From Halichondria panicea (lineage: Eukaryota > Porifera > Demospongiae > Suberitida > Halichondriidae), in NCBI RefSeq assembly GCF_963675165.1, contig NC_087389.1, positions 6,124,621 to 6,188,620 of the forward strand: DNA of 64,000 bases, in the 5' to 3' direction. A program made the position numbers and the translations under genes. The first letter of the stretch is position 1; each line of letters opens with the position of its first letter. Below, piece by piece: positions 1 to 64,000 of this stretch. Under the pieces are notes generated by a model, which was given only the letters and a program-made list of their open reading frames with translations, ran no database searches and was not told the DNA's origin.

Positions 1-146
1 TGTGATTTTGGTGTGTTTACAGTATCAGATCTGTTATCCTCACCATAACTGTTTCAGTCGAACCAGGCTTGGAAATATCTCTTGCAACACCTTCTGAACC
101 TTTATGTTAATGGTTATATATTAATTTACGTTCATTTCGTTTGTAG

Positions 147-238
147 GTGGTTTAACATACCGTCAACAGAAGAAAACTGCTCGAGATTGGTCAACTCTAA
201 CAGCGGTGGCTGACGAGGACAGTCTGTGTGCGCTATGA
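147..238 (+). CDS. Terminal exon of an unidentified gene entering from the left edge
   Basis: A good acceptor (ttcgtttgtag) precedes an open stretch of about 30 codons that ends in TGA at 236-238. The predicted tail is polar, contains QQKKTARDWSTL and ends ADEDSLCAL, which would suit a cytoplasmic C-terminus. Nothing upstream in the window fixes the frame, so the exon is inferred only from the acceptor and the open frame. It lies tail to tail with the ZAD-like exon. I do not recognise the family. Confidence 0.3.
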
Positions 239-255
239 AAAAGAGATGATTCCTG

Positions 256-732
256 TCATTTACATATATGATTTGTTGCAATCAACCTACGTTCCTCCCT
301 GGTTGAGAAAGCAAGCCTTCTTCCAGGTGCTCCTACTGTCAGACGTTTTGCTAGAGGTCTAGCATGGACTGTGTGAGGTGATGCTTCAAGCCCACTGGTG
401 TCTTTAGTTCTCTTCCTACCTGATACCATAGGACTACAGATGGAAGCCTTATTTCGACCCTGCTCAAAACCACACTTAGCCATACTTCTAAAGGCTTTAA
501 GTTTAGACTCCAGAGACTGGAATTTGTTTGTGCAAGCTCTACAAATGTATGAAGATAGCCCATCACACTCACTAACTGGCAGCTCTAGCAGTTTGCCAAG
601 TCTGTCTGGAAGGCATCTTTGAACAGACTCTTTGCTGAACAGAGCTGAGCAGCGAGTAGAAGTAACAATGTTGCAGCACAATCTGCATATTCTGGTGGCT
701 GCCATTGTCTTGAACATTCTACCACCAACCAC
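256..732 (-). CDS. ZAD-like zinc-binding domain protein, exon or partial gene
   Basis: The reading frame starts at one of two nearby methionines (MFKTMAA). It contains a CRLC motif, about 40 residues with hydrophobic spacing, and then CRAC. This CxxC...CxxC layout is that of the zinc-finger-associated domain (ZAD), a dimerisation module at the N-terminus of many zinc-finger transcription factors. After the domain the chain is basic (SGRKRTK) and low in complexity. A possible splice donor (gtaggt, reading minus) lies near 291, so downstream C2H2 fingers could sit left of the window; none is visible here. The exon lies just outside the left inverted repeat of the KDZ transposon, so it is probably host sequence. 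The family call rests on the two cysteine pairs and their spacing. Confidence 0.45.
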   Translation of the reverse strand: MVGGRMFKTMAATRICRLCCNIVTSTRCSALFSKESVQRCLPDRLGKLLELPVSECDGLSSYICRACTNKFQSLESKLKAFRSMAKCGFEQGRNKASICSPMVSGRKRTKDTSGLEASPHTVHARPLAKRLTVGAPGRRLAFSTREERRLIATNHICK

Positions 733-872
733 GCAGTTTTATGTATTTTTCCTTTGTGTACTTTGTCCGATTTTATCACTTGCGTAATACTGATAAATAT
801 ACGAATTAATTCGAGCATGCGCATACAAGGTATACCAGGCGGCCGCTGTAAAGCGGACTTGAGTCGAGGCTA

Positions 873-969
873 CCGCTTCGCATAAGATCATGACGTTATA
901 GAAGAGGTAAGATCATGTGTCAGGTCACCTATGTATAGGGCTGGGATCAGCAATATTGATGGTAAAGGT
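873..969 (+). repeat. Left terminal inverted repeat of the KDZ element
   Basis: It begins ccgcttcgcat and ends ggtaaaggt. Internal blocks such as gatcatgacgttatagaaga and tgtatagggctgggat match the inverted right end base for base. The differences are small indels (one missing 'gc' and one 'c') and a substitution near the outer edge. Confidence 0.85.
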
Positions 970-1043
970 ATCGCATGTACTGGTGAAAAATGCCCTATGC
1001 AGCTCTACAATATTAATTAGCTTAGCTATATTAATTTACCACT

Positions 1044-4000
1044 ATGGCTGATAGATACCCACTAAGTGAGGATCCAAAAAAGACCTTAATAAGATTTTAT
1101 GAGGAGGGCATGCAAAGTAAGGGCAAAACCTGTGCATTATTTCATCTTCAGGCACAGAAGGCGACCAATCTCCCTTTAGACGTTGTTCTGGTAGGTTTAA
1201 TACCATAAATAGATCTAAATGGCATAATTAATGTCATGGGGTGAATGCTCTATGCATTCATGGAGCATTCACCCCATGCGTTGAGCTCAGTTGAGCTTCA
1301 TCGCACAGCAGCAAATGGATATAACTTTGTGAATCTATAAAGCAACGGTACGATCAGAAAACAGTTGCCTTCAAAAATCGTCTACAAGTTTCAAGTTGCC
1401 TATTATTTTCCAACTACTGTCTCATTAGCAGAGCAGTCTATGAAAGTGTCTAGTTCGCTCAAACAGTTCATTTTTGTGTCCACACACACACCAATCACTC
1501 TACCCCTGCTGCGCACACACGGGGTAATTACAGTGCCACCATAATTAAAGTACCATGTGAGCTCATAATTATAGCACTTTAATATTATCGTTTATACAGT
1601 ACAGGTACAGCTAGCTAGCTACAGTAAAACCTGTTCCAATGACCACTCTGATCATTACTATCCCTATGCTGATGTTTTTCACCTCCACCACTTCACACGT
1701 TAATTTGAGACGAGTGGTCTATAATAAAGGCCGCGATTCATTATGTTGTGTACATGATGTCAGTGGCAATATTATATTTATGTACATATTTATATGTGTA
1801 GAATTGGATTAGCAACTACAAGAGATCTCAGCGCAAAGGCGATAGCCCAAGAGTAGGGATTGCAAGCAGTGACATTCCTGGTGGTCCAGGACCACTAAAG
1901 AAAGGCAGATTCTTATCAATCCCCAATGCATATAATGTGCATGTTGCAGAATTCCTCAAGTCTGAAAGTCAGTATTACAAATACTTAATCTGGGTGCTAT
2001 ATTAAACGTTAAATCGTCAAAACTGTGCTGTGTGGCATTTTGTTTGCTACGGTGTTTTTCTGCTGAAGTGTATATATAGATAGCAATAATTAATATACCC
2101 CCCCCCCAATAATGTTCTAAAGTGACTACTATAGTTATACATCATCTGTTTCATGGGCTGCAATAATAATTTATAGATAGCCACAATAAGAATAAGCTTA
2201 AAATAATTCACAAACGTTATGTTGTTGTTTGCACTTGTGAAATGTGTATGTATACCCTTTAGGCTGTACATAATTATATTTTTTAACACTCAGATGCTCT
2301 TGCCCTGCCTACAACCAAAGAGAAATACTCAGCAGCCGCAGAGAAATGGCGATCTATGTCAGAGGAGGAAAAAGCAAACTGTAAAGAACGAATCGGAGAA
2401 TATTCAAAAAGCAAAGAAGTGACGTGGCCAAAGATTCAGAAAGTGATGAGACAGATGAATTCTGGGGTGAGAATTAATCTCTCATATATAGGCTAGGATT
2501 GTACACCAACTGCATAGTAACCAACTGAACATGTACTACAATGTCATGTATATGCAATCAAGTGAGGAGTGTTTTGTTAGCTTGTTAAATTATGGACTTA
2601 TAATTACAATACGTCGACATGTCTCTGATCAATGCAATGGACTCTTGCTCTCATTCAATGTACATTTGTATCAGTACACATTATATACACATGTTGCCTT
2701 TAAATTAATAAGTTGCACGGTCATGCATGCACTTGTAGTATATAGTCACCTGGATAAATGACGATAATTGATTACACAATGTAACTCTAAAACCTAAAAT
2801 GCAGGCACAATCACTAAGTGATGCGGCGGGAGTTGAGACAGTAACGCTACATTTTCATAAAGGGGAGGTGTTTACTGGAGGAAGTGAAAGAGGCGTACAG
2901 TATCTGAAAGAGCATCCAGTAGTGGAACTCTCGTTTACATCTTACTTTTATGAAAGTAAGCACTAGCTGTTTATACACAGTGTACATTTTGCTGAGTCAT
3001 GGTGTCTGGTTTATTCAGGTTGTCCTTATAATGAACTTTCATATGACTCAATTTTTGTATAATAGTTCTCCATTCAATTCCATAAAATTGTGTCTCCAGA
3101 ATCTGCCGAGGAAGAACTTCCTGAGTCCACTCAAAGAGCTACTTCTAAAAAGTTGGTTGAACAAGTGAAGAATATTTTCCAGCAGAAATATGGTGAGCTT
3201 AATTCTGTGTGCTTACATTAATTTGAGATGAGTTATATATAGGCCACGGTGATGGTGCGTATATAGGTAGCGGGGGGTGCTTGTTAGGCCTTGGGAGATT
3301 TTGTTAGCATGTACTCATGAGCATAATTTTAGAGAACTACATTTTCTGACTTTGACGGGTACAAATGAAAGCAAAAAGCAGTAAGTCATACCAGGAACAC
3401 TTAAATGTATGTGCTCGTGCTCCTGGTCATACAGTATCAGTCATTTGTTTTTTCAACAGCAACTTTATTTAGGCCTAGCACTGCTTTCATATTTGGATTA
3501 ATGCTCTATATACGCCAATAACCTGCCATGGTGTCATACAGGGGAGAGGGAAAGGGAGATATCCCTCCTCTGGCGACAATTTCCCCCCTAAATTTGCATT
3601 CAGGTACTAGTTGTATGACTGAGTGTCCATAGCCTTCAGGGTAGTATATTTAGGTGACTTTTCAAAGCATGCCCATTTCCCCTCTCTATACTTCAAAATC
3701 CTGTATGACACCCTGCCTGCTACACGATATTGTGTTCAGTCCCCCCAAAACACAGTCGTGCCTGGTGGTCTGGCAGTACGGCAGTACTATTCATCATGAT
3801 TGATGTATTTTCTATTACGATATCTAAACACACATAATGTACGTATAATAATATTATAATTATACTCCCCACAAACATGCAAGATTTACTTCTGGTGTAG
3901 CTATCTCTACGGGCCATATCGGAGATGTTCCATATGACAGTGAAGACATTGTAGTGAACCTGAAGGGCCTACCAACGAATATAGAGTTCAAAAGACCCTC

Positions 4001-4082
4001 GCTGTATGGAGTAAGGCAGCTTCAAACGATCATATCAAATAAATCAAAGTTTGAAATGCACGGTAAGTTTGAGGTTCATTAA
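1044..4082 (+). CDS. Transposon passenger protein: homeodomain-like helix plus HMG-box-like segment
   Basis: Six exons (1044-1190, 1802-1967, 2294-2466, 2805-2955, 3100-3192, 3901-4082) join in frame with GT-AG junctions to give about 303 residues. Residues ~10-60 contain VVLNWISNYKRSQRK, resembling a homeodomain-type recognition helix. The chain from ~85 to ~135 (AYNVHVAEFLKS, then KWRSMSEEEKANCKER) has the spacing of an HMG box. The C-terminal 150 residues (EVTLHFHKGEVFTGG region) are not recognised. The final exon reads through its last possible donor to TAA at 4080-4082, so another 3' exon is possible. The gene starts 75 bp inside the left repeat and converges on the transposase, so it belongs to the element. 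It is probably a sequence-specific DNA binder; the role is inferred. Confidence 0.6.
3529..3715. repeat. MITE family C, copy 1
   Basis: The segment is bounded by ggtgtcatacagg on the left and cctgtatgacaccctg on the right, as inverted ends. A second copy with the same ends is at 39192-39428. This one lies in intron 5 of the passenger gene. Confidence 0.7.
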
Positions 4083-5003
4083 TAGGGGTGGGTATATAGC
4101 TATTATGCTTTTTTTTGTATGCTCACAAAGAATTATTATGTGACTGTTACTGTCGATACTCAAAATTGCATGTACCCACCCACCCACCCCTAGTCCTAAT
4201 TAAGTGAAACCCCTAAATGCGGGACCGTAGAAAATTATGATTATAAGCTAGTATAGATGTGTCTTTGAACATGCACCCATGGACATTTTTCTTCCGCCTT
4301 GCAGTACGGAGTGTGCACACAGCGCTAAGGGAACATAACTACCAACAACCCGGTGCCGTAGAAACTCAAGACTGATATGCTCCAGATATATATATATATA
4401 TATATAGCTAATAGTCACCGTCTGTACTCGATCATGGTAAAAATGTAGATACGTATTCTTTTGCTTATAATTATATTGTTGATTGGTCATAATTATTTAA
4501 ATGATATAAATGAAAAAGCATAATAATTATCATTGTTGACCTATTATATCTAGCTCAGGTTAGTCTAAACGATTGTAAATCGTCCGTAAGCGTCCTTTGG
4601 TTTAAGTAAATAGCAAGTTAATGTACACAACAAGGCCGTAACCATGGCAATGGTGTTATCATCCTGATCCATTTTATGTATCTAATATGAATCCCGAATA
4701 AAAAGGTACACAATGAAACCATTACACAATGACAATGAATAGACTGCAATGCACCCTCATTTATGGCCTGTATTTTTGAAACGGCCTTACCAACCTGAGT
4801 AGGCTATAACAGGATCGTATATAGCTATAATGATGCATATGACTTTACAATTAAAAATGGCCAATAATTGCTATAATAAAATTAAATTGTATTGTGTAAC
4901 ACATGCATGTGGCTAATTGTCTTCAGGTGGAAGGTTGTCACATAACATAATTAAAAATTAATTATTATCAATGATATCAACAAATGTACACAAAAATTCA
5001 AAA
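4083..5003. other. Gap between convergent transposon genes
   Basis: The stretch is AT-rich with a short (AT)n run near 4387-4407. I see no open exon, RNA gene or inverted repeat. It separates the 3' ends of the passenger and transposase genes and probably holds both polyadenylation regions. Confidence 0.5.
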
Positions 5004-8000
5004 TCACACATTCATGTCATCACTATCTACTGATTCATCGCATGACTCCTGTTCCTCAGCCTCAAGCTTTCGTAACCTCTCAGTTCGTTCGAAGTGCTCT
5101 TCAGCAACACTGTGCCAATAATCAATATCAGTTTGTTGTTCTTCATCAAAGAAATCCGGTGAATAGAGATCACAAGTGTGGCCTTCATTAGGTAGTTCAT
5201 TAACGTCTACGTAATACAGTGCGAAAGTTTTTCGGAGTGTGAGTACTTTAACACAAAGCTCACGAATGCGGGAATTGATCATTCCACTTTTCCCCATTTC
5301 TTCAACAGTTTGCTCATATGATGGTGTCAATGGTAGAGAAGTAGTGAGTCTATCAATCCGATTATGCAGCATAGAAATGAAACGTTTCATTTCAAGTTTT
5401 ATTAAATCTATTTCCTCTCTGGCTCGCTGCTGAAGAAAATACTTGTTCATGGCATCACGTCTAACATTAGCAGGGATCAATATCACTTGAACTTGAAGAA
5501 ACCCAAAGGTGTGAATGAATGTTATTTACAATCTCCCAAGTGATTTCGCATGGCAATGATTCCTGTTCTAAATCACAGGAAGAGGCTGTTTTATTGTACG
5601 CAGTAATCGTCTTCTTTAGTTGTTTTGTGATGTTAGTGATATTTGCTGATATTTTATGGGTCACGCTATGTCCAGCTGTAGAGCCAACATAAATAATTTT
5701 AGTCACAAAGATCAACTGAACGTACCAGAGAATTTGGCTTTAACTAGTAGCATATACCATCGTTGCCGAGCAATGGACTGGATATCACCAAAGAGAATTA
5801 AACATTGTTTCACGCTTCGGCTTTAAAGGAATTCGTTGTACACTTTATCACCAGCTTTCCATCTCTCTAAAACACGATTTTCCTGTGTTGTAGTTGATGG
5901 TTCAATCTGTGAAAACATTATTATTAATGTGAACTTGCATGTACTTTAGTCACCTGATCAACTTTCGTGAGAATAGTGACAGTGCAATCACATCAGTACA
6001 AGATTGCAAATCACACCTACAGTTATGGGAAAAAATTTCGGCACATTGTGTTCTTTTTAGGATCTTACTGAATTGCCCAGAAGGACTGGAGATGCTCAAC
6101 GTAAGATTCTTGCCATACGTTTTCTACGTGTACTTGCATGTCTATTATAACAGAATATTATTTTAGCCACACATAATAATTATCTTTTACTTTCACTAGT
6201 TGTGCACCCTTTAGATTTGTCTTCAGCGTACCAACGCTTAATGTCATTCGAAGTGAATACAGGGTCTGTGAAACAAATCAACATTAATTTTAGAGATATA
6301 ATTATCATGAATATTTTATTATTGCCAAAAATTAATACCGCCACTAGAATCAGTCCTGAGTGCTTCCAGATCGCTTGAGGTACCCTGCACTAAGTTAACA
6401 GCTTTTTTCATTCTTTCAACCAGTATATCACCTATATATAATTATATACATGTACAGTGTAAGTTTATAGATAAACGAAAGTTACCTAGGTTCATTGAAG
6501 ACTGGTACGCAAAATGACCAAGAGCATCATTCAGAACATCTATCCTGTGGGATGGTCTCATCTCTTTTGTCATTTTAGAAAATCGTCTCATATAGCTCCA
6601 TAAACGCTCAAGAACCTCACCATCAGTCAGTCCAAAACCTTCTTGAAAACGAGGGCTGAATTCCAGCTGATGGTAAGGACAAAGTTAATTCAGTGAGTAT
6701 ATACACAACTTATCACCTGGCACTGTGTTACATGCCCATAAGAATGGAATACAGGAACTGCAAATTTAAATCGGTCTACAAGGGGGTTCTTCTTTCCTTG
6801 TTATGTAAAACATCAATGACAAATTAATGGTGAGGCTATTTTAATTATGTTTGTAACTAATACCTCAAGATGATGCTTCAACAGACACCCAATGTCATAA
6901 AGGAACAAAATGGAAATGTCACCACAGGAATAGAGTTCCAAAAGCTTATCCAGTAGGTACACAGCGTAGCCAATTCTGTAACAGTAATGAATTGTAGGGC
7001 TCATCCCCGTGACTAACTTGCCAAGGTTTTGCTAATAATTGTGCAACTTAAACCTGTCATACATGTTCAGAACACTTTTAATTAGAACCCTAGCTGGGCT
7101 ATAGTACACTGCAAAAAACTCACCTTTCTCCAAACTTGAAATTCAGAAATTTCAGAGGGGATTCATGTCTACATGCAAGTCCAGCAACTGCTGTCTCATC
7201 AAGTGCTGCGTATCTCTGTCGAGATCTTACAATACTCCCAGCAAGGAAATCATTACAGCCCTACAATAAGACATGAATAGCAACTGATCAACTCCGTACA
7301 TAATATATATATACCTTTTTAGAAGCTTTTTTTGTGCTCGAGTAAGAGTTCATGAAATTATCAACTTCTTTTTGGTCAACGAAGTACCTTCCTTGGTGAT
7401 GGGGATTCCTGATACTTACACCAGCAGCTTTTTTTCGGCAAAGACCAAACATTGCATCATAGGAGATATGAACTATGCCACCTCTTTCCCCATCCTAAAT
7501 GGAATCGAACACATAAATTATGCGACGTTAGTATTGAAATACCTACCTGTGGGCATGCAGGACACTTACAGAAATCATCTGGCTCAGTAGATATACCATC
7601 AAGTGTTTGTAACTTGAAGTGGTAGTATCTGTTGAATAGGAATTTTGATCTGAGATACCACGTATTAACAGTGCAAGTACCTAAACTCCTCAAATGAGTC
7701 AATTATGGCTGGATATACTTTTCGAAACTGTATTGAAAACGAAAGTATTGGATATGAAATTTAAAACACTGCCATACGTCAAACCTGTGGGTAATCTGGT
7801 CCTAACAAATTTGACTGGGTTTCCAAAGCTTGAGCAAAGTCCATTACAGCCACCTGACAATCTAGCATCATAATTTTCATCTTTAGCAACAGATCAGTCG
7901 AGAAAGCTAGTGTTGGTCTGGTTGGTGTTGCAGCCCACAGATTCAACCTTAACAACGTTAAAGGTTCAGCCTCGCAATGACAAAACACAACACACAATTG

Positions 8001-8612
8001 GTGTTGAATTCCTATAAACCATAAGATACAACACATACTCACATACAAGTTTTGAAAGTTACCTGTTGCATCAACACAGACAACATATTTCTTATACTGA
8101 GTAGGACATTCGTGGATGGTTTTGAGAATCAACGTAGATGGGTACTTAAACCGCTGGAATCGATTCTAAAGAGAAGCAAATACAATACAGATAAAAACAG
8201 ATATAACGTACGTTGATCCATTTCTCTGGTGTATGAAATGCATTCCCAAGGAAATCTTCATCACTGTGGTGATTAACCGTACAACTATCACATAAGAATG
8301 TAGTTGGACCACACTGTTTACATCGCACAGATGCCATCGCGACTTTACACCTATCACATACAGTTGCTGGGGGTATACAACTCATTGCTACAGTTGATGA
8401 GATCAAAGATGGTAAGAGATTATCCCATGCCGATGCTGCCTTTTCACGTCTTCGATAGTGAGCAGATGGTAAATCACCATCTTGACTTGGTTGGTCATCA
8501 TCTGAGCCCACACCATCAAGATCACATGGATCACTGCCATCTTGCAACTCATCATGATCTTCACTATTTTTATGCCTCGAGGCGTAGCCGCACGAGGGAT
8601 ACGGTAAAGCTG

Positions 8613-8650
<38 letters not shown>

Positions 8651-8963
8651 TGTGTGTCTGTGTGTCTGTTCCAGCTGTAACTGCTCAACGGTTGCAATGC
8701 GACGAAAACTAACAGCTTCTATAGGCTTCTAGCCACGTTCTCTTGGATTTTGATTCGTGGATTAGCAAACTAAAGCTTCTTTCTAGAGTTATGGCTAGTT
8801 TGACTCACATTGAAGGCTGTTGCAGTCTCTTCAGAATCTTTCATAGCATCATCTGTCCGCACAAACTTTCTATTCAACATATGAGTTAGCCTTGCACTAA
8901 AGCGCTAGCTTTTTGTTAGCTACAAGACTCAGAAAATACCTGTTAAAACAGCTAGCTAGCAGT

Positions 8964-9696
8964 TAGTTGGGCGGAGTCCAACCAACGCTTTGCTCATGTA
9001 GCAGTTTTGTTCCCACTGCAAGAAATTTGCAGCCCAATCAGATTGCTGCGTTCAAGTGGGAAACCTTACAGCTCAATTTAGCTGACAAGGCGAGCTGGGA
9101 CACTGTATTTCTCTGGAGAATGCAGAAACAGCTCCTGCTGGATATCTAGGCTACTAGAAAAGAAGCATAGTCTATCTTAGCATCTATGAATGAAGCTTGA
9201 ACAGTATGTATTAATTAATTAAAAGGACTTGTCTTTGTTTTAAGTTTTGTTGTGCTACCAATAAGATTAGATCATTAGTTTGGACAAAACCTGTGTTATG
9301 TATGCCTTCTTTGGTCTTCGAAAAGCTTCTCAGAAGCCTTGGGGTAGTCTTATAGCTGGCTGTACCTCTCCTTGTGCTAGATGTCTAACTATTATGAAAA
9401 AGTTTATTTCTGCCTGTACTAAATCTTATATTACAGGCTACAGTATTCTTCTACTTTCTCTAAGAGTCTGAGGTCTTTCTTGAATTCCAAAACAACTATA
9501 GCTAGATCCAGTCAGCTAGAATAGCCATCCAAATAGTTAATTGATTTCTTTATATCGCACCCCTGAGCCATGCGGTTGTCAGCCACCTAAAGATTAAACA
9601 ATATTCATACTCTGTCTCAAGTACCGGTGGAACAAAACTGCTACGTGTACTGATACCCAACCCAGAGCGCAGCGTTGGTTGGACTCCGCCCAACTA
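8964..9696. mobile_element. 733-bp element with 9-bp target duplication, nested in family A
   Basis: The ends are inverted: tagttgggcggagtccaacc on the left and its complement on the right (ending ccgcccaacta), with similarity continuing for roughly 50 bp. The 9 bp gctagcagt occurs directly before and after it (8955-8963 and 9697-9705). A 9-bp duplication with inverted ends is typical of Mutator-like elements, so this is probably a non-autonomous MULE. A 63-codon open frame inside shows no domain. Confidence 0.8.
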
Positions 9697-9814
9697 GCTA
9701 GCAGTAGCCATTTGTGAAATTGATCTCTTTGGACACACCCTTTAATTATTCCTATGGATGTAATGCGCATGCGCGCTCATTCCCCAGATCCAGATCCTCC
9801 TGGCAGAATCATAT

Positions 9815-10150
9815 TTTTCTTGAGGGCCTGGTAAGCCACAAAACACTACTATAGATAACAATATGTATGTACACAAGTCTTTTCTTCTTAAATATTATAA
9901 TTATACACTGCATGAACTACAGATCCAATTTTCTTCTTTCTTGAGGTCCTGGTATTAAAGCCACATAATACAACAATAGATGCATGTAATAAGTCTTTTC
10001 TTCTCAGTGACTTTATATAGATAAGCTAACTTTATGAAATAATTATGCACTTCCGCTTATAATTAATTAAAAACAAAATCTTCTTCTTTGTTGCTTCCTA
10101 GATCCTTGAGGTCCTGGTATAAGCAGCCACAAAACACAACAATGATACCA
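9815..10150. repeat. Threefold internal repeat of family A
   Basis: Three diverged units each carry a core like cttgaggtcctggtaa...gccacaaaacac, at about 9815, 9940 and 10110. Copy 2 of the family has only one such unit, so the array expanded in this copy. Confidence 0.6.
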
Positions 10151-10485
10151 TAATTATACAATTGCAAGTCAGTTTTAGACAGATTATTTTATACACTTTT
10201 TCCTCTTCTATACTTTCTCTTCTATACTTTTGAGCGAAAGCAAAAACATGGCGAGAGGCATTAGCACAGCGCCAGCTTGAACACTAGTGTTCACAGTTGT
10301 CCCGACAGGCTTGGCTAGCTAGTGGAGGATAGACCAGGGGTGTCTTAACTTTCTTGAACCTCTTCTTTCTCACAATACTAGTCGCCACAACTGGAAGTTT
10401 TCTTCTTTTCCTGAACTGGCTAGCCATCACTGCATGTACTGATCACTGCACTGAAGGTGGTAGGATCTAGATATCCCAATGACCG

Positions 10486-10585
10486 ACCTTTACCATCAAT
10501 ATTGCTGGATCCCAGCCCTATACATAGCGGTGACCTGACACATGATCTTACCTCTTCTATAACGTCATGATCTCATGCGAAGCGG
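10486..10585 (-). repeat. Right terminal inverted repeat of the KDZ element
   Basis: This is the inverted partner of 873-969 and ends at gcgaagcgg. The transposase ATG (10427) lies about 60 bp inside it, so the repeat may carry promoter sequence. Confidence 0.85.
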
Positions 10586-10720
10586 GTGATATTCTTGCGG
10601 CTGTGCACCTCTTAATCCTTTCTCCTTTCAACTCAACAACAGTTTTAGGTCACTGTCACCAGGAAAAAGCAAAGAACTGATCAGCTCTAAATCTATGCAG
10701 TCTAAGTCCAGACATTAGCA

Positions 10721-11910
10721 ATGCCAGTGAGTGCATATAATTACAGGCTACTGCATAGATCTAATTATATTATAATTATATATACAAGCTATAAAGTGGA
10801 TGTGCATATGAGCATGACCTCCTATAAACTACTGCATAATTATAGTCTTCTTAAGTTACAGCTCTCCCTCCCCATGTAGGGCAAGCGTCCGATAGCTCAG
10901 AGCAAGGTTGTCTTTATCTCACTCCTAGTGGTGGACATGCTCAACACCATCCTGCAAGAGACCATCACACTCTCCAAGGGTGATCGAGTAGCAAGTGCCC
11001 GAGCTGCCATCGTTGTCTTTGTTCTCTGTATGATTGTATTATTTGGCCCGTTAACGATTGGCCATTATGTCTATTTCTGCATAGCAAGAAAAAATCCAGT
11101 CAGTTTTATTACATCTCTCCTTGAAATTATGGGAGTGCTTTTCTTTTTCTATGGCAACAATATCACAAGTATTATCAACAGCTGGAGAATTGAGTTAGGT
11201 TGTGACTCTCAATGCGTCCTCGATAATCAAATAGCAGCTGCTTTCTCTTTGGGAATGTCTCTAATCATTATTCAGATAGTTCCGTCTGTTCTGAAAAAGT
11301 TGTTAAAGTTGCTGAAGAGAAAACAACAACATGTGAAGAAAACAAGATCACCTGATTGGTACACTGCGCTTGATTTGATCACGATGTTTATCAAGATCAA
11401 TTAACACCATCTACTCGGCTATTGTTGGGATGACACAATCCACTGATTTCTGCAGCAGCACTGAAGTTGCTGCAAGTTCAGTTTTCCTGTCCGTTTGTGT
11501 TCTACTGGGAATTGCTAGTGAGTTAATCGATTATTTCTATGCTTTGGACACGAATTTAAAGAGCAACAAAGAATACATCGACAAGTCATTGGTAACTATC
11601 GGCATGATTCTTATTGTCACTATTTGCCTTCCCTTTTATTTACTGGCCGATAATTTCCAGCCTCTCGATTGTGCGTTCAGTTGTGACACTATTGTTGCTA
11701 ATGCGACCATCAGCACAACCACATGCAACCGGACGGCCAACAGTGGAGTTAGACTGGGGTTTACCCTAACCACGCTTATTATCGTCCTCATCTTCTCCAG
11801 TGTTTATTTCTATCATGTTCGATTAGCTGAAATAAATCGAAAGAAGCTGAAGAGTAACATTGTTATAATTACTGGGACACAGCTGGATAATTTAATGATT
11901 ACATGTGAAG
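10721..11910 (+). pseudogene. Multi-pass membrane protein, frameshifted
   Basis: A two-codon first exon (ATG at 10721, donor gtgagt at 10727) joins in phase to a large exon from 10880. The first frame runs to a TAA at 11402-11404. The frame one base over then continues from NTIYSAIVG into a second long hydrophobic stretch, so a single-base change probably split one reading frame. About seven membrane segments can be drawn, including AAIVVFVLCMIVLFGPLTIG, VFLSVCVLLGIASELIDYF and GFTLTTLIIVLIFSSVYFY. Loops are short and basic on one side (KKLLKLLKRKQQHVKK). An extracellular-looking loop has several cysteines and N-glycosylation sites. The 3' end runs into an antisense LINE near 11910, so the original C-terminus is missing or lies beyond it. 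I do not recognise the family. Confidence 0.5.
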
Positions 11911-14237
11911 CTAGCTATAATTACGTGTGTAGCATCTGTTGCATGGGCACATTAAGTGGTAGGTACATGGGATGTCAGAGACAAAGTTTTGTTTGAAGTG
12001 CTCCCAGAAGTAATGGTGGAGTGTATTCTTTGTTGAAGTTAGTGGTGCGCTGATATCCATCAGCATAGTGGGCATCAAGTTCCATAACCTTGTGATACGA
12101 TTGAGGTAGAAGTGTCTGCTTGCGCTGTAGTGATTGGCTTGTACAGTGAGTTTGTTGTTGCAACTGAAGCGGGTGCGACCAGTAACGAATTTGATGTGAT
12201 CTCTTATGTTGAAGTTGTCCGAGGGTTCCTTTAAGTGACTTTACTAGAAACATTATGTCCTGTATTTCAAACCAGTACATTAGAGGTAGTAGCTTCAAAT
12301 CGGACAGCCTTGATCTGTATGAGCTTGAGTAATCATTGAGTATGAATTTGGTGGCTCTCCTCTGGATTCTTTCTAGTTTTTGAATGTCCTTGATCAAATT
12401 TGGTCTCCAGACTTGGGAGCAGTAGGTGACCTGGGATCTAACTAGGGTTATATATAACGATTTTTTTGTGCTGGTTTCTGATTTCATTGAAATCGTCCGT
12501 CGGATGAGGTTAAGAGCTCGGTAGGCCTTAGACGATATGAGGTTATAATGCAGTGACCAGGAGAGGTTGTTGGCTATGCACAAGCCTAGGTCTTTTTCTT
12601 TTGTAGCAAAGTTAAGGTGAGAATTGTGGATTGAGTAGAGTGTATTAGGGTTGTCTTCGTGCCAGCTAGGATGAGTTATGCGCAGCACATTACATTTTCC
12701 TTCATTGAGTTGCATGTTCCAAGTAGTGCACCAGGATGACAACTGGTTGATGTCTGTTTGTAATTCCAATTGGTCTTCCGTAGAAGTGATGCACTTTACT
12801 AGCTTTGTGTCGTCCGCAAATAGAAATGGATTGGCAGATGAGATGCACTCCGGTAGGTCATTGATAAAAATAATAAATAACAGTGGGCCTAGGATGCTTC
12901 CTTGCGGAACTCCTGACATAACTGGTAAGTAGTTGGATGGAGTATTAATAACACTTGTGAAGTGTATCCTGTCATGTAGGTACGATTTAAACCACAGCCA
13001 AAGAGGAGGGCCTGTGATGCCTGTCTTCCAAAGCTTTAGCAACAGCTCATTGTGTGGGACCGTGTCGAAAGCTTTCTTAAAATCTAGGTAAGTTGACATC
13101 TGTAGGTTTTCGGTTTTCTATGTTGTCAAAAACTTGGGAAAAGAATAGGATTAATTGAGAAAGACATGATCGGTTTCTTAGGAACCCGAATTGTTGGCAT
13201 GTTATCTTTGGTCTCACGAATGTAATAATTTTCTTGTAGATGATAGTTTCAAAGACTTTGGATATAATTGGGAGAAGAGAGATGGGCCGAAAGTTTTCTA
13301 CAAGATGGGGGTCGCCCTTCTTTGGGATTGGGCAGATTTTGTGGACCTTCCAGTGGGGTGGGAAAGTATGTGAAGATAGGCTAGAATTGAAAATGTGTGT
13401 GACTGATCTTGTGAGAGCGGTAGCACAGCATTTGAGGGTTGACGCATTTATATTATCGTGGCCTGGTGACTTTGTTGTGTCTAGTGAGGTGAGGGTTTCG
13501 TACACCTCAGACTCTTCTATAGAGATAGAGCTCAGTTGATAAGTGGGGGAGGGCATTTTGTCCCATGGAGGAAGTGTATAGTCACTTCTTGTGAATGTCG
13601 AGTTAAAGTATTTGTTGAATATTTCAGCAATCTGTCCAGTCTCTGTGATGATGGAGCCGTTGTGGATTATTGTTCTAGTTTGTGGACTTTTCTTACTTAG
13701 GTCGCGCAGATGACGGAATAGTTTACTTGGGTTGAACTTAAAGCATACTGCCAACGATTTTTCGTACTCAGATTTGGCAGTTGTCATTAGTTCCTGGAGA
13801 TGAGTAGACAAGTTAGATAGCCTTAGGGATGTACTCTCAGTGGGTTTGGATTTGTTTCTGCGTGTAAGCGTTTTGCAGCGATTGATAGTATGTCTCATTT
13901 CTGTGGTATACCATTTTGGGCTTTTTGACTTCTGAGAGTTAAATTTGGGCACAAATATTTCCTGTGCTCTTGAGATGATTTTTTCTAGATGGACTGAACA
14001 GGCAGGCTTGGGTTGGCAGATAAAAAACTCAGACATGGAATTAAAATTTGCTTTTTTAAAGTTGTAGTTGCTGGCCGGTTTGTCTTTAGAGAGTAGTTTT
14101 GGTGTTTTTAAGCCATCTAGTGAGAACGTGATAAGGAAGTGATCAGACATAGGTGAACAATTAGACGAGTCAATGTGCAGGTTGAGTATCCTAAAAGGGG
14201 TGGGGCTGGTCTTGCAGGTACACTCGTAGATCATCAA
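11911..14237 (-). mobile_element. 5'-truncated LINE (jockey/CR1-L2-like), defective
   Basis: Minus-strand frames encode the C-terminal tip of an apurinic-type endonuclease (SPMSDHFLITFSL) and then a reverse transcriptase with ENFRPISLLP, YLDFKKAFDTVPH, SGVPQGSILGPLLF and FADDTKL. Coding ends at a stop at 11911-11913 after a Cys-rich tail (CPCNRCY). There is a frame change at 13077-13099 and another near 12215. Most of the endonuclease and any ORF1 are missing at the 14237 end, as usual for incomplete target-primed insertion. No poly-A is seen. Confidence 0.85.
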
Positions 14238-14493
14238 TCTATAGTATACACTGTACTGTTTTATAATAATTATCGAATGCTATGAACTTTACTTCCAATT
14301 TTCAATTTATATTAGGTACTTGAAGAGATCTTTGAACGATTCCGGAACTTTACTTTTGACTTTGAAGAGTTTCATGTTCACATTACACACTGTGCATATG
14401 GCAAATGACACTATATCATTAGTAACATACAAATCTTGAGTATAAAAACAATGCAATAAAAATAATGAACAGTTTGTGCTATGCTAATAATAA

Positions 14494-15646
14494 TTATTTT
14501 TCTGATGATTTCCTAGAATTGTGTTCCGAGCTTTCACCTTTGACCCTCAGCGAGTCCCCGTCCAACTTGCCATGGTGACTATGGGATGGACTTTGACCTG
14601 GGCTTGATACTGATTTGATCTCTGTCGGGTTGTCATAGCGACTGTAGTCTGGAAACTCGGTAATAGTTTTAGAGAACTTGACTTTCGGAGCCGATCTCCT
14701 AGCATCTCTACAGTGTGTGGGCGTGTGTGAGTGGGGGGTAATTTATAAAGAACAGAAATAATGCTGCAACTAAAGTGACTGCTATAGTATACACACACGA
14801 TTGGTAATACACAGTGACACTAGCAAGTGTATGCAATGGCCGAGTGGTCTCCCAGTAAAGTGTAGGGATAACTCACTCTGTGTGTCTCTGGCTCCTGGAG
14901 GACCTCTCACTCTTGCTATCAGCCTGGGCACAGAAATCAAACAATGTAGGTGGCTACTAAAGTCTATACTGATGGCTACATTGAAACCTGTCTATACCCT
15001 ACAAGTAGCCTCTATAATACAGCCAGGTTAATGGGCCCCAAAACCTCTGCCCGGTGCATGGCCACTACCAAACAGGTATGATACAGTGCGTACGTAACTC
15101 TACTGTATTGCACACAAGCTACACACATGTACAGTGTCTCTCACCTCATCTGACTTGCTGTAGAGGCGCTGTATGATAGGAGTGAGGGGGGAGAAGGTTC
15201 GGGTCATACCACCACCACGTTTACGAGCCTCTCGATTAGCATTCATACGCTGAGCTACTGACGTCATCTGCTTCCTGTGTGTGTGTGGGGGGGTGCAGTC
15301 ATAGTGTGTGTGTGCGCGTGGTGGGAAGGTGCAGTCATAGTGTGTGTGGGGGGGGGGGGGGGGGGGTGCAGTCATAGTGTGTGTATAGGCACACCAGTTA
15401 AACTTCAAGCACGGACATGTTGCAGTAGTTGAACATCTTTCAGCAGCCATAACTAGTACTGTCCAAATTTCCAAAAGTTGATGATTTTCTGAAAGCTTAG
15501 AAAGAGACCTTTCAAATGATGTATTTTAATCCAAAATTTAGATGGGGACATAATTAAATTGTCATTTTTCGACTTTGAACCATGGGCTATTTATTATGCC
15601 TCGAGGCGTAGCCGCACGAGGGATACGGTAAAGCTGACTGTGTGTG

Positions 15647-15681
<35 letters not shown>

Positions 15682-18600
15682 GTGTGTGTGTATTCCAGCT
15701 ATAACTGCTCAACGGTTACAATGCGACGAAAACTAACAGCTTCTGTAGGCTTCTAGCCACGTTCTCTTGGATTTTGATTCGTGGATTAGCAAACTAAAGC
15801 TTGTTTCTCGAGTTATGGCTAGTTTGACTCACATCAAAGGCTGTTGCAGTCTCTTCAGAATCTTTCATAGCATCATCTGTTCGCACAAACTTTCTATTCA
15901 ACTTATGAGTTTGCCTTGCACTTAAGCGCTAGCTTTTTGTTGGCTACAAGAGTTAGAAACAACTGCTAAAGACGCTAGCTATTTTAGTAGCCATTATTGA
16001 TTGAACTTGCAGACACACCCCTATTCCTGGATGTAGATCTAATGCGCATGCGCGCTCAATACCACGTGTAAGAGAATCCATTTTGCAGAATCAGAATCAA
16101 TTTTCTTCTTTGTTGAGGTCCAGGTAAGTAGCCACAAACCAACCTTTTCTGCATTATTTTCAATTTGTATTATTCGATTAACCTTTCTATAACACTCTAA
16201 TACTTTTGAGCGAAAGCAAAAACATGGCGAGAGGCATTAGCACAGCGCCAGCTTCAACACTAGTTATCTATGGTATCGGGCTAAATTGGCAAATTCTGTC
16301 ATCTCCCAAATAACAACATTGATGGTATCATTTGAAAGGTATTTTTCTAAGCTTTCGGAAAATTATAAAATCATTGAAATTGGATCCACGGAATTCAAGT
16401 TATGGCGACTGAACGAGTCCACTAACCAATTGATTAAACGGGGGACATGTACATGTAGTACATACCTGCACATTAATTTATACTATTCACTCACTCTAAC
16501 ACTTCTTGGGGGGTGGCTGTTCGATAGTCAATGGTATTATGGTCCTCCCCTTTATCTGCCGCCTCATGACCTCTGTCTTTTGACCCTCGCGACCTCTTCT
16601 TAGCGGCAGGATCCGGGGGTACAGGGGGACGATTGGAGGATCGTTTAGGAGTAGTGGGTGGTTCAGGGGGTGCCTTCCGCACAGGTACTTGACTCCTGCT
16701 GGGGGGAGGGGGTTGATAATTCACTTTTCGCATCATTTGATACTCTACTTACGTACAAGTTGATAATTCACTTTTTGATTATATACGCCATTAATTTTGA
16801 TAAGTTATAGTTATTATGAACATTGCATACTCATTACACTTACTTCTTATTGGCTGATGGTGCAGTAGCCCCTCCCCCTCCAGTGGGCGGAGTGTCCTGG
16901 TTCATGTGCAGTATTGATGCCATGAGGTCGACGTGATGTTCCCTCATCTTAGTCAGTCTCTCCTCGTGACTAGTCAGCAGTTTAGTAATGGCAGATTCAT
17001 GCTCTTTCTCTAGACTGGAGAATGCATCTCGTAACTGTCCATTATCCTTCTGTACACTGGGTGGGTGTGACAAGGGGGAGGGGCTTATTACAGTAACAGT
17101 GCAGATATTGAGAATGTTTATACAACAAATAGACAGCTAAACTAGCAATTCTCATAGCGAGACAATCTCAGTACAGACTACAGTGTACATACAAACCACC
17201 ATACACACACACACTACACACATCCCTCCCCAAATTAAAGGGGTCCCCCTCCCTCCACTTACATAGCGAGCTGCTCAGCCATGTGTGTCAGTTCTCCGGA
17301 GAGTGCCCAACAAGTCTCGTACATCATGAGATAGCGGACACAGATATTCTGACCCATAGCATCGGCCCAATCCACCGGCTTCTGGTTCTCCCTGTCCGTG
17401 TGGACCATGCTGTAGCCAAAGTCCATGAGCAGCTGTGTGTGTGTGTGTGTGTGGGTGGTATGTGTGTGAGCGGTGTGGGGGTGTGTGTGGTATGTGTGTG
17501 TGTGTGTGTGGGTGGTGTGGGGGTGTGTGTGAGGAGGGGAGTGATACAGCTAGACTTAGAAACTAAATATCTAAAAACATGATTGCAGTTATCGTTGCTA
17601 CAGTAGCTATACGATACACACGTTTCAGACTTGAGCAAGCACTTATTACACTAACAGCACACACCCACCCACTCACACATCCGCCCACTTACCTGTAGAC
17701 AGTCGAGGTGTCCTCCCTGTGCGGCAAAGTGGGCGGGGGTCACACCAGACTCATCCAGTATCTCTGTCACTTCCGACTGTTCGTTCCTCTTCTTCACCGT
17801 CTTGAGAAGCCACTCAAGGCACTTGGCCTGTCATGTGATGAGCACGTATACCATAGGAATATCATGTGACAACTAGAATAATATAAATACTGTCAGTGTA
17901 GTATATAGTATACAAGAACAGTGGATTTTACTTAATTTTAATTTTGCGTCGAAATTCCAAAAATTGTTTGACAACAAATTACTCGTTACTCCCACTCGTT
18001 ACAAGATTAGTACTCACAAATACAGTCTCTGTACAAATTGTTAGGGTATTAGCGTAACCAGGTTAGCCTGCAGCTGACTACATGAACAGTGTGGGCAGGA
18101 GCTAAGGTGTGTACATGTAGCTACAGCCTCAGCTCGTTAATCACTGTAGGTCACTATAAATATACTAGCTTATGTTTTATTATGTAATCAAAACTTGGAA
18201 CAGTCTAAGTTAGCCCAGAGTTGTCTTAAGTGGCAATCTCGTTTCCTCGTAAACTAGGCCGGTGGTTAGTACCAACCACCACCACCACTGACTAGCGTGG
18301 GCACATCCCTGGGCCTAGGTTATTGGTCTCACTTGTTAATCAGTGGATTTGGCCGCTAAATACGAAAAATTACAGTCAGCAACTGTGTAATACTACTCTT
18401 AACTCTAGTTATGGCAGTCGACATTAGCGACTAAGTGTGGCCTGTGCTCAGTGTTATTAGTGGCTCACCTGTCCATGGAACGCAGCGTGATGCATGAGAG
18501 TCTCTCCCCCAGTGTCCCTCACTTGGAAGGGGATCTTAGCCTCCTCCACTAGCCATTGGAGACACTCTACTGAACCACCCTAGTGGAGGGGGGGCAATAG

Positions 18601-21600
18601 CAATCAACTATTAGGACTGAATGCAGAATTACATTCTCAATCTTCAATTAATTTCAAGGCACTCAATTTTTCGTAGACTGTCCAAACTGAACATTTCTAG
18701 ATTTTCGAGGATAAGTTTCAAATACAGAAATGTCAGTGTCAAACGGACAACCAGTAACTGCCTATTAGTAAGTGTGTTCCCTGTACCTGTATAGCGAGCA
18801 TGGCGGGTGTGGTGAATGAGTCATCTGGTATCTGCAGTGCGGAGGAGGGCAGTCCACTCTCCACTAGGAACTGTATGATGGGCAGGCGGCCATGGAGGGC
18901 AGCCTTGTGGGCCAGACTGAAGTGGTGCTCGTTACTACCGTACGTGTCCACCTCGTGACTGCTCAACATGTGATGCTATGTGGGGGGTAAGATATCATCA
19001 TTCACATGGACTGTGGGTTGTATTAATCAATGGTTCTACAGCTGCATTATTTGCATTCCGTGGATCAAATTTCAAATCAAATTTCTTAGAAAAAAACCTT
19101 TCAAATGGTGTCATAATAAAATAAAATAAATTTTTTGCCATGGATTATAATAGCCGGATGGTCCAAAATAAAAAATGACAATTATGCAAATTTTTTGTTG
19201 AATATTATTTGAAAGATCCCTTTAAAATTGTACAAACAACTGTACTAAAGTTATAGCTGTTAAACTGCAACCCCCCTCCCCCCCCCCCCCCCCAATTCAA
19301 GCCCTTGTACGACAAATCCCGGGGCTCACCAGAGTCTTGATGTCTCCATTAGCAGCCGCCTCGTGTGCTAGACTAACATTGTTCTTAGAGAATGGTTCGT
19401 GTCTCGGCAGTTTGTTGGTCATGTGATGTGAGGGGGAGTATTGTTGTTGGTCTGATCTCATGTACTGCATACCAGGGGGAAGTCCTCTGTGGCTCATGTG
19501 ATGCTCATGTGACCCAGGGTGGTGCTCATGTGATCCGATGTAATCGTGCGGTGGTGGCCTATAGCCGTGATGCGCTACAATGTATTGGTGGGGGGCGTGA
19601 GCCTGTGACGAGTGGGCGGCGTGGGCCTGTGAGGAGTGTGGGGGAGAGATGTGATGATGCCGACTAGCCGCTGCCTCGTACGCCATTGAGGGGTGGGCGG
19701 GATACATTCCAGTGTGAGTTGTGTAGGCTAGTTCTGCTCTGTGGGGATCGTACATGTAGCGATGGTCTTGCTGTGAGAGACTTGGAGGTGGTACAATGCC
19801 TTGTGTTATGCCCTGAGGTATGCCTTGAGGGGGTGGCTGTGATAGGCTAACGTAGGTAGGGTAGGGGTCTGCGTGATGGTGTGAGTGGTGTGGAGGGGGC
19901 GGATAATGGGCCTGCCCGCCAGATGGTGGGTGTGGTTTAGATTTTGATGGATCTGGTTTGAGCATCGGAATTTCTGAATGTGCAGAATCGGTTTGTTCTT
20001 CATCATTGATAATGGCCAACTCTTCCACACTTGAGCTACGAGAGTCACCCACTAATCGACCTTGTGATCCCTCTGCTATCGTGCCAGAGTGGGTGGGGCT
20101 TATCTTGGAGGCCCCGCCCACTGGGCTCGGACCTGCCGATCCGTTTGAACTACTTTTATCTTTGTCTTTATCATTCGTTGGTGAAGCATCTTTTTCGTTC
20201 TTTGTAGCCCCTCCAGAATGGTTTCCGTTTTGATTGAATTGCGATACTTTTAGAGCCACGTTAGTTCTAATCTGACGAACTGAATCTTCGCTGTCGATCT
20301 TTCTAGCTTCTAAAGTCCTCATAAGTTTTGATGGCTTCTGGTTGGTCGAATGTGAGTTTACGTGGTGACGTGTGTTTGGTATAGAGAGAGAAACTTTCCC
20401 CATCTGTACTGTAGTGGTACCTGCAGAATGTGTGGGAGGGGTGTAGAATGTGTGGGAGGGGGCAGAATGTGTGGGAGGGGGCAGAATGTGTGGGAGGGGT
20501 GCAGAATGTGTGGGAGGGGGCAGAATGTGTGGGAGAGGTGTAGAATGTGTGGGAGGGGGCAGAATGTGTGGGAGGGGTTGTATTAATAATTATTATTATT
20601 GTTGCATACGTATCATTTTATGACTGTCTCAGCTATTATATTACAAGAGGCAGAATCAGTAACTATAGCTAATTATATATAAGGTAAGTAACTATACAAG
20701 GTACATGTACACAGTAGATTGAAGTCTATTTGTGTTGAGTTTGACCTTCATAAAGTTGTCATAACTTTGTCATACATTACTGAAATTCAAAGTTTATATA
20801 ATTATATACCATTGGATTCCTTGTTAAAAAGCGCTTCTATCTATATGCTGTAGAGCTGGTAAGCTCCAACCAGCTAAAAGTTAGCATTTTCCATGTAGAA
20901 GTCCCAGGCATACTTGTCCACCACATAAAGCATAAATGAAGCCATAATTGACCACATAACTTCCGGGGCCGAACTCAACGCAACTAGACTTCAGTGCCTA
21001 TAACTATACATGTACATCTCTATACACCGTGCACACTCTAGCATTAAGGTACCACTACAGCGGGTAATCTTCGTTGGTGAAAATGTTTGTAGAACCAAAA
21101 TGAGATGCTTAACTTTTAAATTTCCAAATATCAAATTTTCAGCAAATGAACATAATTATATAGCCCATGGTATTTTGTAGAAAATGGGCCAAAAAATGAT
21201 TTGAACTACCTTAAATCTTAAATCTAAGCTTCCTTCAGAAAATCAATTGGGTCTCCAGAATTAATCAGATTTGGCACTTATTATATTGCATGGGGCTGTG
21301 TCTACGTACCTCTGTTGTTATGTTGAACCTTGACCTCCTCCTCCCCACCCTCACGCCCCACACTCCCCACAGCATGTATACTCTCAATCATGTGACGATG
21401 TATCTGTTTGCCGAGGGTACTGTTGGGGGTGGAGCTAGGACTGCTCTCCCCTGAGGGGGATCCCCTCTCTCCAGGATCAATTAACACCTGTGTGTGTGTG
21501 GGCGGGGAAACACGCGTGTAACAACACAGACACACATCTCACAGTTGGCAGTTTGTATTATTAATAGCTGTGTATAGGAATGGGAAGAAAAATTTTATGT

Positions 21601-23175
21601 ACAATAGTTATCATTATAATTATAGCTACACAGTGGTTGGGCGTGGCTCTACCGTTCCTGACGGGAGGTCGGGTTGCAAGTCTATCTAGGATTTGTTCTG
21701 CGGCACTAGAGTGGCGCCCTATCAGATTGCAGCATTTTTCACGTGCTTGGTTACACTTCAGCAGAACAAATCCCAGATAAGCTTGCAACCCGACCTCCCG
21801 TCAGGGACGATAGAGCCACACCCAACTAGGTACACAGTACCAGTACATGTACATGTACATCATTTATAGGTACATGTACATGCATGTACTGTACATGGCC
21901 CTTTAGATGTAGAGTACAGGCCGGGGAGATACATGTCATGTACAGCATAAACATACATTGTACTTTACAATAGCTGTTGCCTGTGTTCAGTAGGTACACC
22001 TTTAATTCACTTCACGACAAAATTAATTAGATACTCACCTCGTTAGTGCCGTTATCGGGGGAGTCCCTGTTGCTATGGTGACCTGTCACTGTCGGGTACA
22101 TCTTTGTTGGGACCAACTTGGAATTGACCACACCCATATTGTTGTTAGGGGCAACAGGATCGTACGAATACATTGAAGAATTTGATTGGCCATCTTGTAT
22201 AATTGGACCATAAGAAGGCTTCCCTACACCACTAGGCCGAGGCACCCATTGATATTGCTGCCCACCTCCCCCTGAGGAAAGCTGACTCGGCGGTAATGGG
22301 CCGACCGTATGCTTCGGATAATGAAGATGGTGTGTTTCATACGGCTTCCTTGAACGAGGCGTCAATGTCACATGACCTGAAGGTACATGTTGCTGCAGTG
22401 TTCGTGGTCCAGTAGCAGATGAATTAAATCCAATTCTCTTTGTTGAGAAGTGAGAGTTTATTCGAGGGTGGGGATTTGGAGGTGGTGGTGGTGGGTGTGG
22501 TCTTGCATGTGACGATGGGAGGGGTGGGGGTTGTGATGAGGGTGGAGGGAGGTGTGAGTGTGTGGTGGGCGGAGATCGTGACGAGTGGTCAGAACCTGAC
22601 GATACAGGACTCACTGAAGAGTGGTTGGGGCTCATCGAAGACCTGTGGTGTGGGTGTGTGTGTGTGAGTGTGTGTGTGTGTAGGTAATTACAGGAGACAA
22701 TATACGATAACGATCAGATATCAGATAGGATTATAATAATGATCACTATATTTAGTTATTGCGGGCACTGGCAAACAATGTGACAAATACCTCAGTGCAA
22801 GGGAGGGCACGAGCATTCAATATTGTTACACTAGCTATTTAACGACATGTATTATTGTAGCATCAACTCAATCAGTGGGAGAGGTGGTTTTATTATTCTA
22901 GTAGCACCCGCCTCGTTGCTCTAGTGATGTGAAAACAATGAAACTATGGCCAGAGAACTACACCCAATAAAACCACAGTATTACTAAAAAGGTCACGATG
23001 TCCTCCCAACACACTCCTACTAATGAGGTATTCAGTCAATGCTACGTATGCTCGATACATTATTCTACTACGTACACTGTTACCTTGGTGACACGGTGTG
23101 GTTGCGTGGGTGTTGCTTGGACGTCATGTGATCTCCATCGTTTTCACATTCTTCTTCGGCTATCGGAGAAAACTG

Positions 23176-23206
<31 letters not shown>

Positions 23207-23222
23207 TGTGTGTTGGATGGAT

Positions 23223-23270
<48 letters not shown>

Positions 23271-24314
23271 GGGTGTGTGTGGGGGTGGGTGGATGTTTAA
23301 ACCCATACTCCCACAAACCATCTGGTCATTACAGCTACATGTAGTTCTGTAGTTTTGTATCCAACACAATCAACAACAAGTTAATGCACGTATAATTATA
23401 CACTATGATCCAATAATTGAAAAGCTATTAATTTGGACTGACTAATTCAATCATCGCCCTCTTAGCGCCCACTTACATTACAACAACACATCAACCACCC
23501 ACCACACACACACAAGTACTAGACAATGACCACATTAACCACCCACCACACACACACAAGTACTAGACAATGACCACATTAACCACCCACCACACACACA
23601 CAAGTGCTAGACAATGATACAGAATGTACAGACAGTATAGTGTGATATTTACATATTGGACTGAACCATTGTCAATCCATCAGTAGTTACTTATTTCTCC
23701 ACATCCACTTGTTATCAATATTTTATATAGAGATATACGTGAGTGTTTAAAAACAAAACAATCTTTTGGACAGAAATAAATTCAAAAACAGGGATAGTTG
23801 TACACGTTAACTATTATATAAGTGACGTGAGAGCCATGCAGTCTAGCCGGTCACATTGAAACCATAAGTAGCTCCCCAGACAAAGCTATTATTATAATCA
23901 GATTAAAATCATAATCAACGTGAGAACCAGTCTATGATATACCACACACACCTGCATGTGAGGAAGGTCATATAGACAATAAGCACCACGAGGAAGAAGC
24001 CAATAATGGAGGTCTCATGATCCCAATAATGGAGGTCTCATGATCGGAACAAGGAATTAATTTTTCCGGTTGATTAATGAGAGGTCATAACAGTCAGCCA
24101 TACATGTATATATATATATAGTCCCGTCTAATCAATCACCCACCCACACCCACACACACCCACGCAAGCACACCCACACGTGTTCTTGCCGGCGTAGACC
24201 ATCGAATAATTTGCTAAAATGCCCGCTGCACAAAATTAGCTATAAGCTATAGACTGACAACATGGCTGTGCTAGTCAAGCTAGTCAAGTAAAAGGCTTGC
24301 AAATTAATGGTATC

Positions 24315-24348
<34 letters not shown>

Positions 24349-26537
24349 GAGCATGTCATACGTCACACACACACACACACACACATCCACTGGAGCATGT
24401 CATACGTCACACACACACAAACACACACACATCCACTGGAGCATGTCATACGTCAGTGCCTAATCCTGCCACTACAAAGTGGATACCTCTAATACTCATT
24501 ATTCCATGTTAGCTAGTCAAAGCTTCCTCTGAGCCAAGAGTGCAACACTAAATGCTTTTGTAGTCTCGTCAAATTCGGCCCAACTGCCCTCACAAATGGA
24601 CACATTGATAGGTAATAACAATGCACTCAGTTAATGGCTAACGTAATATTTCCATGGGTACTATCAGATGAAAGGGTGTAGAGCACACGACTGACTGCAT
24701 TGCTAGACACACAGCTCACACATGTGCAGACTAATAGCACCTAGTTAGGTTGGAGGCATGTACATGTACAGCTACACACATGAAGCATTGCACTGGTCGG
24801 TGGTGGTGGTTGGTACTAACCACCTCGTAGGCCTAGTTTGTAAGAGACGAATTTGTGCTCTGAATTGAGATTGCAGATTGAAAATATCGACCACTTATTT
24901 GGTCAATTCTAGTCACATTACCGGCTATTAAGCAATGTTTGCATAAGTTGGATCATTGTATCAAATGTCTGCAATGATGTTCTAAGTACAGAGTAGACCA
25001 TAAACACACAGCCATGGTTATGTCTCAGGGCAGACCATGAACACACAGCCATGGTTATGTCTCAGGGCTGGTCTGTATACATGATCAAGTTGAGTGTATT
25101 GGATAACAGACCTAGTGGGGTAGGCCTGCGCCCACACTGCCTGTGTTGGGCCCAGCAGTCGGGTTAAGTTTCAGAGGTTTACAAAACAGATAAACCTAAT
25201 CACACAAGCACAATATCAATTTTCAGGCTATAGTGTGTAAAAAGTAGTGATGGCTCAACAATAGGCTAGCAGCTAACAGTGAGGCAACAAAGGTTTCAGC
25301 AATTAAGTCGTTAATGTACATGCATGCGTGTACTGATATTAAAAAGCTATTGTGCACCACTTAAGCTCTCGATAACAATTACACTGTGGGTATCGACTAC
25401 ACACAACACACACACACACACAGCACCACTTAAGCTCTCGATAACAATTACACTGTGGGTATCGACTACACACAACACACACACACACACACACACAGAG
25501 CGGCTACCATAACATTCCATAGTGCACACACACCGCCATGCACACAGTGACTAGGATAATATTAAAAGGAGAAATAATCATTGAGAATAATATTATTATT
25601 AAGAAGGGGGATTCGTGTGTTGCCATGGTACTTGTGTAAGCTAGCGTACATTGCTATGGTTACAGCGTAGGCATTAACACAGGTAGGGCATGTCAGTAAG
25701 TACCCAGCACACACCAGTGCTTGTGTTCATCATATAACCCAGTCCCAATAGAGCTACAGAACATCTTATAGTGGGCAGGACAGTCTAAATGGAATTTATG
25801 CTAAGCATAACAGCATTTTCCCACATTAAGTACAATGTCCTAACCACTAAATGACAACTGCATTCAGTGTACGTGGGCATATAAGGATCCACATAACAAG
25901 ACCACTTACCCAGGTAGCCAGGTAGCCAGCATATATCTATTGAGTGAACTCATTATGGCTCTTACTATTGAATGAAGAATTCTTTCCGGGAGGTCATAAC
26001 TTCACTAAAAAGCAAACAATATCTAAACTAAGATATGCATTCTGTGGCTCTAGACAAAACCTACCTATCACTTGGTATGCTCAGATTAAAGTTCTGGAAG
26101 GGGTCAATTTCGACAAAAGACCATGATCGAACTATACATGTATAATAATTATAATAGTCTAGTCAAGTTTGACAAACTGCTTTCGGGAGCACAAAAGAGC
26201 GATTAATATTAAAACTAAGAGATGAATTCTGTAGCTCTAGACAAGGCCTATCACATGACATGCTCAGAGCAAAGTTCTGGAGAGGGACACTTCTATTCAG
26301 AGATCAGGTAGTTGGAGGGACCACAACAGCTTTCTCTACACATCTATATCATGAGAGGGGGATTCCAGCAGCACCCATAGTAACGCATCATTAATTAGTG
26401 GGTATGCCCCTGGCTATAATCAGCTGATTGATAGACTCACTGGCTTCCTGCTCCCCGGAGTGCGTGATACCTCCTCCATCCCCTCAGAGCTCGGGTAGTC
26501 ACTGAAGTCACGACTGCTGGTCATATTTGCCTCTTTA
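14494..26537 (-). CDS. Ankyrin-repeat and coiled-coil scaffold protein, ~1148 aa
   Basis: Fourteen exons, 5' to 3': 26537-26441 (ATG 26524), 23172-23084, 22642-22039, 21487-21310, 20408-19330, 18975-18787, 18579-18469, 17827-17693, 17432-17263, 17056-16844, 16698-16495, 15274-15145, 14923-14877, 14707-14494. All splice phases agree and the coding length is 3447 nt. Residues 1 to ~660 are Ser/Pro/His-rich and probably disordered. About five ankyrin-type repeats follow (SLAHEAAANGDIKTL, SLAHKAALHGRLPIIQFLVE, TLMHHAAFHGQ, TPAHFAAQGGHLDCLQ, KPVDWADAMGQ). Next come a coiled coil (LRDAFSSLEKEHESAITKLL), a Pro-rich segment (PEPPTTPKRSSNRPPVPP) and a tail with KVKF, which fits the PP1-docking RVxF pattern. 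It is probably a cytoplasmic scaffold. Ankyrin repeats followed by a coiled coil recall synphilin-1 or espin, but I cannot assign orthology. Confidence 0.8.
15430..16425. repeat. MITE family B, copy 1, split by family A
   Basis: The arm at ~15430-15587 (ccataactagtactg, gaaagcttagaaagagacct) recurs inverted at ~16264-16425 (aggtatttttctaagctttc, aagttatggc). The two arms form a hairpin element interrupted by the family A copy at 15588-16263. It lies in the intron between the 15145 and 16495 exons of the ankyrin gene. Confidence 0.65.
15588..16263. mobile_element. Repeat family A, copy 2
   Basis: It shares the tatgcctcgaggcgtagccg start, a TG/TCTG-rich tract, and the gcacagcgccagctt end with copy 1 at 8565-10289. 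It lacks the nested 733-bp element and the threefold internal repeat, so it is closer to the basic form of the family (about 0.68 kb). It has no coding capacity. Confidence 0.75.
18255..18320. repeat. Dispersed repeat family D, copy 1
   Basis: Contains ggtggttagtaccaaccacc and gggcacatccctggg. Related copies lie at 24795-24850 (inverted) and 27405-27465, all in introns or the 5' region of the ankyrin gene. Confidence 0.6.
19030..19270. repeat. MITE family B, copy 2
   Basis: It contains ccgtggatcaaatttcaa, tttcttagaaaaaaacctttcaa and an inverted partner near 19205-19270 (tttgaaagatccctttaa, actaaagttatagctgttaa). It is a diverged relative of the hairpin at 15430-16425, in the ankyrin-gene intron next to a poly-C tract (19268-19292). 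Confidence 0.55.
20424..20577. repeat. Minisatellite of ~20-bp units
   Basis: About eight near-identical copies of gcagaatgtgtgggaggggg lie in tandem. The array starts about 16 bp upstream of the acceptor of the largest ankyrin-gene exon, within the intron, where it could affect splicing of that exon. That effect is inference. Confidence 0.85.
21634..21828. repeat. Hairpin MITE, probable ~9-bp duplication
   Basis: Inverted arms of ~65 bp carry gacgggaggtcgggttgcaag and its complement. The flanks gctacacag and ggtacacag match at 8 of 9 bases. The right end reads tagttggg when inverted, resembling the ends of the element at 8964. It sits in the ankyrin-gene intron between the 21310 and 22039 exons. 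Confidence 0.7.
23174..23290. repeat. TG-rich simple repeat
   Basis: Long TG runs are broken by ttggatgga and gggtggg and start at the acceptor of the 23084-23172 exon of the ankyrin gene. Similar TG tracts abut the acceptors of the exons at 15274, 17432, 21487 and 22642, and the CtlX-like exon 2 at 30642. Confidence 0.8.
23490..23625. repeat. Tandem repeat of ~45 bp, three copies
   Basis: The unit contains accacccaccacacacacac and aagtactagacaatgaccac, repeated three times almost without change. It is intronic in the ankyrin gene. Confidence 0.8.
24320..24455. repeat. CA-rich tandem repeat, three copies
   Basis: The unit is a CA tract followed by tggagcatgtcatacgtc, three times. It is intronic; the open frames through it are artefacts of the repeat. 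Confidence 0.8.
24795..24850. repeat. Dispersed repeat family D, copy 2 (inverted)
   Basis: It contains ggtggtggttggtactaacc and ggcctagtttgtaagagacg, the inverse of the copy at 18255-18320. Confidence 0.5.
24997..25075. repeat. Tandem duplication of ~43 bp
   Basis: The block with acacacagccatggttatg and tctcaggg occurs twice in succession. It is intronic in the ankyrin gene. Confidence 0.75.
25355..25495. repeat. Tandem duplication of ~68 bp with CA tails
   Basis: Two near-perfect copies of agcaccacttaagctctcg...gtgggtatcgactacacac end in CA tracts of different length. It is intronic in the ankyrin gene. Confidence 0.8.
25985..26305. repeat. Diverged direct repeat (~125-bp units)
   Basis: Units at ~25985-26125 and ~26180-26305 share blocks such as gcattctgtggctctagaca / gaattctgtagctctagaca and aaagttctgga. 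They are probably two copies of an old repeat. Intronic. Confidence 0.55.
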
Positions 26538-29500
26538 CTGTACGAGGGGGAGATAAACAATTATTATAAGCAGCTACTGAATCCTTTTCACCTCGTTTGA
26601 AATGTAAACATAAGTCAACCACTAGCTACAGTGTACACAGTGGGACCACACTCTAGAGCAGTCCGAATGGTTTCTACAGTGAGGTGAAAAGGGGGTCGTA
26701 CATGTATAAACTGCTTCAGGGGGGGTCCATTCACTAGGGGGTTCAGCTCTTGTCTGGCTAATGGAATGCTTTGCAGTGGTGAGTGGGTGGTCACTATACT
26801 AACTATATCCCTGCAACTCTAAAGATTGACTGTCTCCCATCGTTCTTGTGGTATGCACACACAAAGGGCCAGTACTAATAGCTTCCTCAGAATAATGGCA
26901 GCTACCTAGGTAATCATATCATAATAGGTACTATACCAACTAGAGCTTTTAGGAGCAGACAGCTGAAACCCATTACCCTGCTAAGAGGTTACCCCACACA
27001 CAGTGCCTGGGGCGATATCATTCCCTCGCTATAATTACAAACACTGTACACACACATGCAGGTCACTAATTATAGAGCCAGTCGAGTGGAAAATTGCACG
27101 TAACAAGTTCAGTGCACTCTATTTCACAGGAGATGTGTTTGCCATATCGTGAATATCGTTACAAGGTCTTGTCACCATGGGAAATGAAACTCGACCCAGC
27201 TAGGGTGCATATACACTGAGTGCAATATCATGTGCAATAGCACATCTGCTTATAAACAACAGCACAGGCAACACAGCTATAGTCAGCCTCAGTGATGTGG
27301 GAATTTTTGAGTGGTGGTTATTCTCAATCCTCAGATAAATATACAGACATTTTCCAGTGATACTTTTCGTCTAATGCTACCATTATTATGATGGGTATGT
27401 TTGTCTAGAGGTGGTTAGTACCAACCACCACCCCACTGACCAGTGTGGGCACATCCCTGGGTTTATACATGTACTGTATATCAGGTTTTGAATGCAATGT
27501 TATTTCGATTGCGAGTTGCACATTTTCGCAATCGAAAGAAACGCAAACAGTGAGCATGCGCATACAATTTCTCATGCATGCAATTTGCAATAGTTAGAAG
27601 TTAGTAAAGTAATCAATGCTTGTACAATTAACCTCGCATTCTAAACCACACTGTGTACATTCTGATAATCATTTATACAAATAGACAAATGGGTACAATT
27701 GAACTGTTAATTGGTGGCCTGTATTCATGTAGAGGTGGGCAAAAGGTTCAAAGTTCACAGCCTCTGAATATAAACACACTAGCCAATACGACTGACAAGG
27801 CACGTACACTCTTTGATCGATAACTTTAGCGACTTGACAGTATAAATATTTATATTGCTGAGAATTACAGAAATTTCAACTCTTAGAGATAAAGTATAAC
27901 ACCTTTAAAAGAGAGAGGGAATGACAGAATTAGGAGCCATACAAGTGCTTATAACAATAATGGCGAAAATTATAAAATCAAAATATGATCCCTCAAGTAT
28001 GTATTAATGTAACCAAGAGTGCAGTTTATGCAGAGTTGATATACTTGCTACTACGATGATTTATTTTCTAGGGAGATGTGTTCTAGTACAAGAGAATTGG
28101 CACCAGCTCCCAACCCCCACCACACACACCCTCACACAACACACACACACCCTAACTAACGTTAATCAAAATAATAATATTTAATGGCATTTCTTCCTGG
28201 CATGACATTCCACGGGCTATTACTAAAAATAAGACTACACACAACTCCATGATCTAATAGTGGATGGCACATAAGCCGGGATATCATCATCATAGGGACA
28301 TGAAGGGGATATATCCAGTTACAATAAGGATGAAATCAATCAGTGTACTTGTAAACACAAGATTGGAAAGGTAATTCTGAGATTACTGAATGGTTCAATC
28401 ACTTTTGAAATCGAACAATCTAAACTCAAATTACGACCTCCCAAAAGGTAGCTACCAAAACGGCTGAAATTTGGAACAAAACCTAAGGCTTGTGAACGGA
28501 CACAAACTTGTATAATAGTAAGGTACGTCTAGTGTGTCAGTGTACACGAGAGGAGGGGGGAAGAAAGGATTGCAGATATAGCATAACTGGATCAACCAGC
28601 CAGAGAGTGATGGCATGCTGGGAGATTAGTAACCATGAGGGAGGGTACATTTCACGCATTGAAAAAAATTCTTGAAGCACATACCAAGGAGGAGAGGGGT
28701 GGGTGGGAGTAGAGTAAGCACGTAGGCTGGGACCTAAACGTCATACTACTGTACCGATACAAATTGATATCTGATTGAAAAAAACAAAAATTAAAAATCA
28801 GCTATTAGTGGTCAGAGCTATACTAACAGGATGGGGAATATTGAGAGGTGTTTTGTTGCTAAGGAGTCTTGTTCACAGATCAATCACAGTCCCCCACCCT
28901 CCCCACACACTCTGATATGGACTTGATTCAATATAGGCTAGCAATAACAACCGTACCTACCATGGCTTCTAATCATCTGAAAACAGTAGCTAAGGCTTCC
29001 AAAGAGTGTAGGATTAAATATTAAGATAAGGTTTCTCAATTCAGATGAAAGGTCCTTAGTAGTCTACACTGGTGGGCATGCACAAGACCCCCACTCTCTC
29101 CCTTATCTTCCTCACAATACACCCAGGCTAGTGCATATTCACAGCAGTGTGTGGTGGTCACTGACACACACCGTGCAGTCTCCAACTAACCACAGAGCCA
29201 TGAACACTATTACACCCTGTAGCACCATTGGACTATTCACAGAGGGTATCACACCAAACTATCTTTCTGATACACCACAAAGCTATAATTATTATAGAAA
29301 AAAATATGAATCTTCTTCAACAAGCCAGTTACCTAATCCTTGCTACAATACATGGTAGCCATTGATATCGTAATAGACAGACTAACTCACCAGTGTTATG
29401 CTTGGCTCCAGTTTAGCTTGTACAACTTGTACTTACTGGCTATAAAAGTACAGGCCTATATTAATAATGGCAGGCCTTGGATCAAGCCAGCATATTAAAA

Positions 29501-30058
29501 GGCTACTCCCACTGCATTCAACTTGTGGTTGCAACTACACAAAACCACAACTATTTGCCGTGCTATCCCGGTATGCATAACTCAATACAATGTACGTACA
29601 TGTACATGTACTGTCTTATGGCACAGGGTATATTTATCAACATTACACGTTACATAAGCAGGTACTTAATCAGGAATGTATTAATTTATCCAGTGTGTGC
29701 ATGCATTTGTAGGACTACAAAACATGCCTTTCAACAATCTGCTAGCCTTTGCTCACTTACCTATTAGCATTCCAGGCCTACCAACGGCTTCTAAACATGC
29801 TACAAATATGCATGCACCGCTCTGTAGCTAGCATGCATGGAAGAGAGCTCGTCAATATTGACAAGTGAGAGCCTAGATTTCGTTAAACTGTATACTGAGT
29901 GAATAAAGCCACCCACTTGAGTGGGTATACAAATTAAAATAAATCACAACACACATTGGCAGTAGGTGGTCATAACAACAGCATACCTCACACACCCCCC
30001 ACCTAGCCTACTCTACCCCCCACCTCGCTAAACCACACAATACAAGCAACACTCACCT
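26538..30058. other. Long 5' intron of the ankyrin gene, no exon seen
   Basis: No open frame with good splice sites is visible. It holds a dispersed repeat D copy (27405-27465), short CA runs, and AT-rich unique sequence. If the candidate first exon near 30.1 kb is right, this is one 3.5-kb intron. Confidence 0.45.
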
Positions 30059-30150
30059 TTTATGCTTCCAGGCCATAATAATCTGCAAACAGCCGTCCCT
30101 CTGTGCTGTGTACCAGTGTAGTGCATATATAGCACGCCTATAAATTCATT
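30059..30150 (-). other. Candidate untranslated first exon of the ankyrin gene
   Basis: Reading minus, sequence upstream of the donor at 30058 (ggtgagtg) contains no ATG-initiated frame of note. The ATG exon at 26441-26537 has a proper acceptor before its ATG, so a 5' exon upstream is required. This position is suggested by the donor and by lying just before the convergent neighbour's stop. No TATA box is clear. Confidence 0.3.
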
Positions 30151-30417
30151 GTCCAGCGCAGCAGCGTGTGCGTGTACGTGTATATTTATTTGCATACTAG
30201 CTCTGCTGGGGGGGGCGTAGCTGGTATTTATTGATTACAAAATTACTTTTGCCATGTGTTTTTCTTTTAATTAGAGCGACACCAACCAAACAGTCATGAA
30301 TATCTTTATGAAAAAGATTCAACATTCCTTTGTGTTCCGGCAAAGAGCGTCATACATGTAAAAGTTTTTACACCTTACACATAAATTTCATGATAATAGA
30401 TATACAGAGTCTAGAAT

Positions 30418-30656
30418 TTAATGTTTGTCAGATGGGAAGACCTCAGCAATCATACATCTGACTCCGCCTCCTCCGAGAGTCTCAATGAGGTCGAGTGGTA
30501 CAACCACACAACTGTCACAGTGAGACTGGAATACTGAGAGTTGCTCTGGCGTGAAGGAGGCGTGTGCTCGTGATGACATCACCAGGTGAGTGCGTCCATC
30601 CTGACCAGCCAGCTGTAGCACATTACCAGCAAACTCAGATACCTGTGTGTGTGTGT

Positions 30657-30693
<37 letters not shown>

Positions 30694-31845
30694 GGTGTGT
30701 GTGCGTGTGTACGTGTGTGTGTGTGTGTTTGCAGTGTTGAGAGTTCCTACAAAGTACATAATAAATTGATCTAACTAATGTGTCGTATCATCTATTGTCT
30801 CGGTGGATGTATCAAAGCTACATAACAAAGCTATAATATAACATCATAACATACGCTACTATTGCTAATACACACAAGTCATGACAATTATTATGAACAT
30901 TTTTGCATTAATTTTGCAATCACAGGGAAACTCAGAGTGGGAACTGATCGACCATGATTGTTGCTAAAAAAATCTAAAGTCTAAAATTACAGTGCGGTGT
31001 TAAACACAACGATAATTTGTTTACGGTCGTGTACAGTGGTTAACATTCTTAGCCACATTCTCAGGTAATCGCTAACCTCTCACCTGCTTCCCAGTAATGG
31101 CAACCACTTCTTTATTAGACTTCTTCAATGATTGCACCACATCCTCTCTCTCCACATTGTCCACTATACCCTCCAGACAAATGACAGCAAATCCATCACA
31201 CACACTCAGAATAACGTTAGTGTGGTATACATCGTGAAGTTCTCCATCGTTCATTGGGGACAGTTTAGCTCTGAATGGAACAGAAGTGTATCCAAAGTCT
31301 TTACAAAATATATCCAATACTTCAACATTTGTACGTGGTGAGATGCAAGCGTAGGCGAGTTTGTTGACTCTGTCTAGGACCATGCTCCCAGTACCCTCGA
31401 GATACTTACCCTCTCGCTCATAGTGGCTGTAGTCGACAACACTTAAACTCAACGTTTCCTGCCAATATTTCACAATATCGAGATTGCGTTCAAGTTTTCT
31501 CTTGTCCGACAGCATAGGGTATACGACTAGCCTTGAAACGTTGTTGTCGTCGTGGTGAAAGGATAACCAATTGTTCGGAAACACCGCATCGGGCGAAACT
31601 TTTACTGTGTCTTCAAATATCTTCACTGCAATATTGACTTCTGTCAGCTTTGTGACAAGTGATTTGAACTCTTTGAGAGCACCCTCTTGTGCTTGGCTGT
31701 CAGTTAGGCCCTCGAGCTGGGCCTGGAACGCGTTGTCTCCCGCTGTTTCTTGGTTGTACTTGAAACAAGATGGTCTAATCAGCATGACACGATTAGTAAC
31801 TTGAGATCGGGCTAGCTTATTAATTAGCAGTCTAGCCATGGCCAT
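30418..31845 (-). CDS. Guanidino-group-modifying hydrolase, CtlX/DDAH-like
   Basis: Two exons (31845-31084 and 30642-30418) join in phase 0 to give 328 residues. The fold is that of the arginine deiminase / dimethylarginine dimethylaminohydrolase superfamily, cytosolic or mitochondrial. Near the N-terminus MLIRPSCFKYNQETAGDNAFQ matches the family start. FPNNWLSFH, EGTGSMVLD and the C-terminal GGGGVRCMIAEVFPSDKH follow; Cys in VRCMIAE is the expected nucleophile, and HDVYHTNVILSV carries the expected catalytic His. The length is normal for CtlX-type enzymes (~310), and all key motifs are present, so it should be active. The substrate is probably citrulline, arginine or methylated arginine; the sequence cannot decide. 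The short leader MAMARLLINKLARSQ is basic and amphipathic and might target mitochondria. The intron carries a TG tract at the exon 2 acceptor. Confidence 0.85.
30643..31083. other. Intron of the CtlX-like gene
   Basis: It contains a TG-rich tract (30643-30728) and a segment (~30790-30985) resembling 59790-59965 in the intron 9 region of P450 copy 5. Shared blocks include tcagggaaactc-like sequence, ctgatcgaccatg and gttgctaaaa / gttactaaaa. Confidence 0.6.
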
Positions 31846-31961
31846 ACAATCAGTACAGGACTGAGGTACGCGGTACCGTAGGTAGGATCATAGATAGAAG
31901 AGTACAAGTAAGATTGGCAACAGAAACCATAGATAAAAGAAACACAGTCTAGTGTACATAC

Positions 31962-32007
31962 CTAGCCTCGATTCAAGGCCGATTAATCGGCCTTGAATCG
32001 AGGCTAG
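31962..32007. repeat. 46-bp perfect palindrome
   Basis: ctagcctcgattcaaggcc is followed, after gattaatc at the centre, by its exact complement. Similar single arms occur nearby (32030-32130), at 42150-42175 and near 59483, so this is a compact dispersed repeat. It could form a cruciform or hairpin. It lies between the CtlX-like gene start and the P450 cluster. Confidence 0.9.
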
Positions 32008-32255
32008 TACATACCAGTTGTGATAGCCTCCATACCAGGCCGCAATGGGTTTGTGATAGCCTCGATTACAGGACGCTTTCAAGGGCTGAAATAGAGGCTA
32101 GGAAGGCTATGGTTAGCCTCGATCCCAGGCCCTTTTCCATAGCGGCCTAGGATCGAAACCGAAACTTATTTTGCACAAAAGAACATTACAGAACTATACA
32201 CAGAGACTGAGTGGTCATCAAGTTGAGTGCACAAATAAACACATGCACGTCTATA

Positions 32256-35200
32256 CTATACTATATAATCTAAATTTCTGTCAGTAAAATAAAGAGGTAC
32301 GTCTTCTTCCACTACGACAGCCAATTGCTCAATCATCTTCAGATCCTCCTTGCTTGTCTTTAGAGTGAAGTTACGAGCCATCTGTGCATGCATGCACACG
32401 GGTTCAAAGTACATATATTATTTGGACATGACTACACAGTTACACTACAAAAAAAATTAATCAATTTAACAATTTTTTTAATGGTCAAAACAATTGAAAC
32501 TGAGGTGACATTTATTAATGTAGCTTTAACGAAGTACAAAAAGCGTCAATTCAACTTTTATGTAATAATTATAACAACTATTTAAAAATACTTATAAGTA
32601 TTAATGTATAAATGTAGTTTTAACATTATTATTGCTAGGTTAAAACTATGTGTTTTATTGTCAAATCTACTTAAGCCATACATTAAAACAACCATTAAGA
32701 AAATACTTATTATAATAAATAAGACTCATTATAGCTAAATAAATTCCTAAAACAACGATTTACAAATGAATCGGTATAACAATTATTATTCAATTCAATA
32801 AATAACATGTTAATACAAAAATAGTGATAGGAAACGTTCGTGACAACTGAGTGAGACAATGGTATACAATGTTAAATTAGAAGGACAGTTTTAAATTAAT
32901 TAGCCCAAGGAATAGTTCTTCTTGGTGTAACATACTGGACTCACAAGTATAGCAGACCGATCACTCTTGACCACGCAGAGTCCACCTATAATAGTAAATA
33001 CATCATTGTTATTGATATTAATTATTACCGTGTATTATCAATCACCGAGAGGATATCCAACAATGACGCCACTTCTATCCATTCGTCTGTTTGTTTCGTT
33101 TGTTCTCGCATGTCAAGCTTGCCAGTTTAAGGAATTTCTGTAGGAAAAAGTATATGCTTAGAGGTATATTGACAGTGACAGTGTTCACCAGAAAACTAGA
33201 CACTTTATGTCTGTCCCTCACCTCTCACAGAAGTATCATCATCCACTTGGTGTAGTCACAGTCATACCTATTAAAGCCTTATAATTATACTGTTGAGAAC
33301 ATTTCATGTCTGTCCCTCACCTCTCACAGAACTAAAAGTATCATCATCCACTTGGTGTAGTCAGTCATACCTATTAAAGTCTTATAATTATACTGTTGAG
33401 AACACTTCATGTCTGTCCCTCACCTCTCACAGAAGTATCATCACAGTCAGATTTATAGCAGCAAATGTCCAGCATAATATAGAAAGGATAATCGTCTTCT
33501 CTTTTCTTGGAGCACATGGTTTCACAGCTCTAGATCTACTGAGCATGCGCAATCTTAGACTTAGCATAGCCACGCCCACAATTTCATTTTAGTTTCTAGG
33601 TCCTCTAATATCTATGGTTCTATGCAAACTTGTACATTTCCTTACAATGTTCATGACTGTATATAATTTCACATCACTCATGCTATTATAAATGGATTGT
33701 TAAAAATATTGATTGTATATAATTATATGTGTGCCTGTGTTAGAACAAATATTATTATTGTTAAATCTAAATTTATATATTGTATTCTAACATGCTGCAT
33801 GATAGAGTTTCAAATATAATTTAATCAAAATGAGTTTGTTAGTTTGATTTAAGATATCAATAATAGATTCTATGTAAATTATTGTAGAAATAAAAGACAT
33901 TGTGTGATTCTACAATATTTTAAGTTAAAACCACATATACTGATTATTTTAACGTTGTCTTTTTATTTTACTAAATATTAAGTTGATTCAACTGTTTAAG
34001 AATAGTGTTAAAACGACTATGCAATGTAGTTTCAAACAAAATTGTTTGCAGTGTAGTTGCATAAAGTGTGTACAGTGGAACCTCTGAATAACAGATAAGT
34101 TGGTGCAGGACTGGGTTTTGTCTGTTATTTGGATGTGTCATGCATGGTCTTTATTGGGGGGGGGTTAATTGGTCCATAATATAGAAATAATAATGTGCGG
34201 TAATCGTGGCTGCAAGTACATCAGTTGGTATACAGGAATGCATGCTCCGCTATAATAGAGGGGTCCGCTACTCAGAGAGTACGTTATAAAAGGTTCCACT
34301 GTATTGTGGTAAACAGACCACATCAATATACCAGTGACAATCAAATCCTGACTTACTTCCACCAGCAGTAGTTTCAGTTCCAATTCAGCAAGTCTTTTCC
34401 CTATAATAAAAAACGAAATTGATAAGTATATAATTATATGCACTGTAAATAGATTAAAAGCAATATATACAGGCAACAGTCATTAATCCCCTCAGTCTGG
34501 GACCAACCATAACATTGTCTGGGTCCAAACCCAAATGGCAGCAGTGAGAAGGGATGCTGCTGTGGTCCATCCTTTCTCATCCACCTCTCTGGCTTGAACT
34601 TTGATGGCTCATCATACAGTTTGTCATTATTGGAAGCCGTGTAACTCGCGTATACCAAATTCACCTGTGCTTTAAAAATCAGTCTATAATTATAAGCCGA
34701 CTTTGACTCACCCCAGCAGGTACATGGTAACCATGGATGACGGCATCCTCACTCAGAACACGGTTGAGGCTATTTACTGCTCCCCTCACTCTGCACACAG
34801 TCATGTGCAAAAAATTAATAATGATGACTCATTATATATAGGTACTCTCCATGCAACATGCACATTATAGGTACAGTTGACACAATACTCATAGGTACCT
34901 GAAGCCTTCTTTGATGCATCCTCTGAGGTACGGCATTGCCTCTAGGTCCTGAGCTGTGGGAGGTCGCTCCCCCACCACACTCTGTATCTCCTGATAGAGC
35001 CGCTCCTGGACCTCAGGGTTCTTAGCCAACTCAAACAGGAGATACGTGGACTGATAGGCAGTCTAAGCTCAAATAAAAACATCATGTGAAACCAACAGAA
35101 TGCAATTCTCTATATATAGTTACCGTGTGGACCCCAGCGGTGAACATTGAAGCTGATAATGCTATAGCTACTTCAGTGGTCAACTTCTTTTCTCTCAGCC

Positions 35201-36862
35201 ATTGCTCCAGCATCCCCTGTAATTCACTGCTCTCACCTCTCTCCAGCTTCTCCTGTAACCTGTTGGCGTACTTGCTACTATGAACATAGGTCCCCTGAAA
35301 ACAATGCATAACTGAAACAACATAATATTATTGATATTAACACAAACTTGCATGTAAAGCGTCCATATAGAAGTGGTACAGATTGTTCTTGTAGAGTTTG
35401 TACAGAGGCAGCTCATACGCCAACCTTCCCATACCCTCGAAAGTCTGATTCACATTGTCAAGGAATTTGATGTCATCCTCCTTTGGATTATTCAGTAGGT
35501 CTAGATCAGCACCAAACACAAACTTCCCAGTCGCTGCAATTAGCATGCAGCTATGTAGATTAACACGTAACGCATGACAAAACTGTAATACAATTACAGT
35601 AGACTCTCGCTAATCCAGCTCTCTGAAGTATGGTCACCTCGCTACCGGTCGTTTCGCTTGGCACGGATTACTAGCTTGATCTTTACTTCACAAAACTCGC
35701 CCTGAAATGCGGCCACTCGCTATTCCTTATACTGACCAGTACTGGTTGCCCCAAACTTTCTTATGCATATTTAGTACGGCCAGATATGACGTTTTTGGGT
35801 GTGGTTTGGCAGATAAAAGGATTACACTTAATTAAATAGAGAGCATAATTATAATGATTCATTATCCTCGAGACAGAACCGCATTATTATTCGAGGTATA
35901 TAGGGACCACTTTTTTAGCCGTGGCTATTTTCTGAAATGCAGCCACCTCCTACCTCGCCTCGAATGCACTGTCCCAAGGGGGACGAGAGTCTATTGTATT
36001 ACTATATACGTAGATTAATTCCTACCTTCCATAGTAACTTTTCGAGAGAGTAGAGTGAAATCCTCAATCAAACCATCTTCACTTCTTATCTTTCTCAGGT
36101 GGTCAGAGAATCGAGTGTAGATAGGGTTCAGGCCCTCAATGTAGCTGTTCACATTCCGGGGCAGTACTTGCTTGCTGATTGCAACACGATCTCGCTTCCA
36201 ATCTTCCCCCTCGCTGCAATAGGTATATAGTTTAACACTGTGGTGTGAATCGGCCACGTATAGTACGTACAAACAAGCATAGGGAAATGTTATAATTCTC
36301 TATACTGAAATCACTTGAATAATCCAGCTGGTGTTCCATGCTGGTCAAAAAACCATTTCATCTTTGGACTAAACAACTTGTCTCTCTGTGGATATTTCCC
36401 TTCAGCTCTGAGCACCTCCTCCAGTGCATCAGGGTGCGCCACTATCACCATGGGACCAACTCCTGCATCGGCATGCCGGAACTAAGAATGAAAGTTACAT
36501 GCATGCATTGTATTGTGACCGGGCTGTGACATTAATATTTTATTAATATTTAGTAGTCTAGTAGATCTATAGACCAGTAAATGTAATAATTAACCTGGTA
36601 AAGTCATTTTCATGATTTCTCCATATTTCTTGAATCCTTTGTCGTAGAAATCGGCAAGATTTTCACCACTCTTCCTAGCCTTGGCTATATCTAGAAAATT
36701 CCCCAGCAATGGCAGAGGCTTGGGTCCTGGGATTGAGTTGAATGGTTTGGCTTGTTGTGGTCTTGTAGCAGCTTGTTGCTTGGAATGTGAGCTTGTAGAC
36801 ACACACCTCACAGCAAGCCTGGTGCGGGTTGGCATGGGCCATTGCCTGAGAAAGGACAGCAT
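32256..36862 (-). CDS. Mitochondrial-clan cytochrome P450, copy 1, apparently intact
   Basis: Ten exons: 36862-36595, 36462-36315, 36213-36026, 35533-35352, 35294-35124, 35062-34899, 34790-34712, 34664-34508, 34400-34357, 32381-32256; 508 residues. A basic leader (MLSFLRQWPMPTRTRLAV) predicts mitochondrial import, and FNSIPGPKPLPLLGN is the Pro-rich hinge. Motifs: I-helix AGVHT with the conserved Thr but His in place of the usual Asp/Glu; K-helix ExxR in CIKEGFR; PERW; heme loop [11 protein letters not shown] with the thiolate Cys; then RLAELELKLLL. It should be a heme monooxygenase using adrenodoxin-type electrons, probably on a lipophilic substrate that is unknown. Exon 4 needs a GC donor (gcaagt) to stay in phase. 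The C-terminus is five residues longer than the paralogues'. Introns hold two pogo-like MITEs and a tandem repeat. Confidence 0.9.
33199..33450. repeat. Tandem repeat of ~100 bp, about 2.4 copies
   Basis: The unit runs from atgtctgtccctcacctctc to gccttataattatactgttg, with small indels between copies. It lies in the 2-kb last intron of P450 copy 1. Confidence 0.8.
34073..34301. mobile_element. pogo/Tc1-mariner-like MITE
   Basis: Ends are inverted (cagtggaacctctgaataac and its near complement ending aggttccactg), and TA is found on both sides (34071-34072 and 34302-34303). It is 229 bp, non-coding, in the last intron of P450 copy 1. Confidence 0.8.
35597..35996. mobile_element. pogo-like MITE, 400 bp
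   Basis: Ends are inverted (cagtagactctcgc and cgagagtctattg), with TA on both sides (35595-35596 and 35997-35998). It lies in intron 3 of P450 copy 1. Confidence 0.8.
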
Positions 36863-38218
36863 TTTGAGCCAGCTCTTATTTTTTGCTTAGTGGTAATTAT
36901 TATCACAAGAGGTCAAAAAAACCACTATTGTAAAGAGTTCATGCATGTAATATAAATAGCTTGTATATCCCTTTCCTTGCCGTTCGTGAAAATCTGGAAC
37001 AGGAGCGTCTTTAGGTCGATCAATTAGTGTGGATCCGGCCTCACCACGCCTCCATGTCATTCTATTAGTCTAGATCCGGCTAGCAATTCTAGCTGGGACT
37101 CCCAGTTCTAGCTTGTTAGCTACACACAGCACCGCTCAACTATTCTCTACCCCATTATCTAGCTAAATCTGGTCCAACTAGACAGCAGACACAGCTAGTT
37201 AATTCAGTAAAGCCAGGGGTAGCCCTACTTCTACGGTTGTTCAGTACTATACTATACCCACGGTAACAATTCCTCTGGGCTGGGCTAACTAGTTGAGCCA
37301 CGCCTCCCAATTCTCAAGGCTAGGTACATGTCTCTGTCTAGCTGCTTCTTCAGCTTCTTGCTCAGTTTTGTGGCTTAGAGAAAGGCCAGCTACTCAGGGG
37401 GAAGAGTCGAGATGAAAGTCTGGCAGCCAGGTGACGTCCAAACGGTCAGTTATTCGTTCCACCAACTTTTTAATCTAGTCTAGTCCTGCTTGCACTGCTA
37501 CTACTACTGCTACTCTTCCTACTACTACTGCTACTCTTCCTAGCTAGTCAAAGGTTTCTTTTTTTTTTTTTTTTTTTAACTACATATGCACAAAGAGACA
37601 TCAAAGCTTACATCAAAGGACACAGATTTTTAGCCTACTTGACTGATAAGGCCGTTACCTAGACTACAGTTTGTTTGTCAGGGAGGAGCTCACATACAAC
37701 TTCATCTAATTCATCATAACGATTCGTTACCGTTGTTGTAATTTCTACAACAGATTGCCAAGGAAAGAGATACATGTGCAACATCATTATATAGTGTGTA
37801 TGCATGTGCAAAACCACAATGTCATACATGCATGTGCAAAACCACAATGTCATACATGCATGTACACATGCACCACACAAGTATAGTTCTTTGCCTGAGA
37901 CTTATACTAACTTGATTTATGTTATAGGTGCTAAGTGGCCGATTATTGTATTACAACATCATGTGCCGGCATACGTTGTTACAAATATACCGTATACTAC
38001 GTATAGCAGGTTACTTTTGTATGGTGGTATATATACTTCGTACTGAAGAGAATCATACAAAAATTAAAACTACGAAATTATTCTACCGCTAGATTCAATT
38101 GAAATATACAAAAATTTGCCACAAAAAAAAAATTACCTGCTATTCGGTAACCCTGCACTGCATACAACGAACAGATTGATACTAAAATGACAGAATTTTA
38201 GTTCCCTGCTATAACAAA
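36863..38218. other. Spacer between P450 copies 1 and 2
   Basis: This should hold the promoter of copy 1 (right of 36862) and the 3' end of copy 2. A poly-T run lies at ~37558-37577, short ctactactactgct repeats just before it, and a 26-bp tandem duplication (ccacaatgtcatacatgcatg) at ~37811-37862. No convincing gene is seen. Confidence 0.45.
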
Positions 38219-41200
38219 TTAATTTCTGTCGGTAAAATAAAGAGGCACGTCCTCCTTTACTATGACGACCAATTGCTCAACCATTTTCAGGTCCTCCTTG
38301 CTTGTTTTTAGAGTGAAGTTACGAACCATCTGTGCATGCATGCATGGGTTCAAAGAGACATGAGCCATGACTTACAACATTATAGTTACAGTATTGCGGT
38401 GAACAGTTTACAAGCAGACAATACACGGATACCACAAAGTTCTGACTTACTTCAATCAGCAATAGTTTCATTTCCAATTCTGCAAATCTTTTCCCTATAG
38501 ACATGCATAATTATTATGATAAGCAACATTCAAACAGTCTACGTAGGACCCACCATAGCAATTTCTAGGTCCAAACCCAAACGGCAGTATTGAGAAGGGA
38601 TGCTGCTGTGGTCCATCCTTTCTCATCCACCTCTCTGGCTTGAACTTTGATGGCTCCTCAAATAGTTTGTCATTATTGGAGGCCGTGTGACTCGAGTAGA
38701 GAAAAGTCACCTGCATGTACAGTGGTTAAAGAATTATTAAAAATCAAAAGCCGACTTTGACTCACCCCGGCAGGTACATGGTAACCATGGATGACGGCAT
38801 CCTCATTCAGAACACGGAGGACACTGTTTCCAACTCTCCTGACTCTGCACAATAATTAATCATGGAGCAGATGAGGGGATGGAGCGTCGTACTAGTGCGG
38901 ATTCACTATAATTATATCCTCTAACCACATTTACTTGTTTGTAATGTGCTATATAAATGTTGTGTGGCTGATTTAATAATTCACGAATAATGTATATACA
39001 TAAGTTATAGCATAATTATATAGAATCCACGTAGTAAGACGCTCCTAGTATATAATGTACCCTGCACTCTGACGAGTATATAATAGTTGTATGCATGTAT
39101 TGGATTTGGACTACCGAGGACAGTTCTATGTATTCCCCGAGGGAATACATATATAGAACTGCATGCACGAGGTAGTACAAACTATAGTACTCAGGGTGTC
39201 ATACAGGGGGAGGGGAAAGGGGGGATATCCCCCCTAGCCCCCCCCCCTTTTTTGCATTCAGGTACTAGTTGTATGACTGAGTGTCCTACTATACAGGTAC
39301 TATAGTTGTATGACTGAGTGTCCTACTATAACAGGGTATTGAAATAACAGTTGACTCTTTTTTTAGCAAAATGTTTTGGTTACTTTTCTTATCTCCCCCT
39401 CTACTTAAAAATCCTGTATGACACCCTGGACTACTAGTAATCACTCTTTGCCCTGCCGAGCACTGCACTGTGTATGTTTTGTTTTTGACAAACCACATTT
39501 ACAATTTCGGACGCCTGCACAAAAATGTGCTTTCCTAATTTTAGAATTTTTGTCACGGTATAAAAGAGAGGGTCCTTAGGTAGAGCACATCATGTTATAC
39601 AAGCACCCTTATATACCTGAAGCACTCCTTGATGCATCCTCTGAGGTAGGGCATTGCCTCTAGGTCCTGAGCTGTGGAAGGTCGCTCTCTCACCACACTC
39701 TGTATCTCCTGGTAGAGCCGCTCCTGGACCTCAGGGTTCCTAGCCAACTCAAACAGGAGGTACGTGGACTGATAGGCAGTCTGAATACAAACATGTGAAA
39801 CAACAAGAATGCAATACCTATATATGCATGGATATACCGTGTGGACCCCGGCGATAAGCATTCCTGATGATAATACCACAGCTTCTTTAGTAGACATCTT
39901 CTTCTCACTCAGCCATTGCTCCAGCATCCCCTGTACATCACTGCTCTCACCTCTCTCTAGCTTCTCCTGCAACCTGTTGGCGTACTTGCTGCTATGATCA
40001 TAGGTCCCCTGAAAATAATGTATATGCATAACTGAAACAACATAATTATTGATATTAACACAAACTTGTATAGCATCCATGTAGAAGTGGTACAGATTGT
40101 TTTTGTAGATCTTGTACAGAGGAAGCTCATACGCCAACCTTCCCATTCCCTCGAAATACTGGTTGACATTATCGAGGAATTTGATATCCTCCTCATTCGG
40201 ATTAACCAGCAGATCCATATCAGCATCAAACACAAACTTCCCAGTTGCTGAAAGTATGCAGTGTGTATATATACGGCATCAGGAGCACATGGATGTGAGT
40301 ATATAGATGAGCTCCACTATAATGTGTTAGTTTAGAGGATCCCATAAATACTATAGATTCATACAAACCTTCCATAGTTAATTTCCTAGAGAGTGGAGTG
40401 AAATCCTCAATCAAACCATCATCACTTCTTATCTTTCTCAGATGGTCAGAGAATCGAGTGTAGATAGGGTTCAGGCCCTCAATGTAGCTGTTCACATTCC
40501 GGGGCAGTACTTGCTTGCTAGCTGCAACACGCTTTCGCTTCCAGTCTTCTCCCTCACTTCTGTTTTGTAGAATAAAGTGGTTGGAAATCATCTTGAAACG
40601 ACCCTGTTGTAGATATAAGCATTCATTTGGGGAATTTTTTCTTACTGAAACATTCCAGCTGGTGTTCCATGCTGGTCCATAAACCATTTCATCTTTGGAC
40701 TAAACAACTTGTCTCTCTGTGGATATTTCCCTTCAGCTCTGAGTACCTCCTCCAGTACATCAGGGTCCGCCACTATCACCATGGGACCAACACCTGTACA
40801 TTACTAGAATGTTTTACGAGCATCACACGTACGCGAACATAGCGAGCATTGACGCATAATATAAAGTCGCAAAACCTTAATCAGTACTGCATGGCATGCA
40901 ATAGTTAGACAAATGGTCAATTTGTATGCATGCTGATTTCGCTCACCTCGCAAAAGGTTTTTCACCAGAAACTATTCTAGTAAACTTTTAGTGAACTTAA
41001 TCAGGAGCATGCAGATGAGGGAGGGGATGGAGCGCCTTACTATGAATATAGTATTGCAGATTCATTTTCAGGCACTAAGTTTTCACGGATTGCCCAGACT
41101 AAACATTTCGAGGATAGAGGTTAAAATAACCACACCCCTACAGTAATACCGGATGCTCCAATTTTCGAGGCACTAAATTTTCGTATTTCTGGGTCAATCC

Positions 41201-41532
41201 TCGAAAACCTCGATAATAACAAGCTACGTATAGGATTATAACGAACGAACGTTTACATTACGTTAACCTGGTAAAGTCATTTTCATGATTTCTCCATATT
41301 TCTTGAATCCTTTGTCGTAGAACTCGGCAAGATTTTCGCCACTCTTCCTAACCTTGGCTATATCTAGAAAATTCCCCAGTAATGGCAGAGGCTTGGGTCC
41401 TGGGATTGAGTTGAATGGTTTGGCTTGTTGTGGTCTTGTAGCAGCTTGTTGCTTGGAATGTGAGCTTGTAGTCACACACCTCACAGCAAGCCTGGTGGTT
41501 GGCATGGACCATTGCTTGAGAAAGGACAGCAT
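38219..41532 (-). CDS. Mitochondrial-clan cytochrome P450, copy 2, apparently intact
   Basis: Ten exons in the same positions as copy 1: 41532-41268, 40793-40646, 40559-40369, 40247-40066, 40008-39838, 39780-39617, 38844-38766, 38710-38554, 38494-38451, 38329-38219. The lengths sum to 1512 nt, 503 residues plus stop. The leader MLSFLKQWSMPTTRLAV, hinge FNSIPGPKPLPLLGN, I-helix AGVHT, K-helix CIKECFR and heme loop PFGFGPRNCYG are all present. Compared with copy 1 it has one codon more in exon 3, a standard GT donor after exon 4, and a shorter C-terminus. A MITE of family C sits in intron 6. It is the most conventional copy of the array. Reaction class is as for copy 1; the substrate is unknown. 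Confidence 0.9.
39192..39428. repeat. MITE family C, copy 2
   Basis: It is bounded by cagggtgtcatacagg and its complement cctgtatgacaccctg. A block with gtatgactgagtgtcctact is duplicated inside. It lies in intron 6 of P450 copy 2. Confidence 0.8.
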
Positions 41533-42016
41533 TTTGAGCCAGCACCTCTGCTGAGTTGTTTATATAGCCACAAAGAGGTCAAAAACCACTCTTGTATTGA
41601 CGTATTGCATGTGCAAAACCACATCAAATGTATTTTATTAACATGTGACTGTATAGTCATAATTATATAAGTGCATGGATTTATAAGATCAAGTTGTGAC
41701 TGTGAGGTAAAAAAAATTTTATCTCTCCCACTACCGAGAGTAGGTCCATGCATGCGGCACAAAAATAATTTATGAGTATATAGGCCTTAACAAACTGAAT
41801 CACTGTATACGTAGCTAACACACATGCAGAGCAATAACTCAGGCTAAAGAATTCAAACGACATTAATTATAGCTATTTTCTGTCCGTAAAATAGAGGGGA
41901 ACGTCCTCATCCACTGTCACAGACACGTTGTCAATCATCTTCAGGTCGTCCTTGCTTGTCTTTAGAGTGAAGTTACGAGCCATCTGTGCATGCATGCATG
42001 GGTTCAAAGAGACATT

Positions 42017-42107
42017 ACGATCAGATAAAAGAGCAATGCATGTGGCCCATGGTAGTACTATACGATCAGATAAAAGAGCAATGCATGTGGCTTATGGTAG
42101 TACTATA
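42017..42107. repeat. Tandem duplication of ~46 bp
   Basis: Two copies of acgatcagataaaagagcaa...tggtagtactat lie in tandem in the last intron of P450 copy 3. Confidence 0.8.
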
Positions 42108-42706
42108 GGTTAGCCTCCTTCTCAAGGCCTAAACAATTAGTCAACTCTCTTAGCGGCCTGGAATCGAGGCTATACTATAGGTATGAATTATTGAGTTTTA
42201 AAGCAGACGATAAACCAACTTACTTCAACCAGCAGTAGTTTTATTTCCAATACAGCAAATCTTTCCCTATATTAATTATAATCGTATATGATGTGATAAT
42301 TATAGTGTCACATGCAATCCGGTAATTATGATAAGCAACGTTCAGTCTGGGACCCACCATAGCATTGTCTGGGTCCAAACCCAAATGGCAGTAGTGAGAA
42401 GGGATGCTGCTGTGGTCCATCCTTTCTCATCCACCTCTCTGGCTTGAACTTTGATGGCTCATCAAATATTTGTTCGTGCCTTGCAGCCGTGTAAATTGAG
42501 GAAAACAAAGTCACGTGTACATGTTAGAAGAATGGAATAATTATTAGCAAGCTTTAATTGACTCACCCCGGCAGGCACATAGTAACCATGGATGACGGCA
42601 TCCTTTTTCAGAACACGGGCGAGGAGATTAGTAACTGTCCTGACTCTACAGAAAATGATGTACATAACTGCATGGGAAGTACATGAAGAAAAGTGCCTCA
42701 GAAGAG

Positions 42707-43655
42707 CCGTATAATCTGGTTAGTAAGCGCATGCGCCGATAGGGAAAAGAGCAGGCCTCTATGCATCTATTATTCAGGTGCGCTTATAGAGATTAACCAC
42801 GCCCATAAAGTCCATGACGTTTCAATGAAGCAAATCTCCATTAGCTAGCTCGATCGTTTGTCTGCAGAGGTCTATAGTTATATCTGACAGCAGTAACACA
42901 ACTACCGGTATAGTTGTATATAGACTTAAGGTTAGGGTATTATGGTCACTCATGAATATTCATGATTTAATTATGTCAGTTTTTCTCTTTTGCAGGTTCA
43001 AAGAAGTCGCTGTACTTATTATTGTACGATTATCAACTCTATTGCTATTGTTTTGTGTAAGAACGCCATGATTATGAAGATGCATGAATGAGAAAAGCGG
43101 GCATCAAAACCACAAGTATATAGACTATTTTTTGCGTCAATTTATAAGCAGTAAGCACTTTTAGCAAGCTTTATTGGTATCTATACGTAGCTAAGTACCT
43201 TCCAGAGGGCCAGACGAAGAGATATTTGTTGTAAAACTTCATACCGGCGAGTAAAAGCTAAGAGTAGACGGTAAGTATCTAAAATACCCTTGATCTCCCG
43301 ATAAACAGGAGGCTAGCTCCAACCAGATAGACTTTTTTCAAAATTTCTCTTCGCCTGGCCCTGCCCCTACCTATCTTTCTTTAGAGTCCACAGTTGGAGA
43401 TTCCCGGGTTTATCCATGCTAAGAATTGATGCAAGAAAACTCTAGTACAACTTGTCTGATGCTCCACTAAAAACATAGCGATAATGATATTCATACTCCA
43501 TAAATATCGCGGGGGCGAAACACAATACCCTAACCTTAAAGAAGTGTGGAGACCAGTTGTTAGGCGGAGAACTATGCACCTTCTATCAAGGCTCTTGGTC
43601 TGCTAACCAGTATGCGCCTATTAGTTGGTGTGCGCTTATTAACCAGATTATACGG
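42707..43655. mobile_element. 949-bp inverted-repeat element in P450 copy 3
   Basis: The ends are inverted: ccgtataatctggttagtaa on the left, and on the right ttattaaccagattatacgg. Similarity continues inward (gcgcatgcgcc). No target duplication or coding frame is seen. It contains the TTAA element at 42930-43535. Confidence 0.7.
42930..43535. mobile_element. 606-bp TTAA-flanked MITE, piggyBac-like
   Basis: TTAA lies directly on both sides (42926-42929 and 43536-43539), and the ends are inverted (ggttagggtatt and aataccctaacc). A TTAA duplication is the signature of piggyBac-type insertion. It is non-coding and nested in the 949-bp element. Confidence 0.8.
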
Positions 43656-45909
43656 TATACTATACTATGGGACCCATTGTTAAGCAAAGTGTCTTGTTAT
43701 ACTAGTCAAGCTTCGAGGGCGAGGTTTGCACATGCGCACTCTATAGTATCTAGACACAGTTTGGAGGTGTCTATGAGATTTTCCCTCAGCCACTTGTAAA
43801 TATAATTAATTATACTCTCGCTACGCTTGGGATACTAAATCAGTGCCTTCTGGCTTCTATATACCTCAAAACAGTGTCTAACTATTATTCTGGTTCATCA
43901 GCAAGTGGCAAAAGTTATATACACTCACCTCAGGCTCTCCTTGATGCATCCTCCGAGGTACGGCATTGCCTCTAGGTCCTGAGCTGTGGGAGGTCGCTCC
44001 CCCACCACACTCTGTATCTCCTGGTAGAGCCGCTCCTGGACCTCAGGGTTCTTTGCCAACTCAAACAGGAGGAACGTGGACTGATAGGCAGTCTGAATAC
44101 AAATAAAAACATAATGACTGATATGAAACACAAGAATGCAGGTACAGTTACCGTGTGAACCCCAGCAGTGAGCATTGCTGATGACATTACCACAGCTTCT
44201 TCAGTGGTAATCTTCTTCTCTCTCAGTCATTGCTCCAGCATCCCCTGTACTTCACTGCTCTCACCTCTCTCCAGCTTCTCCTGTAACCTGTTGGCGTACT
44301 TGCCACCATGTGACAAGCACCCCTGGAAAGTTTGTATGTTCACAGAAGGATTCGGGATTTTGTGGGAGTGTATGGGTTCCAAATAATTTCTTTGGGACAT
44401 AATTATAGTGCTTACGCGTAAAGCATCCAAGTAGAAGTGGTACAGATTATTCTTGTAGATCTTGTACAGAGGCAGCTCATACGCCAACCTTCCTACACCC
44501 TCGAAAAACTGATTGACCTTATCGAGGAATTTGAGGTCTTCTTCTTTTGGATTAACCAACAGATCAAGATCAGCATCAAACACAAACTTCCCAGTCGCTG
44601 CAAGCATGCAGTATATAAATATAGTCACACGACAAAGCTACAATAAACATAAATAAAAGGATCCCGTGCATGAACAGATTCCTACCTTCCATTGTAAGTT
44701 TTCGAGAGAGTGGAGTGAAATCCTCAATCAAATCATCTTCACTTCTTATCTTTCTCAGGTGGTCAGAGAATCGAGTGTAGATAGGGTTCAGGCCCTCAAT
44801 GTAGCTGTTCACATTCCGGGGCAGTGCTTGCTTGCTGACTGCAGCGCGATCTCTCTTCCAGTCTTCTCCCTCACTGCAGTAAAACTAGGTATGGTTTGGT
44901 TTACTTTGGGGCCGGATCAATTTGAACCGATGTAAATGAATGTTAGCATACACTTTGGTCCCATTCACTGGGAGCCGGGCACATGTGCGATCATGGTGAC
45001 ATTGTGTGAGGTGTGAGGATGTCGGTTAATCTGACGGAGGAGTTAATTACAGCGCAAGAAAAAATATTCCACTTTGCAGTTGCGTTCAATCTGAGCTGGC
45101 GCTTACCGTACAGTGGGTAAATGTTTATGATTTTCGTAGCATGTATACCGCAAACATTTGTATTATTGCATAGCTACTTGCATTCCGCAAACAGTCATTC
45201 CGCGAAAGTTTATACCCTCAAAATAAATCTATAGTAGAATATCTTGGTCTCGGTACATCTGCATCTAGACAGCTATACAATGCAGTCATGTTCATGACGT
45301 CGCAAAATAATTGGTTTATAAGCGGCAGTTCGTTTGTTATAAAGACCCGAGCGTTCAGCTATGATGGCACTGTAATTACATCAACTACGGTACTATATAT
45401 ACAGCAATTGGTCTCTGTTTTACTCACTTAGAAAACGTAGCTGGTATTCCATGCTGGTCACTGAACCATTTCATCTTAGGACTAAACAACTTGTCTCTCT
45501 GTGGATATTTCCCTTCAGCTCTGAGTACCTCCTCCAGTACATCAGGGTCCGCCACTATCACCATGGGACCAACACCTGCATCGGCATGCCAGAACTCAGT
45601 ATGTATACTGTGTGACTGTTTACCGTACATATAGCAATTCTTTTAACCTGGTAAAGTAATCTTCATAATTTCTCCAAACTTCTTAAATCCTCTGTCATAA
45701 AACTCCCAGAAAGGTTCACCACTCTTCCTAACCTTGGATATCTCCAGCAGATTCCCCAGTAATGGCAGAGGCTTGGGTCCTGGGATTGAGTTGAATGGTT
45801 TGGCTTGTTGTGGTCTTATAGCAGCTTGTTGCTTGGAATGTGAGCTTGTAGTCACACACCTCACAGCAAGCCTGGTGGTTGGGAGCCTTTGCTTGAGAAA
45901 AGACAGCAT

Positions 45910-46527
45910 TATAATTTTAGCATAGGTGATTAGGCCAAAGTCAGCGGAATGTCCGAATGAGGCAATTATAGTTAGATCTAATTGAAAACACACCCCTGAT
46001 TTTCTCAATAAGCGGAACTGTATTTTTCACAAAAATTAATGTTGCAATGCTCGAAAGAGCATGTGCACTGAAGTAACAAACAGATGGTGGGTTGGTAAGT
46101 CTTTGCATGCTCCAACTAGCTGGGGGTGGGGCTCAATCTGTGCTATCTTTAACAGTTGGGTCCTGCACTACTTCTCATTACACCTCTTTTTTTATGCAGA
46201 CACTCGATCCCCTATTTAACTATCAACCTGCATGTGTTTCTATACGCATTTGAATGAGGCTTTCGAAGGACAAGGTTATAGATCTACATACATGCATGTA
46301 GTTTTACATGTAGTAATCTTCTTTTAGTGCCTCCACATTGGGCTCTTTTTGGAAAGCTGCCACATTCCAAGCGTGAGGGCCTGAGAAATTGACTAAAGCG
46401 CCGAGAATAAAAGCAATGTCCATTTTTGGCCGGGCGGTAAAGATCATTACATTAAGTTTTGCATAACCACATTTTCATCACCACACGCAGAGTAATAACA
46501 GAGGCCTTAAACCGACAAGAGTCCCTG
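45910..46527. other. Spacer between P450 copies 3 and 4
   Basis: It includes the promoter side of copy 3 and the 3' end of copy 4. I see no gene, only AT-rich unique sequence. Confidence 0.45.
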
Positions 46528-47905
46528 CTAATTTCTGTCTGTAAAATAAAGGGGAACGTCCTCATCCACTGTCACAGCCACGTTGTCAATCATCTTCAGA
46601 TCCTCCTTGCTTGTCTTTAGAGTGAAGTTACGAGCCAACTGTGCATGCATGCATGCGTTCAAAGGGAGCGATGACTTCACATGCAGTTGGTTGCATGCAG
46701 TTATTGTGGTATTTGATTGAAGGCATCAATTATATATAGACAACTTACTTCAATCAGCAATAGTTTCAATTCCAATTCAGCAAATCTTTTCCCTAATAAA
46801 AAGACAGTACAGTCGAGACGAACACTGCTCAAAATTTATAAGAGAACTAGTGCAAGGTAAATAACAACCACGCCCACCATTCAAACACATATTTTTGGGA
46901 TGAGGGGCGATTAAGCAACGTTTTAGTCTGGGACCAACCATCTGGGTCCAAAACCGAATGGCATCAGTGAGAAGGGATGCTGCTGTGGTCCATCCTTTCT
47001 CATCCACCTCTCTGGCTTGAACTTTGATGGCTCATCAAACATTTTGTTATTATTGGAGGCCGTGTAACTCGAGTAGAGAAAAGTCACCTGTATGTGGTTA
47101 AAAATATATAAGCCGACTTTGACTCACCCCAGCAGGTACATGGTAACCATGGATGACGGCATCCTCATTCAGAACACGGAGGACACTGTGTCCAACTGTC
47201 CTGACTCTGCACAATAATTAATCAGCTAAAATGCCTATAATATGTACCCTTGCTGCAAATACTCTCACATGCAGCCACAGTCACACTTACCTGAAGCTCT
47301 CCTTGATGCATCCTCTGAGGTACGGCATTGCCTCTAGGTCCTGAGCTGTGGGAGGTCTCTCCCCCATCACACTCTGTATCTCCTGGTAGAGCCGCTCCTG
47401 GACCTCGGGGTTCTTAGCCAACTCAAACAGGAGGAATACTGTCTGATAAGCAGTCTGTCTTGACTGATGTGAAACCACAAGAATGCAGATACATGCATAC
47501 CGTGTGGACACCAGAAGTGATCATTCCTGATGACATTGCCACAGCTTCCTCAGTGGTAATCTTCTTCTCTCTCAGCCATTGCTCCAGCATCCCCTGTACT
47601 TCACTGCTCTCACCTCTCTCCAGCTTCTCCTGCAACCTGTTGGCGTGCTTGTGACCATGTGACAAGCACCCCTGCAAAGTTTGTGTTTCTTTCAGGATTT
47701 TATAAAAGTTGGTGAAAATGTGGGTTCCAAATAATTATGAAGCGTGTGATGGACAGGGTGCAATTACTTGGCTCCAAGCGGGTGGCATATCATGCAGAAC
47801 ATTAATTTTTAGCGGGTGAAAATGCACTGAAATAAATGCAGATATAATATAAATTATACATCACTGAAGTAGCTGTTGTTCTTTGGGCCTTGATACAACA
47901 TTATA

Positions 47906-48124
47906 CAAGAGCACATAAAAGAGAGAGAGCGTGTAACTTCCGTCTGCTACAGTACGGGCAGAATCCAAAACCACTACTATAAATAGAACTATGGTCACGT
48001 GGGATTACATTCCATGCACATGCAGCAGTGAGCGATTTCAAGTATTTATAGTAGAGGTTTTGGATTCTGCCCGTACTGTAGCAGATGCGTAAGTTACACG
48101 GTCTCTCTCTTTTATGCGCTCTTG
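47906..48124. repeat. 219-bp hairpin MITE
   Basis: Arms of ~80 bp are inverted: caagagcacataaaagagag on the left and ctctctcttttatgcgctct on the right, with gtacgggcagaatccaaaac in the arm. It lies in intron 4 of P450 copy 4. Confidence 0.85.
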
Positions 48125-48489
48125 CGTTATATTGACATAGAAGTGTTGTGCTTACGTGTACAGCATCCATGAAGAAGTGGTACAGATTGTTCTTGTAGAT
48201 CTTGTACAGAGGAAGCTCATACGCCAACCTTCCGACAGCCTCAAAAAACTGATCGACCTTATCGAGGAATTTGAGGTCTTCTTCTTTCGGATTAACCAAC
48301 AGATCCATATATCAGCATCAAACACAAACTTTCCAGTCGCTGCAAGCATGCAGTGTATAAATATAGTCACACGACAAAAGCTGCAAATGAAAGGATCCCG
48401 TGCATGAACAGATTCCTACCTTCCATAGTAAGTTTTCGAGAGAGTGGAGTGAAATCCTCAATCAAACCATCTTCACTTCTTATCTTTCT

Positions 48490-48823
48490 CAGGTGGTCAG
48501 AGAATCGAGTGTGATAGATAGGGTTCAGGCCCTCAATGTAGCTGTTCACATTCCGGGGCAGTGCTTGCTTGCTAATTGCAACGCGACCTTTCTTCCAGCC
48601 CTCTCCCTCACTGTAGTGAAACTAGGTATGGGTTGGGTTTATTTTGGGGCTGTATCCAGGTGGTCAGAGAATCGAGTGTGATAGATAGGGTTCAGGCCCT
48701 CAATGTAGCTGTTCACATTCCGGGGCAGTGCTTGCTTGCTAATTGCAACGCGACCTTTCTTCCAGCCCTCTCCCTCACTGTAGTGAAACTAGGTATGGGT
48801 TGGGTTTATTTTGGGGCCGTATC
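48490..48823. repeat. 167-bp tandem duplication including part of P450 exon 3
   Basis: 48490-48656 and 48657-48823 are nearly identical. Each contains the 5' part of exon 3 of P450 copy 4 with its acceptor and some upstream intron. The unusual gtgtgatagatag insert is in both, so the insertion came before the duplication. Confidence 0.9.
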
Positions 48824-48868
48824 AATTTGAACCGATATAAATGAATGGCATACACTTTGGTCCCATTC

Positions 48869-49022
48869 CAGAGGAGGTACGACAGGCGAGGTGCAGCTCA
48901 AGTAATTAGCCTTTGATTGAGCAATAATTATTCGCCCACTCCCCGCCCTATATGTTTTTGCCGAGTGTATAGTCAGAGGCTAGTGCTAATTGCTTGAGCT
49001 GCACCGCGCCTGTTGGACCTCC
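48869..49022. repeat. 154-bp MITE with matching empty site in copy 3
   Basis: Arms are inverted (gaggtacgacaggcgaggtg and caccgcgcctgttggacctc), and tttggtcccattc is repeated on both sides (48856-48868 and 49023-49035). The same position in P450 copy 3 (~44953-44975) has the sequence once with no insert. A related arm occurs near 58738-58785. Confidence 0.85.
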
Positions 49023-49224
49023 TTTGGTCCCATTCACTGGGAGCCGGGCAAATGTGCGATCATGGTGACAGTGCATGAGGATGTCGGTTAATCTAACGGG
49101 GAGTTCAATACTGATGTAATTACAGCGCAAGAACAAATATTTCATTCGCAGTGGCGCATTTTAGAACCCTAAAAAAATAGCTGAGGTGGCGCTATCGTAT
49201 AGCAGGTATATTCGAGGGTATCAG

Positions 49225-49695
49225 AGGAGTAGGAAGATGTTTTTGTAAGGGGGTGCTGAGGTGGCCAGAGGCCACTGATAAATCTGGGGGTCCAGGGGCT
49301 TGCCCCTGGAAAATTTTGGCATTCTATTCCCGGATATAAATTCTGAGCAAATTTGGTATAAAATTATCAGTATCAAAATTTGCCAAAATAATTAATTCTA
49401 TGTGATGTTTAGCTATACCTGGATAAATTGTTCTGCTATTATAGAGTATGAAATTTAATCTACATTGTGTCATTATTTTTACTACATTTATAAGAGATAT
49501 CTACGATGTGGTTCATCTAGCTGACCTTTGTACTGTGTACGTAACTATGCTAGTATATAGCTAGCTCAGTAATAGCTCTGACTACTAGCTAGCTAGCTAG
49601 CTATTCTGAACTTCATGGAGCAAGTAGGTAAGGTATAGCTTGAGATAAGGGGGTGCTCCAGCACCCTGAGCACCCGTGCTTCCTACGCCACTGGG
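49225..49695. repeat. Degraded inverted-repeat element
   Basis: The left end has agtaggaagatg and aagggggtgctgag; the right end reads, inverted, agtggcgtaggaagcacggg and ggtgctggagcaccccctta. It has no coding frame and lies in intron 2 of P450 copy 4. Confidence 0.5.
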
Positions 49696-50517
49696 GTATA
49701 TAACTCATAGCAGATATGTATAGCTATACTGCAAAAACGCTGCTATTCCGTGAAAATAAAACCTTTCTAACAGTCAGCGAAAGGTTTTACCCTCGAAATA
49801 TACGGTACGCATCACTTGGAGTGGCCTAAAAAGCATTATTACAGCATCCGTTGGAACTTCAACTATACATAGCAATTGGGGAAATGTTACATGCCTCAAT
49901 TTTTACTCACTTAGCAAGCCCAGCTGGTATTCCATGCTGGTCAAAAAACCATTTCACCTTTGGACTAAACAACTTGTCTCTCTGTGGATATTTCCCTTCA
50001 GCTCTGAGTACCTCCTCCAGTACATCAGGGTCCGCCACTATCACCATGGGACCAACACCTGCATCGGCATGCCGGAACTAGATCTATAATAATATGTCAA
50101 ATTTCTGTGTATTAATTACTGTTTAGCAATTCTTTTAACCTGGTAAAGTAATCTTCATGATTTCTCCATATTCCTTGAATTTTCTGTCATAGAACTCCCA
50201 AAGAGGTTCACCACTCTTCCTAACCTTGGATATCTCCAGCAGATTCCCTAGCAATGGCAGAGGCTTGGGTCCTGGGATTGAGTTGAATGGTTTGGCTTGT
50301 TGTGGTCTTGTAGCAGCTTGTTGCTTGGAATGTGAGCTTGTAGTCACACACCTCACAGCAAGCCTGGTGGTTGGCATGGGCCTTTGCTTGAGAAAGGAAA
50401 GCATTTTTGAGCCAGCTCTCTATTTTTGCTGAGTTTTTCAAGAGGTATAATTATATAGCCTATAATCATCGCATGTGCATCATACATAATTAAATTTAGA
50501 TATAATCTAGATCTATA

Positions 50518-50656
50518 CACTGTAAAAAATGATGTGTGGTTTTGACGCAGAGTGCGTGGCTATTGTGGCAAACGTGCGTTTTTTCGTGCGTTTTTCCTGA
50601 TAGTTGCCACAATAGTCACGCACTTGCGTCAAAACCACACACCATTTTTTACAGTG
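50518..50656. mobile_element. 139-bp hairpin MITE with TA duplication
   Basis: Arms are inverted (cactgtaaaaaatgatgtgt and acacaccattttttacagtg) with TA on each side (50516-50517 and 50657-50658), as for Tc1/mariner-type insertion. It lies in the upstream region of P450 copy 4, about 115 bp from its ATG. Confidence 0.85.
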
Positions 50657-50944
50657 TATGCAAAACCACATGTATACACAACATCAACACCGTGCAAGTG
50701 CAGTATAGAGTGTATACACGTCTAGTCAAAATATAGTGCATGTAGAAAAACTTCTATAACGAGTGCAGTGCTGACTCTATATAACGTGAGCGCATGACTA
50801 CTGTGATGTCAGCTAATAACGGCATGGGGATACTCTGGAAGTTGTCCTGACATCTCTACAACCTAATTCTACTTAATATTGTTATTCCATTTACTTGCAA
50901 GCTAGGAGATTTATTATTTAAGGTGGTGGGAGTGTTCCTCTCAG
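50657..50944. other. Spacer upstream of the disrupted membrane exon
   Basis: It ends in a pyrimidine-rich acceptor (gtgttcctctcag at 50932-50944). No other exon, promoter motif or repeat is evident. Confidence 0.4.
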
Positions 50945-51021
50945 GTTATTTTTATATTTTTATACCACCAATTATTCGAACTTGGATTTTAGCTGTCAGT
51001 ATAAGTGCGGTTGTGTAGTAA

Positions 51022-51461
51022 GAACTACAACTACCTCAGAGATATCTGATTCGATTAAGTCCATATCTGATGTTGATGTTAATGCTTTTTCGGTGAAGAG
51101 AAAATACAAGACCATTAAATCGTCCCAAATAAGTAAGTGGTGGTTTGTTGTTCGTGGCGATGAAATGAAGCTAAAAATACTCGAGGATAAATGGTTGCTA
51201 ATTGAACAAGCTAGGTGGAAGATAGAGCCACTATATCGCTTTAGCGATCCACCAGATAAGGCATTTGGAACACATGCTCAAGATGTCAATGTAGATCCAT
51301 CGCTGGACCCTCCTGAGGAGGAGGATCATGTTCATGATGTTACTGATCAGGGTTCACAGGCCCAAAATGACAATGTAGACCAATCGCTGGAACCTACTGA
51401 GGATCAAAACAACTCACAACCACCTCCTCCCAGGGCACCTCATTTTTTAGAGATCAATTAG
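51022..51461 (+). CDS. LINE ORF1, C-terminal part only
   Basis: The open frame enters from host/LTR sequence, so its apparent ATG at 50982 is not the element's own. The LINE part contains WWFVVRGDEMKLKILEDKW and WKIEPLYRF, a block often seen at the end of ORF1 in invertebrate jockey-superfamily LINEs. An acidic, Pro-rich tail follows (DPPEEEDHVHD). It would act as a nucleic-acid-binding chaperone when complete; the N-terminal domains are missing. ORF2 starts 3 bp after its stop. Confidence 0.7.
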
Positions 51462-51463
51462 GC

Positions 51464-54334
51464 ATGCAGCATCACATGGAGGGTGAAAACTCTCAACCCA
51501 GTAATTTTTGTAACAGGCATGATCAGTTCACCATTATTTATTACAATTGTAGAAGCCTTCTGCCAAAATTTGACGAACTTCTTGCTGTATGCCAATCATT
51601 TAGCCCTGATGTTGTCTGTCTCGTGGAAACTTGGTTATGTAAAGACATTGAAGATAGAGAATTATTTATTCCTAATTATTATTTTGTACGTCAAGATAGA
51701 AATAGACATGGTGGTGGCGTTGCTATGTACATTCACAATAGTGTTAAATATTCAGTTTTACTTACAGCACCGCCAGGTCTGGAGTTTTTATTAGTCTCCC
51801 TTCTCAGGAACCATCTTAAACTAAGTCTTGGAGTTTTTTACCGTCCACCGTCATCATCAAATTCTATTTTTAATACTTTATCAAATGTTTTACTTTCTAT
51901 ACACCAGTCCTTTTTATCCAATTTAGTTATTGTTGGTGACTTTAATGTTAATTTTAATCCAATTCATTACCTGTACTCCCACTTGTTAAGTTTTATGAGT
52001 AATTATTCACTGTCACAAATTGTTAACTTCCCAACTCATTTTAGTAATCTTAATCAGTCATCTACTATCGATTTAGTCCTTGTCTCGAAGCCAACCAATA
52101 TCAAATACTGCAATGCGATTCCAGAACTAGCAAACTCTGACCATCTGGGACTTTCACTTTCACTCTCTATCTGTGAACCACTGCTCAACAGGGAAAATAT
52201 TATCAAAAGGAAAATCTGGCAATATTCGGCAGCAGACTTTGATCGTGCTAATGAGCTCTTGGACATGATAGACTGGGAAGAAGAACTAAATCCTAATGAT
52301 ATTAACTCCAGTGTACTCGCCTGGCAATCACTATTCCTGCAGATTATGGAACTCAGTATTCCATGTAGAACTATCAAGGTGAAAAGTAAAACCCCATGGA
52401 TCAATAGAGAAATTATTAAAGGGATAACTAGGAGGAACACTTACTTTCACAGAGCTAAATCGTCTAACTGTCATAGGGATAAGGAGAAATACAGAGTTCA
52501 GAGAAATAGTGTGGTGGCAATGATTAGGAAAAGCAAGAACAAATTTTTCTCCCAATTGAATACCAAGGATAAAAAAGTATTCTGGAAGACTGTGAAAACC
52601 CTAAATGGGAGAACTTGTTCTATTCCTACCCTTGAAGAGAGTGGCACAACTATAGACCAAGCAACTTGCAAAGCTGAAGCTTTTAATAAATTCTTCCACT
52701 CTTGTTACAATCGTAACTGCCCTCCCTTACAGGCTAACAACTCCATGGAGCAATTTGGCAACATGATCCCTTCTGGGTGTCCTGAAGAGTTACTGTGCAC
52801 TGAAGAGGAAGTATTTAAAGACCTTACCAAACTTGTAATTGGAAAATCTATGGGTTGTGATGGCGTAGCTGCTAAGATGCTAAAGAGCACTGCTGCAAGT
52901 ATTAGTGCCCCACTCACGTCTCTTTTCAATTCCTCTATCTCGACTGGATGTTTTCCGGCAGCCTGGAAGATGGCTAGAGTTGTTCCTGTACTGAAGGGAG
53001 GCAACCCCGCTCATGTTAGCAACTATAGACCAATTTCGATACTTCCTACAATAAGCAAAATTTTAGAGAAACACGTTAAGTCTCTTTGTCAGGAACACCT
53101 GTGCGACCAGGCACCTATATCTCCAAGGCAGTGGGGCTTCATGTCATCACGCTCATCTATCTCAGCCCTAATACAGGTGATAGAAGACTGGAGTAGAGCC
53201 CTGGATCAAGGTCAAGAAGTATGCGTAGTTTTCTTTGATATCAAAAAGGCATTCGATACTGTCCCCCATGTCAATCTTCTGAAACATCTACAGTCACTTA
53301 ATTTTAACAAATATTTACTAAACTGGGTGCATAGCTACTTACTGGAGAGGAAACAGTTTGTGGGTATTGATGGCAGTAACTCAGACAGCTTACATGTTCT
53401 CTCAGGTGTGCCCCAAGGTTCGGTTTTGGGTCCACTATTGTTCATTACGTACATAAACCAAGTCACAGATGTTATTTCTCAAGACAGTAAGCTAAATATG
53501 TTTGCTGATGACATGGCCTTATACAGAGTTATCACATCTACTAATGACTACGTGAATCTTCAAAAGGACATTTCTAAAGTCTCAAATTTTTTGAACACTA
53601 AATTATTAGAATTTAATCTTGGCAAGTGTAAGTTTATGTCCGTTTCTAAGAAAACATCGCGCTCATTGAAGGCTCCAACTCTACTTCTAAATGGTTATGT
53701 ACTGCAGCAGGTTTCTAACTACAAGTATTTAGGAATTACCATATCGGCTGACTTGAGCTGGCACACTCACATCAATACGATTTGTAATAAAACAAGGAAG
53801 TTGATAGGTCTCCTACATCGCAGGTTCTCTGAGAATTCTTCTCCAACAACACTGTTAAAGTTGTATACATCGTTCGTGAGACCACATCTGGAATACGCAT
53901 CCTCTGTATGGAACCCATTTCACAAGTGTGAAATAAACAATTTAGAAAAAGTCCAGAGATTTGCTATGAGAGTCTGTCTGAAGAAATGGAATTTGAAAAG
54001 TGAAGAATTACTCACCTTGACCAGGCTTCCTTCTCTGCAGCTGAGGCGCCTTGCTGCGGTGCTTTGCCACCTTTTCAAAATACTACACAATCTAACTGAC
54101 TTCCCAAACAACCCAGCAACCAAGAGAAATATGACGTACAGTAGTAGAACTGTTAACTGTTTTACTCTGGTCCCCTACCAATGTAGAACATCCTTTTACA
54201 AATTCTCATTTTTTCCGCATGCAATCACAATATGGAATAGGCTGGTTAGCCACAAGGACTTTACTTTAGTAGACTGTACTAGTATAAGTTCATTTAAGTC
54301 TCATCTGTATTCACATCTAGTTGACATGTTGTAA
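51464..54334 (+). CDS. LINE ORF2: endonuclease and reverse transcriptase, open
   Basis: The frame of 956 residues has no stop or shift. Residues ~20-240 are an apurinic/apyrimidinic-type endonuclease: YYNCRSLLPK, VVCLVETWL, LVIVGDFNVNF and the final NSDHLGLSL. Residues ~490-760 are the reverse transcriptase: NYRPISILPTISKILEK, VVFFDIKKAFDTVPH, LSGVPQGSVLGPLLF, FADDMALY with the catalytic Asp pair, and NYKYLGITIS. A C-terminal region follows with RPHLEYASSVWNP. It nicks target DNA and primes cDNA synthesis there. The ORF could still supply protein in trans even though ORF1 is truncated. Clade call (CR1/L2/Daphne group) is approximate. Confidence 0.93.
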   Translation: MQHHMEGENSQPSNFCNRHDQFTIIYYNCRSLLPKFDELLAVCQSFSPDVVCLVETWLCKDIEDRELFIPNYYFVRQDRNRHGGGVAMYIHNSVKYSVLLTAPPGLEFLLVSLLRNHLKLSLGVFYRPPSSSNSIFNTLSNVLLSIHQSFLSNLVIVGDFNVNFNPIHYLYSHLLSFMSNYSLSQIVNFPTHFSNLNQSSTIDLVLVSKPTNIKYCNAIPELANSDHLGLSLSLSICEPLLNRENIIKRKIWQYSAADFDRANELLDMIDWEEELNPNDINSSVLAWQSLFLQIMELSIPCRTIKVKSKTPWINREIIKGITRRNTYFHRAKSSNCHRDKEKYRVQRNSVVAMIRKSKNKFFSQLNTKDKKVFWKTVKTLNGRTCSIPTLEESGTTIDQATCKAEAFNKFFHSCYNRNCPPLQANNSMEQFGNMIPSGCPEELLCTEEEVFKDLTKLVIGKSMGCDGVAAKMLKSTAASISAPLTSLFNSSISTGCFPAAWKMARVVPVLKGGNPAHVSNYRPISILPTISKILEKHVKSLCQEHLCDQAPISPRQWGFMSSRSSISALIQVIEDWSRALDQGQEVCVVFFDIKKAFDTVPHVNLLKHLQSLNFNKYLLNWVHSYLLERKQFVGIDGSNSDSLHVLSGVPQGSVLGPLLFITYINQVTDVISQDSKLNMFADDMALYRVITSTNDYVNLQKDISKVSNFLNTKLLEFNLGKCKFMSVSKKTSRSLKAPTLLLNGYVLQQVSNYKYLGITISADLSWHTHINTICNKTRKLIGLLHRRFSENSSPTTLLKLYTSFVRPHLEYASSVWNPFHKCEINNLEKVQRFAMRVCLKKWNLKSEELLTLTRLPSLQLRRLAAVLCHLFKILHNLTDFPNNPATKRNMTYSSRTVNCFTLVPYQCRTSFYKFSFFPHAITIWNRLVSHKDFTLVDCTSISSFKSHLYSHLVDML

Positions 54335-54417
54335 CTATTAAAGCGTATGTTATAGGACTCACTTCACCCTAGCTTTGTAGCTATTTGTGTATCCTTGCAA
54401 TTAATTGCTAAATCTTT

Positions 54418-54462
<45 letters not shown>

Positions 54463-54812
54463 TGTGCATAGTGCTTACTTTTAGTTGTGTTAATTAACTC
54501 ATTTCCTGTGGTTAACTTTACTTCCTGTATTGTACTTTTCTGTTATTGTGGTTTCTGTTCGTTAGTAGGTTCTTTCTGTATAGTTGTTCTTTGTTCCCTT
54601 TGTGCCTAGCTATAGGGGCCCGCTCCAGGCGGCTCTTTGTGTATGGGAGCCTCTGCTCCACTGCCTTTTGTCTTGTACATACTAATACCTTTGTTCTTGT
54701 GCATTTTATCAGTTGTTGAATACGATTTCACTAAACTCAAATGTCTGCATGAACCTGCGACATAACAATTGGCGACGAGGATTACAACGGCAACCAAACC
54801 AAGTACTACCCC

Positions 54813-57108
54813 ATGGCTCATCTCTCAATCGGCACTATTGGCTCCTTCCAACCCAGCACGGAGGATTGGAAAGTGTATACAGAGCGACTTCAACTCTTTT
54901 TTTGTCGCTAACAGCATTGATGACGCAGACATACGTCGTGCAACACTTCTCACCGTGTGCGGACCGTCAACGTATGGACTCGTCCGTGATCTACTTGCTC
55001 CCGCAGCTCCTACCGAAAAAACATTCGAAGAACTTGTTGCTCTGGTTCAGGAACACCAGCAGCCTACACCCTCACCCATCGTCGAGAGGTACACCTTCTT
55101 TACAAGAGTACAACACTCAGGAGAGACGATCAATGACTATGTGGCCCAGCTCCGCAAGATTGCTAAACACTGCCAGTTTGGCGAAACCCTCAACGACATG
55201 CTCCGAGACCGCATTGTTTGTGGATGTCGAGACAAGAAGCTCCAGTACAAGCTTTTGGCTGACCCTGCACTCACTTTTGACAGCGCTCTGGCTGTTGCAA
55301 AGGCATCGGAACTAGCTGATCGTGGCACCAGAAATCTCTCTGGACAGGACGCGTCTGTAAACCGTCTATTGGACAACCGTCGACACAAGCCTCCACTCCC
55401 TCGGGAGAAACCTCCCTCAATTGGCCCAACACAACCGTGTTTTCGTTGTGGTGCAGCTCATCCGGCAACTACGTGCAAGTTTCGCACAAGCACTTGTCAC
55501 TACTGCAAGAAACAAGGGCATATCTCAAAGGTCTGCAGAAAGAGAACAAGAGACTCAAAAGCAGACAAAACTGCATCTAGATCTACTAACCAGCTGATTG
55601 GTTCTAATGATGATGATGAGGAGGACACAGATGAGTACAGCTTGTTCTACTCCTCCGCTGGCCGCACTCAGCCAATCACTGTACCTGTTACTCTCAATGG
55701 ACTGGATACTACCATGGAAATTGACACAGGTGCAGCCCTCTCTGTGATGAATGAACACACGTACCGATCGCTGTGGCCTAAACGGAAGCCCCCTCTCAAA
55801 CCCACTTCAATCCGACTCAAGACCTACACTGGTGAGCACATTGTGGTAAAGGGCATAATTCGTGTGCATGTTCTGTACCAAGCACAGCAGGCGGAATTGG
55901 ATCTCCTTGTTGTCGCTGGCAAAGGACCCTCCTTGCTGGGACGAGACTGGCTGGAGAACCTAAGACTGGATTGGCAAAGCATTAAATACTCAACGACCGT
56001 GGCCGACGATCTCCAGGAGATCTTGGACAAGCATTCCACAGTGTTTGGGATTTGGGACCCGGGCATCTCGAAAATGAAGAGTCTCGCCCGATGTTTTGTA
56101 TGGTGGCCCGGAATGGACAAAGCACTCAAAGAGAAAGTCAAGCTGTGTGACGCCTGCCAGCGAACCAGGAAACTCCCTCCAGTGGCACCGATTCAACCCT
56201 GGGAATGGCCAGAACGCCCCTGGGCTAGGCTGCACATCGACTACGCTGGCCCTCTTCTCGGACACATGTTCTTGGTCGTAGTAGACGCCCACTCGAAGTG
56301 GATGGAGGTGAAAGCTGTACGACACGCTACCACGGCTACTACCCTCACTGAACTCAGGTCGATCTTCGCGACTCACGGCATACCTGAATTGCTCGTGTCA
56401 GACAACGGATCAGTGTTCACCAGTGTTGAATTCAAGGACTTTGTAAAAACACAAGGAATTCGACACACTACCTCAGCACCATACCACCCCGCAACAAATG
56501 GATTGGCAGAACGAGCCGTCCAAACCTTCAAGGCTTACATGAAGAAAGCCCCTGATGCCCCACTCAGAGACAACCTATCTCAGTTTCTGTTTCAGTACAG
56601 AATGACGCCGCACTCCACAACAGGCATCTCCCCATCTGAGCTACTACTGAATCGCCGACCTCGCTCTAAGCTTGACCTAGCTATCCCGAACCTGACTCAG
56701 AAAGTTCGCGCAAAACAGCTGAAGCAAAAGATTGGTCATGATCAGCATGCTGTGGCTCGGAAGTTCGATGTTGGAGACAATGTCTATGTTTGTGATCTGC
56801 CCTCCAAGAAGGACTGGGTTCCCGGCACAATTGAAAGTACAGCTGGCCCTCTGTCTTTCAACGTTACCCTGATGACTGGTCAGACGTTTCGTCGACACGC
56901 AGATCATCTTCGCCCCCGCTCTACAGTCGAACAACAACCCCTGACTGATTGGACTGATATACCGGAACTAGATCATGATACCGAAACACCCGACTCGAAC
57001 TCTGAACAATTACCACCACCACCAACTGGCTCGACACTAGCAACTCCAAGTGTTCGTCGGTCAGCTCGAGCGACAACCGCTCCAGACTACCTTGTGGACC
57101 ATTACTAG
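54813..57108 (+). pseudogene. gag-protease-integrase polyprotein of the LTR element, defective
   Basis: The likely start ATG at 54813 lies in a frame that meets a stop soon after a run of seven T (54897-54903). The main frame takes over there and stays open to 57108. Domains in order: gag, a zinc knuckle (CHYCKKQGHISKVC preceded by CFRCGAAHPATTC), an aspartic protease (MEIDTGAALSVM, LLGRDWL), then directly an integrase (WWPGM, CDACQ, HIDYAGP, VSDNGSVF, YHPATNGLAERAVQ) and a C-terminal chromatin-tail-like region. Reverse transcriptase and RNase H are absent, removed by a deletion that kept the frame (near 56030-56090). The homopolymer difference may be a mutation or a sequencing error. This copy alone cannot reverse transcribe. 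Confidence 0.85.
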
Positions 57109-57173
57109 TTTGTAGTGAGTTATTGAGTTATTTTATATGTTGCTGTAACGCTTCCATCTAGTAGGGGAGGAAG

Positions 57174-57486
57174 TGTAGTAATGTGCATAGTGCTTACTTT
57201 TAGTTGTGTTAATTAACTCATTTCCTGTGGTTAACTTTACTTCCTGTATTGTACTTTTCTGTTATTGTGGTTTCTGTTCGTTAGTAGGTTCTTTCTGTAT
57301 AGTTGTTCTTTGTTCCCTTTGTGCCTAGCTATAGGGGCCCGCTCCAGGCGGCTCTTTGTGTATGGGAGCCTCTGCTCCACTGCCTTTTGTCTTGTACATA
57401 CTAATACCTTTGTTCTTGTGCATTTTATCAGTTGTTGAATACGATTTCACTAAACTCAAATGTCTGCATGAACCTGCGACATAACA
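57174..57486 (+). repeat. 3' LTR
   Basis: 313 bp, starting tgtagtaatg after the polypurine tract and ending cgacataaca before ggttg. It matches the 5' LTR closely. Confidence 0.93.
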
Positions 57487-57641
57487 GGTTGTCCTCTCCT
57501 TTGCTATTGGAATTGTTGTGGGAATATTGTTCACTCGTTTTTGTAGGATATGCGTAAAAGGAATTCAACAAAGTAAGTCAACGAATAACCTGACATACAG
57601 ATTAAGTGCATGTATACATGTACTTGTACGCTCATTGTAGG

Positions 57642-58402
57642 AAATCGTGGCACTCTATACTGCTGGTCATTCTTCTTATAATCGTGTTTGGCCTTGGAAT
57701 TGGTATTCTTGTAGGCTACTGCTGCATGTGTGAAGAACAAGAAAGGTATGTTGGTTGTGTACTGATACAATTGCTTGTCTGCTAATACTCTAGACTAGCT
57801 TAACTCTTTTATAGCAATATTTTTGTTCTTGGTTACCTTACCAGGGGAGAGGGTAGGAAAACTCTTATTTACGCCTGGTACACAAGCTTCCGTATGACGC
57901 TATATAGAAACGCAGAAGAAAAAGTCAAAAGGATCAGTCAAAGATGAAGATCCAAAGGGGTGAGAGTGAGTCTTGAGACCAATGCATGATTTTATAGTCT
58001 TAAAGACATTTTTTCGTACTCTTCCCACCAAATTGTGACCATTTTTCTGTAAGAACTGCAGATTCTCGGTATTCCTGTCGGGGGGCTTATAGTGCATATA
58101 TTTTTTGTGTAGAATACGTGTGCATGTGCAGTGTTTGAATAGCGCATATAGAGAGGCCATTGTTTCCAATCAGAGACTTCTGTGAATTAGATGTGCGCTG
58201 CAGAGCATTATCGTTATTCAATACCATGAATACCTTTACAAACGTTAATCAGCTTCATCGATAAAAAAACAACATCCACGTGCTTGAAAGTATAGTTCAA
58301 ATTTTTTATGGTGTATACTAATGACTATCAGCCTAACTTTAACAGGATGGGGCAGAGGACGGAAACTATATGTCTCATTTGGAGGAATTGGTTGGTAGCT
58401 AA
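57642..58402 (+). CDS. Downstream exons of a membrane protein gene, uncertain structure
   Basis: 57642-57746 has acceptor ttgtag and donor gtatgt and encodes a second strong membrane helix (ILLVILLIIVFGLGIGILVG) followed by YCCMCEEQE. A Lys-rich exon-like stretch follows at ~57911-57960, and at ~58345-58402 a frame after acceptor taacag ends HLEELVGS and TAA. The splice phase between the disrupted exon (ending 57572) and 57642 does not match, so the two helix exons may be alternatives or the gene may be decayed. The later phases are also unclear. I do not recognise the family. Confidence 0.35.
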
Positions 58403-58837
58403 GTACTTGCGAGTGTCCTGTGTGGTGTTCAATGTAGTCAGCTGTTATCTATCTCAACAGAAGCTTTACTAATTAGGCCATATTCTTGCCCACGCATTTG
58501 ACTACTTGTTGCAGTGAGTGATATTGTGTTATATATATAGAGTCATTCACTCACGAATGTAACGAGTGCAGTGCTGCATCTGCATGCAAGTTGCGCTGTG
58601 CTAATGCCTCTCGCCATGTGAACAGATAATGTTCGTGGTAAATATACGCTCCAAGTACTGAGTGAGAGGAGTTATTTCAAAAATGTGTCTATACTATACG
58701 TCAGTGGGGATCACATGACTTAGCAAGGCGCAGGCTTAGGTCCGACAGGCGCGGGGCAGGTCGAAGCAATTAGCCACTCTCATGTAAATCAAAACTCGTT
58801 TACGTTGCCATAAATCCCTAGCAACCATAGTATGAGT
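58403..58837. other. Spacer with repeat fragments
   Basis: It contains a short piece matching the inverted right end of family A (~58590-58616, gtgctaatgcctctcgccat) and an arm related to the MITE at 48869 (~58738-58785). No gene is seen. Confidence 0.5.
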
Positions 58838-59187
58838 TAGACTGGAAACCACTCCCCTTCTCTCGGGAGAAAGGGACTGGCAAGCTGCCGTGTTGAGAAT
58901 TGTCCCAGTGCGTGAAGAATGTCACGCTGCCACAAGAATATAAACGTCACAAATACTCACGTGCCACCGCCCACACGCTAACTATACATGACTGTATTAC
59001 TGCACAAAAATATTATTGGCCTTGAGTATAAGTACATCACTGGCGGTCTGTTATCGAGGCTGAAATAATATCACCCACGCATTACGCATTTTGTGGTTTG
59101 TTCTAATTGCATTCCAACGGGACAACTCTCAACATGGCAACTTGCCAGTCCCCATTGCCCAGAGCGAAGGGAGTGGTTTCCAGTCTA
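58838..59187. mobile_element. 350-bp element with 9-bp target duplication
   Basis: Ends are inverted (tagactggaaaccactcccc and gggagtggtttccagtcta). The 9 bp agtatgagt is present on both sides (58829-58837 and 59188-59196). It is non-coding and probably a MULE-type MITE. It shares the 9-bp duplication and TAG start with the element at 8964. Confidence 0.85.
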
Positions 59188-59564
59188 AGTATGAGTGTTA
59201 TATATCCTATGTGATTGGCTAGCTATATATAATTGTGAATTTACTCCTCTACCATGGTAACTCACTATCATCTCTTCACTTAAATCTAGCTACAGTGCAG
59301 TATATAAAGCAACCAAACATTGATTACAGACATTGATTACAGGCATGCAGCCAGAGATGTGATTCCCACACCCATGTACAGCAGTAACATAGCGCTTCTT
59401 CTGTAATCTGCTCCTGACTCTATTGAGGTCAGTACCACCCCTGACTAAGTTATGTATGCACAAAGAGATTACGCACATGCCTATAGCCTCGATTCCAGAC
59501 CGCTTAGAAGAATACACTATAATTATACTAAAAATCACCATAATTATAGTTCTTGCTATTGAAA
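59188..59564. other. Region 3' of P450 copy 5
   Basis: AT-rich sequence with a short direct repeat (acattgattacagac / acattgattacaggc at ~59318-59345) and one arm of the gcctcgatt repeat (59483-59500). No gene is seen. Confidence 0.45.
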
Positions 59565-59789
59565 TTAATTTCTGTCAGTAAAAAAAAGAGGGACGTCCTC
59601 ATCCACTGCAGTGACCAGTCTCTCAACCACCTTCACGTCATCCTTGTTTGTCTTCAGAGTGAAGTTACGAGTCAACTGTGTATGCATGCATGGGTTCAAA
59701 GGACATGTTATTTAGAGACATGCAGCCACAACTACAAACACATACTATAGTTGCTGGTTTTGTTGTAACACTGAAAGCACCGTGGGTGC

Positions 59790-59965
59790 TGATGCCTCAA
59801 TGGATGTGTCGAAGCTATACATAATTATTAAACAAAAAGCACTATAGCTATAATTATTGGTAACACACATAATAATTTATCATGATGAACATTAACTGCA
59901 TGCAGGGAAACTCGGAGAGTGCATGGGAAATGATCGACCATGCTTGTTACTAAAAGGATACCAAA
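59790..59965. repeat. Segment shared with the CtlX-like gene intron
   Basis: It matches ~30790-30985 in order and orientation, with blocks like tggatgtgtcgaagcta / tggatgtatcaaagcta and gatcgaccatg. It may be a dispersed repeat or a copied intron piece. Confidence 0.55.
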
Positions 59966-60536
59966 AGTAAGGCTGCTGCACCAGACTGGCGTTTCTAGAA
60001 ATTGAGCAAGGGGGTTCCAGGCCACACTTCCTCTGAGAGTGGGCCTGGTATCGACTGCATGCTCGCGCATGCGCTAACCATTAGCAGGATAACAACGTGT
60101 ATGCTCAGTAAACAATGACGTCACAACAAATGGAAGTGGATTGAAGGAAGTAGATAGAAAGTTGATTGAAGGTTTCTAGCCCATCTGATAGCATTCTGAT
60201 AGTTACACGTAGCCTGCTCACAGCCTGCAACAGTATGCCAGGGGGTGCTCAAGCCCCCAAAGCCCCTCGCCACTGCAGTAGAGTCTTGCATCACTCTTAC
60301 AGCTGCCAATTTCTAGCGTTCTAGTGCAAGCTAACTGCTGAGTAGAGTAGCAACACTCTGTGGACAAGATTTGCTACACACTCTAATGGCATTCCAACTA
60401 CGTATATAACTCGAGAACAAAGCATTATTTTACAAATCCACATACCAAGAAAACGTTACTATAAGCCTCTTACTAATCTTGCACTTCTTGAACAGCTGCA
60501 TGTGCAGTCTATTATATACGCACACAGAGACAGATA

Positions 60537-60800
<264 letters not shown>

Positions 60801-62835
60801 ATACTGCATGTATATACCCCGCTTGCAAATGCTCACACCGAGGAATACAATTAGACTATAGCTATCTATATAAATTCTTACTTCAATCAGCAGTAGTTTC
60901 ATTTCCAATTCAGCAAATCTTTTCCCTAATAAAAAGACAGTGATTATTATGGCAATGAACATTCATTTAGTCTGGGACCAACCATAGCATTGTCTGGGTC
61001 CAAACCCAAATGGTAGCAGTGAGAAGGGATGCTGCTGTGGTCCATCCTTTCTCATCCACCTCTCTGGCTTGAACTTTGTTGGCTCTTCAAATATTTTTTC
61101 ATTCTTTGCAGACGTGTAAATCGAGTATATCAAATTCACCTGTGTTATTCAATTCAATTAAACAGCAGAGAGAATGATAATTTATGCATGGTATAATAAT
61201 TATGGAGGGAAATGACATTGATGTGCTGTGACATAATTATAAACTATATAGTTTAAACTGGGCACTTGTTGCAGGGACATTTGAAAATGATGAAACGATC
61301 AGGGACTATCAGAGTCAAATTTAGCCTAAATTGCGGCCACAGGAATTAAATCCTTGATTTGTTTCTTGATTGTTTGACTTGAGAGTGAAGTATAAATACA
61401 TTGTATAAAGTCAACTTTGACTCACCCCGGCAGGTACATGGTAACCATGGATGACGGTATCCTTATTCAGAACACGGGAAAGAATATTTAGAACTGTCCT
61501 GACTCTACAAGTGCACAAATTATTCAGATACTGCATGAACAGAGGGGAATTTTCGCAGGTGCAAATTTTTGCTATTTGGCTCGAGAGCCCTCAGAATAAA
61601 TGTTCGTGGGATATAATATTCAATGACAGGACACCAAGAGCTTTGCATGTGAAAAGTGGGTCAGTTTTAATGTTTGGCTATATAACTGCTCTGCCCCTCC
61701 CCCCCCCGAAATGTTGCACCTCACGCTGTATGCAAGCTATCAAATTTAGATTGCCTATACGTAATATAAACCCTGGCTGCACAGTTCACACAGCTACACT
61801 CACCTCAGGCTCTCCTTGAATCCTTTGAGGTAGGGCATTGCCTCTAGGTCCTGAGCTGTGGGAGGTCGCTCCCCCACCACACTCTGTATCTCCTGGTAGA
61901 GCCGCTCCTGGACCTCAAGGTTCTTAGCCAACTCTAACAGGAGGAATACAGACTGATAGGCAGTCTATAAGCGCAATAAACACATAATGACTAATGTGAA
62001 ACCACAAGAATGCAGGTACAGTTACCGTGTGGACACCAGCAATGAGCATTCCTGATGACATTACCGCAGCTTCTTCAGTGGACATCTTCTTCTCTCTCAG
62101 CCATTGATGTCGTCTTGATTTGGATTAACCAACAGATCCAGATCAGCACCAAACACAAACTTCCCAGTCGCTGCAAGTATGCATGCATGCAGTGTACAGT
62201 CAAACAGCATAAATCACACTGTCCCATGTACATGCATGTACATCAGCAGGAGTGTATGACATAAGTTTATAAACTATGCATGGCCTCAAGTGATTTACAT
62301 GCGAGAGTAATTGAAGCCGAGTTAGTTTATCTGATTACTCAAGCTTGTATATAGCGCAAATTTTCAAGGCACTTATATTTCGTGGAATGGCCATTTCGTT
62401 GTACAATGTTCGTAGGATGACTGCTTACCGAAAGCCATGCCTTCAATCTTTGCACGTTATTATAATAGCAGATAATTCAATAATTACTTTTGGAGTTAAT
62501 TTTTGTGTAAGATTGCTAAAACCCACGAAAACAGCGAAAATTAAGCCCCTCGAAAATTTCGCGTTATACGATATACCGCGAGAGGCCATAGTTTAACTGG
62601 CTTGTACTATAATCAAGGGCGTCTTCATACGCCCTTGCTATAATTATGTGTACAATCTATTTCCTGTACAATGAATATGCTTACAACTATACTGTTTGAC
62701 GTCACTGTTGCTATAGCTATGCAATGAATTTGCTTATCATCATTATTTCTTGTGAAAGCGATGGCAAGCGATTGTGAAGGCTGACATGTGAACGCACCTT
62801 CAGATGAACATTTTGACCATTCTTACTGCTTCCAT

Positions 62836-62878
62836 GCAGCAATAGGCAATAGGCAATAGGAAATAGGCAATAGGCTGT
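62836..62878. repeat. Heptamer tandem repeat
   Basis: About five copies of caatagg, one with an a-for-c change. It lies in the intron between exons 3 and 4 of P450 copy 5. Confidence 0.85.
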
Positions 62879-63744
62879 GACAACCAATGTCGAAAAAGCA
62901 ACACAACAAACCAAGTTGTATAATTATAGCTATATACGGTGCAAATGTACCTGAAAAGATCATTCTATACAGCATATACTGTCCACCAGTCTTAATTGCT
63001 TTTTGGAACAACACATCTAACTTTGGCTCTTCTCATGTTGACTAAAATAATCATTAGTAGCTCGTTTGTTTTATAGAGATTACAATTGTAAAATTTAGTT
63101 TTAAGCTATTTACTATGGTATGAATTTCTCTCTATTGAACAGTGTAGGTCGATATTGTATTCAGTGCAGCTAGCTATCATGTAGCCTGACCACAAGCCCA
63201 TGCATGGTATAACTGCCGTATGTGGTCAGACAGCTTGTATAAACTAAAACTGAAGCATTTGATCTTTGATGCAACCATAGTACATATTCATTATACAGCT
63301 ACCTTCCATAGTCAATTTCCGAGAAAGTGGAGTTATATTCTCAATCAAACCATCTTCACTTCTTATCTTTCTCAGGTGGTCAGAGAATCGAGTGTAGATA
63401 GGGTTCAGGCCCTCAATGTAGCTGTTCACATTCCGGGGCAGTGCTTGCTTGCTAATTGCAACACGCTGTTGCTTCCAGCCTTCACCTTCCCTGCAGTAAA
63501 ACTATACATGAGTGGTTGTACTTTAGAGAATAAAAATTCGAATTATAAACAGGCCAATTAAGGAGTATTTGTCATTCTGTACATGCATGCACTCACTGAG
63601 ATAAACCAGCTGGACGTCCTATTTGATCAAAAAACCATATTATTTTTGGGCTACAAAACTTGTCTCTCTGTGGATATTTCCCTTCAGCTCTGAGTACCTC
63701 CTCCAGTGCATCAGGGTCCGCCACTATCACCATGGGACCAACAC

Positions 63745-64000
63745 CTGCATCGGCAACTATATAGTTACATAGTATGACATGTATTGGTATAACAATGTGG
63801 GGCATTGATAAGAGTTTGGAAACAAAGGTACCCTCAAATCCGAATACTCCGTGACATGCGGTTTAATCGAGGCTGCATGTCTCAACAAGCCAAAGCTGTA
63901 CCTATTTCTACAAACAACTGCATGTGCTCAGTCCGTGCAACTCGATCACTTATATTCCAATATCTATACGTATATTGCCGTATAGTTATAACCAGCATGT
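63745..64000. other. Intron 1 of P450 copy 5, cut by the window edge
   Basis: No exon 1 sequence is visible before 64000, so the copy continues to the right. No repeat is seen. Confidence 0.6.

Follow-up and report, generated by a model that had tools for sequence, protein, structure and literature searches.

A KDZ transposon of the sponge Halichondria panicea with a convergent gene for a putative multi-domain DNA-binding protein

A KDZ transposase gene and a second, convergent gene lie between matching inverted ends in Halichondria panicea, within a 64,000-nucleotide stretch of DNA (the window) on contig NC_087389.1. The arrangement raises the question of whether the second gene belongs to the transposon, what it encodes and what it might do there. 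The second gene recurs in two divergent families of KDZ elements; in the window it encodes a homeodomain, a probable HMG box, a small domain without a name and a single GTF2I repeat. It can reasonably be read as a DNA-binding helper or regulator of the element.

Results

The KDZ transposon spans 870..10588 of the window and is ~9.7 kb in length, or ~8.0 kb without a nested insert. Its terminal inverted repeats (TIRs) are ~100 bp each. The left TIR, on the passenger side, was placed at 870..969 (plus strand) by inverted-repeat search and reading of the end; the right TIR, on the transposase side, lies at 10486..10588 (minus strand) and terminates in CACCCGC in minus-strand reading. They pair as 873-929/10529-10585 (57 nt, 98%), 929-948/10508-10527 (20 nt, 100%) and 948-969/10486-10507 (22 nt, 100%). 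Chance inverted repeats are ruled out by this length and by independent copies elsewhere in the genome. The left tip is CACCCGC at the four other family A loci read to the tip (C5, C9, C3 and C13:2355k) and CTACCGC in the window, where the first three bases differ from CAC. Element termini are CA...TG.

The transposase gene is multi-exon and on the minus strand. Its product matches PF18758 (E 6e-38, 131 bits vs cut-off 26.6), a score that rests on a hand-assembled transposase model, and the window also scores above the cut-off in the genome search. A CxC2 cysteine cluster was found as well (E 8e-11, 42.5 bits vs cut-off 27). Exon 1 (8212..10427, start codon at 10427, 3′ border placed by eye) is split by a nested insertion of ~1.7 kb (8571..10287), which is missing from copies C9 and C3. 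The reading frame of the window transposase is broken by a TAG at 10284-10286, at the edge of the insert. Exon 2 (8063..8165) encodes the CxC region and is followed by exons 3 (7785..8011), 4 (7681..7727) and 5 (7547..7628). The KDZ domain is encoded by exons 6 (7315..7494), 7 (7124..7260), 8 (6864..6975), 9 (6717..6796) and 10 (6486..6666), in the last of which it ends. The C-terminal exons, taken here as one block, occupy 5004..6440, with the stop codon ending at 5004. The PF18758 match and the TIRs bear out the first-pass annotation of a KDZ transposon with matching inverted ends of ~97 bp; the right terminus, given there as 10585, is corrected to 10588.

The second gene is on the plus strand, convergent with the transposase gene, and has seven exons, one more than first annotated. 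All splice sites are GT/AG (12/12), phases are consistent and 308 amino acids are encoded without a stop. An initial model, in which the exon 6 acceptor was not AG, was superseded by the canonical site at 3901, with which the GTF2I and C16 matches (both below) rose. Its start codon is 174 bp from the left terminus and that of the transposase 161 bp from the right terminus. The ~80 bp previously given for both is measured from the inner TIR border. In families A and B alike, both genes have their start codons 161-217 bp in from the ends. The second gene has an uninterrupted frame in both the window copy and C9.

Exon 1 (1044..1190) encodes homeodomain helices 1-2, and exon 2 (1802..1967) the recognition helix and the start of the probable HMG box, the remainder of which is in exon 3 (2294..2466). 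A three-sequence profile aligned to a PDB homeodomain with E 6.7e-8. Single sequences gave 0.0027 (A) and 3.2e-5 (B) against PDB, and the C16 homeodomain alone gave 0.05, ranked after a non-homeodomain chain at 0.0013. Neither the A piece nor the B piece had a homeodomain match in Pfam. The exon 2-3 segment is a probable HMG box: its profile matched the whole TFAM chain in PDB with E 8.5e-6 (best single stretch 0.0012) and a single TFAM box chain with 7.2e-5. Pfam HMG_box_2 matches were under the cut-off (A 0.0061, B 0.0021), with three unrelated families ranking higher for A, and Pfam gave no HMG match in the C16 protein.

Exon 4 (2805..2955) encodes a conserved unnamed domain, predicted as helix-strand-strand-helix-helix (pLDDT 85). 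No PDB relative was found by sequence profile (best E 0.16, an unrelated chain); the domain may resemble the N-terminal TFII-I region. Exons 5 (3100..3192) and 6 (3901..4062) encode the start and remainder of a GTF2I repeat (PF02946, E 9.1e-10, 39.2 bits vs cut-off 27), which also matches TFII-I repeats in PDB with E 3.3e-6. Pfam detected one such stretch only. Exon 7 (4927..4961) includes the stop codon. Thus of the DNA-binding segments first annotated, the homeodomain stands by profile and the HMG box is probable, while the GTF2I repeat had been overlooked. In Pfam the second protein has no enzymatic chromatin domain, no match to a transposon-protein family and no TET/JBP domain among matches at E ≤ 1.

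Second genes recur at other KDZ loci in the genome. In family A, to which the window element belongs, a convergent second gene was found at 3/3 loci with a KDZ-domain match. In family B it was found at all 16 KDZ loci listed, in the same place and orientation. The A and B second proteins align collinearly over ~210 aa (E 7e-19, 29% identical, with the first A splice model). The family B protein is without the GTF2I repeat and has a different C-terminus instead, for which the predicted structure is unusable (pLDDT 35). The second gene is thus supported as a recurrent part of KDZ elements in families A and B, and this recurrence rules it out as a one-copy oddity. Convergent GTF2I matches are also present at 2/2 KDZ loci of family D, of which the first alone is above the Pfam cut-off, narrowly. 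In KDZ group C (5 loci) no second-gene match was detected in the match search, which leaves the downstream side outside the reading, so a KDZ element may manage without one. At one family A locus (C5:6616k) ~443 bp of the passenger end is all that remains. Pairing of the two genes is thus constant at the A loci with a KDZ-domain match and at the listed B loci, but may not be universal among the KDZ elements of this genome.

The target duplication, which the first-pass annotation proposed to look for in intact copies, is 7 bp in both copies with two ends and a readable duplication. It is GATGGCA outside the ends of C9, a sister copy and the sole A copy in which both ends are clean, and AGAGATC outside those of C10, a B copy. 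The window copy, although it retains both ends, shows no flanking duplication. Since the duplications lie outside both ends in C9 and C10, both genes are inside the moved unit, as first annotated, and a KDZ element simply adjoining a host gene is ruled out in one copy of each family.

Contig C16, where no KDZ match is listed, carries a complete gene whose domains follow the order of those in the second gene. This gene is diverged, with 25% and 43% identity to the second gene over two matched stretches. By eye, A, B and C16 have common introns in the homeodomain (phase 0), in the HMG segment (phase 1) and before (phase 0) and after (phase 1) the exon-4 domain, and A, C16 and D have a common phase 1 intron within the GTF2I repeat. 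The second gene thus exists beyond transposons too: the passenger does recur inside KDZ units, but it is not exclusive to them. Together with C5:6616k and group C, the C16 gene partly bears out the counter-cases named at first annotation, namely ends without the passenger or the passenger on its own. The C16 gene is probably a surviving relative of a host transcription-factor gene that an early KDZ element captured. The opposite direction, in which the C16 gene derived from a KDZ transposon gene, may apply instead. It is quite doubtful that the GTF2I repeat spread or arose within the KDZ accessory gene, with stand-alone animal genes (C16 and, distantly, TFII-I) as domesticated descendants.

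Divergence of the second gene in family A was counted with the first exon-6 border. Between the window and C9, exon changes are at 6/946 sites and intron changes at 32/2901. Against the old copy C13:2355k they are at 28/587 and 235/2051 in a gappy alignment. Against C3 they are at 26/927 and 64/2913, an exon excess that lies partly in an inverted duplication of C3. In family B, the passenger pieces (5/18 loci; 9 N, 6 S) have a pN/pS of 0.45 and the KDZ pieces (15/16 loci; 22 N, 12 S) one of 0.56, with too few changes for power in either. Taken together, the counts give no firm sign of purifying selection within a family.

The TIRs contain a candidate binding motif of 10 nt, TAAGATCATG, exactly repeated in the left TIR at 883..892 and 908..917 (plus strand); the sole exact copy in the right TIR is at 10541..10550 (minus strand). 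At the passenger end the repeated motif is TAAGATCATG in family A and GGTCAGCAYTGG in family B, with copies 25 bp and 28 bp apart, respectively. These repeats were equalled by 1/500 dinucleotide shuffles in A (exact) and 2/500 in B (one mismatch), and by 13/500 and 19/500 at the other mismatch setting. At the transposase end the pair is imperfect in both families.

Discussion

For the role of the second protein, we tentatively favor, at a little under an even chance, an accessory protein like TNPA that binds the motifs duplicated in the ends, controls both genes and helps the ends to pair. Both genes would begin just within the same inverted sequence, so one TIR-recognising protein would meet both promoters and both ends. 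The protein would bind the candidate motif near the end (TAAGATCATG in A, GGTCAGCAYTGG in B), and its HMG box could bend DNA so that the ends pair more readily. Its C-terminal part may contact either the transposase or the transcription machinery of the host.

The same promoter-proximal layout also suits an anti-silencing or activating transcription factor at the TIR promoters that takes no part in cut-and-paste. Start codons 161-217 bp inside the ends in both families, the transcription-factor architecture and the stand-alone homologue all point this way, as does the parallel with the logic proposed for the TET/JBP genes of fungal KDZ elements (PMC12730594). Against it are the lack of an enzymatic chromatin domain by Pfam and the duplicated candidate motifs inside the TIR, which suit end recognition equally, and we regard it as rather unlikely. 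A host gene captured by the element, either hitch-hiking or acting on the host and contributing nothing to transposition, would account for the C16 homologue with its matching introns and for group C, which shows no such gene. It also agrees with the C3 comparison, in which exon sites differ no less than introns, although part of the difference is in the inverted duplication. Yet the gene is retained in two families whose second proteins have diverged as far as described above, in fixed place and orientation at every listed B locus, and its frame remains open beside a broken window transposase, albeit in a recent copy. These features make a mere passenger improbable. A targeting factor, in which the homeodomain/HMG protein steers integration to particular chromatin or sites, would make use of the several DNA-binding modules; it is highly improbable, as no common core can be seen by eye in the two target duplications and KDZ loci are scattered across many contigs of the genome. 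The TNPA-like accessory reading leads to a testable question, whether an accessory end-binding or regulatory protein acts in KDZ transposition.

CACTA/En-Spm elements encode TNPA and TNPD, a transposase plus an accessory DNA binder, and have repeated motifs near their ends. The sponge element resembles them in its two-gene layout, with a putative accessory DNA binder, and in motif repeats close to the ends. It differs in that its transposase is of another kind and its second protein has no Pfam transposon-protein match.

The GTF2I repeat is a module of vertebrate TFII-I factors, including a human transcription factor, and proteins of this family (GTF2I, GTF2IRD1 and GTF2IRD2) contain several repeats each. 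The second protein carries a repeat that matches those of TFII-I in PDB, but it has a single one, together with a homeodomain and a probable HMG box, and is encoded inside a transposon. GTF2IRD2 belongs to the TFII-I family and is fused to a hAT (Charlie8-like) transposase (PMC10641963). There too a GTF2I repeat is tied to a DNA transposon, but within a host gene that encodes it in one protein with the hAT transposase; here it is in a separate gene of a KDZ element. Whether the GTF2I module was exchanged between host transcription factors and transposons is a second testable question. The C16 gene offers a direct point of comparison.

The KDZ domain (PF18758), CxC2 cluster, multi-exon transposase, TIRs and target duplication are as in the KDZ superfamily, to which this element adds a gene with homeodomain, probable HMG and GTF2I segments. 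Among the publications listed, no title or abstract opening gave an account of a homeodomain, HMG or GTF2I gene carried by a KDZ element; an earlier description may exist in Iyer et al. 2014, Bohne et al. 2012 or Repbase. Zisupton duplications are 8 bp (PMC12730594), compared with 7 bp here. Duplication length is weak evidence, because duplications of Cryptococcus KDZ elements, which have TIRs of 139-241 bp, vary from 4 to 8 bp (PMC12810828). Kyakuja families of fungi, as presented in PMC12730594, have 7-bp duplications and 5′-CA..TG-3′ termini, both in common with the sponge element. The same text describes them as having no TIRs and as carrying TET/JBP, whereas the sponge element has ~100-bp TIRs and a second protein in which TET/JBP was not found. 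The TET/JBP genes of fungal KDZ elements are said there to aid transposon escape (PMC12730594). If a KDZ lineage retains a multi-domain DNA-binding gene of its own across divergent families, that gene would be a second, distinct type of partner beside fungal TET/JBP.

The window element belongs to a KDZ transposon family, here family A, in which a minus-strand transposase gene converges with a plus-strand passenger, the second gene. Its inverted ends, proposed in a first-pass annotation, were confirmed: 873–969 and 10486–10585 pair over three collinear stretches (57, 20 and 22 nt) with 98–100% complementarity. A left-end query matched the 131-Mb assembly eight times, at six loci. Both ends are present in the window and on contig C9; the other left-end loci are on C3, C5, C13 (C13:2355k, in kb) and C16 (C16:444k). 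CACCCGC opens the C5, C9, C3 and C13:2355k copies and also the right end of the window element, and the window left end has CTA where other family A loci have CAC. The C9 copy measures 8027 bp from terminus to terminus and is flanked on either side by GATGGCA. No target duplication is visible in the flanks of the window copy. Near the left end lies a minus-strand ORF (256–738) with a CRLC...YICRACTNKF cysteine pattern, which we take to be like a ZAD zinc-finger N-terminus. A 380-aa reverse-transcriptase-like minus-strand ORF at 11975–13117, with a FADDTKLV motif found by eye, is probably a non-LTR element.

The C9 and C3 copies are ~95–97% like the window across both genes. Window positions ~8571–10287 are missing from both copies and are thus considered an insertion, which interrupts transposase exon 1. 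Inside this nested insertion are a CA/TG repeat and a 35-nt inverted repeat (8961–8995/9665–9699); positions 8636–8942 of it are 74% similar to sequence near the C5 locus. The C3 copy has no right end, and a ~199-bp inverted duplication surrounding passenger exon 4 (C3:1803544–1803859) disrupts its second gene. C13:2355k is a strongly deleted copy retaining fragments of both genes, at C5:6616k the passenger end survives for ~443 bp before unrelated sequence begins, and C16:444k is a terminal inverted repeat (TIR) match of only ~67 bp.

A hand-assembled transposase model matches the Pfam families KDZ (E 6e-38), CxC2 (8e-11) and CxC1 (1e-8). In the window, nine internal exons have AG/GT borders, the start codon is at 10427 and the last base of the stop codon is 5004. 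The window frame stops at the insertion edge and the C9 transposase has one in-frame stop and one frame break, so no plainly intact transposase was found among the family A copies read.

The second gene was modeled from splice signals and conservation. It has seven exons (1044–1190, 1802–1967, 2294–2466, 2805–2955, 3100–3192, 3901–4062 and 4927–4961, plus strand) rather than the six first annotated, with canonical borders and consistent phases. The product is 308 aa, and the C9 copy is also open under this model. Of the two DNA-binding segments first annotated, the homeodomain-like one was confirmed and the HMG-like one is probable. A profile of the proteins of A, a second KDZ family (B) and a stand-alone homologue on C16 finds homeodomains in the PDB, with a best E of 6.7e-8 to 2da4 ("hypothetical protein DKFZp686K21156", presumably human HDX), followed by DUX4 and LMX1A. 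Single-sequence searches gave 0.0027 for A, 3.2e-5 for B and 0.05 for C16, the last ranked behind a non-homeodomain chain; Pfam has no homeodomain match in the A and B pieces. A probable HMG box is suggested by profile matches to TFAM (whole-chain E 8.5e-6, best single stretch 0.0012) and to a single TFAM box chain (7.2e-5). Pfam HMG_box_2 falls under its cut-off, and for A ranks behind DUF3106, Catalase-rel and ADAMTS_spacer1. An exon-4 domain is conserved across A, B and C16 and has a predicted helix-strand-strand-helix-helix fold (mean pLDDT 85; range over five models 52–85). Its profile found no relative in the PDB; we take a resemblance to the N-terminal region of TFII-I as a lead only. 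The A protein also contains a GTF2I repeat (Pfam 9.1e-10, above cut-off; E 3.3e-6 to TFII-I repeats in the PDB).

A genome search with the second protein gave weak exon-4-domain matches (E 0.5–0.6, 35% identity), most of which adjoin family B. On C10, a B copy of 7877 bp runs from CAGGGGG... to ...GGGGTG. Both of its ends carry inverted repeats, and AGAGATC flanks it on either side. Its second protein is collinear with that of A (E 7e-19; 29% identity across ~210 aa), has a different C-terminus and lacks the GTF2I repeat. A convergent second gene lies within 9 kb of all 16 listed KDZ loci of family B, where locus counts are lower bounds (at least 16) from the best candidates scored; at C5:1444k exon 1 is the sole match. 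Within 9 kb of two further B second-gene loci, C7:1167k and C1:16703k, KDZ is not matched; both retain the terminal region and are possible copies that lost the transposase. At C1:4162914–4163051 (51%) and C1:4212349–4212528 (39%) only the B C-terminal domain is matched, and KDZ is not matched within 9 kb of either. One B copy has, in its subterminal part, an inserted repeat of ~1.1 kb (C3:2611046–2612133) whose inverted ends are perfect over 86 bp, and 24 of 41 matches in one search are to this repeat elsewhere.

A third family, D, comprises KDZ-like matches at C5:2009106 and C5:2031424 (48% and 51% identity), neither among the Pfam KDZ matches listed for the genome. Each has a convergent GTF2I match ~1.6 kb away, the first passing the Pfam cut-off of 27 (27.1) and the second failing it (21.9); in 800 bases read at the first, two hand-joined exons score 27.6. 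Group C comprises C1:7267k, C1:11370k, C4:4763k and C8:1207k, mutually 97–98% alike, and C17:3841k, placed on match pattern alone. Around these five loci, neither the second gene nor a GTF2I repeat was matched within 9 kb, and a diverged partner gene may be present. Further weak KDZ matches are at C10:3936k, C10:6163k, C5:3815k and C4:4650k.

A passenger gene standing alone would, by the first-pass annotation, count against its reading; a diverged homologue of this kind was found. C16:364653–366566 holds a complete gene model (8 exons, 386 aa, canonical borders) on a contig with no KDZ among the matches listed. Protein search found no second copy in the genome, and among the best 40 of 470 DNA candidates only an intronic simple repeat recurs. 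The C16 protein has the domain order of A and a Pfam GTF2I repeat (8e-9), has no Pfam HMG box match, and aligns with the A protein in collinear BLASTP stretches (E 3e-10 and 1e-7). Across the genome, PF02946 (the GTF2I repeat) matches eight times at E ≤ 1. A elements account for three of these matches and D for two; of the others, one is on C16, one on C14 and one, a sub-threshold fragment, at C9:2409k. The C14 match (C14:3875831–3876001) is a GTF2I repeat at Pfam's cut-off on a contig without a listed KDZ match.

By eye, A, B and C16 share introns in the homeodomain (phase 0) and HMG box (phase 1) and flanking the exon-4 domain (phases 0 and 1); A, C16 and D share a phase 1 intron after KY of the GTF2I repeat. 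Because these places and phases agree, the transposon and stand-alone genes most likely derive from one spliced ancestor. Capture by the transposon is the preferred direction, since a homeodomain, HMG box and GTF2I repeat together look like a host transcription factor.

Within-family copies are too alike for selection estimates. Window and C9 differ at 6 of 946 exon and 32 of 2901 intron sites, and the C3 copy has no exon deficit of changes. The old C13:2355k copy has one (28/587 versus 235/2051 intron sites, in a gappy alignment). The few changes available in B give pN/pS values of 0.45 (pieces of the second gene) and 0.56 (KDZ pieces). Long-term constraint is evidenced mainly by the conservation seen from family to family and with C16.

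In A and B, both start codons lie 161–217 bp from the termini, just inward of the TIRs, so largely the same sequence precedes both genes and forms both ends. The passenger-side TIR contains TAAGATCATG twice in A (spacing 25 bp) and GGTCAGCAYTGG twice in B (28 bp). Of 500 shuffles, 1 for A and 19 for B produced exact repeats of such length; 13 and 2 did so when one mismatch was allowed. Neither family has a perfect pair at the transposase end, where A has one exact copy. We infer that the second protein may recognize these duplicated motifs; once bound, it would regulate both genes and could assist end pairing.

Comparable second genes are not mentioned in the available portions of reports on Zisupton in Pristionchus (PMC9297572) and on Chlamydomonas (PMC8226300). 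The words sponge, Amphimedon and GTF2I are absent from the available text of a paper from 2025 on fungal elements that carry TET/JBP (PMC12730594), which assigns 8-bp duplications to Zisupton and describes two Kyakuja families with 7-bp duplications, CA..TG termini and no TIRs. Cryptococcus KDZ elements are described, in the text available, with TIRs of 139–241 bp and duplications of 4–8 bp (PMC12810828), a range by which duplication length alone cannot place the sponge element. GTF2IRD2 differs in being a hAT fusion, according to the part of PMC10641963 available.
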